IMG/VR virus record: IMGVR_UViG_3300033148_004780
Location: 1 to 48,560 of that record
Length of the DNA stretch: 48,560 bases
DNA from: a virus
Direction: 5' to 3' (one strand)
The notes beneath the pieces were generated by a model. The model saw only the letters and a program-made list of their open reading frames with translations. It was not told the DNA's origin and ran no database searches. Position numbers and translations under genes: made by a program. Positions 1 to 48,560 of the stretch are shown piece by piece (within the stretch, counting starts at the first letter, position 1; every line of letters begins with the position of its first letter).

Positions 1-114
1 CGGCTTTCTCTTGTTTAGGAAGGTTTTGTAGGTTCGGTTCCTTAGAGGCAAGGCGCCCGGTTCTCGTACCGTGAATAAGAAAGCTGGTGTGAACCCGTCC
101 ATCCGCATGGGGAA
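1..114. repeat. 114-bp terminal overlap (copy 1)
   Basis: These bases are identical to 48447-48560. The overlap lies inside the DNA polymerase reading frame, which stays open through the junction, so it marks circular closure of the assembly rather than a biological terminal repeat. The unique circle is 48,446 bp. Confidence 0.95.
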
Positions 115-1990
115 CAAACTCGGTATACGTCGTAAGCAACTTGTTGGCTTCGGCCCATTCGTCGTAAATCGCAAGCCAATCAAGAAGCTTCTTGATCCTT
201 TGCTTTTCTTCTTCATGTTGTTTGGTTGGTCTCCTTAACTTCTCAACAATCGACAACCTGTTCTGAGCGGAGATCCGCAAGGACATCCTGCCCATCTCGT
301 TCAAGGTTGTCTTGGTTCCGGATTTCGTTTTCCTCCCCTTGAAGCCCATCGGAATGTAAATAGGCTGCACTTCATCTCTTAACTCGCGGAGGGCTAACAG
401 ATCTTTATGAACCTTGGTTCCTACCTGCCGTTTGGCCTTAAACCTAACCTTCCCTGTAGCTGTTCCGCGTAGTTTACATGTGGGACACAGCTCACCATCG
501 GCAGACCAGAACCTTTTCTTCTTACATTCTTCATTTTCACATATGTACCTCTTCTGCTCTTTAACCTCGAAGTCTTCGAGTGTGCGGTCAAGGCGCGCGA
601 ACTTCTTAAGGCGCGCCCCAAGAAGAAACCACCTAAGATGATCGCTTGACCGAAGGTTAAAGGCTGGTGGAAGAGCTCCCTTGAGAATCAATTCCTTTGC
701 CAACGTCTGTGTTCGCTGTTCAACCTCGCGCTCAAACCTCCCGAGAGCAGCTTTGCTAAACTTAACACCTCTTTCAATCATCCTCCCTACAGGAACTAAA
801 AGCGGTAAGGCTTCTTGCTGATAGATCCTATACGTTTCTGTCTCCATAGCATCCTCAACCAGAGACGGAAGCACTTGATGAAGAACCGAAACGTCTCGAC
901 AGTTATATGTGCGATAGGTTCGGTCGTCAAGTTGGAGACCTTTACGGTCGCCTCGAAGAACTTCCCCTTTCCAGTATGGAGTTGAACCGTGCATCGATAC
1001 GATGAATCCAAGATTGTGGGGCAACTCTGGTTGAATTGCATGGTGGAGGAGCATGACATCATGGGCAACGCTTCTGTAGGTAATCTCAAAACCCAACCTC
1101 CTTAATATTTTTACGTCATATAACGCGTTTTGAAACAACAAAGGACATGCCTTGAACAACTTGTTCAAGAGCGCGGTGACCTTCCTTCTCTGCTGCGAAC
1201 TCCAGTAATCAAAGCCTCCTTGCTTCAAATACGGAATACAAAGGATATTCTCAACATCCGTACCCACGCCTATGCATATAAGCTCAGCCCAATCCGGGTG
1301 CAAGGAAGTGGTTTCTATGTCACAGGCGACCAATTTCTTTTCTTTGATCGCCCGCTCGACAAACCTTTCAACATCTATCAGCTTGGGGAACAGGTTGAAG
1401 TTCTCCTTTGGAGGTTCCCATCCGCTATATGCGATAGTAGAGCCCTTCCGTATGTCAGCCATCCACACGGATGCGACATCCACGCGCGAGTTAGGCTTGT
1501 AGTAGCCCATGTAGTTAAGAAAAGCAGGGTGATAGGTTGGGATTAGATACAAACCTCGATGCTGGTATACTGATCCTCGCAGATCTTCCATTTTCCCTTC
1601 GAGTCCAAAATACGAGGCAGCGTTTCCCCCAAAGACGACAACAGCGCGAACGCCTCGTTCTTCGAGAAAGTGAAGTTCATCTTCGAATCCTTTCCTACAC
1701 TTGATCTGTGCGTTTTCCCCCGCAGGAGAATTGAATCTGTTCGCTGGCGGGCGACATGCGATAGCGTTTGAGATCCAAACACCTTTCCTGCTAACATGAG
1801 CACCCCTTAAACCCCAATTCAAGGTATTCCCCGCTGCGCCGACGAACGGCTCACCCTCGCGGTCTTCGTCCTTTCCAGGGGCCTCTCCAAACAGGGCAAG
1901 TTTGGCATTCTTAGGTCCTACACCCCAAACACGAGTGTTGGAATGCAGCGGGCAGGAGGAACACTGACTATTCTTTCGGTTGTATTTCAT
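1..1990 (-). CDS. UDG-exonuclease-DNA polymerase A fusion, N-terminal and middle part (runs across circular junction)
   Basis: This is the 5' part of a 913-residue protein whose 3' part is at 47695-48446. The ATG at 1990 follows GGAGGT at 4-nt spacing. About residues 1-160 form a family 4/5-type uracil-DNA glycosylase: a CxxC pair near residue 10 and single Cys near 79 and 98 for a 4Fe-4S cluster, the motif GEAPGKDED..G.PFVG, and a late PTYHPAFL motif. About residues 220-370 form a DnaQ-like 3'-5' exonuclease with DIETT (Exo I), N-x-x-Y-D (Exo II) and YNCRD (Exo III), so proofreading should be active. A CxxxC...CxxC zinc-ribbon-like insert follows near residues 484-505, before the TGRLASKEPNLQNLPK start of the polymerase palm. 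A similar UDG-Pol A fusion is, from memory, known in SPO1-type phages. It should replicate the phage genome, possibly scanning for uracil. Confidence 0.93.
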   Translation of the reverse strand, partial: MKYNRKNSQCSSCPLHSNTRVWGVGPKNAKLALFGEAPGKDEDREGEPFVGAAGNTLNWGLRGAHVSRKGVWISNAIACRPPANRFNSPAGENAQIKCRKGFEDELHFLEERGVRAVVVFGGNAASYFGLEGKMEDLRGSVYQHRGLYLIPTYHPAFLNYMGYYKPNSRVDVASVWMADIRKGSTIAYSGWEPPKENFNLFPKLIDVERFVERAIKEKKLVACDIETTSLHPDWAELICIGVGTDVENILCIPYLKQGGFDYWSSQQRRKVTALLNKLFKACPLLFQNALYDVKILRRLGFEITYRSVAHDVMLLHHAIQPELPHNLGFIVSMHGSTPYWKGEVLRGDRKGLQLDDRTYRTYNCRDVSVLHQVLPSLVEDAMETETYRIYQQEALPLLVPVGRMIERGVKFSKAALGRFEREVEQRTQTLAKELILKGALPPAFNLRSSDHLRWFLLGARLKKFARLDRTLEDFEVKEQKRYICENEECKKKRFWSADGELCPTCKLRGTATGKVRFKAKRQVGTKVHKDLLALRELRDEVQPIYIPMGFKGRKTKSGTKTTLNEMGRMSLRISAQNRLSIVEKLRRPTKQHEEEKQRIKKLLDWLAIYDEWAEANKLLTTYTEFVPHADGRVHTSFLIHGTRTGRLASKEPNLQNLPKQEKA

Positions 1991-2005
1991 ATCTACCTCC
2001 ATGGG

Positions 2006-2419
2006 TCACCAGAGCAGCAATCCCCCGATGTTCCCAAGGATCAAGAAGATGGACGTAACGCCTAAGACAGTGCGCCATGTTTCCAACCCTGCTATGGTGT
2101 TGTTTGCTTCGTTTAACTGGTTTCCTACAACCTCGTAGTCCTGGGCGCACTCCTGTGCGGCTGTCACCCATGACATGTAGGTGTTCAATACCGGAACCAC
2201 GTAGTTGCGGAAATTAAAATCGCTGGTGTACCAGATTTGTTGACCGTTTAATGTTGTAGTCCGCCAAAAGGGTTCTTCTTTTGGCTTCTCCTCGGGAATC
2301 GAGGGGATCTCTGAACTTTCAACGTTTTCAACGTTTTCAACGACAAGGATTTCGTTGGTAAACGCGCTCGCTCCCGCGAGCAGGATCAATAAGCTAAGAA
2401 TTGTTATCAGTTTTTTCAT
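2006..2419 (-). CDS. Small exported or membrane-anchored protein, function unknown
   Basis: 137 residues. The N-terminus is a typical signal peptide (MKK, then a Leu/Ile stretch ending AGASA). An acidic Pro/Glu-rich linker, a central helical part and a C-terminal hydrophobic segment (about the last 20 residues) follow. The protein should therefore be cell-envelope located. It overlaps the gene before it (2394-2654) by 26 bases, and its stop is 16 bases before the polymerase start. Two adjacent small membrane proteins recall spanin pairs, but the position in the replication arm fits an envelope or superinfection role equally well. I recognise no family. Confidence 0.75.
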   Translation of the reverse strand: MKKLITILSLLILLAGASAFTNEILVVENVENVESSEIPSIPEEKPKEEPFWRTTTLNGQQIWYTSDFNFRNYVVPVLNTYMSWVTAAQECAQDYEVVGNQLNEANNTIAGLETWRTVLGVTSIFLILGNIGGLLLW

Positions 2420-2654
2420 CTATCAACCTCTTTATGTTCTTCATGGATTTGTTCACTTCGTGTTGGATGACCCCGGTAGGCGCGGTCTTCGCTTCCTCGC
2501 GGATTTTCTTCATCTTCTCACGGAACTTAAGTACCTTCTTTGCGAACTTCTTAGGGTCCATCACGTAGAGCGGATGCTTTCGCTTGGAGCGAACAAAGAA
2601 AAACACAGCCAACCCAACAGCAGCAAGAGCGGCCAAAAAATAAATAACATTCAT
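2394..2654 (-). CDS. Small single-pass membrane protein with basic coiled-coil tail
   Basis: 86 residues. One N-terminal transmembrane helix (about residues 4-22) is followed by a Lys/Arg-rich helical cytoplasmic region. This is the topology of an inner-membrane spanin or an exclusion protein, but no signature motif is visible. It overlaps the genes on both sides, forming a compact translation-coupled row (2812-3360, 2651-2815, 2394-2654, 2006-2419). Confidence 0.75.
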   Translation of the reverse strand: MNVIYFLAALAAVGLAVFFFVRSKRKHPLYVMDPKKFAKKVLKFREKMKKIREEAKTAPTGVIQHEVNKSMKNIKRLIDEKTDNNS

Positions 2655-2815
2655 GCTTCCTCCTCTACAACCTTAAGGGGAAGGTTTAACAGCTCCGTCA
2701 CTGCCTCGTCATCGAGTTCATAGTCTAAGGCGAATATGTCGATGTCTTCCCACCCAAGGTCGTTGATAACTTCATTCATGAATCGAATATATGCCTTTTT
2801 AATCTTGTCGGTCAT
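2651..2815 (-). CDS. Small acidic hypothetical protein
   Basis: 54 residues from the ATG at 2815, which follows AAGGAGA and overlaps the stop of the upstream gene as ATGA. The frame is open further upstream, but that part lies inside the upstream gene and has no ribosome site. The sequence is helical and strongly acidic at the C-terminus. No family recognised. Confidence 0.7.
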   Translation of the reverse strand: MTDKIKKAYIRFMNEVINDLGWEDIDIFALDYELDDEAVTELLNLPLKVVEEEA

Positions 2816-3360
2816 GTTTTCTCCTTGGTTTCCTTGCTCTCCTTGAGCAGATCCTGACGTGCTAACACTGTATCTGGTATAACCCCCCACTTGTGTTTCG
2901 AGTTGGCGATGAACTGCATCACATCAGGATACCGCGCGCTTTCATAGATGTACAGGTGTACGTTCTCGGCTTCCGGGGGAAGAGGGGGTTCGAGTATCTC
3001 TGCATCTTCAGCGGGGCGGTAACGGATCTCGTTCGCAAGGAACGCTGTCCAGGGTTTCATGCTGATGTCGAGGATTAAATAGTTTACAATCCTCGGATCG
3101 TACCACAAGCGGAATATCGGGGTTGACGTAAGCACAACAACCTCGTAACCTGCGTCTCTTAAGGCTTTAGCCATCGATGCTATGCTGTCATCGGGTTCGA
3201 TGAAGATAACAGATTTGCAATCCCCGCGCTTTGTATTGAATATCTTAAAGACTATTTCCGAGTCTTCGTAATTGCCCTCGGGGTGGCACCAAACATGATA
3301 AGCTACCTTACCACCGAGTAGCCCACCCTGAATCGGACCCCATGTTAATGAATTGATCAT
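2812..3360 (-). CDS. Hypothetical protein, Rossmann-like pattern
   Basis: 182 residues. Alternating beta-strand patterns (KSVIFIEPDD, YEVVVLTSTP, YLILDIS) with helices between suggest an alpha/beta fold. No catalytic signature is clear. A long inverted repeat at 3380-3408 separates it from the DUF669-like gene upstream, and AAGGAGAAC precedes the ATG. Role unknown. Confidence 0.75.
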   Translation of the reverse strand: MINSLTWGPIQGGLLGGKVAYHVWCHPEGNYEDSEIVFKIFNTKRGDCKSVIFIEPDDSIASMAKALRDAGYEVVVLTSTPIFRLWYDPRIVNYLILDISMKPWTAFLANEIRYRPAEDAEILEPPLPPEAENVHLYIYESARYPDVMQFIANSKHKWGVIPDTVLARQDLLKESKETKEKT

Positions 3361-3379
3361 TCTAGTTCTCCTTGAAAGA

Positions 3380-3408
3380 AGACACGAGGATTTCGCATCC
3401 TCGTGTCT
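3380..3408 (-). terminator. 12-bp hairpin between early genes (terminator or processing site)
   Basis: A perfect 12-bp inverted repeat (AGACACGAGGAT / ATCCTCGTGTCT) with a 5-nt loop lies between the stop of the 142-residue gene and the start of the 182-residue gene. On the minus strand it is followed by TTCTTTC, a weak U-tract. It could be a partial terminator that lowers downstream expression, or an mRNA-stabilising structure. Confidence 0.65.
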
Positions 3409-3417
3409 AAGATCTGT

Positions 3418-3846
3418 TTATTCAGCCGAAGGTTTGAAGCGTTGAATGTTCGCTTGAACCTCGCCTTCCCATTCGCGGTTGGTGACCTTCACGTCGCAGG
3501 TTTTGTCGATGAAGTCATCGGGATCGAACTCTCCGTTTTTCATCTTCACGTTCATCGATTCACAAGCTCCGACGAGCTGCCCGATGGCAAACTGCCCCTG
3601 ATCCTTGTGGGTTTCGAAGTGATCCAACGCGAGGAAAGCGAAGAGCTTTCTCTCCTCCGGAGCGGAACCATCTTTCTGCTCGGTCCCACCTAAGACGATG
3701 AACTCCATCTCAAGCTTGTACCTCGGATCTTCATCCGAACCACGGTTCTCGATCTTGGCGTTCAGACACTGAACGTTGTACCAGCCGGGATTCAGTACGC
3801 CCTGCGGGACGTAATTCTCGGCTTCGGGTACTGTAAACTTTGGCAT
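3418..3846 (-). CDS. DUF669-like phage protein (recombination or ssDNA-binding associated)
   Basis: 142 residues. The N-terminal pattern (MPKFTVPEAENYVPQGVLNPGWYNVQ), the regular beta-strand spacing and the mid-protein acidic segment resemble the DUF669 class. That class usually lies next to Sak4-like or RecT-like recombination genes and is thought to bind ssDNA. The nearby RecA-like ATPase (4050-4844) and PD-(D/E)XK nuclease (4789-5655) support a shared recombination and replication module. The assignment rests on pattern and context only. Confidence 0.6.
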   Translation of the reverse strand: MPKFTVPEAENYVPQGVLNPGWYNVQCLNAKIENRGSDEDPRYKLEMEFIVLGGTEQKDGSAPEERKLFAFLALDHFETHKDQGQFAIGQLVGACESMNVKMKNGEFDPDDFIDKTCDVKVTNREWEGEVQANIQRFKPSAE

Positions 3847-3873
3847 GTATATGCCTCCTATAGAAGGTTGTTG

Positions 3874-4053
3874 TTAGGAAACAACGTTTCCTCTTAATAG
3901 CGTTACGCGTTTGTTCTCTTCGTCAACGACTGCCTTGCTAACCTCGTACTCTTTCCAGCTACCTATGTGAGAACCGGATAGATCGAGGATTGTTATGGCG
4001 TAGGTCAACGGATTGTCGTCAAACGCTAAGTCTCTTAGCTGTGATAGGGTCAC
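3874..4053 (-). CDS. Small hypothetical protein (GTG start)
   Basis: 59 residues. The GTG at 4053 overlaps the TGA of the ATPase gene as GTGA and has a perfect GGAGGT five bases upstream, so it is a genuine coupled cistron. The stop at 3874 sits in a 7-bp inverted repeat (AGGAAAC/GTTTCCT). The protein is beta-rich (TYAITILDLSG...SWKEYEVSKAVVDEENKRVTLL). Family unknown. Confidence 0.7.
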   Translation of the reverse strand: MTLSQLRDLAFDDNPLTYAITILDLSGSHIGSWKEYEVSKAVVDEENKRVTLLRGNVVS

Positions 4054-4844
4054 TTGGCACCTCCGAACAGCTTCTCGTAAGAAGGATCCTTGTACTGGTA
4101 TTCCAATCCTTCACGCGACTTCGCTTCGAAGTAGCGGTACTTGCCTGTAAACAGGATGTAATTCGCATTCTTTCCTGTTCCCTCTGTGTCCATGTAGTAA
4201 ACCTCATCGAAATCATGGGATACCTTGTCTCTGTATCCTCCTACGACGTTGGGTTTCCCCTCGAACTTACCTAGGATGTCATCTTTTTCAAGCTTAACAC
4301 CACATGTGAACACGACGTTCATATCAAGGTCGGCACATCTTTTGACGATCTCCGCCAACCTTGCGGCTACTGCTGTATAGTGATCCCATTCAGGTTTGCT
4401 TTTCGTGGGATCTTTGGGGGTTCTGCCCTCTCCAGGAAACTTCATGACCTCGATCATAAGCATGTCTGCTAACGAGGTTAACGAATCGATAGCGAATGTC
4501 TCGATGTCTTTGAACATCGATTGCCGTTTCCGCGCGGCCTTAATCGCATCGATGACCTGTGTATAGACCTTCTGCCCTCTGACCAAAGGAAGGTACGGAA
4601 TCTTCAAGTTCCTTAAGGTCATCAAACCTTTGTCCGAATCCAAGATGAAGGGTTTAGGACAGGTGCCGATGAACCTTGTTTTCCCTGCCCCTGCCGGACC
4701 ATAAACCATAATCCTACGGTAGGAACCTTTGGTTTCCTTCACCCACTGCACGTCCTTCATCCAATCAAGGATCGGATCTACTTCTGCTTTAGGTTTGTTT
4801 CCACTCATCGAGCGAGTACTCCCCGACCCTTTCGAGTATGGCAT
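4050..4844 (-). CDS. RecA-fold ATPase (Sak4 / AAA_24-like), recombination or ssDNA annealing
   Basis: 264 residues. The Walker A motif GPAGAGKT is near residue 50. A following LDSDKG segment and an ETFAIDSLTSLADM strand act as the Walker B region. This arrangement is typical of phage Sak4-like ATPases that load or anneal ssDNA. The ATG at 4844 follows GGAGGA at good spacing; a second ATG at 4808 is possible. The gene overlaps the nuclease gene upstream and is coupled by GTGA to the 59-residue gene downstream. It probably works with the nuclease and the DUF669-like protein in recombination-dependent replication. Confidence 0.85.
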   Translation of the reverse strand: MPYSKGSGSTRSMSGNKPKAEVDPILDWMKDVQWVKETKGSYRRIMVYGPAGAGKTRFIGTCPKPFILDSDKGLMTLRNLKIPYLPLVRGQKVYTQVIDAIKAARKRQSMFKDIETFAIDSLTSLADMLMIEVMKFPGEGRTPKDPTKSKPEWDHYTAVAARLAEIVKRCADLDMNVVFTCGVKLEKDDILGKFEGKPNVVGGYRDKVSHDFDEVYYMDTEGTGKNANYILFTGKYRYFEAKSREGLEYQYKDPSYEKLFGGAK

Positions 4845-5655
4845 TTATATCCTCCGACCATGAATCTAACTTGTACCCAGGAGGTACAACCCCTGGTTTA
4901 ACCTCCCTATCACAGATGCCCTCGTACTCACAGCCGAAGAGCGCCTCTATCCTGTAATGGATAGGAAACAGCAAAGGCCAAGGGATACCTTCCTTCAAAG
5001 CCTTTACCTTCTGCGATACCTCGATAATCAACCCGACAAGCTGAATCTCCCACAATCGAAGCTCTTGTTCTGTTCGATAGATCACCTCGCTTCTCCGTGC
5101 TTGAGGTTTTCCCGTGGGTCCACGTTGGAACAGTGCATCGAACCTACCTCCTTGAAGATCCCAATCCTCGTGGTGTTTCTTCAGGGTCCAGATGTAGGAT
5201 GTCATCTGCGAATCCCGCTTGTTACTCTCAATAGCTTTCGATAAAGACCAGCCAGTGGTCTTGGTATCGTCCACGTATACCTTACCGTCCTTGCGATTTC
5301 GTAGCGCCCGGTCTGGTCGAGCGGTAAATACAAAGCAACCGTCAGGACCGAGCGGGGTTTCGTACTGCTTCTCAACTTCCAATACTTCGTAGTTTTCATT
5401 ATCGTATTGTCCTATGTCGTGGTACCAGCAACCAAGCATCGACAATCCTCTTTGCTCGTCGTTGTGGTATTGGTTGATGTCCTCGTATTCGTCCCGACGT
5501 TCATTCAATTCCTTGCAAAAAGCGTCGAACAACGCCTCGTCCGCCTTTGGATCTTCTATGTTCTGGTAGAACGCTGCCATGGCTTCGTGTATGGCACCTC
5601 CGAAGATCAGAGCGGGCTTCGTAAACCTTGGAACCAAACCAAGAATGTACTTCAA
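4789..5655 (-). CDS. PD-(D/E)XK nuclease, RecB/Cas4-like
   Basis: 288 residues from a TTG at 5655. Visible motifs are GGAIHEAMAAFY (first motif with His), ARPDRAL (Asp of the active site), VDDTKTT (D-x-K type core), then a Q-x-x-x-Y-like helix (QMTSYIW). A late Cys pair, CEYEGIC, could be part of an Fe-S or structural site, as in Cas4/AddB nucleases. The TTG has no ribosome site. The same frame continues upstream past a single TGA (5701-5703) to an ATG at 5751 with GGAGG, and the codons between read like the missing N-terminal helix (PRHWYLKYILGL), so the true start is uncertain. Confidence 0.85.
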   Translation of the reverse strand: MKYILGLVPRFTKPALIFGGAIHEAMAAFYQNIEDPKADEALFDAFCKELNERRDEYEDINQYHNDEQRGLSMLGCWYHDIGQYDNENYEVLEVEKQYETPLGPDGCFVFTARPDRALRNRKDGKVYVDDTKTTGWSLSKAIESNKRDSQMTSYIWTLKKHHEDWDLQGGRFDALFQRGPTGKPQARRSEVIYRTEQELRLWEIQLVGLIIEVSQKVKALKEGIPWPLLFPIHYRIEALFGCEYEGICDREVKPGVVPPGYKLDSWSEDINAILERVGEYSLDEWKQT

Positions 5656-5707
5656 GTACCAGTGTCTTGGGTTGTCCGCGTACAGGGTGTAGAAATGTAG
5701 TCATAGA

Positions 5708-5737
5708 CCCGCAGGGCTTTCGCGCCTGCGGGTTTTT
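5708..5737 (+). terminator. Strong hairpin with T-run on + strand, upstream of nuclease gene
   Basis: CCCGCAGG/CCTGCGGG 8-bp stem with a 9-nt loop, followed on the + strand by TTTTT. It would stop antisense (+) transcription entering the early arm. On the minus transcript the same hairpin lies just before the in-frame TGA of the nuclease reading frame. Confidence 0.7.
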
Positions 5738-5751
5738 GTTGTTTCCTTCAT

Positions 5752-5925
5752 TCAGATACGCCTCCATGGGTGGCTGGAATATTCGAGGTGAATGCTTGCC
5801 AATTCCTCTCTCAGCTCTTGGTTTTCTTGTCGAAGGCTGATGGTGGAGTTTTTTAGTCGGTCAACCTCCTCGACGAGCGCCTCGATGTCAACCTTCAACC
5901 TGCTCACTATTGTGTGAATGTCCAT
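5752..5925 (-). CDS. Small coiled-coil protein
   Basis: 57 residues. The ATG at 5925 follows GGAGGG. The sequence is an almost continuous heptad pattern (LKVDIEALVEEVDRLKN...LRQENQELREEL). It shares the ENQELREEL/EENQELREAL motif with the next small gene upstream (5981-6199), so the two look like diverged duplicates. Its TGA directly abuts an ATG at 5751 that opens the extended nuclease frame. Confidence 0.7.
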   Translation of the reverse strand: MDIHTIVSRLKVDIEALVEEVDRLKNSTISLRQENQELREELASIHLEYSSHPWRRI

Positions 5926-5980
5926 GTGTTCCCTCCAGGAGGAGATTCACGGCGTAACTTCTTTGCTTTTTTCTTTGCCA

Positions 5981-6199
5981 TCATCTCCCCTTCTTCGGCA
6001 TACCCACATCATCGGGATGAACCTCTTGAAGTGGGGTCACCTCTACATCACCAAGCGCTTCTCTGAGTTCTTGGTTTTCTTCTTCGAGATCGTCTATCTG
6101 CCTCGCGGCTTGAACAACCTGCTTCTTTACCGCTTGCAGACATTCGATTGTTTTGTCAAATAGATCCTCGACTTTACTTATAGCAGAATCTATGTCCAA
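5981..6199 (-). CDS. Small coiled-coil protein (TTG start)
   Basis: 72 residues. I chose the TTG at 6199 because AAGGAGG lies 6 bases upstream; the ATG further up lies in a repeat (AGGAGAGGCACGG twice) and has no ribosome site. The heptad region (IDDLEEENQELREAL) is followed by a Pro-rich tail. It is a probable paralogue of the 57-residue protein at 5752-5925. Confidence 0.65.
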   Translation of the reverse strand: MDIDSAISKVEDLFDKTIECLQAVKKQVVQAARQIDDLEEENQELREALGDVEVTPLQEVHPDDVGMPKKGR

Positions 6200-6212
6200 T
6201 ATTAGCCTCCTT

Positions 6213-6245
6213 CCAAGGAGAGGCACGGCTAAAAGGAGAGGCACG
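6213..6245. repeat. Direct repeat AGGAGAGGCACGG
   Basis: Two copies of AGGAGAGGCACGG about 17 bp apart in the leader of the coiled-coil gene. The core AGAGGCAC recurs near 16157, 16174, 16837 and 46913, several times within hairpins. Confidence 0.5.
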
Positions 6246-6254
6246 GTACTCTCT

Positions 6255-6581
6255 CTAAAATCGCCGAACCTTGCCTTGTCGGTAAAATCCTTCCTTGTTT
6301 CGGTTTTTCATCCGCTTAACGTTGTTGCCTCGTTGTTGACCCGCGCTTAAAAGCTCCTCACCTTCAAGCTTGCCTGTTACAGGCGCAACTTCTAAGACAA
6401 GGTCCATGCCCTCAATACGAAGCATGGCGCCCTTGACCAGAGCGCGGGCTTGCTTGGGTTCAATTAAGATAAACTTTGAATCGATTACTTCCTTGAGGTT
6501 CTTGACCGTTCGGACCTGTGAATCCCTGTCATGGTTGAGGTTTATCGATCTAAGATCTCTTCTTTGAATCTTCTTCTTCAT
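6255..6581 (-). CDS. Hypothetical basic protein
   Basis: 108 residues, very basic at both ends (MKKKIQRRDLRS..., ...MKNRNKEGFYRQGKVRRF). A short strand-rich centre (SKFILIEPKQARALVKGAMLRIEGMDLVLEVAP) lies between. Nucleic acid binding is possible but no motif identifies it. Its start overlaps the Cys-rich gene upstream by 32 bases. Confidence 0.65.
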   Translation of the reverse strand: MKKKIQRRDLRSINLNHDRDSQVRTVKNLKEVIDSKFILIEPKQARALVKGAMLRIEGMDLVLEVAPVTGKLEGEELLSAGQQRGNNVKRMKNRNKEGFYRQGKVRRF

Positions 6582-6738
6582 TAAACCCCCCTATAAAGTA
6601 GTCGCACTCTCCGACCGTGAAGTCGAAGGGCTCGAAAATATAGCACTGTCTATCTGCGGAGGGACACGTGTACCTCTCGCACTTGTCCTTGATAGGACAC
6701 CTGTCTGCCTGGCACTTGGCTCGATCGCCGTCAATCAT
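6550..6738 (-). CDS. Small Cys-rich protein, probable metal binding
   Basis: 62 residues with six or more Cys in C-x4-CP-x4-C-x3-YTCP...QCYIFEP...ECDYFIGG order. Many phages carry small proteins of this CP..C.RY type, presumed to bind zinc or an Fe-S cluster. It is translation-coupled to the radical SAM gene upstream (8-base overlap), so a role with that enzyme is possible. Confidence 0.7.
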   Translation of the reverse strand: MIDGDRAKCQADRCPIKDKCERYTCPSADRQCYIFEPFDFTVGECDYFIGGFNEEEDSKKRS

Positions 6739-7288
6739 CGAAGTAATCCTTAGCTAACACGAACAGCGTTTCGTTCGAAGCTATGCTAACAGGTCTCTCT
6801 TCCGTTGGCGGGAACATCGACCTTAGCTCAACCGAGTCCCAGGCGTGAGGGTTAACAGGCAGTGATCTTAGGATGGAAGCGTTGATTACCAACCTGTTCG
6901 AACACGGAACATCGAAACCCTTAACTAACGCCTGCTGAACTGTGTTTAACATTCGAATGTCGGCGGGTTCTGCTGAATGGACCGTGTACGTCAATCCATC
7001 AACCCAACTTAGGTATTCCATCATCTGCTCCTCATCCGTAGAGTAGGCAGTGTTGATGTATACCTGATTGAAGTGGTTGTTTGCCTCGGACAGGATGTCC
7101 AAGATAGAAGCGTGAAGAAGTGGTTCTCCTCCGGTTATAACGATCTTATCGTAGTACTTCGGAAGATGCCGAAAGTTGTGGATTTCTGGTAACATCTTGT
7201 CTTTCAATCCGTTGTTGGCACAGTAGTAACAAGATCTCGGACATTCCCAAGTTACTATGACCCTTGCTGTGTCTTTGTTGATAGACAT
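6731..7288 (-). CDS. Radical SAM superfamily protein
   Basis: 185 residues. CPRSCYYC (Cys 16, 20, 23) is the CxxxCxxC cluster motif that binds 4Fe-4S and S-adenosylmethionine. ITGGEPLL follows near residue 50, the GGE motif for SAM. The length fits a minimal enzyme of the QueE/NrdG-like size class. No queuosine, ribonucleotide reductase or other partner gene is seen, so the substrate is unknown. The start at 7288 follows GAGGAGG, and the small Cys-rich protein is coupled at the 3' end. Confidence 0.9.
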   Translation of the reverse strand: MSINKDTARVIVTWECPRSCYYCANNGLKDKMLPEIHNFRHLPKYYDKIVITGGEPLLHASILDILSEANNHFNQVYINTAYSTDEEQMMEYLSWVDGLTYTVHSAEPADIRMLNTVQQALVKGFDVPCSNRLVINASILRSLPVNPHAWDSVELRSMFPPTEERPVSIASNETLFVLAKDYFDD

Positions 7289-7307
7289 GGTAATAGTCCT
7301 CCTCGTT

Positions 7308-7347
7308 TAAAACGCCTCGGCGCAAGGCGAGATCGCCAACGGCGTTC
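7308..7347 (-). terminator. Branched hairpin with U-run after the CRISPR-like unit
   Basis: The outer stem AACGCC/GGCGTT encloses GGCGA/TCGCC. On the minus strand it is followed by TTTTAAA. It lies about 35 bases downstream of the repeat unit at 7381-7413 and may end the transcript that starts at the 7654-7682 promoter. Confidence 0.5.
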
Positions 7348-7380
7348 ACCTTGCACCTCAGCTTGTTAGGATATTTGAGG

Positions 7381-7413
7381 GTTTCAACCCATGCGCTCTG
7401 TGTGGAGCGCAAC
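7381..7413 (-). repeat. Solitary CRISPR-repeat-like unit 1 (type I-C-like)
   Basis: 33 bp read on the minus strand: begins GTTGC, has a 6-bp stem GCGCTC/GAGCGC with loop CACACA, and ends ATGGGTTGAAAC. Length, stem placement and the terminal TTGAAAC match type I-C CRISPR repeats. It forms the last codons and stop of the gene at 7384-7641 and is in the sense orientation. No second repeat at spacer distance is present, so it is not an array. Confidence 0.7.
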
Positions 7414-7641
7414 GTTCTGCATAAGCTTTCGCTGACAGCGGAATACAGGGAATCCCAACGATGTCTTCATCTCCTCTTCAACGAAGTACACGTCGATGAT
7501 TCCTTCTCTACCGGGTAGATACAAGCCTATTTTCTTAGCCTTGAGAATCTGCTGGGTTATCTTGTCGAGGATTTCTCCTTGACAACCAACAAAGTCCTCG
7601 GGGTGGTCGTTCATGTACTTGATTTCTTCTAAGCTTCTCAT
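7384..7641 (-). CDS. Hypothetical early protein ending in CRISPR-like repeat
   Basis: 85 residues from the ATG at 7641, chosen because the promoter -10 box lies at 7654-7659 and excludes the upstream ATG; GTAGGGAG gives a modest ribosome site. Its last ten or so codons are the CRISPR-like repeat unit. The protein has a helical N-terminal half and a strand-rich part (KIGLYLPGREGIIDVYFVEEE). Family unknown. Given the location it is worth testing for an anti-defence role. Confidence 0.65.
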   Translation of the reverse strand: MRSLEEIKYMNDHPEDFVGCQGEILDKITQQILKAKKIGLYLPGREGIIDVYFVEEEMKTSLGFPVFRCQRKLMQNVALHTERMG

Positions 7642-7653
7642 ATGACTCCCTAC

Positions 7654-7682
7654 AATATACTGAAAGTTCTTGTTAAAGTCAA
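7654..7682 (-). promoter_or_regulatory. Sigma70-type promoter (TTGACT-17-TATATT)
   Basis: Minus-strand TTGACT (7677-7682) and TATATT (7654-7659) are separated by exactly 17 bases, the same architecture as four other promoters in this genome. The expected start, near 7647, is only a few bases before the ATG at 7641. Confidence 0.75.
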
Positions 7683-7837
7683 CACCTTTTCCAACCAACG
7701 ATTGCTAAAGATGTCGGCATCCCTCTGCATCCGTACAAACAACACTGTCTTGAGGCCAGGTAATCGTGAATGCTCCAACCTTGGATGTCTATAAACCATG
7801 TTTTGTTGCACTTCGTACAGTGTAGTTCATATCTCAT
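7679..7837 (-). CDS. Small Cys-rich (zinc-binding-like) protein
   Basis: 52 residues. The ATG at 7837 overlaps the upstream stop as ATGA. It carries CTKC, then CCLYGC and a C-terminal Cys, consistent with a small zinc ribbon. Its stop codon lies inside the -35 box of the following promoter. Confidence 0.6.
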   Translation of the reverse strand: MRYELHCTKCNKTWFIDIQGWSIHDYLASRQCCLYGCRGMPTSLAIVGWKRC

Positions 7838-8178
7838 GCATTAAAGCGACGCCCCCTAAGCCTCTCCTTCATCTTCTGGATGTAAGGCACTGCCCTAAGG
7901 ATTCGCAACCTGTCAACGTCACGTTTTCTCTTGTAGTTCTTCGCACCGTTGGGCAGGTGGAAATCCAACAAGCTAAGCGGGTCATCGGTGAGACGGGACC
8001 AAGCAACGAGATAACCGATCTCCTTGTTCCATTCGTCGTTCTCGTGGCAAATCGAGAATCCTATCAACTGATCATCATCTTCGTTGATGTACCCAACGAC
8101 CAAGCCGATAGGCTTGCGTTTCTCTACACGTATGTATTCTCGAAGGATGCCTTCCTTCTTAGGGGCTAAGGTTTTCAT
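7834..8178 (-). CDS. Hypothetical protein
   Basis: 114 residues with an alpha/beta pattern (GLVVGYINEDDDQLIGFSICH) and a highly basic C-terminus (NYKRKRDVDRLRILR...KMKERLRGRRF) that may bind nucleic acid. It is coupled to genes on both sides by short overlaps. No family recognised. Confidence 0.7.
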   Translation of the reverse strand: MKTLAPKKEGILREYIRVEKRKPIGLVVGYINEDDDQLIGFSICHENDEWNKEIGYLVAWSRLTDDPLSLLDFHLPNGAKNYKRKRDVDRLRILRAVPYIQKMKERLRGRRFNA

Positions 8179-8386
8179 CGATGCTCCTTAGATACTGTCT
8201 AATCTCCTCGAATACCTTGTCGTCCATGTAGAAGAGGATCGTTAAGCTATCTGATTGTAGCTCCAATTGGTTGGGATATACCCCGCCCGTCTCGCGTCGA
8301 ACTTGGATATTAAAATCCTCCTTCTCCTCAAGGAAGAGAGTTAGTTCGGGATAAGCGAGGTAATGTTTGTTCTTGTTTAAACCCAT
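8159..8386 (-). CDS. Hypothetical protein
   Basis: 75 residues, strand-rich (FNIQVRRETGGVYPNQLELQSDSLTILFYMDD). The ATG at 8386 follows GGAGGTTGAATT. It overlaps the downstream gene by 20 bases. Function unknown. Confidence 0.7.
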   Translation of the reverse strand: MGLNKNKHYLAYPELTLFLEEKEDFNIQVRRETGGVYPNQLELQSDSLTILFYMDDKVFEEIRQYLRSIDENLSP

Positions 8387-8435
8387 AATTCAACCTCCAC
8401 AATATAGAGCCCCTCTTTGCGAGGGACTAAGGTTT

Positions 8436-8996
8436 TCATAGATACCTCAACGGATGGTAGAAATCCTGTAGCTCCTGCTCTACGTAGGAGTCCAAGTTAT
8501 CGAGGGCGGCTTGATACTCGCGGATCTTGTTCTCAACCCGAGGCTTGATGTCTTTCTTCCACTTCTCCTTGGCAACCTCGATTAGATCATCTAAAGCCTT
8601 GAGCTTTTCTTCAGCCCATCGGGCTAACAGGTATTGGCGTCCTTCCTCGGTTGTGCCTATGACAACGGGATCGGGTTCAACGTCATCGTAGCAGATGACC
8701 AGCTCCTTGAAGTAGGATTCCTTCTCTGCTAACGCTATAGCACCGAGGACCGGAATTGGTATCGGCGACCTATCGTAGGCATTTGGGGATTCCCGCCTTG
8801 GTAGGAGGATCTTCAACGCCTGCGCCTCTCTAGTGTTCAACGGGTAGAACGGAATCGGTGACTTCGCTCTGCCTTCGATGAGCTTGCGTTGACCTTCGAG
8901 GTCAAGTTCCTCGATTAGCTTTTCCCATTCCTTGCGTTTCTCGTCGTCAAAGACGAGTTCCTCTGTTTCTTTGATTACAGCAACCTCTATGTCCAT
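8436..8996 (-). CDS. Hypothetical helical protein coupled to the Ro60-like gene
   Basis: 186 residues, rich in charged helices. The middle segment is PIPFYPLNTREAQALKILLPRRESP and the C-terminal half is a long coiled coil. Its start overlaps the end of the TROVE gene by 10 bases (GGAGGTTGAATC before the ATG), so the two are probably made together. It may act with the RNA-binding protein, but no domain is recognised. Confidence 0.7.
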   Translation of the reverse strand: MDIEVAVIKETEELVFDDEKRKEWEKLIEELDLEGQRKLIEGRAKSPIPFYPLNTREAQALKILLPRRESPNAYDRSPIPIPVLGAIALAEKESYFKELVICYDDVEPDPVVIGTTEEGRQYLLARWAEEKLKALDDLIEVAKEKWKKDIKPRVENKIREYQAALDNLDSYVEQELQDFYHPLRYL

Positions 8997-10336
8997 GATT
9001 CAACCTCCCTAACAAAATCAAGCACCGCTGAAGAAAAGCCGTTGATGCAGGTCCAATCGTTTTCTTGCGAAACCGCGAACTGATAGGGCGCTATGTTCAT
9101 CATATAGCCTGGGCGCTTAACACCTGGGCAAGAATCGTGAAATTGTTCATCTGTTATACAGATAATCCTTGAATGCGGAAGGGATTGTGCGTATCTAATC
9201 GCAGCCCCTCCGTTGGTACTGCCACCGAGCTCCCCCGTTGCCTTGAATAGAGCATCCCTTAAGGCAAAACCCCGCCGAGGTGGAACCTCTGTATAGAGGG
9301 TAGCGAACGCGATTACCCTTGAATGCTCGCATACCTCACGAGCAAGGATAGCTATCGCTGCGGCTGCTTCATGTCTTATAACCTCGGACCTGTTAGATAG
9401 GGGGCAGCCCCGCATAGAACCAGACACGTCCACTAGGATGATCGTCTCTCCTTTGAGCTTGGGAATCTCTTCCGATGCCTTGAACATGAGATGTTCAAGC
9501 TCCGGCTCGAACTGTGGAGCGTACTTAGCAGCGGTAAGGAATCTATAAGGGAGGATTCTCCGAACGTTCAACTGCTTAAGGTAGGTACGGATCTTGGTTA
9601 TATCTACTCCCTGCTCTGTCATGTTGCGGAGATTGCGGATGGTTGCCATAGCACCGAGCTTCTGCTTGTCCATAAGCTCTTCGAAAGAAGCTTTCTTCTG
9701 TTGTTTTTTCTGCTCGGCTGTGCCTTCAACCTCGGATAACTTCTTCTCCCAGGTTTCTGCAACCTTGAGCTTGCCTTGAACCAACCTACCCCAAAGAGCA
9801 GCTTGCTCGTCGTTCTTCGGCTTAGGTCTTGCGATCTTCATCACGTCTCGAAGCTTGATAGCTTTGTCTTCTTGCTTGTACTTCCTGAGCTGGTATTCAT
9901 CGAACTTTCTGAACGCCTCGCCTAAGCCTTTCTTTACCTGTCTCGTGAAGGATTCTCCAACGGTCTTACGGTCAGAGGAACCTCTCAAATACATGGCAAC
10001 AAACTCGGTAATCTCGTCGGGGCGTTGGATTACATCAACGAGCTCATTAGCCTTCATCTTACCATTCTTGGCAAGAGCGCACATTACCCACAAGGGCACG
10101 TGCCTTAGATTCAACCGCGATCTTGCTTCGTTAGCAAGGGCAACGGCGTCCTTTTTTCCTACCTGCAAGGTCAAGCGGGCTATCCTATCAGCGATGTCCT
10201 CACCGCTTTCGTAGAACGTATTCTCCCACAAAAGACAAGCGCAGACAGCGCGCTTAAGCTCTCTTAGCAGGGGGATTTTAACCGCTTTACCGCCCTCGTA
10301 GGTGATTGTCTTTGTTGGTTGTCGATTCAACTTCAT
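8987..10336 (-). CDS. TROVE/Ro60-like RNA-binding protein with vWFA domain
   Basis: 449 residues. The N-terminal two thirds are helical repeats of TROVE character (RLTLQVGKKDAVALANEARSRLNLRHVPLWVMCALAKNGKM; then FLTAAKYAPQFEPELEHLMFKAS). A von Willebrand A domain follows with the complete MIDAS motif DVSGSM (near residue 305) and later Thr/Asp positions (STNGGAA, ITDEQFHD). Ro60 proteins form a ring that binds misfolded RNA ends and Y RNAs, and bacterial and phage versions are known. At 449 residues it is a little shorter than cellular Ro60. The neighbouring 11-16 kb region is rich in tRNA-like and other structured RNAs that could be its ligands; that link is inference. Confidence 0.92.
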   Translation of the reverse strand: MKLNRQPTKTITYEGGKAVKIPLLRELKRAVCACLLWENTFYESGEDIADRIARLTLQVGKKDAVALANEARSRLNLRHVPLWVMCALAKNGKMKANELVDVIQRPDEITEFVAMYLRGSSDRKTVGESFTRQVKKGLGEAFRKFDEYQLRKYKQEDKAIKLRDVMKIARPKPKNDEQAALWGRLVQGKLKVAETWEKKLSEVEGTAEQKKQQKKASFEELMDKQKLGAMATIRNLRNMTEQGVDITKIRTYLKQLNVRRILPYRFLTAAKYAPQFEPELEHLMFKASEEIPKLKGETIILVDVSGSMRGCPLSNRSEVIRHEAAAAIAILAREVCEHSRVIAFATLYTEVPPRRGFALRDALFKATGELGGSTNGGAAIRYAQSLPHSRIICITDEQFHDSCPGVKRPGYMMNIAPYQFAVSQENDWTCINGFSSAVLDFVREVESWT

Positions 10337-10345
10337 AGGCTCTCC

Positions 10346-11224
10346 TTAAATGTGGCAATCGTACAGGGACAGGATCGTATCCTCTGGCAAGCTATCTAAC
10401 AAGCTATAGAATTCATCCACCCAATCGTCGTGCGCCTTCTCGTTAGAGGAGCAGCCAAACCAGCCCATCTCTCCCTTCTCGTACCACTTTCCATCTTTAA
10501 CTACAGCGTAGGTAACAATTGCTGCCTTTGCTCTCTTTTGGACGTACTCCTCCTCGGTGACGAGGAACTCCTTGATAGGAGTTAAGAAGAGGTTGCATTT
10601 ATCTTGGACTTTCTTCCAAACTCTTATCTCTGGTTGTATCCAATAATCCTGTCTTCTCTTGTCGTAATCACCACCGTAGGATCCGTCATCGAGGAACTCT
10701 TTCCATGAGCGCTTAGGGGCTTTGATAGGTCCACCTGCTACCTTGATGACCTGCTTGTATAGCTTGCGTGCTCCCTCTGCCGCGTCTAGACGCATCCCTT
10801 CAAAATCGATGTCACCTATTGCAGCGCGGTCAACCCAACCTTCCCTAACTTGGTTATCGAATACTTCTGTGTTGCCAACGAGACCTGTTCTACCTTCTTT
10901 AAGCTTGAAGTATCCTGTCCATCTTCCGCCGAGTTGATACCAGTCCCACTTGGATTCAAAGTTGTATGTGGTGTCCTCCCACCATTCTCCCCCTTCAAAC
11001 TTCCAAGCCCTCTTGTTCCACTCCCCTCCGTGTAGATCATAGAGCTGTTCTCTAGTTAGTGTGGAGGGGCTGGATTCCCTTGCCTTATAGTAGTTAACGA
11101 ACCGTGCCCAGTCTTCCTCGGTTACCTGCTGTTGGCGATACGGTTCGCATTCGAGACTCTCGTCATAAGGAGCGAGCTGGTGCTCAGGGTCGTCGCCTAT
11201 AACAAGAACTGTAAAGTGGCTCAC
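10346..11224 (-). CDS. Conserved phage protein of the MSHFTVLV type, function unknown
   Basis: 292 residues from a GTG at 11224, preceded by GGAGGT, overlapping the small lipoprotein stop as GTGA. The N-terminus (SHFTVLVIGDDPEHQLAPYDE) is a pattern I recall from many unrelated phages and some bacteria. The middle is rich in Trp (WWEDTTYNFESKWDWYQLGGRW), and a GDIDF/AEGARKLYKQV region follows. No enzymatic motif known. It is next to the Ro60-like gene and in the same direction. Confidence 0.8.
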   Translation of the reverse strand: MSHFTVLVIGDDPEHQLAPYDESLECEPYRQQQVTEEDWARFVNYYKARESSPSTLTREQLYDLHGGEWNKRAWKFEGGEWWEDTTYNFESKWDWYQLGGRWTGYFKLKEGRTGLVGNTEVFDNQVREGWVDRAAIGDIDFEGMRLDAAEGARKLYKQVIKVAGGPIKAPKRSWKEFLDDGSYGGDYDKRRQDYWIQPEIRVWKKVQDKCNLFLTPIKEFLVTEEEYVQKRAKAAIVTYAVVKDGKWYEKGEMGWFGCSSNEKAHDDWVDEFYSLLDSLPEDTILSLYDCHI

Positions 11225-11343
11225 TGTATACCTCCGTGAAGTACAACCACTCTCGATAGGTTGCTTGATGCTATCACAGCATCCGAACAACCAGCCATGA
11301 TGAAGATGGCTAACACCATCAACCTTCTAAGGAACGCTTTCAT
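11221..11343 (-). CDS. Very small lipoprotein
   Basis: 40 residues. The ATG at 11343 has GGAGG seven bases upstream, and the TGA overlaps the next GTG start. A basic N-terminus (MKAFLRRL), a hydrophobic segment and the lipobox-like FIMAGC indicate a processed lipoprotein with an extremely short mature chain. Candidate roles are entry exclusion or an outer-membrane spanin-like peptide; nothing specific shows which. Confidence 0.7.
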   Translation of the reverse strand: MKAFLRRLMVLAIFIMAGCSDAVIASSNLSRVVVLHGGIQ

Positions 11344-11368
11344 AAGCGAGCCTCCTATGTTTGGGATA

Positions 11369-11439
11369 CTACACCGGATGGAATTGAACCATCTCTATCT
11401 CTGTCAAAGAGAGAGGTGCTACCGCTACACTACGGTGTA
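11369..11439 (-). tRNA. tRNA-Gln (UUG)
   Basis: A full cloverleaf: acceptor TACACCG/CGGTGTA, D-stem GTGT/GCAC, anticodon stem TCTCT/AGAGA with loop CTTTGAC (U33, anticodon TTG, A37), 4-nt variable region, T-stem GATGG/CCATC with loop TTCAATT. CCA is not encoded. Confidence 0.88.
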
Positions 11440-11463
11440 TTGTATGGGGGCCTTGAGCTTCTC

Positions 11464-11910
11464 TTATATCTTCACTGAGTCGATGGCATACATAATCGCT
11501 GTTACATCGTCTGCTGATAGTAAGCAAAGCGAGCCTTCTTGATTGACGGCGGTCTTACATGCCTTTTTGGTGCGTTGTTCTATTTCAATCCTTTGCTCAG
11601 ATGTTCCAATCAGTTGCCTAAAATGTAAATCAAGTGTTTTATTCTCTTCTCTCAACCTATCTATCTCGTCTATGAGCCACTGAAGCAAATCTCCTAGGTC
11701 GGGTAACGTCTCGTGCTTGCCCGTAGCTTTTCGCCATCTCTTCGTTGCCTCGCCCATTCGAGTTTGTTGTAAATCGAATAGTCTCCATAATTCATCTATC
11801 TCGTCTAGGACTTTATCAAACAAATTAGTAACATCGCAATATTTTCTGAAATAACTACTATCTTCTAGAGAAATTCCGTCTAGCTTTTCTCGTATCTCAT
11901 CTGTGTTCAT
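11464..11910 (-). CDS. Hypothetical coiled-coil protein
   Basis: 148 residues from the ATG at 11910, chosen because GAGGAG lies upstream at normal spacing. It is almost entirely helical and acidic, with a LLQWLIDEIDRLREENKTL heptad stretch. It is transcribed towards the tRNA-Gln gene. Function unknown. Confidence 0.7.
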   Translation of the reverse strand: MNTDEIREKLDGISLEDSSYFRKYCDVTNLFDKVLDEIDELWRLFDLQQTRMGEATKRWRKATGKHETLPDLGDLLQWLIDEIDRLREENKTLDLHFRQLIGTSEQRIEIEQRTKKACKTAVNQEGSLCLLSADDVTAIMYAIDSVKI

Positions 11911-12003
11911 ATCTAATCTCCTCACCCTAGTGGTCCTTATTCCATCGGTGCAAGGCTTCCATAGTGCCCAATTGTGATACTAGGGTTTTGGAATATTTGC
12001 CCC

Positions 12004-12240
12004 CTAATAAATAGCAATAACGTCTTCAGGACCGCCATAAATACTAAATATTCCTCTTAGCTCTAAAGCTAGTCCGTGGTTGTCCCATGTTATGTTGTAG
12101 GGTATGGGACTAATTTTCCCACTTTCATGAAATTCCAGCTTTCTAATTGTTCCGACTAATTTGGGATGGTTTTTATCACAGACACGAGTACCCACTGGCA
12201 GTACATCCAATATTGTTTTATCACTTGCCTCCATTTTCAT
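12004..12240 (-). CDS. Hypothetical beta-rich protein
   Basis: 78 residues. The ATG at 12240 has GGAGGA upstream. The pattern PVGTRVCDKNHPKLVGTIRKLEF...ITWDNHG suggests a small SH3-like barrel. It directly follows the Ala/Asn-repeat protein gene. Function unknown. Confidence 0.65.
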   Translation of the reverse strand: MKMEASDKTILDVLPVGTRVCDKNHPKLVGTIRKLEFHESGKISPIPYNITWDNHGLALELRGIFSIYGGPEDVIAIY

Positions 12241-12257
12241 ATCTTCCTCCTAAAGCT

Positions 12258-12902
12258 TTATTCTATCGCCTCGTGAGCTATGGCGACAAGGTCAATATCG
12301 GCACCAGCCGCATAAGCTGTCGCATTAGCTGCATAAGCTGCATTAGACGCCACATAAGCTGCTGCATTAGCTGCATGAGCAGCCGCATTAGCCACCGCAT
12401 TAGCCGCATAAACTGCCGTATTAACTGCTGCATTAGCTGTATGAGCAACCACAGTAGCTGTCGCATTAGCCGTATAAGCTGCATTAGCTGCCGCAATAGC
12501 TGAGCGAGCTGATCTATCTGTACCGTTTAGCCAGTTATCCGCCCATTTGTTCCATTTTCTATCGCTATACCTTTGTTTAACACATAGAATACCAAACTTG
12601 ACAAATTGTTCTTTTGTGATACGTTTCTTGCGCAATCGCTTGATTGTAGTCAACTTGACCGTGCCACTTTTCAATCCATGATCGTGCTTGGTCGGCTCCT
12701 CTATTTCGCATCCCCATAAATGGGGCTGTTTAAAGTTGGCATGCGCGGGATTCATCAAGAGCGCTAATATTGGATCATCATAATAGTGTATCCAATGCCT
12801 AGTACATAATTCGCCTTTGCCATCTGCGGTGTGGGTGACATCCTTGCCCCACTGACAGCCTCCGTATGTTTGGTCATTTTTGTCTGTTAGCTTATATTTC
12901 AT
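12258..12902 (-). CDS. DUF7666-like protein with Ala/Asn-rich C-terminal repeat
   Basis: 214 residues from the ATG at 12902; the longer frame upstream runs through a tRNA-like RNA and is rejected. The N-terminal domain (about residues 1-130) begins MKYKLTDKNDQTYGGCQW and carries a C..H/WGCEIEE pattern seen in mycobacteriophage and other phage proteins of unknown role. From about residue 150 the chain is a run of AANAAAYA-type units (AANAVANAAAHAANAAAYVA), about 60 residues of probable continuous or solenoid helix. The number of DNA repeat units probably varies between relatives. Confidence 0.75.
   Translation of the reverse strand: MKYKLTDKNDQTYGGCQWGKDVTHTADGKGELCTRHWIHYYDDPILALLMNPAHANFKQPHLWGCEIEEPTKHDHGLKSGTVKLTTIKRLRKKRITKEQFVKFGILCVKQRYSDRKWNKWADNWLNGTDRSARSAIAAANAAYTANATATVVAHTANAAVNTAVYAANAVANAAAHAANAAAYVASNAAYAANATAYAAGADIDLVAIAHEAIE
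12305..12500. repeat. Degenerate tandem repeat encoding Ala/Asn helix
   Basis: Imperfect 12-18 bp units of the form GC(A/C)-TTAGC-(T/C)GC-ATAAGC-TGC run through the 3' end of the 214-residue gene. Being in frame and multiples of three, they expand or contract the protein repeat without breaking the frame. Confidence 0.75.
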
Positions 12903-12934
12903 GTTCTCTCTTAAATAAAAGGCTACTTGCTTTT

Positions 12935-13062
12935 GGCTCCGGCATGGAATCGAACCATGCAAGGTTGCTATTGCCCCGACTATGCAGTACTGCTGCGTAG
13001 GGAGCGGGCTTGGCACAACCAGACTCTCCCTTACTTGCGTCTACCCTTTCCGTCGCGGAGCC
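12935..13062 (-). ncRNA. Oversized tRNA-like RNA (tRNA-Leu-like ends, 128 nt)
   Basis: The ends pair as a 7-bp acceptor (GGCTCCG/CGGAGCC) with a normal T-arm (GCATGG-TTCGATT-CCATGC). The segment GGAAAGGGTAGACGC resembles a tRNA-Leu D-arm. Between them lie about 75 nt, with stems GGTTG/CAACC and CTACGCA/TGCATAG, instead of an anticodon arm. Position 8 is not U and no anticodon can be assigned. It may be a tRNA remodelled by insertion, a pseudogene or a tRNA mimic. Confidence 0.6.
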
Positions 13063-13197
13063 ATGATTTTGATTTCTATATCTTCCTCCTAAGAAAAGGC
13101 ACAACTGAGCTACACGCTTATTACTCCCGCCTTCCCTCCCTCGCTCTCGCATACTGACGGTAAGCTAAGAAAACCATCTTGCGATTGTTGTGCCCAA

Positions 13198-13294
13198 AAG
13201 GCCATGCCGTGTATCCCCTAATCACGGCCTCCGACTCATGGATATTGGTAATCCGGCGTACACACCACTACCTTTACCTTTCCATCATGGCCTT
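13198..13294 (-). ncRNA. Structured tRNA-like RNA, unit E
   Basis: A perfect 9-bp closing stem (AAGGCCATG/CATGGCCTT) followed by TTTT encloses two hairpins: GGAT-TACCAAT-ATCC, with an anticodon-like 7-nt loop lacking U33, and GCCGTG/CACGGC. A TGGTGT segment recalls the conserved motif of units A-D. It could also act as a terminator. The surrounding 13063-13301 stretch holds no gene I can support. Confidence 0.5.
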
Positions 13295-13302
13295 AAAAAA
13301 GA

Positions 13303-13372
13303 TAGGGGGAGGAGGATTCGAACCTCCGTCCGACTGTACAGCGTACGTGTTCTTCCACTGAACTATCCCCCA
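13303..13372 (-). tRNA. Degenerate tRNA-like gene, identity undetermined
   Basis: Acceptor GGGGGA/TCCCCC with a mismatched first pair, T8-A9, D-arm GTTC-AGTGGAA-GAAC and T-arm GGAGG-TTCGAAT-CCTCC are all canonical. The 21 nt between D- and T-arms form only two pairs of an anticodon stem, and U33 and a purine at 37 do not fit together. A GTA or TGT anticodon is possible but not supported. Probably a decayed tRNA. Confidence 0.55.
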
Positions 13373-13446
13373 ATAAAAGGCTCATTTAATGTTGACGTAT
13401 TCGAAATACTATTTGTTTATTGACATTATTTATATCTTATCTATGT

Positions 13447-13614
13447 TCATTCCACCTCCGTACACTTGATCTTTCGAATGACTTTATACTTCCAACCCCA
13501 AGCTACGGATCTCACCGCACCAACCTTTAGTTTTTCATCAGTGGTTTCAAGGGTTATCTCTGTGCCTTTATTAGCTCCAGTAATCCATCGGGCTTTAAAC
13601 TTGCATACCTTCAT
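13447..13614 (-). CDS. Small basic hypothetical protein
   Basis: 55 residues. The ATG at 13614 has GGAGG seven bases upstream. Predicted beta-rich and basic (KVCKFKARWITG...VAWGWKYKVIRKIKC). It lies between tRNA-Met and the degenerate tRNA. Function unknown. Confidence 0.65.
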   Translation of the reverse strand: MKVCKFKARWITGANKGTEITLETTDEKLKVGAVRSVAWGWKYKVIRKIKCTEVE

Positions 13615-13628
13615 TTACTTTCCTCCTT

Positions 13629-13699
13629 TAGCAGGGGGAAGAATCGAACTTCCAATAACAGGCCATGAACCTGTTGTGTTGCCATTACACTACCCTGCG
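13629..13699 (-). tRNA. tRNA-Met/Ile2 (CAU) with 1:72 mismatch
   Basis: Acceptor CGCAGGG/CCCTGCT pairs at six positions with C1-U72 unpaired. D-arm GTGT-AATGGCA-ACAC, anticodon stem ACAGG/CCTGT with loop TTCATGG (U33, CAT, G37), T-arm GGAAG-TTCGATT-CTTCC. An unpaired 1:72 is an initiator feature, but the three G-C pairs of initiator anticodon stems are not present. Ile2 (lysidine-modified) is also possible. Confidence 0.82.
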
Positions 13700-13761
13700 C
13701 TGTGCTCTCGACTACCTTCTTTCTTGTTATAGTTGGAACATCTCCTACCTGTGCAATAAAA

Positions 13762-13840
13762 AAACAAGCGAGGAAGAATTGATGACAGTTGTGTTTATCG
13801 CTTCCAACGAAGTAACTGTTACCTACACCATCACTTGTTT
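13762..13840 (-). ncRNA. Structured RNA repeat, unit A
   Basis: Outer helix AAACAAG/CTTGTTT (extends to 10 bp with one G-U), conserved 5' internal-loop motif TGGTGTA and 3' motif ATTCTTCC, inner helix ACAGTT/AACTGT, then the conserved ACTTCG and a small CTTC/GAAG hairpin, and a TAAAC segment. The outer helix is followed by seven T on the minus strand, so unit A probably also terminates the array transcript. Confidence 0.7.
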
Positions 13841-13856
13841 TAGTTGTCGATAAAAA

Positions 13857-13936
13857 GAAAGAGGGAAGAATCGAACACGGCTATGTTTACGTTACCATCT
13901 CAGCTACGAAGTAACCGTATTCTACACCACTCTTTC
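13857..13936 (-). ncRNA. Structured RNA repeat, unit B
   Basis: Same plan as unit A: outer GAAAGAG/CTCTTTC, TGGTGTA, inner GAATACGG/CCGTGTTC (8 bp with one G-U), TTACTTCG, variable arm with GTTAC/GTAAC complementarity, GTAAAC, then GATTCTTCC. Its 3' side shares TTCGATTCTTCC with tRNA-Met. Followed by CTTTTT. Confidence 0.7.
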
Positions 13937-14038
13937 ACAAAAGGAGGAGAACTCTATATCGCGCTCTAAAGGAAAAGCTCAAGAGACATTCCTGGGTCTA
14001 AGGCACTTACAGAAAGCTCCGGATCTTTTACAAGGTTA

Positions 14039-14131
14039 GATAAGGGGAAGAGGCGGAAACCGGAACGGATATTTAATGTCCTCCCGGACGTGCGTTCCAC
14101 GCGAAGTAACGGTTTCCTACACCACCTTATC
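14039..14131 (-). ncRNA. Structured RNA repeat, unit C
   Basis: Outer GATAAGG/CCTTATC, TGGTGTA, perfect 8-bp inner helix GGAAACCG/CGGTTTCC, TTACTTCG, two extra hairpins (GCGT/ACGC and GTCC/GGAC), TTAAAT, then GCCTCTTCC. Both helices differ in sequence from the other units yet remain fully paired. Confidence 0.72.
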
Positions 14132-14170
14132 CAAACCCCTCCTTGATTGCTTTCAAGGACCTGTTAAATA

Positions 14171-14248
14171 AACGAGGGAAGGAGCGGTGAGGGACTTGAT
14201 TTAAGGAGGTCCATAGTCTCGAAGTATCCCTCACCTACACCACTCGTT
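14171..14248 (-). ncRNA. Structured RNA repeat, unit D (promoter-proximal)
   Basis: Outer AACGAG/CTCGTT, TGGTGTA, perfect 9-bp inner helix GGTGAGGGA/TCCCTCACC, TACTTCG, GGACCTCC, TTAAAT, then GCTCCTTCC. It is the first unit downstream of the 14317-14345 promoter. Confidence 0.72.
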
Positions 14249-14270
14249 ATAAGAATTAAGGTTGTCACAT

Positions 14271-14304
14271 GAAGGGTTTGTATTTAACCTCTTGGTTACC
14301 CTTC
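14271..14304 (-). ncRNA. 5' leader hairpin of the RNA array transcript
   Basis: GAAGGGT/ACCCTTC outer stem enclosing AACC/GGTT with loop of four. It lies only a few bases after the expected transcription start, where a capping hairpin would protect the 5' end. Confidence 0.55.
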
Positions 14305-14316
14305 AACTATAACTCT

Positions 14317-14345
14317 AATATAATTCCTATTTTTAACGTCGTCAA
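14317..14345 (-). promoter_or_regulatory. Sigma70-type promoter of the structured-RNA array (TTGACG-17-TATATT)
   Basis: TTGACG at 14340-14345 and TATATT at 14317-14322 on the minus strand, 17-bp spacer. No protein start follows for several hundred bases. The first features downstream are RNA units D, C, B, A and then tRNA-Met, so this is an RNA promoter. Confidence 0.75.
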
Positions 14346-14349
14346 GCGT

Positions 14350-14625
14350 TTATCTGCTCCTTCTCATCAAAACTTCTAACAACTCTGCATAGAGTTGATC
14401 GTCGGATCGTCTCAACCTTGCCTCTTGAAGCAAGGCATCGGTCAACAAGCGTTGAATGTTGGTTGTTTCCATTAGCTGATCGACCACTCGGTAGTGTATC
14501 CCTATAGTGTGCCATATCGCAACGGATAAGAACAGCGCACAAAGGAGGAGCACTAGCACCTTGGCGGTTTCCTTGATAGCGTTGACGATTTTCTTGAACT
14601 TGTTCATCTGTTCGAACTTGTTCAC
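14350..14625 (-). CDS. Small membrane protein
   Basis: 91 residues from a GTG at 14625 with GGGGGA upstream. One strong transmembrane helix (VLVLLLCALFLSVAIWH, about residues 23-42) is followed by a charged helical tail (LLQEARLRRSDDQLYAELLEVLM). Its 3' end lies just before the array promoter. Function unknown. Confidence 0.7.
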   Translation of the reverse strand: MNKFEQMNKFKKIVNAIKETAKVLVLLLCALFLSVAIWHTIGIHYRVVDQLMETTNIQRLLTDALLQEARLRRSDDQLYAELLEVLMRRSR

Positions 14626-14646
14626 TTGTTCCCCCTAATCCAAGCT

Positions 14647-14799
14647 TTATTGATTGTCATCGCTGGATTCCTTGATCGCAACCGCGTGGAGAACCGCGCG
14701 CTTGGCTATGATATGCTCTGCCTCGAACGCGCTTGACGCCGAGATAGGCACAGTGGCAACAACGTTGCCGTCCAGGATAATCTTGACGTTGTATTTCAT
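14647..14799 (-). CDS. Small hypothetical protein
   Basis: 50 residues. The ATG at 14799 follows AAGGAG at 6-nt spacing. Short strand-strand-helix pattern (KYNVKIILDGNVVATVPISASSAFEAEHIIAKRAV), a style common in small phage proteins. Function unknown. Confidence 0.65.
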   Translation of the reverse strand: MKYNVKIILDGNVVATVPISASSAFEAEHIIAKRAVLHAVAIKESSDDNQ

Positions 14800-14813
14800 G
14801 TCAACTCCTTCTT

Positions 14814-14869
14814 TGTTGGGTGTAGGGATTCCCTTGGGTAAAGACCGCCCAACGGATGTTGGGTGTAGG
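14814..14869. repeat. Direct repeat TGTTGGGTGTAGG flanking a hairpin
   Basis: Exact 13-bp copies at 14814-14826 and 14857-14869, with TTGGG/CCCAA pairing between them. They lie in the leader of the 50-residue gene and could be a regulator binding site or the edges of an RNA switch. Confidence 0.5.
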
Positions 14870-14926
14870 ATGAAGGAAGGAAATTAATCCTGCCTTCTTC
14901 AAGCGCTTGTTTTCAAGTGCTTTCCA

Positions 14927-15025
14927 CGCCCTATCCGATAGGGCGGTGTAAACTAAAGGAGTCCACTCGGTAGGACGAAGGCCCTACCAGATAGGATGGA
15001 AAGGGAGTTGAACCCTGCCCATCCT
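14927..15025 (-). ncRNA. Structured non-coding stretch with T-arm minihelix
   Basis: Three hairpins in a row: CGCCCTATC/GATAGGGCG (9 bp, 14927-14945), GGTAGG/CCTACC (14969-14988) and an acceptor-like AGGATGG/CCATCCT stem stacked on AGGG-TTCAACT-CCCT (14993-15025). The last looks like a tRNA acceptor and T-arm without the rest of a tRNA. The 240 bases between 14800 and 15041 hold no gene I can support. Confidence 0.5.
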
Positions 15026-15041
15026 GTGAGTTTATTGTTTA

Positions 15042-15185
15042 TTATCTAACTCGAACAAAAGTTCGATTAGATAAAATGCGATACTCTTCAAGAATTGAAG
15101 AATAATCCCTTGCATCAGCAGCAGCTAAAGCTCGCTGACTCGAAGCATAAGTCCGAATCTTATCATCACATTTAACCATAAACAT
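15042..15185 (-). CDS. Small hypothetical protein
   Basis: 47 residues. The ATG at 15185 has AGGAGGT upstream (7-nt spacing). One amphipathic helix (SSQRALAAADARDYSSILEEYRIL) and basic end. The stop codon is inside a 12-bp bulged hairpin (15043-15071). Function unknown. Confidence 0.65.
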   Translation of the reverse strand: MFMVKCDDKIRTYASSQRALAAADARDYSSILEEYRILSNRTFVRVR

Positions 15186-15211
15186 TTCACGACCTCCTAA
15201 AAAAAGATTAA

Positions 15212-15237
15212 AGTAGTGGGTGGGAGTCGAACCTCTT
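15212..15237 (-). pseudogene. tRNA 3' fragment
   Basis: The minus strand reads a T-loop (GGTTCGACTCC) followed by an acceptor-like CACCCACTAC, but there is no matching 5' half upstream. It looks like a remnant of a deleted tRNA between two small genes. Confidence 0.4.
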
Positions 15238-15249
15238 CTATCCTTGTCT

Positions 15250-15441
15250 TCACTTAAACCTGATGAATATCTTCGCGTCGACCAGCTGGCCGTGCGTTAG
15301 ACCTTGACGACGGACATATTCGATCGATTCAACTATGTTGTAGTCCTCGTCATCGTTCGAAGAGCGGAGTGTTACGACTTCTGTCTCGCCATTTCCATCA
15401 GGAACCTTAGCTAATGCTGCCTTGACCTCTTTTAGGGTCAT
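15250..15441 (-). CDS. Small hypothetical protein
   Basis: 63 residues. The ATG at 15441 follows AGAAGGAG, which lies only a few bases after the second CRISPR-like unit. TLKEVKAALAKVPDGNGETEVVTLRSSND suggests a helix then strands. Function unknown. Confidence 0.7.
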   Translation of the reverse strand: MTLKEVKAALAKVPDGNGETEVVTLRSSNDDEDYNIVESIEYVRRQGLTHGQLVDAKIFIRFK

Positions 15442-15456
15442 GTATTACTCCTTCTT

Positions 15457-15489
15457 GTTTCAATCCACGCGCTCTGTATAGAGCGCGAC
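15457..15489 (-). repeat. Solitary CRISPR-repeat-like unit 2 (type I-C-like)
   Basis: 33 bp on the minus strand beginning GTCGC, with stem GCGCTC/GAGCGC and loop TATACA, ending CGTGGATTGAAAC. It is closer to canonical type I-C repeats than unit 1 and differs from it at six positions, none in the stem. It starts directly after a TAA stop (15490-15492) and ends just before the ribosome site of the next gene, filling the intergenic gap. Confidence 0.75.
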
Positions 15490-15723
15490 TTATTTGAATA
15501 GTTTGTCGAATTCCCGCTTTGATGAAGGCTTGTTAGTGAGTGCTTCATCTATGCAACTCGTAAGCGCTCGCTCAACAGCGATGAAAACCGTTTCATCCTT
15601 TGAGCTGCGCGCGGTCTTTGCTTGTACCCTGTAGTAGTCTCGTTTTTTTACGAGTACGTCCCTTAAGCGGTCGAAATCGGAAAACTTCCTACTCCGGTGG
15701 ATTTTCTCCTTGCTTCTTGACAT
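15490..15723 (-). CDS. Small basic hypothetical protein
   Basis: 77 residues, basic and helical (SRSKEKIHRSRKFSDFDRLRDVLVKKRDYYRVQAKTA). It overlaps the upstream gene by 35 bases. Its stop codon directly abuts CRISPR-like unit 2. A role in handling that RNA is conceivable but unsupported. Confidence 0.65.
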   Translation of the reverse strand: MSRSKEKIHRSRKFSDFDRLRDVLVKKRDYYRVQAKTARSSKDETVFIAVERALTSCIDEALTNKPSSKREFDKLFK

Positions 15724-16108
15724 TTCGGTATTCCTCCTTGAGCTTGAACACTGCGGTTAATCCGAAGGTTACATCTACGAGCTCTTCGGGCGGATTGGTT
15801 TCCATCTCGTCGACGAATGAGGTGACGAATTCCTTAAGGATCTCCTCATCGACACCAAGGTGGATCTTGCACCAGGGCTGGTCGTAGGTCGTGCCTAGGG
15901 TCTCGTCCCAACACTCGTACCTACTGTCGGATAGCAAGGCAACGTATTGTCTTTCCCTATCGGGAGGCTGGAACCACCCATAGGATACAAGACCAAATCC
16001 TGTTGGAACTTGTCCTAGCTCTTGGGCGGGAGCGAACAGCATTTCCATAGCTGCCTTGAGGGAACGGAGTCGTAGCTCCCTTCCCTGCTCTTTCGTTAGG
16101 TTTAGCAT
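15689..16108 (-). CDS. Hypothetical protein
   Basis: 139 residues, mixed alpha/beta with a YGWFQPPDRERQYVALLSDSRYECWDETLG centre and an acidic helical C-terminal part. No known motif. It has its own ATG at 16108 and overlaps the next gene at its 3' end. Confidence 0.65.
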   Translation of the reverse strand: MLNLTKEQGRELRLRSLKAAMEMLFAPAQELGQVPTGFGLVSYGWFQPPDRERQYVALLSDSRYECWDETLGTTYDQPWCKIHLGVDEEILKEFVTSFVDEMETNPPEELVDVTFGLTAVFKLKEEYRNVKKQGENPPE

Positions 16109-16154
16109 AGCGAACTCCTATGTTTGGATTTATCCCGTGATAACCGGATAGAAT

Positions 16155-16195
16155 AGGAGAGGCACTGTGTCCCTAGAGGCACTGGGTCCTCTCCT
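16155..16195. repeat. Hairpin containing CAGTGCCTCT repeats
   Basis: The AGGAGAGG/CCTCTCCT stem encloses two copies of CAGTGCCTCT (minus strand). The core is the same as in the terminator at 16831-16862 and the repeat at 6213-6245. Confidence 0.5.
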
Positions 16196-16206
16196 GTTCA
16201 ATCTTG

Positions 16207-16326
16207 TTATGGGATAGGAATAGGTGGGCAACATGCTTCGCAACCTCGCATAAGTATCCAGGAGATAGCCATGCAAATAGCTGTTATATATGCCCACTGG
16301 AACAAGTTTTTGATTATCTCCCACAT
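16207..16326 (-). CDS. Very small membrane protein
   Basis: 39 residues. The ATG at 16326 follows AAAGGAG. A single hydrophobic helix (LFQWAYITAICMAISWIL) ends in a Cys-rich tail (RGCEACCPP). Resembles small phage envelope peptides; function unknown. Confidence 0.6.
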   Translation of the reverse strand: MWEIIKNLFQWAYITAICMAISWILMRGCEACCPPIPIP

Positions 16327-16342
16327 AATAGGCTCCTTTAAA

Positions 16343-16404
16343 GAGAGCAAGGCAAGCGATCCGATCCTTTGATCAAAAGGGTACTACCACCCGCCTCTGC
16401 TCTC
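16343..16404 (-). ncRNA. Short tRNA-like RNA, unit H (62 nt)
   Basis: A perfect 7-bp acceptor-like stem GAGAGCA/TGCTCTC encloses a D-arm-like hairpin (GGGT-GGTAGT-ACCC) and an anticodon-arm-like hairpin (CCTTT-TGATC-AAAGG). There is no T-arm. Too short for a working tRNA. Confidence 0.5.
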
Positions 16405-16425
16405 GCTCTGTTCTAAGCCAGAGCC

Positions 16426-16629
16426 CTAGTCCGTAGCGTGGGTTAGGATCTGTCTCGAAATTCTGTACGTATGGATAGCTCCGAAAGGCGTTTCTTCAAC
16501 CTCAATCTTGTCGAAGCTTGGCTTTATGCCGACCTCCCTAAGCTTGCGACTGTACCTTGCCTTGAACAGCTGGGCGTGAAGAGTTACCATGAATTCCTTC
16601 CCATCGATGAATATGTTGATTCTATTCAT
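16426..16629 (-). CDS. Small hypothetical protein
   Basis: 67 residues, N-terminal beta strands (MNRINIFIDGKEFMVTLHAQLF) and a basic central helix. It overlaps the zinc-ribbon gene upstream by 8 bases, implying coupling. Function unknown. Confidence 0.65.
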   Translation of the reverse strand: MNRINIFIDGKEFMVTLHAQLFKARYSRKLREVGIKPSFDKIEVEETPFGAIHTYRISRQILTHATD

Positions 16630-16813
16630 CGGCTAGTACCTCGACCATGCCGAGCAGTACAGCTTGCTCGCAACCGTAAACCTTCGGTCGGCTGCAAGAT
16701 TCACATACGTATCCCTCTGCGTCGGGTTCTACTCCGTATTGGAGATGCCCACAGATGACACATACTCCTAGGGTCCCTTCCCATAGATCTTCTTCTGTAA
16801 TGGGTATTAGCAT
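16622..16813 (-). CDS. Small zinc-ribbon protein
   Basis: 63 residues with CVICGH and CESCSRP, a CxxC...CxxC zinc ribbon of a type common in small phage proteins, plus a further Cys near the end. It starts just after the terminator at 16831-16862, so it probably opens a new transcription unit or depends on readthrough. Confidence 0.75.
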   Translation of the reverse strand: MLIPITEEDLWEGTLGVCVICGHLQYGVEPDAEGYVCESCSRPKVYGCEQAVLLGMVEVLADE

Positions 16814-16830
16814 TTAAAGACTCCCTCAAT

Positions 16831-16862
16831 AAAAAAGAGGCACAGTGTTGAACTGTGCCTCT
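16831..16862 (-). terminator. Rho-independent terminator (11-bp stem, T6)
   Basis: AGAGGCACAGT/ACTGTGCCTCT with a 5-nt loop, followed on the minus strand by TTTTTT. It is the second of two tandem terminators after the 115-residue gene. Confidence 0.85.
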
Positions 16863-16871
16863 ATGTGGGCA

Positions 16872-16900
16872 ATAAAAATGCCCTACTTTCGTAGGGCATT
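16872..16900 (-). terminator. Rho-independent terminator (10-bp stem, T5)
   Basis: AATGCCCTAC/GTAGGGCATT with a 4-nt loop, then TTTTTATTG on the minus strand, five bases after the stop of the 115-residue gene. Confidence 0.85.
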
Positions 16901-16904
16901 CCCT

Positions 16905-17252
16905 CTACTTGCTTTTTGTCGCGGCATAGTGAACGCATAGCTGCAACTTAGCAGCGTTGCCATTAGGACCGCTGAACGGCAGGTCGAAGTCCATGCCGTA
17001 ACCACCTGCCAGCTGAAAGCTGGTAACCTTGCCGGTTCTGTTGGATACGTAAGGTTCTCCAGGTTCAGAAGGGTCAACGTCTATGGTAACCCTGTACTTA
17101 CCATCGGCAAGCTTCTTCGTTGACATGTTCCAAGTTTTCGATTTAGGTTTTTTCACTTCAACGTCAACGTTGCTCTCGATATGGTTACCGTTAATCTTCA
17201 GTACTTCAGCAACCAAGCCAACAATTTCCGCCTTGTCTTCTGTGGACAACAT
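16905..17252 (-). CDS. Hypothetical protein beside the origin, terminated by double terminator
   Basis: 115 residues from the ATG at 17252 with GAGGAG upstream. An N-terminal helix (TEDKAEIVGLVAEVLKING) is followed by a strand-rich domain (KYRVTIDVDPSEPGEPYV). It is the only gene between the candidate origin and two strong terminators, so it is an isolated, probably highly expressed unit. It could be an origin-linked or DNA-binding protein; no family seen. Confidence 0.7.
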   Translation of the reverse strand: MLSTEDKAEIVGLVAEVLKINGNHIESNVDVEVKKPKSKTWNMSTKKLADGKYRVTIDVDPSEPGEPYVSNRTGKVTSFQLAGGYGMDFDLPFSGPNGNAAKLQLCVHYAATKSK

Positions 17253-17387
17253 AGTAGACTCCTCGATTATGTAAAAGATCATATCGGTCAACGACCGACG
17301 ACAAAAGACATGCAAACTCCGTGCCAAACCTTTTTTTCCACAAGTTTTCAACAGGGTTAAATCCTTTTGGCAAAAGGAATTAAAAAG

Positions 17388-17960
17388 TTATCCACAGATT
17401 TATCCACAGCCTGGGGGAAAACTCCAAAATCTCCAACGTGGGTCAAAACGACACAGGACTATACGGATGTATAGTAGTATTTTAGAGGTATTGGAGATTT
17501 TTGGTGGGTCATTTTGCCCATCAAGGCAAATAGTGGGATATTTTGACACATTCACAGGTTTTCAACAGGTTATCCACAATCTGCGCGCGGAGCGCGCGTG
17601 TTGAACACGGAGCGCGGGGCAGCTGTCCCAAGAAGCCCAAGAAGGTCAGAGCCTATACAAGTGTTAGCTAAACTCTTGTATAGTAGGCATTTAGGGTGGT
17701 TATAAGATTTTTTGGGATTATAGGGGGTTATAAAATCAGTTATATCCTTGTAGGATAAGGATTTATCTATGATTATAAAAATTATATATACATATGTTAA
17801 GTATTTTCCATTTTGTGACATTTTGGTGAATGTGTCAATAAAGGGAATATTAGGGTTTATATGTTATAATTCTTATAATCGCGTAACTCCTTGCAGGGAA
17901 AGGAATTAACTCTTATAACTTTTTATAATTTCTTATAATTGCATAAACCCGTAGCTAGCT
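17388..17960. other. Candidate replication origin (DnaA boxes, AT-rich repeats)
   Basis: Three perfect TTATCCACA DnaA boxes (17388-17396, 17400-17408, 17570-17578), a TTGACACATTCAC inverted repeat (17543-17555 and 17826-17838), a CTATACAAG/CTTGTATAG palindrome (17653-17683), and an AT-rich tract with repeated TTATAA/CTTATAAT words (about 17690-17945) lie in a stretch without genes. This is the expected architecture of a DnaA-type origin with an unwinding element. Confidence 0.7.
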
Positions 17961-18286
17961 AGCAGCTACCAGCTACTGAGCCTGGGCAACCGGCAGGAGC
18001 CTGGCAGCGGATGCAGACCCACCCGCACCCCCGCAATCCCTTCAGGTACACCCGCCATCGGGAAAATCCAACCCGAGAACCAGAGAACCTCCCAAGAGCA
18101 TGTAAGAGCATTTTCGGATTTCGTGGTGTGTTAGGTGAAAGAACAACAACTTCCCTTTCCACTTGATAACCCAAGCTTTCAATTGCCAACTGAAGTTGTC
18201 GAACCAAGAACCAAGAACCAAGAACCAAGAACACCTGCCCAACCCAGGGGTTGGGGGTGGGAATGCTACTGCTTTCTTCTGCAAGC
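17961..18286. other. Gene-free stretch of unusual composition
   Basis: GC-rich, with short repeats (AGCTA words near 17951-17976; AACCAAG units at 18202-18232). The open frames here lack ribosome sites and look non-biological (low-complexity). It may belong to the origin region. Confidence 0.45.
18202..18232. repeat. 7-bp tandem repeat (AACCAAG)
   Basis: Four complete and one partial copy of AACCAAG. It could be iterons for an initiator or simple slippage repeats; the position close to the DnaA boxes favours a regulatory role. Confidence 0.7.
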
Positions 18287-18360
18287 TAGGACGAGAAGGA
18301 ATTGAACCTTCGACCCCTTGATTATCGGTCAAGTGCTCTAACCAACTGAGCTATCGTCCT
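18287..18360 (-). tRNA. tRNA-Ile (GAU) with C33
   Basis: Acceptor AGGACGA/TCGTCCT, D-arm GCTC-AGTTGGTTA-GAGC, anticodon stem CTTGA/TCAAG with loop CCGATAA, T-arm GAAGG-TTCAATT-CCTTC, discriminator A. All arms are perfect, but position 33 is C instead of the near-universal U. CCA is not encoded. Confidence 0.88.
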
Positions 18361-18422
18361 ATGGATTTGAACGTTGTCGGAGGTGCTTCTGCTGCTCCTG
18401 GTTGATCTTTGTGCCCTGCTCC

Positions 18423-18776
18423 TTATAGAGGCCCAAGTAGAGGCCCAAGGTCGCATATCTCAGCAGGTCGACCCCCTTCAAGAGAAACCCATTCAGCGTC
18501 TTTGATCCGGAGGGATTCTGTTTTACCGCCAATCCTCCGGATGACTTTCATAAGCTTGCGATTGGTGAAGAAGTCGTCGTGTTCACGGATGTCGTAAGAG
18601 TTTTGGATTTTCATTTCTTCTTTGATTTGCTTTTTTGCTAATATCCTAAACACCTTTAACCAGTTGTTGAACACTTCATCCAGAAACACCTCTTGTTGAC
18701 AACTTGGACACGTCGCGTTGCCTATTGTTTCGTTCCCGTTGATTCGGGCATTTAGATGTTTACAATTCTTGATCAT
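18423..18776 (-). CDS. Hypothetical protein with N-terminal Cys/His motif
   Basis: 117 residues. NCKHLN...TCPSCQQ near the N-terminus could hold zinc. Helical middle (NNWLKVFRILAKKQIKEEMK) and a C-terminal part with VIRRIGGK. It is the last gene of the early row before tRNA-Ile and the origin. Function unknown. Confidence 0.65.
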   Translation of the reverse strand: MIKNCKHLNARINGNETIGNATCPSCQQEVFLDEVFNNWLKVFRILAKKQIKEEMKIQNSYDIREHDDFFTNRKLMKVIRRIGGKTESLRIKDAEWVSLEGGRPAEICDLGPLLGPL

Positions 18777-18778
18777 TT

Positions 18779-19036
18779 CTATGCCTTCTTGTCCTTCTTG
18801 TCCTTCTTAGGAGGTTTCCACCCCCTAAAGTCTTGCATGTATTCCTTGAATATTTGCTTCAGGATGCGGTTTGCCTCCCCTCGCTGCGCGAGCGGGATAA
18901 ACGAAGCATCCGACCACTCGCGGTTCGAGCCCTCGATCGCGCGCTTTAAGTGCGATCGCGGAACTGTGCACTGGATCTTGTGCGCTTTAAACTGTCTCTC
19001 GATTTCACGTTCGAGTTCGTCTACGTTAGGTTCCAC
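18779..19036 (-). CDS. Small hypothetical protein
   Basis: 85 residues. Acidic helical N-terminus (VDELEREIERQFKAHKI), very basic C-terminal tail (PPKKDKKDKKA). The first codons overlap the end of the metallopeptidase-like gene. DNA or RNA binding is possible. Family not recognised. Confidence 0.65.
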   Translation of the reverse strand: MEPNVDELEREIERQFKAHKIQCTVPRSHLKRAIEGSNREWSDASFIPLAQRGEANRILKQIFKEYMQDFRGWKPPKKDKKDKKA

Positions 19037-19352
19037 AGATGTACCTCGTTACTTCTGGATTGTTTACGAAAGCCTCGAACAAGGGATATTCAAGCTGTCG
19101 GCAAATCTCTTCTGAATCCTCACCGTAGACCCCCACATGAGCCAAACAAATGTGAATAACCTCGTGGAGGAGGGTCCGGCGCATCTCAACAGGGTCGTTT
19201 TTGGTTGAAACCTTAACCTCTCGGGTTTTGAAGATGACAGCTCCAAGATCGGAATGTTCGAGTTCGTCTTTATATGTTATGCTGTATTGATCAAGACCCA
19301 GTTTTAGTGAGTTTGGAAGCGGTTTCTTTGATCCTTTGGTTGTGTTCTTCAT
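19026..19352 (-). CDS. HExxH zinc metallopeptidase-like protein
   Basis: 108 residues from the ATG at 19352, preceded by GGAG; the upstream ATG lacks a ribosome site. LLHEVIHICLAH contains HExxH with a following His, as in ImmA/IrrE-type or SprT-like minimal zincins. An acidic region follows (GVYGEDSEEICRQLEYPLFEAFVNN), including a Glu that could be the third ligand. Possible roles are cleavage of a host regulator or of phage proteins; the target is unknown. Confidence 0.75.
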   Translation of the reverse strand: MKNTTKGSKKPLPNSLKLGLDQYSITYKDELEHSDLGAVIFKTREVKVSTKNDPVEMRRTLLHEVIHICLAHVGVYGEDSEEICRQLEYPLFEAFVNNPEVTRYICGT

Positions 19353-19668
19353 GTTTTCTCCTCTCGTTGACAAACCCTGAAAGCAGGTCTAGGTAGTTTT
19401 GAGCGTCATGAATCCGCCCCTGTATAGGTTCCGAGCGGTTATCCTTGCATCCACCCGCTACATAGCTGTAAATCGCATCCATGTGCTTTGCCATGTAGAC
19501 GAGCAGAACTAGTTCAGGGGAAACTGTTCCTTGTAGGCGCCGAGAAATTCGCTTGAAATTGATCAAGCGATCCTCGTCGTTGGCGTAGTCCTTGGCTTTT
19601 CTGTCACATATGTCAAATCTTGTCCTTGTGAGGATTGCTCGAAGGTTGATAAACTCCTCATTTTTCAT
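19291..19668 (-). CDS. DUF1599-like / nucleotide-modification-associated small protein
   Basis: 125 residues. The pattern RFDICDRKAKDYANDEDRLINFKRI..., AKHMDAIYSYV, EPIQGRIHDAQNYLDLL resembles the phage DUF1599/Nmad1-like helical family (Asp/Glu/Lys-conserved bundle related to MazG-type folds). In that class the KDYAN...NF and RIHD..NYL motifs are the conserved parts. It overlaps the metallopeptidase-like gene. The assignment is pattern-based. Confidence 0.65.
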   Translation of the reverse strand: MKNEEFINLRAILTRTRFDICDRKAKDYANDEDRLINFKRISRRLQGTVSPELVLLVYMAKHMDAIYSYVAGGCKDNRSEPIQGRIHDAQNYLDLLSGFVNERRKHEEHNQRIKETASKLTKTGS

Positions 19669-19990
19669 CCTTTACCTCCAAATCCGCAGGGTTTATCGGC
19701 CTGTAATGGCGTTTAAACTTCTTTTGGAACTCCAAAACGGACCCGGTTTTTCCTAAGGCCCCTAAAAGCTCCGTGTGAACTTGTACAGCTTCCATTAGCT
19801 CTGTTAAGCAGGTCAAGATCGCCTCGATAGGTAGGGGCAGGTGTTGTTGACCTTGATTTTTCGGGTCGATGATCCGAGATTTCCTTGCTTTTTGAATCTG
19901 GTTCAGCGCTCCAAGTACCTGCTGCCAGTGCGGGGGCAAAACCATCCCTATTTTAGCTTCTGGTTGTTTCTTTTTCGTCTTTTCCGTCAT
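19658..19990 (-). CDS. Hypothetical protein
   Basis: 110 residues from the ATG at 19990, which lies within the 3' end of the GroES-like gene and follows GGACGAGG. Basic N-terminus, then helices (IEAILTCLTELMEAVQVHTELLGAL). No motif identified. Confidence 0.6.
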   Translation of the reverse strand: MTEKTKKKQPEAKIGMVLPPHWQQVLGALNQIQKARKSRIIDPKNQGQQHLPLPIEAILTCLTELMEAVQVHTELLGALGKTGSVLEFQKKFKRHYRPINPADLEVKDEK

Positions 19991-20249
19991 CCTCGTCCTC
20001 CACAACAGCTAAGATGTTGTCTTCGTCCAAAATAGTGAGCGTTTCTCCGTTTACCGTGATCTCGGTTCCCGAGTAGAGGTCCACGATTACGTGATCCCCT
20101 GTTTTTATGTTCTCTACCTCGTCGCCAACGTACACGACATCAGCTTCGAGTTGCTTCTTTTGAGCGCTTGGTGGTAGGAAAATCCCCCCCTCACTAACGG
20201 GGGCCAAGATCCTTACCTTCACCGCTATTCTTGTTCCTAAGAGTTTCAT
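19953..20249 (-). CDS. GroES-like co-chaperonin (Cpn10)
   Basis: 98 residues from the ATG at 20249 (GGAGG upstream). MKLLGTRIAVKV...GGIFLPPSAQKKQLEADVVYVGDEVENIKTGDHVIVDLYSGTEI...ILDEDNILAVVED follows the Cpn10 fold end to end, including the mobile-loop region (SEGGIFLPPS). Such phage co-chaperonins replace GroES so that host GroEL can fold the capsid protein, as T4 gp31 does. It is expressed from the early divergent promoter. An acidic and basic C-terminal tail is appended. Confidence 0.88.
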   Translation of the reverse strand: MKLLGTRIAVKVRILAPVSEGGIFLPPSAQKKQLEADVVYVGDEVENIKTGDHVIVDLYSGTEITVNGETLTILDEDNILAVVEDEDDGKDEKETTRS

Positions 20250-20526
20250 TAAAAGCCTCCAATTTCTTCTCGTTGATATAGCTTCGGATTTCAAAGGGTA
20301 GTTGCCCAATTACCCTAATTTCACCAATTTCGTTAATCTCCACAATAACCGTATAAGCGAACGAATCTGTAAGCTCTACAATTCCTTCTCCTCGAAACTT
20401 GATTTGAATGGGTGGTTCGAGGTAGTTCAAAGCCAACCGGGTTTCTATGTTAGCATATGAACTACGTTCTTCACCTGTACAGCCTATCAACAACATACAA
20501 AATATCAGTGTTCTTAAGAAGGTCAT
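20194..20526 (-). CDS. Lipoprotein, first gene of the early arm
   Basis: 110 residues from the ATG at 20526. Signal peptide MTFLRTLIFCMLLIGC with lipobox LIGC, then a strand-rich domain (IQIKFRGEGIVELTDSFAYTVIVEINEIGEIRVIG). The ATG is at the expected transcription start of the 20533-20561 promoter, so the mRNA is probably leaderless. First-expressed lipoproteins often block superinfection, a reasonable guess here. It overlaps the GroES-like gene. Confidence 0.75.
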   Translation of the reverse strand: MTFLRTLIFCMLLIGCTGEERSSYANIETRLALNYLEPPIQIKFRGEGIVELTDSFAYTVIVEINEIGEIRVIGQLPFEIRSYINEKKLEAFNETLRNKNSGEGKDLGPR

Positions 20527-20532
20527 GTCTTT

Positions 20533-20561
20533 AAGATACAAGCAATTCGGATTAAAGTCAA
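20533..20561 (-). promoter_or_regulatory. Early promoter (TTGACT-17-TATCTT)
   Basis: Minus-strand TTGACT (20556-20561) and TATCTT (20533-20538), 17-bp spacer. The predicted start falls on or beside the ATG at 20526. Confidence 0.75.
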
Positions 20562-20573
20562 CACCAGAAACAC

Positions 20574-20602
20574 TTGACATTTTGGAGAAACCATATTATA
20601 TT
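20574..20602 (+). promoter_or_regulatory. Virion-arm promoter (TTGACA-17-TATATT)
   Basis: TTGACA (20574-20579) and TATATT (20597-20602) with a 17-bp spacer, a consensus sigma70 promoter. The predicted start is at 20609-20610, the first base of the GTG start codon of the first + gene. Confidence 0.82.
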
Positions 20603-20609
20603 GAGGTAA

Positions 20610-20981
20610 GTGACAAAGAAGAAAGCCGAACAGGTATTGAGATCCGCTAGTGAAGCACGGGAAAAGGTGTTGGAACAGCTGGTTCCTCTTGCTATTGACA
20701 CCCTTCGTAGGCTTCTAACCGTTGATGAGGACAAAGTTCGCCTTGCTGCTGCGGATTCGATCATGTTGATTGCTGGTGTTAAAGAGAAGAAGACATCCAG
20801 TGAATCCGCGATACAGCTGCATTTAACAGGGCAACACATCCAGACAGCAATAGGTGGTTTAGACCGCTTGAAGGAAGCAAAGGTTATAGATGTCCAAGAA
20901 AACCGAGAAAATCAAGAAAACCGTGAGTTACCTAAAACACCTACCTCCGTTAAAGAAAAACGAGCAGGTAACAGGAAATGA
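20610..20981 (+). CDS. Candidate small terminase subunit
   Basis: 123 residues from a GTG at 20610 placed exactly at the predicted transcription start. Helical, basic N-terminus (TKKKAEQVLRSASEAREKVLEQL) and LRRLLTVDEDKVRLAAADSIMLIAG helix-turn-helix-like pair, then a basic tail. The position directly before the large terminase (4-base overlap) is that of a small terminase, which recognises packaging DNA. Call based on size, position and helicity. Confidence 0.6.
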   Translation: MTKKKAEQVLRSASEAREKVLEQLVPLAIDTLRRLLTVDEDKVRLAAADSIMLIAGVKEKKTSSESAIQLHLTGQHIQTAIGGLDRLKEAKVIDVQENRENQENRELPKTPTSVKEKRAGNRK

Positions 20982-22672
20982 TTCAACCGATCCCGGAACT
21001 GATACCTCATCCACAAGCCCCGAGGTTAAGCGATCCGCAACAGGGACCGCTAATCCTACACCAGTTGATGGAGGAGATTAAAACTGGGCGATTTCCGAAT
21101 AGCGAACAATTCCGGGGGCTTATGGCAGAAGCGGGGTTGGTGTCCTTGTGGTTCTTCGGACGATGTATCGCAGGACTCACCGGGCCATACGATGAACTCA
21201 ACACCGGGTTGCACCTCGACATGTGCAATATGCGACAGTCTTGGCTTACACCCGGCATACGCGCCGCCATGTTCATCCCCCGTGGTCATTTCAAGTCAAC
21301 GATTGTCACCGAACTCGGTACAGGTTGGGAACTTATACGTAACCCCAACCTCCGCTGTGGGTTCGTAAATGCAATAGCGGACAACCCCGAGCGGTTTATG
21401 GTCTCGGTTGAACACCTGTTTGACGAGAATGAAACAGTTCAGTGGGTATATCCGCAGTGCGCGGTTCAGGGGAACCGCGATGATTGGAACAAGAAGGTCA
21501 TGGTAATGCCCAACAGAACCATGTCCTATAGAGAGCCTTCAATCGAGACAGTGGGAGTGAGTGGTACATCTGAATCCAAACACTGGGACTTGTGCATCAT
21601 CGACGACCCTATAGGAAAGAAAGCGTTGAATGTTCAGCGTCAATCGAATGCGGTGATGGAGGAGGCACGACAGTGGTTCAAGGGGGTTAATTCCTTGCTT
21701 CAAACCCCCGCGCGGTCACGGGTTATCCTAGTAGGAACGCGATACGCTATGGACGACATCTACCAGGATGTTATCGACAACTCAAGGTTGAACATGGGTT
21801 ATCCGATGACCAACTACGAGCCCAAGGCGAATGGAAGATGGATTGTCTATTACCGAAAGGCAGTTGAGGACAACGAGATCATCTTCCCTGGGAGGTTTGA
21901 TTGGGAGTTTTACAACTCGTTGATGAACGGCGACGCCGAGGAGTGGTGGGAATGGGTAACACAGTACCTGAACGAACCATATGCTGCGGGTTTAACGGAT
22001 TTATCCGCGTTTGATATAAAACCCTGTTGGATGGAGTGGAGTTCGAAATATGAGGAATATTTCATTTCTACGCACGATCTCGCCGAACCTGTTCCACTGT
22101 GTGATCTTGACGTGCTCATCGCTGGAGATCCTGCGGCTTCTGATCGACGTGTATCTGCTAAGACATCACGTTCCGCAGAAGGCGTTATTGCTACCGATTC
22201 CAGTTGGAACCACTATCTTCTCAGCTTACACGCCGATTACGTGGATACGCCTACGTTTTTTAATTGGTTATTTGAAGATTATCGTAAGTTTGAGAGATAC
22301 GTCAGAGGAACTTTTCTGGAATCTCAGGGGCCATTTAAGGTGCTTGAAAGTATTCTTAGAGAGGAGCAGCAGAGGAGAAAGCAGTTCATACGCCTCCGAC
22401 CGGCGTACGTTACAGGGGAAAAGGATGCACGTATACGAACCGCTCTTCAACCTGCCTTTGAACAAGGAAGGATATACGTACTTGAGCCGTACATTCGAAT
22501 GGTTGAGGAAGAACAGAAAATGTTCCCTCAATCCAACAAGAAGGATATTTTAGATATGTTATCCTTGGGAGTGCGATCCGCTAACAGACCCTGGTCTGAG
22601 AAGGAACTCGAAGAGGTCAATAGAGAGGATAACTGGTTCACAGAATCAAGGAGCAACGCATGCGGGTATTGA
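20978..22672 (+). CDS. terL: Large terminase subunit (packaging ATPase/nuclease)
   Basis: 564 residues. The Walker A-like IPRGHFKST near residue 103 is the variant of T4/T7-like terminases. IIDDP near residue 209 acts as Walker B. The C-terminal nuclease shows DLDVLIAGDPAAS for the first catalytic Asp, with later acidic positions near KKDILDMLSLG. It pumps phage DNA into the prohead and cuts it. Overlaps the candidate small subunit by four bases and precedes the portal. Confidence 0.93.
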   Translation: MIQPIPELIPHPQAPRLSDPQQGPLILHQLMEEIKTGRFPNSEQFRGLMAEAGLVSLWFFGRCIAGLTGPYDELNTGLHLDMCNMRQSWLTPGIRAAMFIPRGHFKSTIVTELGTGWELIRNPNLRCGFVNAIADNPERFMVSVEHLFDENETVQWVYPQCAVQGNRDDWNKKVMVMPNRTMSYREPSIETVGVSGTSESKHWDLCIIDDPIGKKALNVQRQSNAVMEEARQWFKGVNSLLQTPARSRVILVGTRYAMDDIYQDVIDNSRLNMGYPMTNYEPKANGRWIVYYRKAVEDNEIIFPGRFDWEFYNSLMNGDAEEWWEWVTQYLNEPYAAGLTDLSAFDIKPCWMEWSSKYEEYFISTHDLAEPVPLCDLDVLIAGDPAASDRRVSAKTSRSAEGVIATDSSWNHYLLSLHADYVDTPTFFNWLFEDYRKFERYVRGTFLESQGPFKVLESILREEQQRRKQFIRLRPAYVTGEKDARIRTALQPAFEQGRIYVLEPYIRMVEEEQKMFPQSNKKDILDMLSLGVRSANRPWSEKELEEVNREDNWFTESRSNACGY

Positions 22673-22704
22673 TTGACGAACAACAAGAAGGAACGAGGTG
22701 AAAC

Positions 22705-24696
22705 GTGGCTATTAACCAAATCGCAGTCTCGGATGTAATACCATCCGAGGAAGATCAAAAGAGGATCGTACAATACCTCACAGGAGAAGTGTACGAGGTG
22801 GAACACAACGCAGCTCGCGCAGAGTTGATGGAGCGCGTTGACAAATGGCGAAGGCAAAGAGAAGCGATACCGGAAAGCAAGGTGAAGGACTTTCCGTGGG
22901 AGCAGGCATCGAATGTAGTGCCGCCGTTAACCCTGATCAACACAAACGGAATCTATTCCAAGTACAGGCAGTCGATGACCATGCGGAACCCGTTCTGGAA
23001 GGTTAAGACGTACCTGAAAAAACTCGATGTGATTGATCAAGCAGGGGCGCTTGAGAGGTTTATCGATGCGCTTGTCGAATCCAAGTATCACATGAACTTC
23101 AGGAAAACCCTACGGCCCATACTTTACGACATGTGCTCGTTGGGTAACCAGTTTGTTAAGGTTCCGTGGCTGGTGGACAAGAGGAAGTACGGTATTGGAG
23201 AGGGTGCGCGAACGATAACAAGGATCAACAGCCCTCGGGTGATTCCAATTCGCTTCGAGGACTACATGACCCGAAGCTTCTGGAACAGCTCTCAGGACGC
23301 CCCGTGGATAGGTCATAGGATATACCTTTTCGAACACGAGCTACTTCAACGTGAGAACGCAGGGATCTATTACAACGTGGATGAGATCCTGAAGAGAGGT
23401 GACGATGAACCCGATGAAAACTACATTCGAGAACTCGAAAGAACGGGTATACATCCGAACATCGCTTCCACGGAGATGTACAAGATTTTTGAAACGTTCT
23501 TGTTCTACGATGTGGACGGTGATGGAGAAATGGAAGATATTAAGATTTGGTTTGACCCTGTCACACAAACCATCCTCCGCGCAGAGTTTAATGACCTCGG
23601 TATACGAGATTGGACAAATCTCAGGTATTTCGAGAGACCTCATCAACTCTATGCTATGGGCATAGGTTGGATAATGGAGCAGCTACAAGATGAAGCCTAT
23701 ACGCTACATAACATGCGAATCAACGGTACGCTCTTATCTATGTTGCAGATGTACGTTACAAAGCGGGGAGGCGGTGTACCACCCGGTGAACGCTTCCGTC
23801 CTCTCAAGAATATTCAGGTCGACGATCCGAGTAAAGACTTCCTGCCCATTAAGTTCCCCGACATAGGATACGGAACTCTCCAGGCAGAACTAATGACCAA
23901 GGAATACGCTGACCGCGCAACTGGAGCGAGCGATTACATGATGGGCTTTGAGAACAAGGCAATCGGAACACGTTCAACGTATTCCGGAACCGCGTTCTTA
24001 GCTCAACAGAACCAATCACAACTCGAAGGTAACCTCGAAGGACCAGAAGACGATCTTGCCGAGGTGGGGCAGATCGTCCTCTATCAGTGTATTAAGCATA
24101 AAGAGGAAGCTATGGAAATAGCATCGAAGATCATGGATGAACAGGATTTACCGCTGTTGGACAAAGCCTTGAGCGTTCCCGTGGAGGACATTCCGGAATC
24201 CTTTATCTTCTACACGAATACAACAGAGATTGACGAATCCGAAGATAGCCGAAGACAGAACATGCTCTCGCTGACTGCTTTGTACATGCAGTATGGACAG
24301 CAGGTGATGCAGCTCTTGCAAGCAAGGAACAGGTTCGCTCAAGAGGGCCTCTTGGATTCCGAAACGGATTACGTAATCCGCAAGCTCTACGTGGGGGCAA
24401 CAGAGATGATGTCAGATGTCGTTGAGCAGCTGGGAAACAACGACCCTGAGAGATTCGTTCCTTACGTGGATAACTTCAAAATGATCAACGAAGCGATGGA
24501 TAAGTTGAGGGAAAATCAAGCAATTCTTTTAGGAAGGATGCAACATGTTCGAGAAAACGAGCGAGCGATGGGGTCTCCCGAAGGAGCAGATCAGTCTGCT
24601 GGTTCGGCTACTGGAGCGGAGGGACGGGGAACTGCTCTTGGAAATGCTGAAATCCCTGGTGGAGCCCTTCCAGAAATCACTACTGAGGGCGAGTGA
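22705..24696 (+). CDS. Portal protein
   Basis: 663 residues from a GTG at 22705 with GAGGTG upstream. Size, position after TerL and composition (VDKWRRQREAIPESKVKDFPWEQASNVVPPLT...; DVDGDGEMEDIKIWFDPVTQTILR; GMGWI-like membrane/clip region LYAMGIGWIMEQLQDEAYTLHNMRI) match podovirus-type portals of about 650-700 residues. It forms the dodecameric gate at the capsid vertex. Its last 150 bases are overlapped by another gene. Confidence 0.88.
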   Translation: MAINQIAVSDVIPSEEDQKRIVQYLTGEVYEVEHNAARAELMERVDKWRRQREAIPESKVKDFPWEQASNVVPPLTLINTNGIYSKYRQSMTMRNPFWKVKTYLKKLDVIDQAGALERFIDALVESKYHMNFRKTLRPILYDMCSLGNQFVKVPWLVDKRKYGIGEGARTITRINSPRVIPIRFEDYMTRSFWNSSQDAPWIGHRIYLFEHELLQRENAGIYYNVDEILKRGDDEPDENYIRELERTGIHPNIASTEMYKIFETFLFYDVDGDGEMEDIKIWFDPVTQTILRAEFNDLGIRDWTNLRYFERPHQLYAMGIGWIMEQLQDEAYTLHNMRINGTLLSMLQMYVTKRGGGVPPGERFRPLKNIQVDDPSKDFLPIKFPDIGYGTLQAELMTKEYADRATGASDYMMGFENKAIGTRSTYSGTAFLAQQNQSQLEGNLEGPEDDLAEVGQIVLYQCIKHKEEAMEIASKIMDEQDLPLLDKALSVPVEDIPESFIFYTNTTEIDESEDSRRQNMLSLTALYMQYGQQVMQLLQARNRFAQEGLLDSETDYVIRKLYVGATEMMSDVVEQLGNNDPERFVPYVDNFKMINEAMDKLRENQAILLGRMQHVRENERAMGSPEGADQSAGSATGAEGRGTALGNAEIPGGALPEITTEGE

Positions 24697-24862
24697 CATG
24701 CCGGGTATGTTCCGCAACCAAGGCGCAGCGTTCCTGTACGACCTCTTCATCTGGCAACTTGAGGAGTTTAAGGCAGACGTGAAAGCTGAGGTAGCTGGAG
24801 AATTCGACAAGCGGCATATCTTCGATCCTAAGAAGAAGTTTGAGGAGTATTTTAATGAGTGA
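24545..24862 (+). CDS. Small helical head-module protein overlapping the portal gene
   Basis: 105 residues, starting 152 bases before the portal stop in another frame, with AGGAAGG upstream. It ends in a TGA overlapped by the ATG of the scaffold-like gene. Helical and acidic (RLLERRDGELLLEMLKSLVEPFQ; FDPKKKFEEYFNE). Coupled on both sides, so it is probably a head assembly factor. Family unknown. Confidence 0.75.
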   Translation: MFEKTSERWGLPKEQISLLVRLLERRDGELLLEMLKSLVEPFQKSLLRASDMPGMFRNQGAAFLYDLFIWQLEEFKADVKAEVAGEFDKRHIFDPKKKFEEYFNE

Positions 24863-25790
24863 TTTCGATGAGGTTGAGTTCACCCCTGCCGACAGCGAGG
24901 GTGGAGAAGAGCAGAAGAAGCCCGATGTAAGGTTTACCCCGTTTACAGAGGCTAACAGGGATTTAGAGGTTGTCGTTTCCGACGATCCTCTAGATGAAGA
25001 GCTTATTGAGGAAGGCCCAAGCAGAGAGGAAATCGAAGCCGAACTTGCTAAAACCAAGGCCGAGCTTCAAGCTGCGCAGCAGGGCGGGGCAACCGCCGAT
25101 GCTGTCAGGCAACTCGCCGAGCATTTAAAGCCGCAACAGCAATCACCCGCGATTCCTATGTTCTTGCAGCAAGCACAACAGGAAGCTGAGTTTGGCGACG
25201 AGGAAGCGAAGGCTTTAGCTGAGATGGCTTACGAGGGGGAAGGAGGTAAGGGCTTTTTAACGGCGCTTGACAAGTACAACGCGAAGAAGCTCCTACCTGC
25301 GAAAGCAAAAGCTGTTATGGATAAGCTGTACTTTGGGCAGAAGTTCATCGAGAGTGACCAATCCAAGAAGGAATTCCATACCAAGTACAGGACCGAGATC
25401 CAGAACATCATCAACCAGACCCCTTTGGATAGGTTGTATGGTTTGCAGGATCCCTACCTAGAGGCTTATAATTACGTCCTCTCCCAACACCAAGACGAGG
25501 TTATGCAGACCACGATGCAGGCTCAGATTGCTGAGGGTGTACGAGCCGAGCTTGAGCGGAGAGGGATCAAAGCAGAATCCAACAAGCCGAATACAGGAAC
25601 CCAAACCTTCACCGAGGGAGGGCTGCGCCCTGGGCCGAAGGAAGGAACCACGGGCGCTGCAAGCAGGAGAGTTCGTTTGAACTCCATAGAGGAAGCTGAT
25701 CGCCTCCGGAAGAACATGACCCCCGGTACGTATGCTGCTTTCCTCGCAAGAAATCCCAAATACAGGAAGGCATTAAATGAACGACAATAA
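24855..25790 (+). CDS. Scaffold-like head assembly protein
   Basis: 311 residues from the ATG at 24855 (GAGGAG upstream). Very acidic N-terminus, then a coiled coil (REEIEAELAKTKAELQAAQQ), Gln/Ala-rich helices and a charged C-terminus (ADRLRKNMTPGTYAAFLARNPKYRKAL). Composition and location between portal and capsid match scaffolding proteins, which guide capsid assembly and then leave. No protease motif seen. Confidence 0.75.
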   Translation: MSDFDEVEFTPADSEGGEEQKKPDVRFTPFTEANRDLEVVVSDDPLDEELIEEGPSREEIEAELAKTKAELQAAQQGGATADAVRQLAEHLKPQQQSPAIPMFLQQAQQEAEFGDEEAKALAEMAYEGEGGKGFLTALDKYNAKKLLPAKAKAVMDKLYFGQKFIESDQSKKEFHTKYRTEIQNIINQTPLDRLYGLQDPYLEAYNYVLSQHQDEVMQTTMQAQIAEGVRAELERRGIKAESNKPNTGTQTFTEGGLRPGPKEGTTGAASRRVRLNSIEEADRLRKNMTPGTYAAFLARNPKYRKALNERQ

Positions 25791-26526
25791 CATAACCGAG
25801 GACATGATCCAAGAGATGGAGAAAGAGGAATCTATGGTTTCTGATGTACAGCCTGTACAGGAGGAAGTAGTTTCGGAGGCTTCTCCAGAAGCTCCTAAAA
25901 TGGAGAAAATAGAGAAAAAAAAGATTACGGTAACACTTGACTTTTCTGATGAAAAAGTGTTATCTTTAGCACAGGACGGGGGATACGACCTCTACTTTGC
26001 TGACAAACCAGGGGAGTTTAAAGAACTCGCCTTAGGGGTCTTTTCTGAGCTTCCAAAAGCTTTCAGGGAACGTTATATGGTTTCCCGAGAGTTGAACAAG
26101 AAATACAAAAGCGATGTTAATTTCGCTGAATTCAAAACAACGGGACGCCTTGCGAGAGCTTCCGCGAGGTTGAATATCCATAATCCCAAGCCGGGACGCC
26201 ATTATGCTTGGGTCGCGCCGCATGACATGCGTGATCGAGCCTATGAAGGCTACAAAGTCTGTGAAGACCCGGATGTCCAGACTTTCGGGGGAGAAAAGGA
26301 TGGCCCGAAGCGCGTAGGCGCGTTGGGTCAAACAGAGCTGGTGTTGATGGAAACATCGCAAGAGAATGCCGATCAGCGCATGGCTTTGATAGGGGAGAAA
26401 TCCCGGCAGAGGGTTGATGGATCTGTTCGCAAGGGTATGTCCGACTTAAGGGGCCACCTTCCTTTCATTCCGAAAGACAAACAAGATCCCGCCCGCTATC
26501 CGTTCTCTCCGACAAAAGAAGAATAG
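25777..26526 (+). CDS. Hypothetical head-region protein
   Basis: 249 residues. An acidic disordered N-terminus (about 40 residues, Glu/Val/Pro-rich) is followed by KKITVTLDFSDEKVLSLAQDGGYDLYFADKPGEF and a basic region, including NIHNPKPGRHYAWVAPHDMRDRAYEGYKVCEDPD. It lies between the scaffold and decoration genes and overlaps the former by 14 bases. Probably a virion or maturation protein; family unknown. Confidence 0.7.
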   Translation: MNDNNITEDMIQEMEKEESMVSDVQPVQEEVVSEASPEAPKMEKIEKKKITVTLDFSDEKVLSLAQDGGYDLYFADKPGEFKELALGVFSELPKAFRERYMVSRELNKKYKSDVNFAEFKTTGRLARASARLNIHNPKPGRHYAWVAPHDMRDRAYEGYKVCEDPDVQTFGGEKDGPKRVGALGQTELVLMETSQENADQRMALIGEKSRQRVDGSVRKGMSDLRGHLPFIPKDKQDPARYPFSPTKEE

Positions 26527-26541
26527 AAGCGTTGCTTCTAT
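26523..26541 (+). terminator. 8-bp hairpin after head gene (no T-run)
   Basis: ATAGAAGC-GTT-GCTTCTAT overlaps the stop codon. Without a T-run it is more likely an mRNA processing or stabilising hairpin that raises expression of the decoration and capsid genes downstream. Confidence 0.55.
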
Positions 26542-26565
26542 AAGCTCTAACACGAGAGGAAAAAA

Positions 26566-27030
26566 ATGGCTAACACAGACAATCCTAATGGCTTTAAGTT
26601 GATTAGCTCGGGTACTCAAGGGCCGCAACCTGTAACCCAAACCCTTGCTGCTTCTCAAACCATTACCAAAGGTGATGCCGTTATACATTCTTCGGGATTA
26701 GTAGCTATCGCCGTTGCCACGTCTTCGCATCTGTTGGGTGTTGCCCTTCAGAGCGGTACGACCGCTGCATCTGTTGAACTCAAGTTTGCCCCAGGTGTTC
26801 CTTGGAACATCTTCGAGGGGCAGTGCTCCGGAACCTACGCTGCTTCTATACGCTTTACGGCGTGTGACATCGAAGGAACCACGGGTATTATGGAGGTCAA
26901 CGAGGATGCAACAACCGAGGACGTTATTCAGGTAGTCGGCGAAGATCCCAATAGCGAAATCGGTGCCAACACGAGGGTTTACTTTGTGATCCTTCGTTCT
27001 TACTGGTATCCGGTTCTGGCTGCGAAATAG
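26566..27030 (+). CDS. Capsid decoration/stabilisation protein candidate
   Basis: 154 residues: NPNGFKLISSGTQGPQPVTQTLAASQTITKGDAVIHSSGLVAIAVATSSHLLGVA is a small beta-barrel pattern typical of proteins encoded just before the capsid gene (head fibre or decoration type). GAGAGGAAAAAA precedes the ATG. It probably binds the outer capsid lattice. Confidence 0.75.
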   Translation: MANTDNPNGFKLISSGTQGPQPVTQTLAASQTITKGDAVIHSSGLVAIAVATSSHLLGVALQSGTTAASVELKFAPGVPWNIFEGQCSGTYAASIRFTACDIEGTTGIMEVNEDATTEDVIQVVGEDPNSEIGANTRVYFVILRSYWYPVLAAK

Positions 27031-27039
27031 GGGGATAAC

Positions 27040-27957
27040 ATGGCTATTGCTAATACCGATGTTTTCGGTAACCACCTCGACAAAGACGTAGACCAGATCT
27101 TCTTCGATGACTATGCGATGGTAGAGCCTCTGGCACTGCAAATCGCACACGTCATGCCCGCTCCTCCGGGAAATCACTTCATCGCTGCTGAGCTGTCGCC
27201 TTTTGGCCCGCTCAAGGCAATTGATGAGGGTGATGCGGTTACTTTCGACGTTCCCGTTGAAGGTCACAAGAAGACTGTGTACTACAGCGAATACGGCTTG
27301 GGCTTCACAATCACGAAGCACATGTATAGAGACGATCTCACTGGCAACTGGAAGAGAGCACCGAGTAAGCTCTCCAAGTCCGCTAAAGACAACGTAGAGT
27401 CGAAGTTCTTCGACTTGTTCAACAACGGTTTTGGAACCCACACTGCATGGGACGAGCAGTATGTGTTCGACACTGACCACTCTACCTTGTACAGCGGTGA
27501 GACCATCACCAACGATCCTACGGCGGCTTCTCTTACAGAGACCACTCTCCGGGCTATGTTCGAGTATTTTGAAGACCTGATCGATGAGGCAGGAATGCCG
27601 ATTCCGATGCATGGTCCGAAAACCCTGCTCGTTCCGACCGAGCTGATGTGGACCGCTAACCAGTTGCTCCAGAGCACTCAGCTTGTTGGGTCTGCTAACA
27701 ACGACCTTAATATGGTCAATCCACAGTACAACGTGATTCAACAGTGGAGGGTTGTACATTCTCCGTACCTCACGTCTTCTACGGCGTACTTCCTGTTGGA
27801 CAACGAGAATCACGGTTTCCACTTCATGTGGAAAGATCCGCTGGAGCTGAAAAGCGCTGATGACTTCTACACGGACTCTGCTCTGTTCAAGGTCACTCAG
27901 AGATACGCTACCTTCGTGCTCGACTACAAAGGACAAGTGGGAAATTCTGGTGCGTGA
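27040..27957 (+). CDS. Major capsid protein (HK97 fold)
   Basis: 305 residues. VFGNHLDKDVDQIFFDDYAMVEPLALQIAHVM at the N-terminus, M.R.DLTGNW in the middle, then a C-terminal domain (GPKTLLVPTELMWTANQLLQS...VNPQYNVIQQWRVVHSPYL...WFL-like FLLDNENHGFHFMWKDPLELKS). These give the N-arm, E-loop, P-domain and A-domain order of HK97-type capsids. Strong GGGGGATAAC ribosome site. No N-terminal protease target is evident. Confidence 0.9.
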   Translation: MAIANTDVFGNHLDKDVDQIFFDDYAMVEPLALQIAHVMPAPPGNHFIAAELSPFGPLKAIDEGDAVTFDVPVEGHKKTVYYSEYGLGFTITKHMYRDDLTGNWKRAPSKLSKSAKDNVESKFFDLFNNGFGTHTAWDEQYVFDTDHSTLYSGETITNDPTAASLTETTLRAMFEYFEDLIDEAGMPIPMHGPKTLLVPTELMWTANQLLQSTQLVGSANNDLNMVNPQYNVIQQWRVVHSPYLTSSTAYFLLDNENHGFHFMWKDPLELKSADDFYTDSALFKVTQRYATFVLDYKGQVGNSGA

Positions 27958-27976
27958 TAAAAAAGTATAAAAGATG

Positions 27977-28005
27977 TTGACTCTATAGTCAAAACATGAT
28001 ATATT
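27977..28005 (+). promoter_or_regulatory. Sigma70-type promoter of the HNH gene (TTGACT-17-TATATT)
   Basis: TTGACT (27977-27982) and TATATT (28000-28005), 17-bp spacer, placed in the capsid-HNH gap and followed by a good ribosome site and the HNH start. Confidence 0.82.
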
Positions 28006-28023
28006 TCCATCAGGAGGTATATC

Positions 28024-28698
28024 ATGAGAACGGAAAAGTGTTTAAATTGTGAGCGTCTCTTCGAGACGAACTCTAGGGGCGCCCACAAATATTGTTCTTT
28101 GACATGTAGGAATGAGTGGTATAACAAGCAACGAAGAGCTAAGATGAAAGAGTTCGTTTGTGCGAATTGTGGCGTAACCTTTCAGGCGATTGATAAGCGA
28201 CGGAAGTTTTGCACTCAGAAATGCGCTAAGGATGCACAAAACGCGAAGGTTAGAATTCCGATTGAAGCACGTCAACGAAGTTGTGAATATTGCAAAGCGA
28301 TCTTTTTTTATACAAGATCGTCTAAAAGATTTTGTTCACAAACTTGTGTTGACAAAGCAAGACGTAAACGTAAAGGACCTAGAGGGTTAAAGCAACTACC
28401 TACAAAAGTTCGCAAGGAACTCCGAAAACAGGTTCTGAGAGAAGCCCGTGGAAGGTGTTGGCTCTGTAAAGAACTCCTAGACGACTCCTTTGATGTGCAT
28501 CATCTAGACGGTGAGGGATATGGCGAAAATCCCGACAACAGTGCAGCAAACTTAATACCACTTCATAGAGCATGTCATAAGCTTTTCCATAACCTGTCTT
28601 TGGTAAAACGGGGGGAGACGTGGAAAATACAAGGAGAAATCCTTAAGAAATTAGATATAGGAGAAATCTTATTGGAGGAAAAACATGGCTTACGGTGA
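28024..28698 (+). CDS. HNH homing-type endonuclease with zinc knuckles
   Basis: 224 residues. Three N-terminal C-x2-C...C-x3-C zinc motifs (CLNCERLFETNSRGAHKYC...; CANCGVTF...KFCTQKC; CEYCKAIF...RFCSQTC), then an HNH core near residues 140-190 (GRCWLCKELLDDSFDVHHLDGEGY...NLIPLHRACHKLFH). It sits between capsid and a decoration gene, has its own promoter, and overlaps the next gene. This is typical of a freestanding mobile endonuclease that spreads into the same site of related phages. Confidence 0.9.
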   Translation: MRTEKCLNCERLFETNSRGAHKYCSLTCRNEWYNKQRRAKMKEFVCANCGVTFQAIDKRRKFCTQKCAKDAQNAKVRIPIEARQRSCEYCKAIFFYTRSSKRFCSQTCVDKARRKRKGPRGLKQLPTKVRKELRKQVLREARGRCWLCKELLDDSFDVHHLDGEGYGENPDNSAANLIPLHRACHKLFHNLSLVKRGETWKIQGEILKKLDIGEILLEEKHGLR

Positions 28699-29278
28699 CA
28701 CGAACTTTACGAACGTAGTTCTCTCGGGGTACCTTACGGTCAACGGGAAAGTTGCTGACAGGCGAGGAGCTGTGCTAGCGGCTGAACATGGAGCTGGAGC
28801 TATAGGAACGGCTCTCGCACCAGCAACCTATAGATGGAAGGTAGATGATCATATCATCACCGAGATTCAGGTTGATCTTACTGGATTGGCTTGTAAAGGT
28901 GATGCCGCAAAGGATGCTATCGGCCTCGCGGCTGGTGGAGCAGCCTACATCGGTAGATACGTCACAGCTACATGCGGGATCGTTTATCGGGTTGAGATGA
29001 TGTGTCTTGAGACACCCGGTGAGGGTACTGCGACTATTACCGCAGACATCAATCTTGGCGCTGACGACGAGGACGACATAGCGTACGATGGCGCTGTGGA
29101 CGACGATGTTATCGACACGGGCGGTATTGCCGCTGGTGTAACATACGTTGATGACGCGCCAGCACTAACGGCGAATGATTATCTCTATCTAACCGAAGGA
29201 GATACTGCGGCAACCACGGGTGTGTACAACGCAGGAATGGTTATCGTTCGACTTTATGGACATGCACTTCTTGCGTAA
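28685..29278 (+). CDS. Structural beta-rich protein, decoration candidate
   Basis: 197 residues starting AYGDTNFTNVVLSGYLTVNGKVADRRGAVLAAEHGAGAIGTALAP, a small-residue-rich beta pattern common in capsid-associated phage proteins; no Cys motif. GGAGG lies upstream of the ATG, which is inside the 3' end of the HNH gene, so the endonuclease insertion preserved its ribosome site. Confidence 0.65.
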   Translation: MAYGDTNFTNVVLSGYLTVNGKVADRRGAVLAAEHGAGAIGTALAPATYRWKVDDHIITEIQVDLTGLACKGDAAKDAIGLAAGGAAYIGRYVTATCGIVYRVEMMCLETPGEGTATITADINLGADDEDDIAYDGAVDDDVIDTGGIAAGVTYVDDAPALTANDYLYLTEGDTAATTGVYNAGMVIVRLYGHALLA

Positions 29279-29293
29279 CAAGTAAGAAAGGAT

Positions 29294-29317
29294 GGGGGCT
29301 GGCAACAGCCCCCTTTT
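29294..29317 (+). terminator. Rho-independent terminator
   Basis: GGGGGCTG-GCAA-CAGCCCCC (8 bp, tetraloop) followed by TTTT. It ends the capsid transcript about 15 bases after the decoration gene stop. Confidence 0.82.
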
Positions 29318-29321
29318 GCTC

Positions 29322-29588
29322 ATGATCGAATTGTTGTTTCTTTTGAATCCCGCCCCACCTTCACATACAATCGTGGACGACGGATATGGTGAGAAGTACC
29401 AACCTGAGTTCGCAACGCGCAGAGGGCATAGGTTTATGCGCTACCGTAAGTGTGCCATCTGTACGTTGGTGTATCCAAAGAACGAGGTTGGGGAAATCGA
29501 TGGGAAGTTCTACTGCTACATCAAAGGTCACTACGCTGACGCTGTACATGACAAATCAGTTGCTGAGAGTAGGGAGGACTTCCGCTAA
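29322..29588 (+). CDS. Small Cys-containing hypothetical protein
   Basis: 88 residues from the ATG at 29322; the upstream ATG at 29292 lies in the terminator stem. It carries RKCAICTLVYP and a second Cys (FYCYIKG), a possible zinc ribbon. The ATG at 29322 lacks a ribosome site and the start may be further in. Function unknown. Confidence 0.55.
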   Translation: MIELLFLLNPAPPSHTIVDDGYGEKYQPEFATRRGHRFMRYRKCAICTLVYPKNEVGEIDGKFYCYIKGHYADAVHDKSVAESREDFR

Positions 29589-29636
29589 CATCCGTTAACA
29601 CAAGAAAAGCCAAAAGATTTTTTAAGGAGTAGGAAA

Positions 29637-29909
29637 ATGGCAGTAACAAGACGACCCTCTGTGATTCAGCATACTGCTGAGGGGAATACCTCAACTGGAA
29701 GGCTAACCGTCATGCAGTTGATCTGGAACGGCTCTTCCACAGCAGGTGATGACCTGGAGATCAAGAATGCAGCCGGGACTGTATTGCTCAAGGTGAAGTC
29801 CGATGGATCGAGCTTTCAATCGATCGCATGGCCTTTCGGGAAGTTCCCTGTTGACGGCATAGAAACCGATACCCTCGATGCCGGAACTGTTGAATACATC
29901 CTCGCGTAG
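29637..29909 (+). CDS. Small structural protein
   Basis: 90 residues; AAGGAG upstream. RRPSVIQHTAEGNTSTGRLTVMQLIWNGSSTAGDDLEIKNAAGTVLLKVKSDG is a beta-rich head/tail accessory pattern often seen between capsid and adaptor genes. Function inferred from position only. Confidence 0.65.
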   Translation: MAVTRRPSVIQHTAEGNTSTGRLTVMQLIWNGSSTAGDDLEIKNAAGTVLLKVKSDGSSFQSIAWPFGKFPVDGIETDTLDAGTVEYILA

Positions 29910-29918
29910 GAGAACACC

Positions 29919-30062
29919 ATGCCGAAATGGGTTGATGATTGTGTGAAGAAATACCTCGCTAAGGGCTTTTCGAAAGACGAAGCCTGGAAGAGATGTAAAG
30001 GCGCGCAGAAGAAACAGAAGAAGAAACGAAAGACGATGGTTCAAGGAGCGACGAAGCGATGA
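29919..30062 (+). CDS. Very small basic protein (head-tail region)
   Basis: 47 residues ending in TGA overlapped by the ATG of the adaptor gene. The first half (PKWVDDCVKKYLAKGFSKD, EAWKRC) is a two-Cys helical hairpin of the C-x-x-x-x-x-G-x-S-x-x-E-A motif found in short phage proteins; the rest is Lys/Arg-rich. It may bind DNA or be a zinc-less knot. Family not named. Confidence 0.65.
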   Translation: MPKWVDDCVKKYLAKGFSKDEAWKRCKGAQKKQKKKRKTMVQGATKR

Positions 30063-30997
30063 CCTTAGAACTGATTAGAAACCAGATCTGGCAACATATA
30101 GGAGAACCTCCCGATCTTGACCCTTCGACGGATACGCAATACAACTCCGGTCCTCTGCTCACATGGGTTGCAAATCGAGGCCAACATCAGGTTGCTATGT
30201 GGAAGGACCCAAATAACAACTCCATGTTGAGAATCCGCGAGCTTGTCGCTGACATGCACTGGCAAGCGCAGATGGTTGATTCAACCCTTGACACCGCTGG
30301 TACGACAACAACGGTTGTTTTTCCTTCGGGTGACGTTGGAGAGCAGGATGACAGGTATAACGGTTGGATTGTTGAAGTTGACGGTGTTCAGCGGATGATC
30401 GTGGATTACACGGGTTCTTCACGAACTGCTACGGTTCACAAAGCATTCTCTTCTGCTCCGGCAGGAACAGAAGACTACAAGCTCTACAAAAACTTCATGC
30501 AGTTGACCGTTTCTGGTGACCCATGGTCAACGGATCATATCGTGGTTCCCGCTGCCTCGACGAGGTACAGAACCGAGGGCAACCTCTTAGAACCCCTGCG
30601 AATTCGAAAGATCGAAACCCAACACCGCTTGAGGAAGGTTGGAATGAAATCCGACTACACTCAAGACATCTGGACAAAAGGCGATCCCGCAAGCTGGCAG
30701 GTACTTGGAAACAAGATCTACTTCGATAGACAGCTAGATGAAGAGGATTGGTACCAGATGTGGTATTACAGAACACCAACGGATATGTCAGCGGATGCGG
30801 ATGAACCCGAGATCCCCGAGGTCTTCCACTGGGCAATTTGTTTGTGGGGGATTTGGTGGGGCTTTTCAAGAGACGGTGAATCCGCGCAGGCGTATTCAAA
30901 GAAACAAGACTTCGAGCGCGAAATGCGTCGATTGAAGAATCAGTGGGATACTTCCAACGAACTCGAATACGACTGGGGAACATTACAATTGGAGTAA
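30059..30997 (+). CDS. Head-tail adaptor (podovirus gp4/gp8-like)
   Basis: 312 residues. N-terminal helical part (ELIRNQIWQHIGEPPDLDPSTDTQYNSGPLLTWVANRGQHQVA), a beta-rich insert (VDGVQRMIVDYTGSSRTATVHKAF) and a C-terminal helical bundle (EIPEVFHWAICLWGIWWGFSRDGESAQAYSKKQDFEREMRRLKN). This is the build of podovirus adaptor proteins that join portal to tail nozzle. Located after the capsid genes, as expected. Confidence 0.75.
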   Translation: MTLELIRNQIWQHIGEPPDLDPSTDTQYNSGPLLTWVANRGQHQVAMWKDPNNNSMLRIRELVADMHWQAQMVDSTLDTAGTTTTVVFPSGDVGEQDDRYNGWIVEVDGVQRMIVDYTGSSRTATVHKAFSSAPAGTEDYKLYKNFMQLTVSGDPWSTDHIVVPAASTRYRTEGNLLEPLRIRKIETQHRLRKVGMKSDYTQDIWTKGDPASWQVLGNKIYFDRQLDEEDWYQMWYYRTPTDMSADADEPEIPEVFHWAICLWGIWWGFSRDGESAQAYSKKQDFEREMRRLKNQWDTSNELEYDWGTLQLE

Positions 30998-31000
30998 AGC

Positions 31001-31693
31001 ATGGCTATCACATGGAACGCTGCCTTTTTAACCCTGCCTGATGGCGGGAACCAGTTATCCGATGGTGATAACAAGATCCGCGACCTTAAGACAGGGATAA
31101 CAGAAAGAGCAGAGAACGAGCACACAACCTACAACGACGGAACCGGGGGTTCTTATCTCCTGGATTGGAACCACAAAGCGGGCAGCGCCAAAGGCTACTT
31201 CCAGAACGCTGCACCCACAAACCGCCCGAACGGCTCAACGGCGTTAACATCCGACGACGCGGGGAGGTTGTGGTTCGATGACGACGGCGGGGATCTTCCC
31301 TATTTCTATGACGGTTCGGACTGGGTTGGATTGCTCAGGGTTTTTATAAGATTCTCTATTCAGGGAACCCTCGCTACAGGATCGAAGGTTATTCCTTCGA
31401 TTCCTATGCCAAGAGGGGGAACGGTTGTTCGTGTTTATGCGAATGTCGATACAGCTCCTACAGGCGCTGCGTTGAGAGTTGACCTCGAAAAGAACGGAAC
31501 GAACTCTATCTTCGGAACCAACGACTACGTGGAGATTGCCGCTGATGCGACGAGTGGCAACTCCTCAGACATGGATGCAACTCATAGTGTTTTGGCAGCG
31601 GGTGACACCTTAGAGGTTGACATCGACCAGGTTGGTTCAACCGTCGCAGGCGCTGACCTTGCTGTTTCAATCGAAATAACGGTGGGAGCATAA
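31001..31693 (+). CDS. Tail fibre/spike-type protein, N-terminal attachment class
   Basis: 230 residues. The opening ITWNAAFLTLPDGGNQLSDGDNKIRDLKTGITERAENEH is a recurring tail-fibre attachment pattern. A small domain with LWFDDDGG...YFYDGSDWVGL follows, then a beta-sandwich (KVIPSIPMPRGGTVVRVYANVDTAPTGA). Probably part of the host-adsorption apparatus with the next two genes. Confidence 0.7.
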   Translation: MAITWNAAFLTLPDGGNQLSDGDNKIRDLKTGITERAENEHTTYNDGTGGSYLLDWNHKAGSAKGYFQNAAPTNRPNGSTALTSDDAGRLWFDDDGGDLPYFYDGSDWVGLLRVFIRFSIQGTLATGSKVIPSIPMPRGGTVVRVYANVDTAPTGAALRVDLEKNGTNSIFGTNDYVEIAADATSGNSSDMDATHSVLAAGDTLEVDIDQVGSTVAGADLAVSIEITVGA

Positions 31694-31694
31694 C

Positions 31695-32612
31695 GTGACC
31701 CAAAACTGGTATGATTACGATATCACTGAACTGAACGTCACAGTAAATGGGATTAAACTAAGTATTCCATTTCGATATAGGGGACATCTCTATTCCTATG
31801 GTGTCGATGGTGTTGTTGATCTATATGAAAACGAGATCGTTAGTGCAGTGGCAGATGTCTATTACTTGAAGCTGGTCAATTCCTATGCAGGAGAAAAAAT
31901 CTACTTCGTTGATGATGACGGAACCTCTATTCATTTAAAAGAGTTTGATGTTACAGATGAGAGTGTTTCGATATTAGAGACAGTTTCCGGAGGAACTGAT
32001 CCTACAGGTCAGTTCATCACGATGAACGAAGATGACACAAAAGTTACTTGGCTTTACCTTGACAACGAAACAGCGTATATAAGAGAATGGGATATTTCCG
32101 GAGCATCTGGATCACAGTTAACCACACGAGCAAACGTCTTGACGATCTATGGATTTGGGGTTGAATCGGATGGAACAGAACATTTAAGCTACAAAAACAG
32201 TTCCGATAGCCTGCACTACTGGGACGAGTACACTGGATCTTGGGCAACCATAATCGGTGGTTCCTCCAGTGCCTTCTATTCCGGAGGTGGAGGATATACG
32301 ATGAGACAAACAGATGTTCTTTATCCGCCCGGATCAGGGGCGAACTCTTGGACCATGCCCGCTTCAGGACGGCTCTACATCAATACAAAGACTTCCGATC
32401 CAATTCAAGCTATTCAAATGACTTACGATGGTGCACGATTCTTAGAGCTAAACGCAGATTATTCCGTAACAGTTCGGCGAACCGATGCGACCTATGTTTT
32501 AAACGCCGACAAACGAGTTGTTGAGATTAAAGACGTTTCACAGATTTTAACCTTTGTGAAGAGTTCGACTTTAGCTTACGAATTTCGCCCAAGAACAAGG
32601 AACCTATTTTAA
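31695..32612 (+). CDS. Beta-propeller-like tail protein, receptor-binding candidate
   Basis: 305 residues from a GTG at 31695. Repeated motifs (YYLKLVNSYAGEKIYFVDDDGTSIHLKEFDVTDESV; VTWLYLDNETAYIREWDISG; LHYWDEYTGSWATIIGG) look like blades of a beta-propeller. A C-terminal strand-rich domain ends in RPRTRNLF. This region evolves fast and may set host range. No enzymatic signature. Confidence 0.6.
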   Translation: MTQNWYDYDITELNVTVNGIKLSIPFRYRGHLYSYGVDGVVDLYENEIVSAVADVYYLKLVNSYAGEKIYFVDDDGTSIHLKEFDVTDESVSILETVSGGTDPTGQFITMNEDDTKVTWLYLDNETAYIREWDISGASGSQLTTRANVLTIYGFGVESDGTEHLSYKNSSDSLHYWDEYTGSWATIIGGSSSAFYSGGGGYTMRQTDVLYPPGSGANSWTMPASGRLYINTKTSDPIQAIQMTYDGARFLELNADYSVTVRRTDATYVLNADKRVVEIKDVSQILTFVKSSTLAYEFRPRTRNLF

Positions 32613-33475
32613 TGCCCTACGGAATCAGCGACGAAGAAGAATCCCAACGCGATGTAAAGCGCATAGACTCAGCGATGCAGTCCGTCATGGAGGAATCCCT
32701 CGATCCGAACACCTTCCCAACGGAAGCGTTTGAGTTCGGAGATCCGCAAAGCGACAGCGAACCTCTACTCCGCCTTGCCCCACCGTGGACCTTCCACGCG
32801 AACGGGTTGACGAAAGTGCTCACATCTGCCGACCTTACCATTACTGATAATGATGGGTATACTCTTATCGATGTAACAACCGGCGCTTCGGATAGAACGA
32901 TTACTTGGCCCACCATCGCTGATAACATAGGTCGAAGGATTGCTGTTCGCAAGGCCGACTCCGGGGCGGGGCATGTTATCAACGATGCCGAAGGAGCAGA
33001 GCTTTTCCGACTTATCGGAGGTGGAACAACTCTTACCTTCGAACTTTGGATGCAGGGAGATTTTGTTGAGTTCTACGATGACGGAACTGATTGGGTTAAG
33101 CTGACACCCGATTATTTGCATCTGCTGGATGAGAGTGATAGGAATACCGATTGGGATGTAAATGTAAATCCTACAACATCATGGGTAGAATATGATTTAA
33201 GCGCACGGGTGCCCAAGGGGACTAAGGCTTTAATGGGTTATCTACGTATAAGTAATACAGATGTGAATGCGATGCTGCAATTCCGAGATGGTGTCTCAAC
33301 AGAAAGCGATAATGAAAGAACACGAACAATAATGAACGGTGGCGGTACAGGTCATACTCTTGGATTGGGAGGTATTACAATTAAAGCCACAGATGGTATT
33401 TTCGATGTAAAAGAAGAGAGTGCTGATACCGAAGTGGTATTATGCCACTTTCAAGTGTGGGGATATTATCTATGA
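32612..33475 (+). CDS. Tail fibre-associated protein
   Basis: 287 residues; overlaps the previous stop by one base. Disordered acidic N-terminus, then a parallel-beta-like region (LTITDNDGYTLIDVTTGASDRTITWPTIADNIGRRIAVRKADSGAGHVI) and a carbohydrate-binding-type C-terminal beta sandwich. Probably a fibre or capsule-binding component. Confidence 0.65.
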   Translation: MPYGISDEEESQRDVKRIDSAMQSVMEESLDPNTFPTEAFEFGDPQSDSEPLLRLAPPWTFHANGLTKVLTSADLTITDNDGYTLIDVTTGASDRTITWPTIADNIGRRIAVRKADSGAGHVINDAEGAELFRLIGGGTTLTFELWMQGDFVEFYDDGTDWVKLTPDYLHLLDESDRNTDWDVNVNPTTSWVEYDLSARVPKGTKALMGYLRISNTDVNAMLQFRDGVSTESDNERTRTIMNGGGTGHTLGLGGITIKATDGIFDVKEESADTEVVLCHFQVWGYYL

Positions 33476-33807
33476 AATTTATCTGTGAAGACAGGGATGG
33501 TAAAATCTATGTTCGCGGTAAATGCTGTCTTGATAGAACTTCAAGTACAAGAGAATTCCGCGAGGATTACTCTGGCTGGATAATCGAAGACTTAGATATC
33601 CCCAATCCCAACGTACTATCCGACGAAGACGGACGATTGCTTTATGAGGTAGTGAATCATAAGGCTATCAAAGCGCCAAGCGAGTTGACAGCCAAAGAGC
33701 AAGCAGCTAAAGATAGAAAAACTCCCGAAGAGGAGATAGAGATACTAAAAGCAAGATTAGATGAATTGGAGAAGATTGCGGCTTTGGAGGTTATGACCTA
33801 TAAATGA
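33472..33807 (+). CDS. Small tail-region protein with C-terminal coiled coil
   Basis: 111 residues from the ATG at 33472, which overlaps the previous TGA as ATGA; the longer upstream frame is shadow. KFICEDRDGKIYVRGKCC opens it; EEEIEILKARLDELEKIAAL closes it as a coiled coil. Resembles phage tail chaperone/fibre-assembly proteins. Function inferred from position. Confidence 0.7.
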   Translation: MKFICEDRDGKIYVRGKCCLDRTSSTREFREDYSGWIIEDLDIPNPNVLSDEDGRLLYEVVNHKAIKAPSELTAKEQAAKDRKTPEEEIEILKARLDELEKIAALEVMTYK

Positions 33808-34148
33808 CGCAAAAAGAACAAGAATGGCTTTCGAAACTAATCAACGGAATGCGAGATGATATTACTTTCATCCGCAACAACATGGTCACAAAGGCTACCT
33901 GCGCAGCGGTGCGTGAGGGACAAGAGAGATTGGAGAAAAGGAAGCAATTTGACATTCGCACACTATTGATTATCGCCAACCTTATTGGTATACTATTCTT
34001 AGGAGGATTGAACCTTTATGAGAGAAATGCTGCTCACACCGAACCCGTACAGCCGACCCGGATCGAAGATACTCGAACACAAAGCGGTGATCCTGCACTG
34101 GACTGGTATGAGAACCCAATCAGCAATTCAAGCTCGGAATTATTTTGA
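33804..34148 (+). CDS. XhlA-like or holin-associated membrane protein
   Basis: 114 residues. A soluble, helical N-terminus (TQKEQEWLSKLINGMRDDITFIRNNM) precedes one transmembrane helix (TLLIIANLIGILFLGGLNLY). It resembles the XhlA/hemolysin class that accompanies holin and amidase. It overlaps the amidase gene, completing a lysis cassette with the holin at 34593-34823. Confidence 0.75.
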   Translation: MTQKEQEWLSKLINGMRDDITFIRNNMVTKATCAAVREGQERLEKRKQFDIRTLLIIANLIGILFLGGLNLYERNAAHTEPVQPTRIEDTRTQSGDPALDWYENPISNSSSELF

Positions 34149-34596
34149 ATCTCTGAAGACGCAGAAACCTGGGATTAAACTCCACGAAGATTATGCATCA
34201 GCGCACTATTGTGTAGACGCTGAAGGTCCGGTTCTGTGTGTACCCGAAGATGAGATTGCTTATCACAGCGGTTCCACCTCCTACAAAGACGATGCCGAGA
34301 AAGTCGGTATCCCGCCCTGGAACTACGCCATAGGCATAGAAATGTGCTTCGACCGGAGGGACGGAAAACCGGAGGGCAGCACGATCAGCTTTACAGTCGA
34401 CCTTGTTAAGGATATTTGCATACGCCATGACCTGTCGCCTCTACACAACGTGTGGCGGCATTACGACATGACGGGGAAGCTCTGCCCCAGGTATTACGTC
34501 AAGAACGAAATCGATTGGACGGGGCTAAAGCAAAGGATATACGAATCTATCGTATACACGCGAAACTTTTCTTGTCGGGATAGGAGATATCGATGA
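34018..34596 (+). CDS. N-acetylmuramoyl-L-alanine amidase (endolysin)
   Basis: 192 residues. Amidase_2/PGRP-type fold: zinc ligands in ILHWTG (His near residue 27), RHYDMTGKLCP (His and Cys near 147-155). SAHYCVD, EDEIAYHSG and NYAIGIEMCFD are the usual core motifs of T7-lysozyme-like amidases. It cuts the bond between MurNAc and L-Ala in peptidoglycan at lysis. No signal peptide, so it needs the holin. AGGAGG lies upstream. Confidence 0.92.
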   Translation: MREMLLTPNPYSRPGSKILEHKAVILHWTGMRTQSAIQARNYFESLKTQKPGIKLHEDYASAHYCVDAEGPVLCVPEDEIAYHSGSTSYKDDAEKVGIPPWNYAIGIEMCFDRRDGKPEGSTISFTVDLVKDICIRHDLSPLHNVWRHYDMTGKLCPRYYVKNEIDWTGLKQRIYESIVYTRNFSCRDRRYR

Positions 34597-34823
34597 ATCA
34601 AAACAATCAAAACAAATCCTACAGCAAATGGAAAAGCCGCACGTTCCTCTTTGCAATCGTGTGGAACGTCGGGCTCTTAGCAGCTATCATTCTATTCCCC
34701 GCTGCTCCATGGCTCGGCAACATGGTCACCTTTGCAGGAACGATCACGCTTGGCTACATCGGAAAGAGAGCGGTTCAGGATGGAACCAACAACTGGAAGA
34801 ACAACAAGGGAGGTTTGCGTTGA
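34593..34823 (+). CDS. Holin (two transmembrane helices)
   Basis: 76 residues with two hydrophobic helices (FLFAIVWNVGLLAAIILF; LGNMVTFAGTITLGYIG) and charged ends, overlapping the amidase stop by four bases. Topology and neighbourhood are those of a class II holin that times lysis. Confidence 0.82.
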   Translation: MNQNNQNKSYSKWKSRTFLFAIVWNVGLLAAIILFPAAPWLGNMVTFAGTITLGYIGKRAVQDGTNNWKNNKGGLR

Positions 34824-35365
34824 ACAGAATTGATTGCTTTGACTTAGAAACAACCGATCTCAAAGGAACGTTTGGACATGTCTTGGTAGGGTGCTTCCTC
34901 CCGCTGCATGGCAAGGATGTTGTAGTGTTCCGGCTCGATGATAGAAAATACAAACCAAAGAAAAAACTCCATGACGATTCAAAGATGGTCGAGGCAATCA
35001 GGGATTACATGGAAGAGAGCTTTGCATGGGTAGGATGGTATTCCAAGCAGTTTGATGTACCGTTCCTTAACACAAGGTTGGTTCTGCAAAAAAAGAGACC
35101 AGTCAACAAACGAATGCATGTTGACCTTATATACTACGCGCGGAAGCCTAACCTTGCATTGCACAGCTCTCGCCTCGACTCTGTTGCCAAGAGCTTTCGC
35201 TTCGAGGAACAGAAAACCATTCTCGATCCAGAGATCTGGCGCTCTGCCTACGAACTGGACAAGGAGGCGATGGATTACGTTACTGCGCACTGCATTCAGG
35301 ACGTGAAGATTTTACAACAAGCATGGGACGTATTGAGTCCCTTCATACGAAATATGCACTTCTAA
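34820..35365 (+). CDS. 3'-5' exonuclease-like protein (RNase H-like fold)
   Basis: 181 residues from a TTG at 34820, which overlaps the holin stop and follows GGGAGG. DCFDLETTDL near the start (Asp-x-Glu-Thr, Exo I), WVGWYSKQFDVPFLNTRL (Exo II), then HCIQDVKILQQAW (H-x-x-x-D, Exo III), as in DnaQ/YprB-like predicted exonucleases. Placed between lysis and tail genes, unlike the polymerase-fused exonuclease on the other arm. Role in the late arm unclear. Confidence 0.82.
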   Translation: MNRIDCFDLETTDLKGTFGHVLVGCFLPLHGKDVVVFRLDDRKYKPKKKLHDDSKMVEAIRDYMEESFAWVGWYSKQFDVPFLNTRLVLQKKRPVNKRMHVDLIYYARKPNLALHSSRLDSVAKSFRFEEQKTILDPEIWRSAYELDKEAMDYVTAHCIQDVKILQQAWDVLSPFIRNMHF

Positions 35366-35375
35366 GGAGGAAGGC

Positions 35376-35600
35376 ATGGCTGGACAAAAGGAAACGAAAA
35401 AACGCAAACAACCAAGGTTGAAGGATTACGAGGTTCCCGCATATGGAATCTCTGGGATGCCCTCGGTTGGCTTCGAAGCGGAACGCCTGAAGAAAGGCGC
35501 CTTCAACCTGTGGGAAGGCATGGCGAATATAGTCCAAGGAATCATAACCCCAGGGAAGACAGTTCGACAGGTTCAGGAAGAGAAGAAGAAGAAGAAATAA
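35376..35600 (+). CDS. Small basic protein before the tail nozzle gene
   Basis: 74 residues, very basic at both ends (GQKETKKRKQPRLKDYEVP...RQVQEEKKKKK). AAGGAGGAA lies upstream; TAA overlaps the next ATG by one base. Possibly binds DNA or acts in tail assembly. Unknown family. Confidence 0.7.
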   Translation: MAGQKETKKRKQPRLKDYEVPAYGISGMPSVGFEAERLKKGAFNLWEGMANIVQGIITPGKTVRQVQEEKKKKK

Positions 35601-37408
35601 TGGCCGACCGCTCAACTAACAGGTTCGATGTTTTCATCCCCCGCGATCCACAAACTGCACATGTGCGTCCTTTGGATAAAGGAATGCATAGGCATGTACC
35701 GGGGCAACTAATTCCAGCGGGTGGCTTCTACACTGTACGTAACCTCATCGCAGGACCGGAAGGCTTACGTCTTCGCCCTGCTTTGCGAAACTACTTCACC
35801 GGAACCCTTGATTACCCACCCGCTCAAGAGATACAGGTGTTCAGGAAAACCGATGAATCTTCTATTCTGGTGGGTGTAGATCAGAAGTTCCTCTACGAGC
35901 TAACCAGCGGAACCTTCACAGGGAAGTACTGGACATACACAGATGGAGACGCCTCCGAGGCAGGGACCACGGTAACGGGTTCGGGAACCGCATGGGACAC
36001 CGCTGCCAACGAGATTCGAGTTGGCGATGTCTTCGTCTTCGACCCGGAGGGTTCAGGTGACGGACCCGAGGAGAAGGTCATCACTGCTATCAACTCCGAT
36101 ACCGAACTCGAAGTCGAAAGCGATTGGACCGAAGATTTCTCTGATCCAGGGCAAGATTATGAAATACGAAGAGCTTTTGGTGCTATTGATCCTTATCTGG
36201 TCGATTCTGTTTCTTTCCTTAATAGGATCGTCTTCGCGGATGGAGTCCGCTGGCTTTACAACTACGATGGATCAACCTTCGGTGACCAAGCCTCAGCGGT
36301 TGCCTATGCTCCACGAACGGTAACGTTTTGGAACGACCGCTTGTTCGTTGCGAACATGTCGGATTCCGGGAATTGGGAGGTTCAAAGGGTTCGGTGGTCG
36401 GATGCAGGAGCGTACACCACATGGGATTCAGCTTCCTACTACGATCTGCCGTATTCCACAGGAGTTATCGAGAAGATTCTGCCGCTGTCAGAATGGCTGG
36501 TTGTATACGCAACCGATGCGATTTACATCGGAACCCCAACAAACCGCTCCGACTTGCCTCTTGTCTTCCGAAAGCTGGACACAGGAGGGATCGGACTAGT
36601 AGGACTGAAAGCTGTTGCTAATTTCCACTCTTCGCACTTCTTCGTCGGGCAGGATAACATCTACATCCTTGACAACAGAGGAGTGCATGAGATCGGAACT
36701 CCTGTTGTTCAGGACACGATCCGCGCATGTACGAACATCTGGAGAATCTACGCAGGAGTAGATACAGAGCATGATCGGATTGTCTTTGGGTTTCCGGAGA
36801 CGGGAACCAGCATGGTTAAGCTGTGGGGGTACAACTACAAGTCTAGAGCTTGGAGCTATGATGAGCTTACCGTGGAAGCCTTCAAATCTATTCCTTACAA
36901 GGTAAGCGGCGAGACGTGGGATTCACAATCGGCAACGTGGGACGACACCTCTGCTTCCTGGGATTCGTTCGGCTTAACTTCAGCGGTTGAATCCAAGATC
37001 CATGCCTTCGTGGGTGACAACACTAACCTCCACAGGTATGAGAACTTCACCCAAGATTACGAGGGTTCAACCTTGGACGTGACAATAGAAACCGGAGATT
37101 TGGATTTTGGTTTACCCGACATGAACAAAACCGTAACCAGGGTTTCCGTAAAGCTCAAAGATACGGTTGCCTCGGATCTAAACTTCGATGTCTCTGTATC
37201 CCATGATGGAGGGACGACCTACAAACAGCTAACAAATGCCAACCAGAAGCTCTCAATCACCGCCGGGAAGCTCGAAGGCTTTTGGACCTTCAGAACCACA
37301 GGCTCCGCTCCGAGGTTTAAGATCACAGGATCAACCTCCGTTGCCGAGTACGTGATCACTGAGCTTACGTTCCGGTTCTATGGTAGGGGCAAGGAATATT
37401 TAAGATGA
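35600..37408 (+). CDS. Tail nozzle / tail tubular protein B-like
   Basis: 602 residues from the ATG at 35600. R.VPGQLIPAGGFYTVRNLIAGPEGLRLRPALRNY at the N-terminus, a repeated beta-propeller-like middle (WLYNYDGSTFG, RVRWSDAGAYTTWDSASYYDLPYSTG, WLVVYATDAIYIGTP, FFVGQDNIYILDNRGVHEIG) and a C-terminal beta sandwich. This matches P22 gp10/T7 gp12-type nozzle proteins, which form the distal tail tube of podoviruses. Longer frames upstream are shadows. Confidence 0.82.
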   Translation: MADRSTNRFDVFIPRDPQTAHVRPLDKGMHRHVPGQLIPAGGFYTVRNLIAGPEGLRLRPALRNYFTGTLDYPPAQEIQVFRKTDESSILVGVDQKFLYELTSGTFTGKYWTYTDGDASEAGTTVTGSGTAWDTAANEIRVGDVFVFDPEGSGDGPEEKVITAINSDTELEVESDWTEDFSDPGQDYEIRRAFGAIDPYLVDSVSFLNRIVFADGVRWLYNYDGSTFGDQASAVAYAPRTVTFWNDRLFVANMSDSGNWEVQRVRWSDAGAYTTWDSASYYDLPYSTGVIEKILPLSEWLVVYATDAIYIGTPTNRSDLPLVFRKLDTGGIGLVGLKAVANFHSSHFFVGQDNIYILDNRGVHEIGTPVVQDTIRACTNIWRIYAGVDTEHDRIVFGFPETGTSMVKLWGYNYKSRAWSYDELTVEAFKSIPYKVSGETWDSQSATWDDTSASWDSFGLTSAVESKIHAFVGDNTNLHRYENFTQDYEGSTLDVTIETGDLDFGLPDMNKTVTRVSVKLKDTVASDLNFDVSVSHDGGTTYKQLTNANQKLSITAGKLEGFWTFRTTGSAPRFKITGSTSVAEYVITELTFRFYGRGKEYLR

Positions 37409-37893
37409 CCGAGATAGAAATACCACAAGGCGCAAAATACGCCGTCTTCGACTTGGACAAGATCAACCAACTTTGGGAGAAGATCCAAGTTTGTGATGGT
37501 TACTTCGCAGATAGCCGAACGCGAGACCCGCTCTACTTCACAAAGGTGATGGTCTCCAAGCACACACACATGCTTGAGTTCGAGGGTGGAATGGTTTGGC
37601 TAACCGGTGTTGAAGAGGGTTTATCCGGTCGAGCGCACTTGATGGTATGGGACAAGAAACTCCATGACAAGGTAGAGCTTATCAAAAACTGCCTGATATG
37701 GGGCTTCTTGACCTTCGACCTCGAAAGGATCGAGGTCTACGTTGCAGAATACGCACGATCCCTGATGCGCTTCATCGAAAAGCGCTTAGGGTTTTCCTAC
37801 GAAGGACGACTTCGTAGATACACGAAACACGATGAAGAGTTTATAGATATGTTTGTCTATTCGCTTTTACGAGGGGAGGTTTTAGATGGGTGA
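37405..37893 (+). CDS. GNAT-like protein in the ejection-protein cluster
   Basis: 162 residues. FDLDKINQLWEKIQVCDGYFADSRTRD, then GMVWLTGVEEGLSGRAHLMVWDKK, then VELIKNCLIWGFLTFDLERIEVYVAEYARSLMRFIEKRLGFSYEGRLRRYT, follow the strand-helix order of GNAT acetyltransferases; the last part (ARSLMRFIEKRLGFSYEG) is the most convincing. Some podovirus core proteins carry a GNAT fold. Whether it has acetyltransferase activity is not visible. Confidence 0.75.
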   Translation: MTEIEIPQGAKYAVFDLDKINQLWEKIQVCDGYFADSRTRDPLYFTKVMVSKHTHMLEFEGGMVWLTGVEEGLSGRAHLMVWDKKLHDKVELIKNCLIWGFLTFDLERIEVYVAEYARSLMRFIEKRLGFSYEGRLRRYTKHDEEFIDMFVYSLLRGEVLDG

Positions 37894-38773
37894 CACCAAG
37901 ATGGAAAAAGAGTTCTTGGAAATGCGCCAAGAAAACCCGATGTTCCAACCAACATACAACCTGTTCGCAGGACAACAAACCGGCATGTACAACATGCTTC
38001 AGCAAGGTCTTGGGTCTATGCTGTCGCAAGGGGGAACACCGGGAGCTTACTTTAACGAATTCATGAACCAGGTCTCTCCCACGGTGGAAGGATATGTCAG
38101 TAGGATGATCGACCCCGCGAGAGACGAGTGGGGAGCATGGGCTGACCTCGCCTCTGGAAGAGGAGCACAAGCAACCCGAGGCCTATACGCAGGGCGCGGG
38201 CTATACACAGGAGCAGCCGCTGGAGAAATCCAAAAAGCTGCGATGCTTCCATTCCTACAGGCAGGAGCACAGGTTTCCGGACAGCTTGGTGCACAACGCG
38301 CAGGGCTTGGTCAAGCAGGAATGGGCTTAATCGGCACAGGACTGCAACAGCAACAACAAGCGCTTTCGACAGCTATGCGCGGTTACCTCGGCACAACCGG
38401 AGCGCTTGGCGCTTTAGGCGCGCCTGTGTGGAACCAACAGGTTATGTACGAGAAACCTGGAATTTTGGACACGATATTCGGAACTGCTGCTGGGGGAATC
38501 GTCGGAGGAGCCACCAAAGGCATAGGTGGTGGCCTTGGAGCCGCACTCGCAGAAGCGATAACCGGCGCGGGAGCACAGCCACCTGCAACCGGAATTCAAG
38601 CGGGGGCTATGGGAATGGCTCCAACCAGTGGGGCCATGATCGGTGGAAATATCGGATATACTCCACCACCTATATACACCCCACCGCTGGGGGGATTCGC
38701 AGGGGGATTTGGTGGATTTGGAATGACCCCCCCGCTGTACACGCCGGGATACAATCCGATGAGGGGGTTCTAA
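37886..38773 (+). CDS. Gly/Ala-rich internal virion (ejection) protein
   Basis: 295 residues. Helical N-terminal third, then an Ala/Gly/Gln-rich middle with GTAAGGIVGGATKGIGGGLGAALAEAI as a likely membrane-inserting segment, and a Gly/Pro/Tyr-rich end (YTPPPIYTPPLGGFAGGFGG). Such proteins are stored in the head and ejected first to form a channel in the host envelope. First of three candidate ejection proteins. Confidence 0.75.
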   Translation: MGDTKMEKEFLEMRQENPMFQPTYNLFAGQQTGMYNMLQQGLGSMLSQGGTPGAYFNEFMNQVSPTVEGYVSRMIDPARDEWGAWADLASGRGAQATRGLYAGRGLYTGAAAGEIQKAAMLPFLQAGAQVSGQLGAQRAGLGQAGMGLIGTGLQQQQQALSTAMRGYLGTTGALGALGAPVWNQQVMYEKPGILDTIFGTAAGGIVGGATKGIGGGLGAALAEAITGAGAQPPATGIQAGAMGMAPTSGAMIGGNIGYTPPPIYTPPLGGFAGGFGGFGMTPPLYTPGYNPMRGF

Positions 38774-40747
38774 ATGGCTAACGCACCAACAAGAATGGGT
38801 GGCGCAGCAGATGCCTTTCAACAAGGCTTTCGACAAGCAGGCAACACCGTAAACGCTGCCATGAACATGATGCAGAGGCAGCGCGAGCTGAACGAGATGG
38901 CCCGTCAAGCTGATCAACTCCATCTGCGAGAGGTTGGAAAATCCAATCTCAACCTTTTAAAGGAGTTCGCGAAAAACTCCCCCGCTGGCGCTTTAGGTTT
39001 TGTCAAGGACAACCCTGCGTTTCTCTCTGGATTGCTGTCAACGATCAATCCAACGATGACCCAACAACAACATGGTCAAGCCATGCAACAGATCATGGAT
39101 TCTATGATCGACCCGCAATCCATGATGAAGGAAATGGCTTCTCTCTACTACGCGGTTGGCGGGACGGATAAGTTCGAGATACCAACCGAACAGGAAACCG
39201 AACCGAAAGAAGGTGTTCCAGAGGATTTTACACCCATGGTCGAGACACTGGAAACTGAAACATTCAAGAAAGAGTTCCGTGTTCCAGCGGGTGTTCGCAA
39301 AGGTGAACGGGATATCTCTACTACTAACGTGTTCTGGAAGTTCTTCAAAGACGCGCTAACCGGGGAGGTTTCACCAGATGAGATCTATTCCAATATGGAG
39401 ATTCTCTTTGGCAGAAAAGAAGCCGAAGGAACACCGGACATAAACCGCTTGATGAACCTCATGAAAGGTGATGCACAACGCTACATGCGGGATTTACCTC
39501 TCGAAGAGCGAGAGCAGCAGTGGAGAGAGTTCGCTGCGAACTATCCGCAAGGTAAGGTTACTGAAGACAAAGGAATTTACACTTACGAATATCATGGACT
39601 CAAAACAGAAACCCCTATTAGCCGTAGGGTTTTCAAGGATGTAACCGTTACCAACAGGGTCGACAAACCCATAGGAAAGGTCGAGGATGGAAAGTGGAAG
39701 CTTGACGAGAAGGAAGTTGTTCGCGGGATCGACATGGATAAGATTCTTGAATCTCTTAGATCAGGATCTGGATATCCCGGTGATCTTAACACATTCAAAG
39801 CAGAACTCTACGAATCCTACCTTCCGAAATACCCCGGCAAGTACGACGGAGCAGATGACTTTCTAAAGAAGAACCTCTCGAAGATCGCCAAGGATGATGG
39901 GTTGCAGATGCCGCTAATCCCCGAGGATTACGAGAACGAACAAGAAATTGCCAACGCCAACGACAAGTTCCTTGGACGAGAGGTTGATGACTTCTACGGC
40001 AAGTACCTCGAAACTGTTGAAAAAGCTTTCGATGAAGACAACCCTAAAGGTTTCGAAAAGCGAATGATCGAAGCGTCGGGTTATCTCGGGCGGCATGCAA
40101 AGAAGATGCGAGACCTTGGACCTATGCGCTGGATGCGATGGGCAAACGGCGTTGTCAACCGGATGGGTGGATCAGAAGTCCTTCGGCGAACGGCTTCTCC
40201 CTTGGAGCTTGAGATGGTCAAGCTCCTCGCACAGGTTACCCTCCAAGATAGAGAGTTTCAGCTTGATCAACAGAAGTGGTTGGATCAAGAAGGAATCCGC
40301 GAGGCTCAAGAACTACTGATCAAAGCTCAGACCGACCTTGCTTATGCGCAAGCCAACGCTGCCTTCACTGGAAGGGGTGGACAAGGCCCAACCATGGATT
40401 ACGTAATCGCCAAGATGAAACAGGTTGGCTCTGGACCTTACGCTATGGGTGACATGCTCGCGGACCCAATCGTGCGCATGACCTTGGTTGCAGCTTCAGA
40501 AGCCTACGCTCGAACCCTTGGACAAATGGGAATCGATTACAAGATGGTCGAAAAGAAGTTCCGAACTTCGAGGTTGACATGGTTTGGTGGTGGAATCTTC
40601 GGTGGGCGCTACCACGAAAAATTAATGGTTCCCGAGATTAGTGAGGTAACCCCCGAACAGAGAGCCCAAGCTATCGAGCAAACCTTACAGAACCTCACCC
40701 CCGCGCAGCGGGCGAAGTACGGAACCGCGATAGCAAACATGCAATAA
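38774..40747 (+). CDS. Internal virion protein, middle
   Basis: 657 residues. Long helical, Gln/Met-rich N-terminus (AFQQGFRQAGNTVNAAMNMMQRQRELNEMARQADQL) and C-terminus (EQRAQAIEQTLQNLTPAQRAKYG), with a mixed central part. Position between the 295- and 1500-residue proteins matches the ejection-protein order of T7-like and related podoviruses. No enzymatic motif found. Confidence 0.75.
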   Translation: MANAPTRMGGAADAFQQGFRQAGNTVNAAMNMMQRQRELNEMARQADQLHLREVGKSNLNLLKEFAKNSPAGALGFVKDNPAFLSGLLSTINPTMTQQQHGQAMQQIMDSMIDPQSMMKEMASLYYAVGGTDKFEIPTEQETEPKEGVPEDFTPMVETLETETFKKEFRVPAGVRKGERDISTTNVFWKFFKDALTGEVSPDEIYSNMEILFGRKEAEGTPDINRLMNLMKGDAQRYMRDLPLEEREQQWREFAANYPQGKVTEDKGIYTYEYHGLKTETPISRRVFKDVTVTNRVDKPIGKVEDGKWKLDEKEVVRGIDMDKILESLRSGSGYPGDLNTFKAELYESYLPKYPGKYDGADDFLKKNLSKIAKDDGLQMPLIPEDYENEQEIANANDKFLGREVDDFYGKYLETVEKAFDEDNPKGFEKRMIEASGYLGRHAKKMRDLGPMRWMRWANGVVNRMGGSEVLRRTASPLELEMVKLLAQVTLQDREFQLDQQKWLDQEGIREAQELLIKAQTDLAYAQANAAFTGRGGQGPTMDYVIAKMKQVGSGPYAMGDMLADPIVRMTLVAASEAYARTLGQMGIDYKMVEKKFRTSRLTWFGGGIFGGRYHEKLMVPEISEVTPEQRAQAIEQTLQNLTPAQRAKYGTAIANMQ

Positions 40748-40757
40748 GGAAGCAAAC

Positions 40758-43700
40758 ATGGATTTCCTCTTGGATCTCGAACGAGATCCGGATTTTCAAA
40801 CCCTCAACTACACACATCAGGTACACGTGCGGATGGACGCTGCCTTGAAGCACCTGCAAAACGACCCGGACTTCAACACATTACCCCAGGTAGCCAAGCG
40901 CGCGGTGATCGACAGCGTTGCCTACCGCCCCCCTGCCTTACAGGACAAACAACTCCAAGCTCACGTGACGAATCTTGGAAACGTGGCAGTTGCAGGAGAT
41001 AGAAACGCCCGTAACCTGGTAATGGATGCTCTAACCCACCGCGCTTTTAAGAGATCAACCTTGATGTATCGTGTCCTGGATGATGCATTCGTCGCCCCCG
41101 TAAAGAAGGCAATCGTCGAAGCTGGATTCGCTGATGTTCGCTTCATGGAAAAGGAAAGCAAGGAGCGACAACTCGAACAGTTGCAACTCTTGTCCAAGTT
41201 CGATCCCGACACCGAGAAAGCAGCGCAATACCTTAGCTATCTAACCAACAGGGATAAGAGATGGGCGAAAAGCGCCCAGTTCTGGACCTCTGTTTCGCAG
41301 ACCGCCGGTGCTCTTGTTGACATCATAGCAACGGAAGCTATCCTCGCGGGGACTATAACAGCCCCCAAGCTCATAGCTAAGGGTGTGTTCAAAACCATCG
41401 ACAAGATTGCTGCCCGCTCTACCAAGTTTATCGGGTTGAGAGCGCTGGATTTAACCAAGAGCTTGTCGCATGCTGCGATCACCGGAGCAATCGGTGTGGC
41501 GCGGGAGAACACCCTTGCAACCTTGAACAGAATGCAGCTCGACCCGCACGGCGCCGAGGTAATGCTCAACAACAAGGATATTTTCTTTCAATACTTCTTT
41601 TGGGATGCCGCTGTTAACCTCTTCTACGGTGTGGGATTGCCCATGCTCAAGGTAATGAAAGGAAACCTCAAAGGTTGGGGGCAACATCAAGAGTTTTTCA
41701 AGGGAATCTCCGGAGCTGACCTCAAGGAAGTTCAGTACGCAGCGGTCACCGGAAGGATCTTAGACCCGCAACTAATGAGAAGAATGCCCGAAGAGGTTCA
41801 GGATATCCTCAAGCAGATGCAGATCTACGCGGCTTTGAACAAGAACGTCATCCCTTGGACGGATGATAACGTATTGTCCGCTCTGGCTCAATCTCATGGA
41901 TTCGTTGCCCTAAAGGAAGGCGACATCTACAAGCTTGGAAGGATCGGCGAGAAGGGTAGGATCACCAAAAACACCTACAAAGAAGCTACGCAGTGGCTAA
42001 AGAACCAACAGGGCAAGCTGAAGTTCTTGGAAATCTCCGATGTTGAAGCTAGTGTACAGTCCGCTATGAAAGGTCGTACTTCGGTCCGGACTATCCTACG
42101 GGGTACCTTAAAGGAATCCTCCGAGAAGAACATCGATGTTCTGACAAACCTCGCCTCACCAAAAGCTGGAATCTACACAAAAGCAGATCTCAACGCTTTC
42201 GTTCGAACCTTGCTAAAAGCAGAAGGAGCAGAAGCTGGTGTCCTGCGCGGTGTTCGTGTCCTAGAGGAAGCTGATAAGTTTAAGCTTAGAATCCCTGGCT
42301 TTAGTGATGACCTTGAGATCCCCAAGGGAGCAGTTACCTCAAGGATCGAGGCCGCCACCCTGAAGAAGATCACCAACCGTGTCTCTGCTGTAACCGAAGG
42401 GAAGGTTTCCCGAGAACTTCAAGAGGGGTACATCGAAAGCTTAGCGAAGCAGGAAATCTACACCCCTGCTTGGGCAGAATGGGCTGTGACCAACAAGATG
42501 GACGCAACCCTTCGGAAGGTTAACCAATTTCAAACCGATGTTGTTATGCCTGATGGTGTTGTACATTCCTTCAGCGATCCACAAGACCTTGGGAGGTTTG
42601 TGATGCTCAACTCCTTGGACGAAGCTGATGTTGTCTCCCAGCTTCAGCGGAGATCGGGGATCAAGGTTCAACGCAACCGGAAAACAGGCTTGTACACGAT
42701 AATAAAGGGAAAGCAGCGATTCTGGCAGGGAAGCTTTGAGGATCTCCTCAAGCACCCGGACCTCGATGTGAAGATTCCTTCCTACCTTGGACCAGAACTC
42801 ACCTTGTTAGACAACAACCGTTTGCGAATCGAATACGTAAAGTCGATAGCCGTTGGCAAGCATCAACACCTCCTTCGACACCTTGATAAGTTTGCGTCGT
42901 ACAACTCCAAGAAGAAACTCAGTTTGGTTAGAGGTCGAAAGGGCAACCTCTCCCACGGACAGATGAGAAAGTGGGTTGAGGTGGAGATCCCTCGTATCTC
43001 TTGGAGGCAGAAGTTCACCTCGATCAACGAGGCGAAGCAATTCCTCGATGGCGGCTGGGATAACTACATCACCTTGAAGAGAGCTGCCGCCGAGAAGGGC
43101 TTACGACTCGACACACTCAACGGTGAATACATCGTCCACGATGCTGCGGGAATGTCTCGAACCTTCAAAACCAAGGATGGCTTGCTGAACGCCCTACAAG
43201 ACGTACCCAAACCAGAATGGCTACCCGAACTCTCAGGTGTTTCGGATGACATCTTAGCTATGGCTCAACCCCCTCCTCCGGACTTTGGCATCCCTTTCGA
43301 ATACAAGATGCCCAACCCCGAGAAAGGCTATTCAATCCTGACCATGCTCTCTCACAGCTGGCGACCACCAGACGCATGGTTCATCAAGGCTATTGAGCAA
43401 GGCGCAGATCCCGGTTACCTCAAGCACTTCCGCGAAATTGAGGACACCCTCCAAGCTGTAAGAGCTATGGAAAACGAAGTTTCAAGGATCATCAACACGA
43501 TAGCTAAGCGCGGACGAACAGGGAAGTACTTCTCACGCGAGAGCGCAGAGAAGATCGGCGAATACATGCAATCTAAGAACAAACCAGCAACTCGCACGCT
43601 GCTCAACTTAACCGACGACGAAATTCGTGCGGCGGACGAGCTCCGCGACCTGTTCGGGAAAACAGATGAACAAGGCTTGTTCTTTGCATTCGACATCGAT

Positions 43701-45260
43701 CCCGATATGTTCGTCGAAAACTACCTCCCTCATATCAAGAAGTGGGCACTCGATCACCCAAACCAACAATTTGCAGATTCTAACCTAAAAGGATTTTTTA
43801 GAGCTATTTGGGGTCCGCACCCTCCCAAGGAACTCGATGCTTGGTTCCGGAAAATGCGCGTCTCGGACGTGATGGACATGGCCTTCGAGAAGAACCCCTT
43901 TGTCCTTGCACAGAAGTACAACTTCGTTGGACACCGCCAGCGATTCCTTGGACCTGTATGGAAGCGCATCGATAAGTGGTTAGATAGCCTCCCCGATGAC
44001 ATCGCCAAGGATAGGTTCAACATCTACCGTAACCAGGTTATGGGCTTACCACAGACATGGACCGAAGAGCTCGCGCGGAAAATAACAGGAACCATGCTAG
44101 AGAGGATGGGAATGAAAGGAGCGGTTCGGATCAAAGACTTAACCAAAGCTTTAACCTCCGTTGGCTACATGTCGGCGCTTGGTATTCGTCCTTACATGTG
44201 GTTCAGAAACAGCTTTCAAATCTTCACTACCCTGGCACCCAAGGTAGGAAACAGATGGGTTGTCCAAGCCTTGAATGACATCGTTAACGATTCCTCGGGG
44301 GCTATCTTCGATGGACTCCGCGCTCAAGGAATCATAACCAGGCAATTACCCGTATTCGGAGCCGAGGCACTCGATCCAATAGGTCCAGTTTCTCGACTCG
44401 CAACAAAAGCCATGAAATGGTACAAAAACTCGGACGAGTTCACAAGAGCTGTAGCCTACCGCGCCACGATGCTCCGCTACACGGACGCCGTTGACCGCTA
44501 CAGGAAAGGAATCCTCAAAACCAGGGATGAACTCTTCGACATGGCAGGACTCTGGAACCTGCCAACTGACATGAAGAACCGCGCTCTCTCCTACATGACC
44601 AACAACGAGTGGTCCGTGGCAGGGAACATGTACGCAACCGAAATAGTCAACCAAACCATGTTCCCCTATAGAGCGGGAATGTCACCCACTGCGTTCCGAG
44701 GAGTTGTCGGAAACCTGTTCGGGCAGTTTGGCACTTATCCCGTTCACTACTTGGAGAACATCAAACGCACGCTGAAGCATGCGTCAACCGGACAGAAGAT
44801 AGCATTTGCTACCACGTGGATCGGCAACATGACCTTCATCGCAGAGACGTTCAGACAGGTGGGAATCAACCCCTCTTCGTTTATCTTCTGGAGACCTGCT
44901 ACATTCGCAGGTGGTCCTTGGTTTCACATGGGCTACCAGATGACCCAGTTGATGGCCCCGAATTACCGGGGAAGACAGGCGAGAGCGGAACTCCTTGGCT
45001 TGCGGAAGACACAAGATGGTTATCATCTCGATCTACTCAAGTCACAGCTTGCACTGTGGCTGGTTCCCTTTAGCTTCTACGCTAAGAGTTTTGGTTCAGC
45101 GATTCAGAACTTCAACAAGGGAGATTCGTGGGCTGCATTCCTGGACCTCAGTTCTGCTCCTCGGAACATGAACGTCCAAACTCAGATCGCCGGGTCTTCT
45201 TGGTTTTTTCCAACAGCTCCCTTTGTAAGACCTGAAGCTTACATACCGCCTCTCCGATAG
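40758..45260 (+). CDS. Large internal virion protein (1500 residues), DNA-ejection machinery
   Basis: 1500 residues, the largest gene. Helical throughout, with hydrophobic stretches (VDIIATEAILAGTITAPKLIAK; QKIAFATTWIGNMTFIAET) that could insert into membrane, and many Arg/Lys-rich segments that could hold DNA. Size and location match large podovirus ejection proteins such as T7 gp16, but I see no transglycosylase motif. Its stop codon lies in the loop of the terminator at 45246-45275. Confidence 0.78.
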   Translation: MDFLLDLERDPDFQTLNYTHQVHVRMDAALKHLQNDPDFNTLPQVAKRAVIDSVAYRPPALQDKQLQAHVTNLGNVAVAGDRNARNLVMDALTHRAFKRSTLMYRVLDDAFVAPVKKAIVEAGFADVRFMEKESKERQLEQLQLLSKFDPDTEKAAQYLSYLTNRDKRWAKSAQFWTSVSQTAGALVDIIATEAILAGTITAPKLIAKGVFKTIDKIAARSTKFIGLRALDLTKSLSHAAITGAIGVARENTLATLNRMQLDPHGAEVMLNNKDIFFQYFFWDAAVNLFYGVGLPMLKVMKGNLKGWGQHQEFFKGISGADLKEVQYAAVTGRILDPQLMRRMPEEVQDILKQMQIYAALNKNVIPWTDDNVLSALAQSHGFVALKEGDIYKLGRIGEKGRITKNTYKEATQWLKNQQGKLKFLEISDVEASVQSAMKGRTSVRTILRGTLKESSEKNIDVLTNLASPKAGIYTKADLNAFVRTLLKAEGAEAGVLRGVRVLEEADKFKLRIPGFSDDLEIPKGAVTSRIEAATLKKITNRVSAVTEGKVSRELQEGYIESLAKQEIYTPAWAEWAVTNKMDATLRKVNQFQTDVVMPDGVVHSFSDPQDLGRFVMLNSLDEADVVSQLQRRSGIKVQRNRKTGLYTIIKGKQRFWQGSFEDLLKHPDLDVKIPSYLGPELTLLDNNRLRIEYVKSIAVGKHQHLLRHLDKFASYNSKKKLSLVRGRKGNLSHGQMRKWVEVEIPRISWRQKFTSINEAKQFLDGGWDNYITLKRAAAEKGLRLDTLNGEYIVHDAAGMSRTFKTKDGLLNALQDVPKPEWLPELSGVSDDILAMAQPPPPDFGIPFEYKMPNPEKGYSILTMLSHSWRPPDAWFIKAIEQGADPGYLKHFREIEDTLQAVRAMENEVSRIINTIAKRGRTGKYFSRESAEKIGEYMQSKNKPATRTLLNLTDDEIRAADELRDLFGKTDEQGLFFAFDIDPDMFVENYLPHIKKWALDHPNQQFADSNLKGFFRAIWGPHPPKELDAWFRKMRVSDVMDMAFEKNPFVLAQKYNFVGHRQRFLGPVWKRIDKWLDSLPDDIAKDRFNIYRNQVMGLPQTWTEELARKITGTMLERMGMKGAVRIKDLTKALTSVGYMSALGIRPYMWFRNSFQIFTTLAPKVGNRWVVQALNDIVNDSSGAIFDGLRAQGIITRQLPVFGAEALDPIGPVSRLATKAMKWYKNSDEFTRAVAYRATMLRYTDAVDRYRKGILKTRDELFDMAGLWNLPTDMKNRALSYMTNNEWSVAGNMYATEIVNQTMFPYRAGMSPTAFRGVVGNLFGQFGTYPVHYLENIKRTLKHASTGQKIAFATTWIGNMTFIAETFRQVGINPSSFIFWRPATFAGGPWFHMGYQMTQLMAPNYRGRQARAELLGLRKTQDGYHLDLLKSQLALWLVPFSFYAKSFGSAIQNFNKGDSWAAFLDLSSAPRNMNVQTQIAGSSWFFPTAPFVRPEAYIPPLR

Positions 45261-45333
45261 AAGAGGCGGCTTTAACTGCCTTGATGCATTCGTCGTAAGC
45301 TCTAGCTTTTGCAACGACTACAATACCGATCAT
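45148..45333 (-). CDS. Possible small early protein, antisense overlap with 3' end of virion arm
   Basis: 61 codons from an ATG at 45333 overlapping the HTH gene stop as ATGA. Helical sequence (KARAYDECIKAVKAASSIGEAVCKLQVLQRELLEKTKKT). The overlap with 113 bases of the large virion gene on the other strand and a weak ribosome site keep confidence low. Reading it as a coupled short cistron is plausible. Confidence 0.35.
   Translation of the reverse strand: MIGIVVVAKARAYDECIKAVKAASSIGEAVCKLQVLQRELLEKTKKTRRSEFGRSCSEEQN
45246..45275 (+). terminator. Terminator closing the virion arm
   Basis: CCGCCTCT/AGAGGCGG 8-bp stem with a 7-9 nt loop containing the TAG stop of the 1500-residue gene, followed by CTTTAA. 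The short T-run makes it moderate in strength. It separates the converging arms. Confidence 0.7.
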
Positions 45334-45908
45334 CCGTTCGACCTCGACTCCCATATACGTTTGACCTCATCTAAGGATAGCTCTACTCGATGCTGTGTGC
45401 CTGCATATGTTCTAACATCAAGATACACATGAAACGAATAAGGGTCAACCTTTGTTTCAAAATATTCGATACTCCTCGTGGGAAAAGGATCCCCCTGTAT
45501 CGAATGCAAAACCGCCTTGATCTGCTTGAAGTCAACCGACTTAACGTAATCCCGAATCTCCTTCCTCCTCCTGTAGAGGTAGGTTTTGATCGCATTCGCC
45601 GAACATCCGGTCATCTCCACTATCTCCTGCACCTTCCTTGGTAGGGGCACTCCAGGATGTTCCCGTAACCAGTTGGCAAGGCAAGACCGGTGCTTGGGGG
45701 ACACACGCGTACCGCGCGGGAGACCACGGCGAACCGTGATCCCCGCATCACCTAAATACTTCTTTAGGGTCTTCGTGCAGATTCCTGTCCTCTCAGCTAT
45801 GGCCTTGAGTGTGCCGAGTTCCTCGTACATCAACCCAAGGTGGTGGTAGTTAAGATTCTTTTTTCGCAGTAGCGCGGTCTCGCTTGTCTCGCCTATAAGA
45901 GAGCACAT
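45330..45908 (-). CDS. Helix-turn-helix DNA-binding protein
   Basis: 192 residues from the ATG at 45908, which has GGAGG six bases upstream inside the preceding gene. Two helix-turn-helix patterns are visible: TLKAIAERTGICTKTLKKYLGDAGI near residues 33-57 and VQEIVEMTGCSANAIKTYLYRRRKEI near 93-118. The C-terminal half is strand-rich (KVDPYSFHVYLDVRTYAGTQHRVELSLDEVKRIW). It could be a transcriptional regulator or the recognition part of a mobile endonuclease; no nuclease motif is visible. Confidence 0.75.
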   Translation of the reverse strand: MCSLIGETSETALLRKKNLNYHHLGLMYEELGTLKAIAERTGICTKTLKKYLGDAGITVRRGLPRGTRVSPKHRSCLANWLREHPGVPLPRKVQEIVEMTGCSANAIKTYLYRRRKEIRDYVKSVDFKQIKAVLHSIQGDPFPTRSIEYFETKVDPYSFHVYLDVRTYAGTQHRVELSLDEVKRIWESRSNG

Positions 45909-46095
45909 TCTCTGCCTCCATGTCGATAGCGTTCTCAAGATCGAACACCGCGTCTGTCACGAGGTAATCGATCAACCGCTGCAATACAGGATCTGTGGTG
46001 TGCAACCTCGATTTCAACTGCCGTTGAAGATCGTCACCTGCTTCATAGACACGCTTGATAAGTATGTCCTTGGGGAGATTTCGTTCAATCTGCAT
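45850..46095 (-). CDS. Small hypothetical protein
   Basis: 81 residues; GGAGG upstream of the ATG at 46095. Helical (DLQRQLKSRLHTTDPVLQRLIDYLVTDAVFDLENAID) with a basic end. It overlaps the HTH gene by 59 bases. Function unknown. Confidence 0.65.
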   Translation of the reverse strand: MQIERNLPKDILIKRVYEAGDDLQRQLKSRLHTTDPVLQRLIDYLVTDAVFDLENAIDMEAENVLSYRRDKRDRATAKKES

Positions 46096-46164
46096 CTACA
46101 TGCCTCCATGTTTTCTTTCGGATTGTTTTCTTTGCAACGCAAAGCTTAGGAACAACACCCGTTC

Positions 46165-47538
46165 CTAATTCTTATCCTTGCTCTCAAAGTTTTCTTCTCC
46201 ATTCCAGAAGTATTTTTCGTTGCCCTTCCGGCTAGGAGCCTCTCTATCTTGACCATCTAAGCGAACCGATATAGAACCCTGTCCGTGCAAGGTCTTCAGG
46301 ATCACTTGTAGATGATCGGCGTTGCAGGAATACGGAGACATGGCTTGTTGTAGCTGCCTCCTTGTCCTGCTCTTCTCTTTACGGAGGATAGCCATGACCC
46401 TGTTCATCCACTTGCGATCATAGCTTGCTCCTATGTTCTTGATAGCATCGTAGCTCACAGCAAACGTAGCTCGGAGGATCCGATCAGCTTCTAAGAAGTC
46501 CCGAATTGTGATCGTTGTTCCTTCTTCGTAACGCTGCGCGCGGATGATTATCGACAACTTCTTTAAATGAATGTCATACCTGTGCAAGAGGTTCCGCTTG
46601 GCGTCATTAGACTCGTCGCATAGTCCTTGCCTAAACCCCGGATACCACTTCTTGTTGTAATACTCCTCAACCTGCGGGTTAAACCTATACACACCGTTCT
46701 TCTTCGTGGCGATCCAAGCTAACCTCTCTTGTAGATCTTGTTTCGTTGGACCACCCAGCACTTCTAAAGGAGTCGGGAACATCCTCGGGGATGTAATCTC
46801 ATAGGCAACGATGAGCCTCGATGCGAATCCCCCTCCAAACGCTTCAACTGGAATAGAATTCTCCAAGTGCTCAGGTGTTGCCGCTCCCAACCACGTAACG
46901 TAGATGTTACGGAGAGGCACGGTTCCTCTGCCGATGGTATCCACGGAATCTCTATCTAAGCAATCATATAAATCCCCGAGAACGTCAACCAAGGTTTCGT
47001 TGTACTTCCTCTTGTTTAGGAACACTGCTAATTCCGAGGTGAACAGCGAAGCCTGGGAACCCCGATCGATCTCTTTAATCGATGCCCCAAGGTCTACCGC
47101 TTCAATCGTGGCCTTCAACGAGTCGATGAACTTCTCAGGGGTCGACTTTCCTCGATACAGCCGAACCCGCTTAACCGCGCTTAGTTCTGGATCTTCTATA
47201 TGGTAGTGGTACGTGTCAAGGAGATCCGCGCAGAATGCCCCTGCTGTTGACTTCCTGCACAGGGCAGGAGGCGCAACCAAGAAGATGTAGAAGTTCGGAT
47301 ACAGGGGTCGCGGAAACTGCTCGAAGTAAGCATCCCTCTTAAGAACACTCGACACGGCCCATATACCAGACCACAAACAGAACTTAGTAGGTGTTTCGAT
47401 CCCTCTCGTCGAGAGGATGTAATCCGTCAGGAACCCCGGACTTGGGAGATTCTCGTCCCATGTTTCGGATTTCCAAAACCTCTTCTCTGAGGGAATCGAA
47501 TTCTCTTCGAATGGCTTCAGCTTTAGCTTTGAGTTCAT
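46165..47538 (-). CDS. DUF3987-like replication ATPase/helicase
   Basis: 457 residues. PGFLTDYILSTRGIETPTKFCLWSGIWAVSSVLKRDAYF begins the domain in the DUF3987 manner. The P-loop YIFLVAPPALCRKSTA is degenerate (Arg in place of the second Gly, one extra residue) but keeps Lys-Ser-Thr. An acidic SELAVFLNK segment is in the Walker B/sensor position, and AATPEHLENSIPVEAFGGGFASRLI matches the family's late motif. It probably unwinds or loads at the fork beside the polymerase. AAGGAG precedes the ATG. The first 155 bases overlap the 103-residue gene. Confidence 0.78.
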   Translation of the reverse strand: MNSKLKLKPFEENSIPSEKRFWKSETWDENLPSPGFLTDYILSTRGIETPTKFCLWSGIWAVSSVLKRDAYFEQFPRPLYPNFYIFLVAPPALCRKSTAGAFCADLLDTYHYHIEDPELSAVKRVRLYRGKSTPEKFIDSLKATIEAVDLGASIKEIDRGSQASLFTSELAVFLNKRKYNETLVDVLGDLYDCLDRDSVDTIGRGTVPLRNIYVTWLGAATPEHLENSIPVEAFGGGFASRLIVAYEITSPRMFPTPLEVLGGPTKQDLQERLAWIATKKNGVYRFNPQVEEYYNKKWYPGFRQGLCDESNDAKRNLLHRYDIHLKKLSIIIRAQRYEEGTTITIRDFLEADRILRATFAVSYDAIKNIGASYDRKWMNRVMAILRKEKSRTRRQLQQAMSPYSCNADHLQVILKTLHGQGSISVRLDGQDREAPSRKGNEKYFWNGEENFESKDKN

Positions 47539-47695
47539 CGATTGCTCCTTCTACAAACCTTTCCAACAACGCTAACGCAGGCAAGGCTCTCTGGACGTCC
47601 CGTTGTGAGACGTCCCTTGGCACCGTCGAAGCGAGCGCGCGGATCTCTTTGATTGCTTCCTCTTTTGTGAAAGGTTTGGGTGTTTGCTTTTTCAT
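47384..47695 (-). CDS. Small helical protein between polymerase and helicase genes
   Basis: 103 residues. The ATG at 47695 overlaps the polymerase TAA. Helical (TKEEAIKEIRALASTVPRDVS...LLERFVEGAIDELKAKAEAIRREFDSLREEVLEIRN). Its last 50 codons overlap the start of the ATPase gene in another frame. Probably a replication accessory; no family recognised. Confidence 0.7.
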   Translation of the reverse strand: MKKQTPKPFTKEEAIKEIRALASTVPRDVSQRDVQRALPALALLERFVEGAIDELKAKAEAIRREFDSLREEVLEIRNMGRESPKSGVPDGLHPLDERDRNTY

Positions 47696-48560
47696 TACTT
47701 CTTCTTCTCCTTCCAGGGCTTTAGGGTTCCCCAACTGTGTCCCACCTCAACGTCAACAGGAAACACAACTTCCTTTCCCTTGTATTCAACGGGTTTCTGC
47801 ATCTCAGCAAGGACAACCTCTTTGATGTAGGCATCTTGTTCGTGTTCGAATACCTCGAATAGAAGTTCGTCGTGTACTTGTAAGAGCATGTTCCCCCGAC
47901 TGTCGTCGCGGTCTTCGATACGAATCATAGCTTGGTTGATAATCGAAGCCGCGCCTCCTTGGATAGGTGTGTTAAGAGCTTCCTTGAGGATATCTCGGTG
48001 GTCTCCAAGAAGTCTGCGCACGCGCCCAGAGAACGTTTCAGCCTGACGAGTTCTGTATACGTCGCGCTGAATAGCTGAGTACCACTCTGTATACTTGGGA
48101 TGCGTTCTGAAATACTCCTCGCTGAGTTCCTTAACTTTTCGAGCTGTAATACCAGCTCTCGGACACTGTGTAACAATCCTGTAGTAGATTTCATGTTCGC
48201 TGCCTCCATAAGCTATCCTTCCAAAGAAGAATGTCTTTGCCACTCGGCGGTACATGTTCCATCTTTCGTCTTCTTCATCGATTCCGAACAACAGCTTGGT
48301 GTTGAGATCGTGAATGTTACCCCCACCTTCAAGATATCTCCAAAGGTCGGTATCCTCTGTCTCAAGAGCAATAACACGAACTTCCAGGTTGGAATAGTCA
48401 GCGGCTACAAGTACACGACCGTGATCTGCCACGAAAGCTTTTCGTACGGCTTTCTCTTGTTTAGGAAGGTTTTGTAGGTTCGGTTCCTTAGAGGCAAGGC
48501 GCCCGGTTCTCGTACCGTGAATAAGAAAGCTGGTGTGAACCCGTCCATCCGCATGGGGAA
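47695..48560 (-). CDS. UDG-exonuclease-DNA polymerase A fusion, C-terminal polymerase domain (continues at base 1990 to 1)
   Basis: This holds the catalytic core of the family A polymerase. Motif A is AADYSNLEVRVIA with the metal-binding Asp. Motif B is RRVAKTFFFGRIAYGG, with the conserved Arg, Lys and Tyr and a Phe at the position equivalent to E. coli Pol I F762; the segment before YG is one residue longer than usual. Motif C is LLQVHDELLFEV with the second catalytic Asp. The stop TAA (47695-47697) overlaps the ATG of the next gene (47693-47695), which points to translational coupling. Bases 48447-48560 duplicate 1-114 and should be counted once. Confidence 0.95.
   Translation of the reverse strand, partial: PHADGRVHTSFLIHGTRTGRLASKEPNLQNLPKQEKAVRKAFVADHGRVLVAADYSNLEVRVIALETEDTDLWRYLEGGGNIHDLNTKLLFGIDEEDERWNMYRRVAKTFFFGRIAYGGSEHEIYYRIVTQCPRAGITARKVKELSEEYFRTHPKYTEWYSAIQRDVYRTRQAETFSGRVRRLLGDHRDILKEALNTPIQGGAASIINQAMIRIEDRDDSRGNMLLQVHDELLFEVFEHEQDAYIKEVVLAEMQKPVEYKGKEVVFPVDVEVGHSWGTLKPWKEKKK
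48447..48560. repeat. 114-bp terminal overlap (copy 2)
   Basis: Exact second copy of bases 1-114. Joining the two copies restores one uninterrupted polymerase gene across the window ends. Confidence 0.95.

Follow-up and report, generated by a model that had tools for sequence, protein, structure and literature searches.

A 48,560-nt stretch of viral DNA (positions 1 to 48,560 of IMG/VR record IMGVR_UViG_3300033148_004780, here called the window) carries two solitary type I-C CRISPR-repeat-like units, which we consider rather likely to act as a pair of phage RNA anti-CRISPRs (Racrs). Judged from its sequence, unit 2 is a genuine look-alike of a type I-C CRISPR repeat and most likely the second member of this pair, i.e., an RNA anti-CRISPR or a diverged copy of one. 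Unit 1 is located outside the predicted open reading frames (ORFs), and unit 2 overlaps an ORF of 85 amino acids. The units and the adjoining ORFs are the following.

15457 to 15489, minus strand: unit 1, a canonical solitary type I-C repeat-like unit, GTCGCGCTCTATACAGAGCGCGTGGATTGAAAC
7381 to 7413, minus strand: unit 2, a diverged solitary type I-C CRISPR-repeat-like unit, GTTGCGCTCCACACAGAGCGCATGGGTTGAAAC
15490 to 15723, minus strand: 77-aa ORF abutting unit 1, with a weak match to phrog_21452 (unknown function)
15250 to 15441, minus strand: 63-aa ORF, starting 15 nt past unit 1
7384 to 7641, minus strand: 85-aa ORF with its tail inside unit 2

The first-pass annotation had described a diverged second copy with the same stem and the same TTGAAAC end, and this 33-nt unit was confirmed at positions 7381 to 7413 of the minus strand, with 28 of 33 bases identical to unit 1. 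The flanks of the two units are unrelated on both sides, and their homology comprises exactly one type I-C repeat length; given the base composition of the window, the chance expectation for such a pair is about 0.002. Unit 2 consists of a stem of 7 bp, a loop of 6 nt, and a 3' tag of 11 nt (fold, -11.7 kcal/mol), and the stem of the units folds in every flank context tried. Masking of the 3' tag of each unit by pairing with its flanks was considered and rejected, as the pairing seen equaled that of random-flank controls.

A covariance model built from 15 bacterial I-C repeats (window sequences excluded) found only two good sites when both strands of the window were scanned, unit 1 with 47.1 bits and an E value of 9.6e-10 and unit 2 with 34.6 bits and an E value of 1.6e-6 (next best, 0.6). 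These E values are rough, and the training repeats had been gathered with a pattern resembling the I-C consensus. Unit 2 scores 12.5 bits below unit 1, and the next match lies more than 20 bits lower. Among the bacterial repeats compared, the closest was identical to unit 1 at 29 of 33 positions and to unit 2 at 28 of 33 (85%). Arrays with the same stem are present in bacterial genomes, including those of Yanshouia hominis and Anaerotruncus sp. G3, and Cas5d, the processing enzyme of type I-C systems, is encoded in four of the five genomes checked that carry near-identical repeats. The match to the I-C model, Cas5d in these genomes, and a compensated change in the stem lend good support to the earlier suggestion that the units mimic CRISPR repeats for a Cas5-type protein. 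No further repeat was found within about 100 bp of either unit; with two units in the entire window, 8 kb apart, both are solitary. Furthermore, none of 25 window proteins scanned against PADLOC matched a Cas protein.

Five changes lead from unit 1 to unit 2 (C3T, T10C, T12C, G22A, and A26G). C3T and G22A affect the two bases that pair at the bottom of the stem, where the C3-G22 pair is turned into a U3-A22 pair and thereby compensated; T10C and T12C are located in the loop, and A26G alters nucleotide 4 of the 11-nt 3' tag. This tag gives rise to the crRNA 5' handle, which has a length of 11 nt in type I-C (PMC5965380) and is gripped by Cas5c around nucleotide U5 (PMC7684278). The initial claim that the changes spare both the stem and the 3' tag holds for the stem, where pairing is kept, and fails for the tag. 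With C3, G22, and A26, unit 2 breaks three columns that are invariant across the 15 bacterial I-C repeats.

That unit 2 doubles as the end of an 85-residue protein, as had been noted from the sequence, is literally true. The C terminus of the ORF reads ...QN-VALHTERMG-stop, and the last nine residues (VALHTERMG) together with the stop are encoded within the unit, the stop being the TGA in the unit's own TTGAAAC. Since TTGAAAC is invariant in I-C repeats, a gene that enters such a unit in one of the three frames ends at this TGA. The body of the ORF shows coding-like codon usage in its frame and in no other frame to a like degree. After removal of unit 2 in silico, the ORF stays in frame and meets the next stop four codons on, as is expected of a 33-nt insertion. 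Searches of IMG/VR, phage records, Pfam, PHROGs, NCBIfam, and the PDB revealed no homologue of the 85-aa protein, and an AlphaFold prediction from the single sequence was uninformative (pLDDT, 45).

It had also been proposed that unit 2 is carried on a private transcript of about 340 nt, with its own promoter at 7654 to 7682 and a branched terminator at 7308 to 7347. The features that bear on this proposal are listed here.

7654 to 7682, minus strand: promoter-like TTGACT-17-TATATT, matching at 10 of 12 positions, which is chance level
7302 to 7366, minus strand: strong hairpin (-33.2 kcal/mol, z = -5.3) that separates unit 2 from the radical-SAM gene
6731 to 7288, minus strand: radical-SAM gene downstream of unit 2 on the same strand

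The promoter pattern was found once, compared with 2.0 ± 1.5 times in shuffles, and is thus no better than these; in addition, the start expected from this site would cut off the Shine-Dalgarno sequence of the 85-aa ORF. The fold at the presumed terminator is strong, but the hairpin is followed by GUUUUAAAC without a proper U-tract and is not flagged by a terminator scan. With the promoter at chance level and the hairpin lacking a U-tract, the private transcript found no support. We also observed that this very stable hairpin sits just ahead of the ribosome-binding site of the radical-SAM gene. Between about 20.8 kb and 2 kb, the called genes share one strand, and polycistronic transcription is therefore to be expected. 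Cotranscription of unit 2 within this same-strand early gene cluster would be the plain expectation and simpler than a private transcript, and the radical-SAM gene is probably located on the same transcript.

Unit 1 begins directly after the TAA of the 77-aa ORF, and the Shine-Dalgarno sequence and start codon of the 63-aa ORF occupy the would-be spacer position behind it. Searches of Pfam, PHROGs, NCBIfam, PADLOC, and the PDB with the ORFs adjoining the units identified no Acr family, the one weak hit being the PHROG of unknown function listed above.

Among the known RNA anti-CRISPRs, RacrIF1 is a substrate of the host enzyme, which binds and cuts it, and keeps Cas proteins trapped in a dead-end complex; RacrIC1 of a Bifidobacterium pseudocatenulatum prophage shares a bicistronic RNA with acrIC5, lying 11 nt downstream of that gene, and restores phage plating against type I-C immunity (PMC10651486). 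Units 1 and 2 agree with this picture in sequence, structure, and position. Like RacrIC1, the units described here are single type I-C repeats in a phage, without cas linkage and with a small same-strand ORF directly upstream. In contrast to RacrIC1, which was tested and has a known acr neighbor, there are two units, one of them over a coding end, and their neighbors are without known function. SRUFinder, which uses a library of 17,823 repeats, masks ORFs, and requires that a unit match a known repeat with an identity of 90% or more, identified 2,103 solitary repeat units in viruses, and intragenic repeat matches were handled as probable false positives in this census (PMC10651486). Our units resemble the SRUFinder units of viruses and plasmids in being lone CRISPR-like repeats with a stem and a tag, whereas unit 2 differs from them by its overlap with an ORF and by a best identity of 85% among the repeats compared. 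It lies outside the reach of SRUFinder because ORFs are masked, and masking is a search filter rather than a functional requirement. Host-like repeats in a viral genome are also a property of viral CRISPR mini-arrays; these consist of at least two repeats flanking a spacer, a layout that units 1 and 2 do not have. The Racr class is already known, and the placement over a coding end represents a variant hidden from the published search by its masking. To our knowledge, coding overlap of a Racr-like unit has no earlier case.

In a survey of 40 solitary I-C units from IMG/VR contigs, 8 units start 0 to 8 nt past a same-strand stop codon, compared with 4.3% in intergenic controls (P = 3e-4). A start right behind a same-strand stop is the layout of unit 1. 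Stops inside the surveyed units were not more common than in controls (5% versus 10%). Several phages carry two or three I-C units: three are present in IMGVR_UViG_3300031673_000079 and two, 578 bp apart, in contig L079, and canonical plus diverged units, all intergenic, are found in L047 (7448 to 7480 and 9922 to 9953) and L034 (1330 to 1360 and 13130 to 13161).

In the 300-kb phage contig IMGVR_UViG_3300036766_000194 (L059), a gene at 10980 to 12218 encodes a tRNA nucleotidyltransferase of 412 aa (Pfam match, E = 1e-36), whose nine C-terminal residues and TGA come from an I-C unit at 12191 to 12221. A second, canonical I-C unit follows 223 nt downstream of the first. The ten best phage homologues of the nucleotidyltransferase align only to residues 378 to 397, short of the unit-encoded tail. 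The nine final residues and the TGA inside an I-C unit are shared with unit 2; unlike unit 2, the L059 unit belongs to an unrelated large phage, and the gene that it ends codes for a recognizable enzyme. In its arrangement, L059 is an independent precedent for a putative I-C unit ending a gene. Contigs L070 and L053 were left out of this support, as their ORFs with a stop in the unit are short and overlapped by other ORFs, and a pattern match in L029 that resembled unit 2 was rejected, since it arises by chance within a methyltransferase-like ORF. A solitary I-C repeat was also noticed in Yanshouia hominis (L006, 1660 to 1692), located 6 nt past a hicB-like antitoxin gene, with a terminase gene at a distance of about 1.4 kb. 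The genome with this repeat also has I-C arrays and Cas5d, and the repeat is probably a prophage-borne unit within a host that matches it.

The window has identical ends of 114 bp and carries genes for DNA polymerase A, an SU10-like portal, a TROVE protein, and the radical-SAM protein. It also encodes an amidase-type endolysin, which points to a bacterial host. The nearest annotated phage, BK063670, shows 36 to 37% identity and is assigned to Methanomicrobiales; no repeat unit above chance was found in it. Searches of IMG/VR via the terminase, the portal, and the 85-aa protein yielded no relatives of the phage, and 118 spacers taken from the nearest I-C arrays gave no match to it. At 8987 to 10336, the window encodes a TROVE/Ro60-like protein (an RNA-binding ring protein with a vWA domain) that shares about 40% identity with proteins from many other phages. 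Also observed in the window were a 252-aa ORF containing a run of imperfect short tandem repeats (around GCATTAGCTGC) at 12289 to 12495 and a fourth tRNA-like gene at 13303 to 13372 (Rfam, 43 bits) that ARAGORN missed.

If the units are RNA anti-CRISPRs, both would be carried on early mRNAs in a host that we infer to possess a type I-C system. Host Cas5d would recognize their hairpin and 3' tag and cut them, probably after position 22, and Cas5d and Cas7 would be diverted from crRNAs into dead-end complexes on phage RNA, so that immunity would be inhibited. Unit 2 would be a diverged second copy that ends the 85-aa gene, with the repeat's TGA as the stop codon, and the predicted cut (between 7392 and 7391) would fall 5 nt before this stop, as follows from the geometry of unit 2 alone. 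We favor this reading since both units, and no other comparable site, are found by the I-C model, bacterial repeats are identical at 29 of 33 positions, and genomes with near-identical repeats encode Cas5d. It is further based on the solitary state of the units, with no cas gene among the scanned phage proteins, on homology limited to one repeat length, and on the stem pair changed with compensation. The inhibition of I-C immunity by RacrIC1 from behind acrIC5, the 8 of 40 survey units just behind stops, and the other phages with several units point in the same direction. Counted against it are the missing spacer match, the failure to find an acr gene, and the departure of unit 2 from three invariant columns, with a best identity of 85%; in addition, Cas5d would have to compete for the hairpin with ribosomes that translate unit 2.

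Alternatively, unit 1 could be a working RNA anti-CRISPR and unit 2 a captured copy, or one in decay, whose present importance lies chiefly in forming the tail of the 85-aa gene. The three broken columns and the 12.5-bit lower score would fit this, as would the position of unit 2 within a translated frame and its in silico removal, with the frame kept and a stop four codons later, as for a 33-nt insertion. On the other hand, the stem folds with each of the flanks tried, and seven of seven stem pairs survive five changes, one of them compensated. The probability that all pairs survive five random changes is 0.12 to 0.35 and that of keeping all pairs including one compensated pair 0.014 to 0.07, depending on the substitution model, which is suggestive and not strong. 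On balance, we regard this alternative as rather unlikely. The units might also be Cas5d processing sites, by which the phage cuts its own mRNAs or ties expression to host Cas proteins. The predicted cuts are well placed for such a role, since unit 1 lies just before a ribosome-binding site and a cut in unit 2 would remove the 85-aa stop, and I-C units often lie directly behind stop codons; placement behind genes would, however, be equally expected of mRNA-borne Racrs such as RacrIC1, and we judge this role improbable.

A repeat followed by about 35 nt has the shape of a crRNA precursor, and each unit with its downstream bases could form a crRNA-like guide or be the relic of a mini-array targeting other genomes. 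A second repeat is, however, absent nearby, and the bases past unit 1 make up a ribosome-binding site with its start codon. Moreover, a comparison of both downstream stretches with 50,697 phage records gave no match, and the phage itself showed no seed match of at least 8 nt behind TTC; we consider this reading very improbable. Finally, unit 2 is in frame within an ORF, and the L029 match was a chance coding match; that the resemblance of unit 2 to a repeat is likewise chance or purely coding is nevertheless hardly credible in view of the independent model match (rough E value, 1.6e-6) and of 28 of 33 bases shared with a second unit over exactly one repeat length.

Unit 2 and the L059 unit are convincing repeat mimics that extend into coding ends and donate the stop codon. 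The published census masks ORFs, and Racrs may therefore be undercounted. Canonical and diverged copies in one genome would provide a natural test of which bases a decoy needs. It is also conceivable, if quite doubtful, that unit 2 is a Cas-sensing stop codon: a Cas5d cut would create a non-stop message, the protein would be lost or tagged, and the fragment would poison Cascade assembly, whereas the protein would be made if Cas5d is missing. If this were true, repeat mimics would be both decoys and switches that read the CRISPR status of the host, and the L059 phage would be a second example.

Follow-up and report, generated by a model that had tools for sequence, protein, structure and literature searches.

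Our analyses revealed that the viral DNA studied here (the window, meaning the whole 48,560-nt stretch that was analysed) carries a real, non-chance pair of mimics of the type I-C CRISPR repeat. Both are probably RNA decoys of that repeat, that is, RacrIC-like RNA anti-CRISPRs. RNA anti-CRISPR activity has been shown for solitary repeat units, of which 2,103 have been listed in viruses (Camara-Wilpert 2023; PMC10651486). One, RacrIC1 from a Bifidobacterium pseudocatenulatum prophage, lies 11 nt behind acrIC5 in one transcript and inhibits type I-C (PMC10651486). Because solitary type I-C units thus form a known class with a tested member, an RNA anti-CRISPR is the best reading of the pair. The preliminary description had proposed this for a single unit; type I-C identity and the known class uphold that proposal, while what it said of solitary status and of a host repeat is corrected below. 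The two units are as follows:

15457 to 15489, minus strand: unit 1, a type I-C CRISPR-repeat mimic of 33 nt, identified by exact sequence, fold and array identity
7381 to 7413, minus strand: unit 2, a diverged mimic identical to unit 1 at 28 of 33 positions, identified by mismatch-tolerant search and fold

Unit 1 (GTCGCGCTCTATACAGAGCGCGTGGATTGAAAC) occupies exactly the 33 nt first assigned to it and sits between two small genes of the same strand:

15490 to 15723, minus strand: 77-aa ORF whose stop abuts unit 1; predicted helical hairpin, weak PHROG match, function not assigned
15250 to 15441, minus strand: 63-aa ORF starting 15 nt past unit 1; no function assigned

The first base of unit 1 lies directly 3′ of the TAA stop of the 77-aa ORF, and 15 nt separate its end from the ATG of the 63-aa ORF, a gap that holds an AAGGAG ribosome site. 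Unit 1 is thus intergenic, with a stop codon on one side and a ribosome site on the other, as had been described. Its RNA is predicted to fold into an 8-bp stem (positions 3 to 10 with 15 to 22), a 4-nt loop and an unpaired 11-nt tail, with a folding energy of −13.6 kcal/mol and a z score of −3.7 (0 of 200 shuffles as good), which bears out the hairpin noted earlier. The tail, TGGATTGAAAC, resembles the type I-C 5′ handle. The sole Rfam match at this site was to a CRISPR direct-repeat family, spanning exactly 15457 to 15489 with an E value of 0.013, under the gathering score. The 77-aa neighbour was considered as an Acr and rejected: it gave no Pfam, NCBIfam or PADLOC match, its predicted structure is a generic helical hairpin without a significant fold match, and no relatives were found beyond the one weak PHROG of unassigned function. 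A role of the unit 1 hairpin as a terminator was likewise rejected, the only terminator-like call there being on the plus strand, opposing the genes.

Type I-C identity was examined by scanning 257 Gb from the genomes of 84,980 species with a pattern of fixed stem and tail, GTYGCGCTCY-N5-GAGCGCRTGGRTTGAAAY. The pattern occurred at 12 places: 8 had two or more copies and were array-like, 2 lay at the end of the available stretch and 2 were single copies in genomes that encode Cas8c. Outside the loop, unit 1 agrees at all 27 positions with arrays in three of these genomes (L003, L005 and L010), and the closest whole repeat matches 29 of 33 positions (88%), differing in the loop. Cas8c/Csd1, the type I-C signature, is encoded in 6 of 8 genomes checked, in one of them on the array's own contig. 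Because the non-loop positions match real arrays throughout and most such genomes encode Cas8c, the assignment of unit 1 as a type I-C repeat mimic is well supported. The original likening to type I-C repeats therefore stands, and 12 places in 257 Gb, mostly arrays, take the likeness beyond that of a random hairpin. Single type I-C units outside a visible array were seen in Yanshouia hominis (L008, 1660 to 1692) and Paenibacillus sp. YN15 (L013, 7583 to 7615), both of whose genomes encode Cas8c; these are possible prophage-borne decoys.

An exact match to a host repeat, which had been suggested as a way to identify the host, was not found: the nearest remained 29 of 33 across the 84,980 species and 538 further genomes from three of the matching groups, the latter giving matches with up to 3 mismatches only in two known array genomes. 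The loop of neither unit occurs in any genome of the scanned collection. SRUFinder sets a threshold of 90% identity to a repeat in its catalogue; among repeats of the scanned genomes, the best is 88% identical. Among viral contigs, neither an exact unit 1 nor a match to a pattern covering both units was found. Plasmids and phages searched with the unit gave weak matches only, in Paenibacillus plasmids and two faecal phage contigs, and the spacers of the fetched type I-C arrays matched nothing longer than 15 nt in the 48,560-nt genome.

The preliminary description stated that unit 1 lies alone. However, unit 2 (GTTGCGCTCCACACAGAGCGCATGGGTTGAAAC, with the tail TGGGTTGAAAC) lies on the same strand 8 kb away. 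Taking solitary to mean no repeat within 100 bp and a position outside any array, both units are solitary, being the only two copies, 8 kb apart, with neither in an array. Of the five positions that differ, two form the stem-closing pair, two lie at or in the loop and one lies in the tail; the loop letters and most of the tail are common to both units. The stem change is compensatory, C3-G22 in unit 1 becoming U3-A22 in unit 2, and the unit 2 RNA is also predicted to fold into the type I-C hairpin (z −2.2). One compensatory pair is modest evidence, yet it is the pattern expected from selection on the hairpin. At handle position 26, unit 1 has A and unit 2 has G, a change absent from every array found with the same core, and no viral contig was found that combines the stem-base and tail variants of unit 2. 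Unit 2 may be a decayed copy. Two ORFs are relevant to its placement:

7384 to 7641, minus strand: 85-aa ORF that ends within unit 2, which supplies its final nine codons and TGA stop; called from sequence, no family match
6731 to 7288, minus strand: radical-SAM ORF, 92 nt downstream of unit 2; Pfam Radical_SAM

The final 30 nt of the putative 85-aa ORF lie within unit 2, whose intergenic placement is not clear-cut; the structural model of the 85-aa protein was too poor for use. The downstream ORF matches Pfam Radical_SAM with an E value of 1.7e-6 and 28.7 bits, just short of the curated cut-off of 29.5. This small radical-SAM protein also matches prokaryotic viperin models weakly (4.9e-7), and a QueE-like protein is equally possible.

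Positions 1 to 114 and 48447 to 48560 of the window are identical, an exact 114-bp direct terminal repeat, and the DNA polymerase gene is divided between the two genome ends; on these two grounds, the record is probably a complete genome. Its terminase, portal, major head protein, primase and DNA polymerase genes follow the order of Caudoviricetes sp. vir526, with a terminase identity of 36%, and from this synteny we infer that the genes on the minus strand serve early functions and replication. Both units lie on the coding strand of these putative early genes. Thus, the orientation in sense that was claimed for unit 1 holds for the pair, with the early status of the genes drawn from synteny. 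As first described, the genome has no cas genes or array: no Csd1 (Cas8c), Cas5d or Cas7 gene was detected in six frames, and no array was found. A one-protein search with the terminase found no close relatives, and none of the eight distant contigs and vir526 that were aligned carries a unit. Elsewhere on the minus strand, 8987 to 10336 encodes a protein that matches a PHROG of phage RNA-binding proteins; its relatives are annotated as TROVE- and vWFA-domain proteins, and it is 43% identical to Xanthomonas phage proteins.

Several features bear on the host. Three perfect DnaA boxes (TTATCCACA; 17388, 17400 and 17570) lie next to an AT-rich stretch with many TTATAA motifs, and the region (17380 to 17950) looks like a bacterial-type origin. 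Two strong sigma-70-like promoters, both at 11/12, lie at 17800 (minus) and 20574 (plus), and a GroES (Cpn10) homologue is encoded at 19953 to 20309 (minus). The DnaA boxes, promoters and GroES homologue may rather suggest a bacterial host. The relative vir526, which carries a Methanomicrobiales host label, also has the GroES homologue (L014, 42826 to 43182), and this label may deserve a check.

For transcription, we considered either an own promoter within 250 bp or cotranscription with the upstream gene. The 250 nt preceding unit 1 contain no sigma-70-like promoter, and a terminator-like site (16862 to 16836, minus), consisting of a perfect 11-bp inverted repeat followed by TTTTTATT, lies between the 17.8-kb promoters and the unit. 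Therefore, transcription of unit 1 is not assured. Its sense placement in an operon is compatible with cotranscription, as for RacrIC1.

A scan of IMG/VR viruses with the pattern GTCGC-N13/14-GCGTGGATTGAAAY returned at least 120 stretches, and at least 91 distinct solitary type I-C units were left after arrays and duplicates had been removed. Among the 91 listed units, 48 (with ORFs of at least 70 aa) or 55 (with ORFs of at least 100 aa) were intergenic, that is, 53 to 60%, against 18 to 24% for random positions; the survey's gene calls are simple ORF picks, and its figures are rough. Among the listed units, 30 of 39 ran in the same direction as the gene before them (p 0.001), and 84 of 91 retained stems no shorter than 6 bp. 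Among the matches listed, contigs 3300031673_000079, 3300032069_000010 and 3300018019_000025 have two or three dispersed units each. Such dispersed units were seen in IMG/VR viruses under L034 and L041 (one contig), L060, L029 and L102: three identical units in one contig, two different units in L060 and, in L029 as well as L102, two units separated by 3.7 kb. Therefore, the two-copy arrangement seen here is not unique.

The proposed decoy mechanism draws on type I-C crRNA processing. Cas5c (Cas5d) cuts type I-C repeats to leave an 11-nt 5′ handle (PMC5965380). Type I-C is without Cas6; repeat cleavage is the task of Cas5c, which together with Cas7 also grips the 5′ handle, nucleating Cascade (PMC7684278), and the Cas5c–Cas7–crRNA complex is stable even without Cas8c (PMC7684278). 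The units would be transcribed in sense within early minus-strand mRNAs. A host Cas5c would then recognise the hairpin and cleave the RNA after position 22, where the stem ends on its 3′ side. Of the two products, the one upstream would retain the hairpin and could hold one Cas5c, while the downstream one would start with the 11-nt handle UGGAUUGAAAC, on which Cas5c and Cas7 could begin assembly, joined to viral mRNA and not to a spacer. Cas proteins would in this way be consumed in complexes unable to target the virus.

Other explanations were weighed against RNA decoys. One is that the units are crRNA-like guides and not pure decoys, with host Cascade assembling on the handle plus downstream sequence and being steered to a target, on the model of single-repeat viral mini-arrays or CreA-type regulators. 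The handle of unit 1 is intact, Cas5c cleavage would leave a 5′ handle on an RNA of guide length, and viral mini-arrays and Cas-dependent repression provide precedents. However, neither unit is flanked by a second repeat, and the sequence downstream of unit 1 is the ribosome site and start of a gene. The first 35 nt after unit 1 match at most 15 of 35 positions within the virus, and no 8-nt seed match was found for unit 2; a self-targeting guide was rejected, there being no convincing target within the virus. We therefore regard guides as unlikely. Equally improbable is a cis-acting RNA element, in which an operon-junction hairpin marks the site of RNase cleavage or shields the end of an mRNA and resembles a CRISPR repeat since Cas5c or another enzyme processes the mRNA. 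Unit 1 fills the gap between stop and ribosome site exactly, unit 2 bears the stop codon of an ORF, and the survey units also favour sense sites just after genes. Against this, a generic hairpin has no need of the type I-C tail sequence, and two units among dozens of early genes are few for a general processing signal. In addition, the minus strand has no T run after the hairpin, which is therefore not an intrinsic terminator.

A Cas-sensing switch, in which Cas5c cleavage at both units would sequester Cas5c and Cas7 and also shift the expression of neighbouring genes, is very unlikely; if true, the 63-aa gene and the radical-SAM gene would be affected, and early expression would respond to host CRISPR immunity. 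There is also little probability that the units have no function as RNA and are array remnants left by recombination or sites at which the virus can integrate into a host array. Repeat-like sites for array integration have been proposed before, and the unit is composed like a full repeat, but the five diverged positions include a compensatory change that preserved the hairpin, both units are in sense in compact operons, and no integrase was found among the subset of ORF proteins scanned. Finally, chance alone would give 0.49 matches to a loose 16-letter pattern (3 mismatches allowed) in a genome of 48,560 nt, but the counts of the full core (27 fixed positions) in the genome collection, together with two such units within one 48-kb genome, refute a chance hairpin resembling a type I-C repeat, and chance is excluded.

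RNA decoys thus remain the favoured reading, and the window adds a well-defined candidate type I-C pair to the RNA anti-CRISPRs, from a virus group without a close isolate in the collections searched. The pair raises the question of which cleavage product inhibits where repeat cutting and handle binding fall to a single enzyme, and whether several dispersed units in early mRNAs provide a higher dose.

Among comparable known systems, RacrIC1 is likewise a viral, solitary type I-C mimic that forms a hairpin, lies in sense between genes and is not accompanied by cas genes. The gap behind the small upstream gene is 11 nt for RacrIC1 and 0 nt for unit 1. Unlike the virus of RacrIC1, the present virus has two units and no recognisable acr neighbour, and no cognate repeat was found in the genomes searched; its units are candidates, whereas RacrIC1 is a tested inhibitor. 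RacrIF1 is also a short hairpin RNA that mimics a repeat, with proposed competition for Cas proteins, but belongs to type I-F, which has Cas6f. In type I-F, inhibition comes from the cleavage product that lies upstream of the cut and carries the hairpin, without any need for the handle (PMC10651486). In contrast, the type I-C processing enzyme, Cas5c, is also the handle binder; therefore, either cleavage product could act. Viral CRISPR mini-arrays (PMC11656645) similarly place repeats in viral genomes without cas genes, but their repeats flank one or two spacers, whereas the units here are single; membership of a mini-array was rejected, as no second repeat lies near unit 1 or unit 2. The solitary type I-C units of IMG/VR viruses share with the pair the same tail, stem position and placement at gene junctions, and some occur as two or three dispersed units, although their stems and loops are different. 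The mechanism and a type I-C example have already been published, and this pair is a further example of a known anti-CRISPR class; its sole unusual aspect is the two-copy, operon-embedded layout, which other viruses have too.
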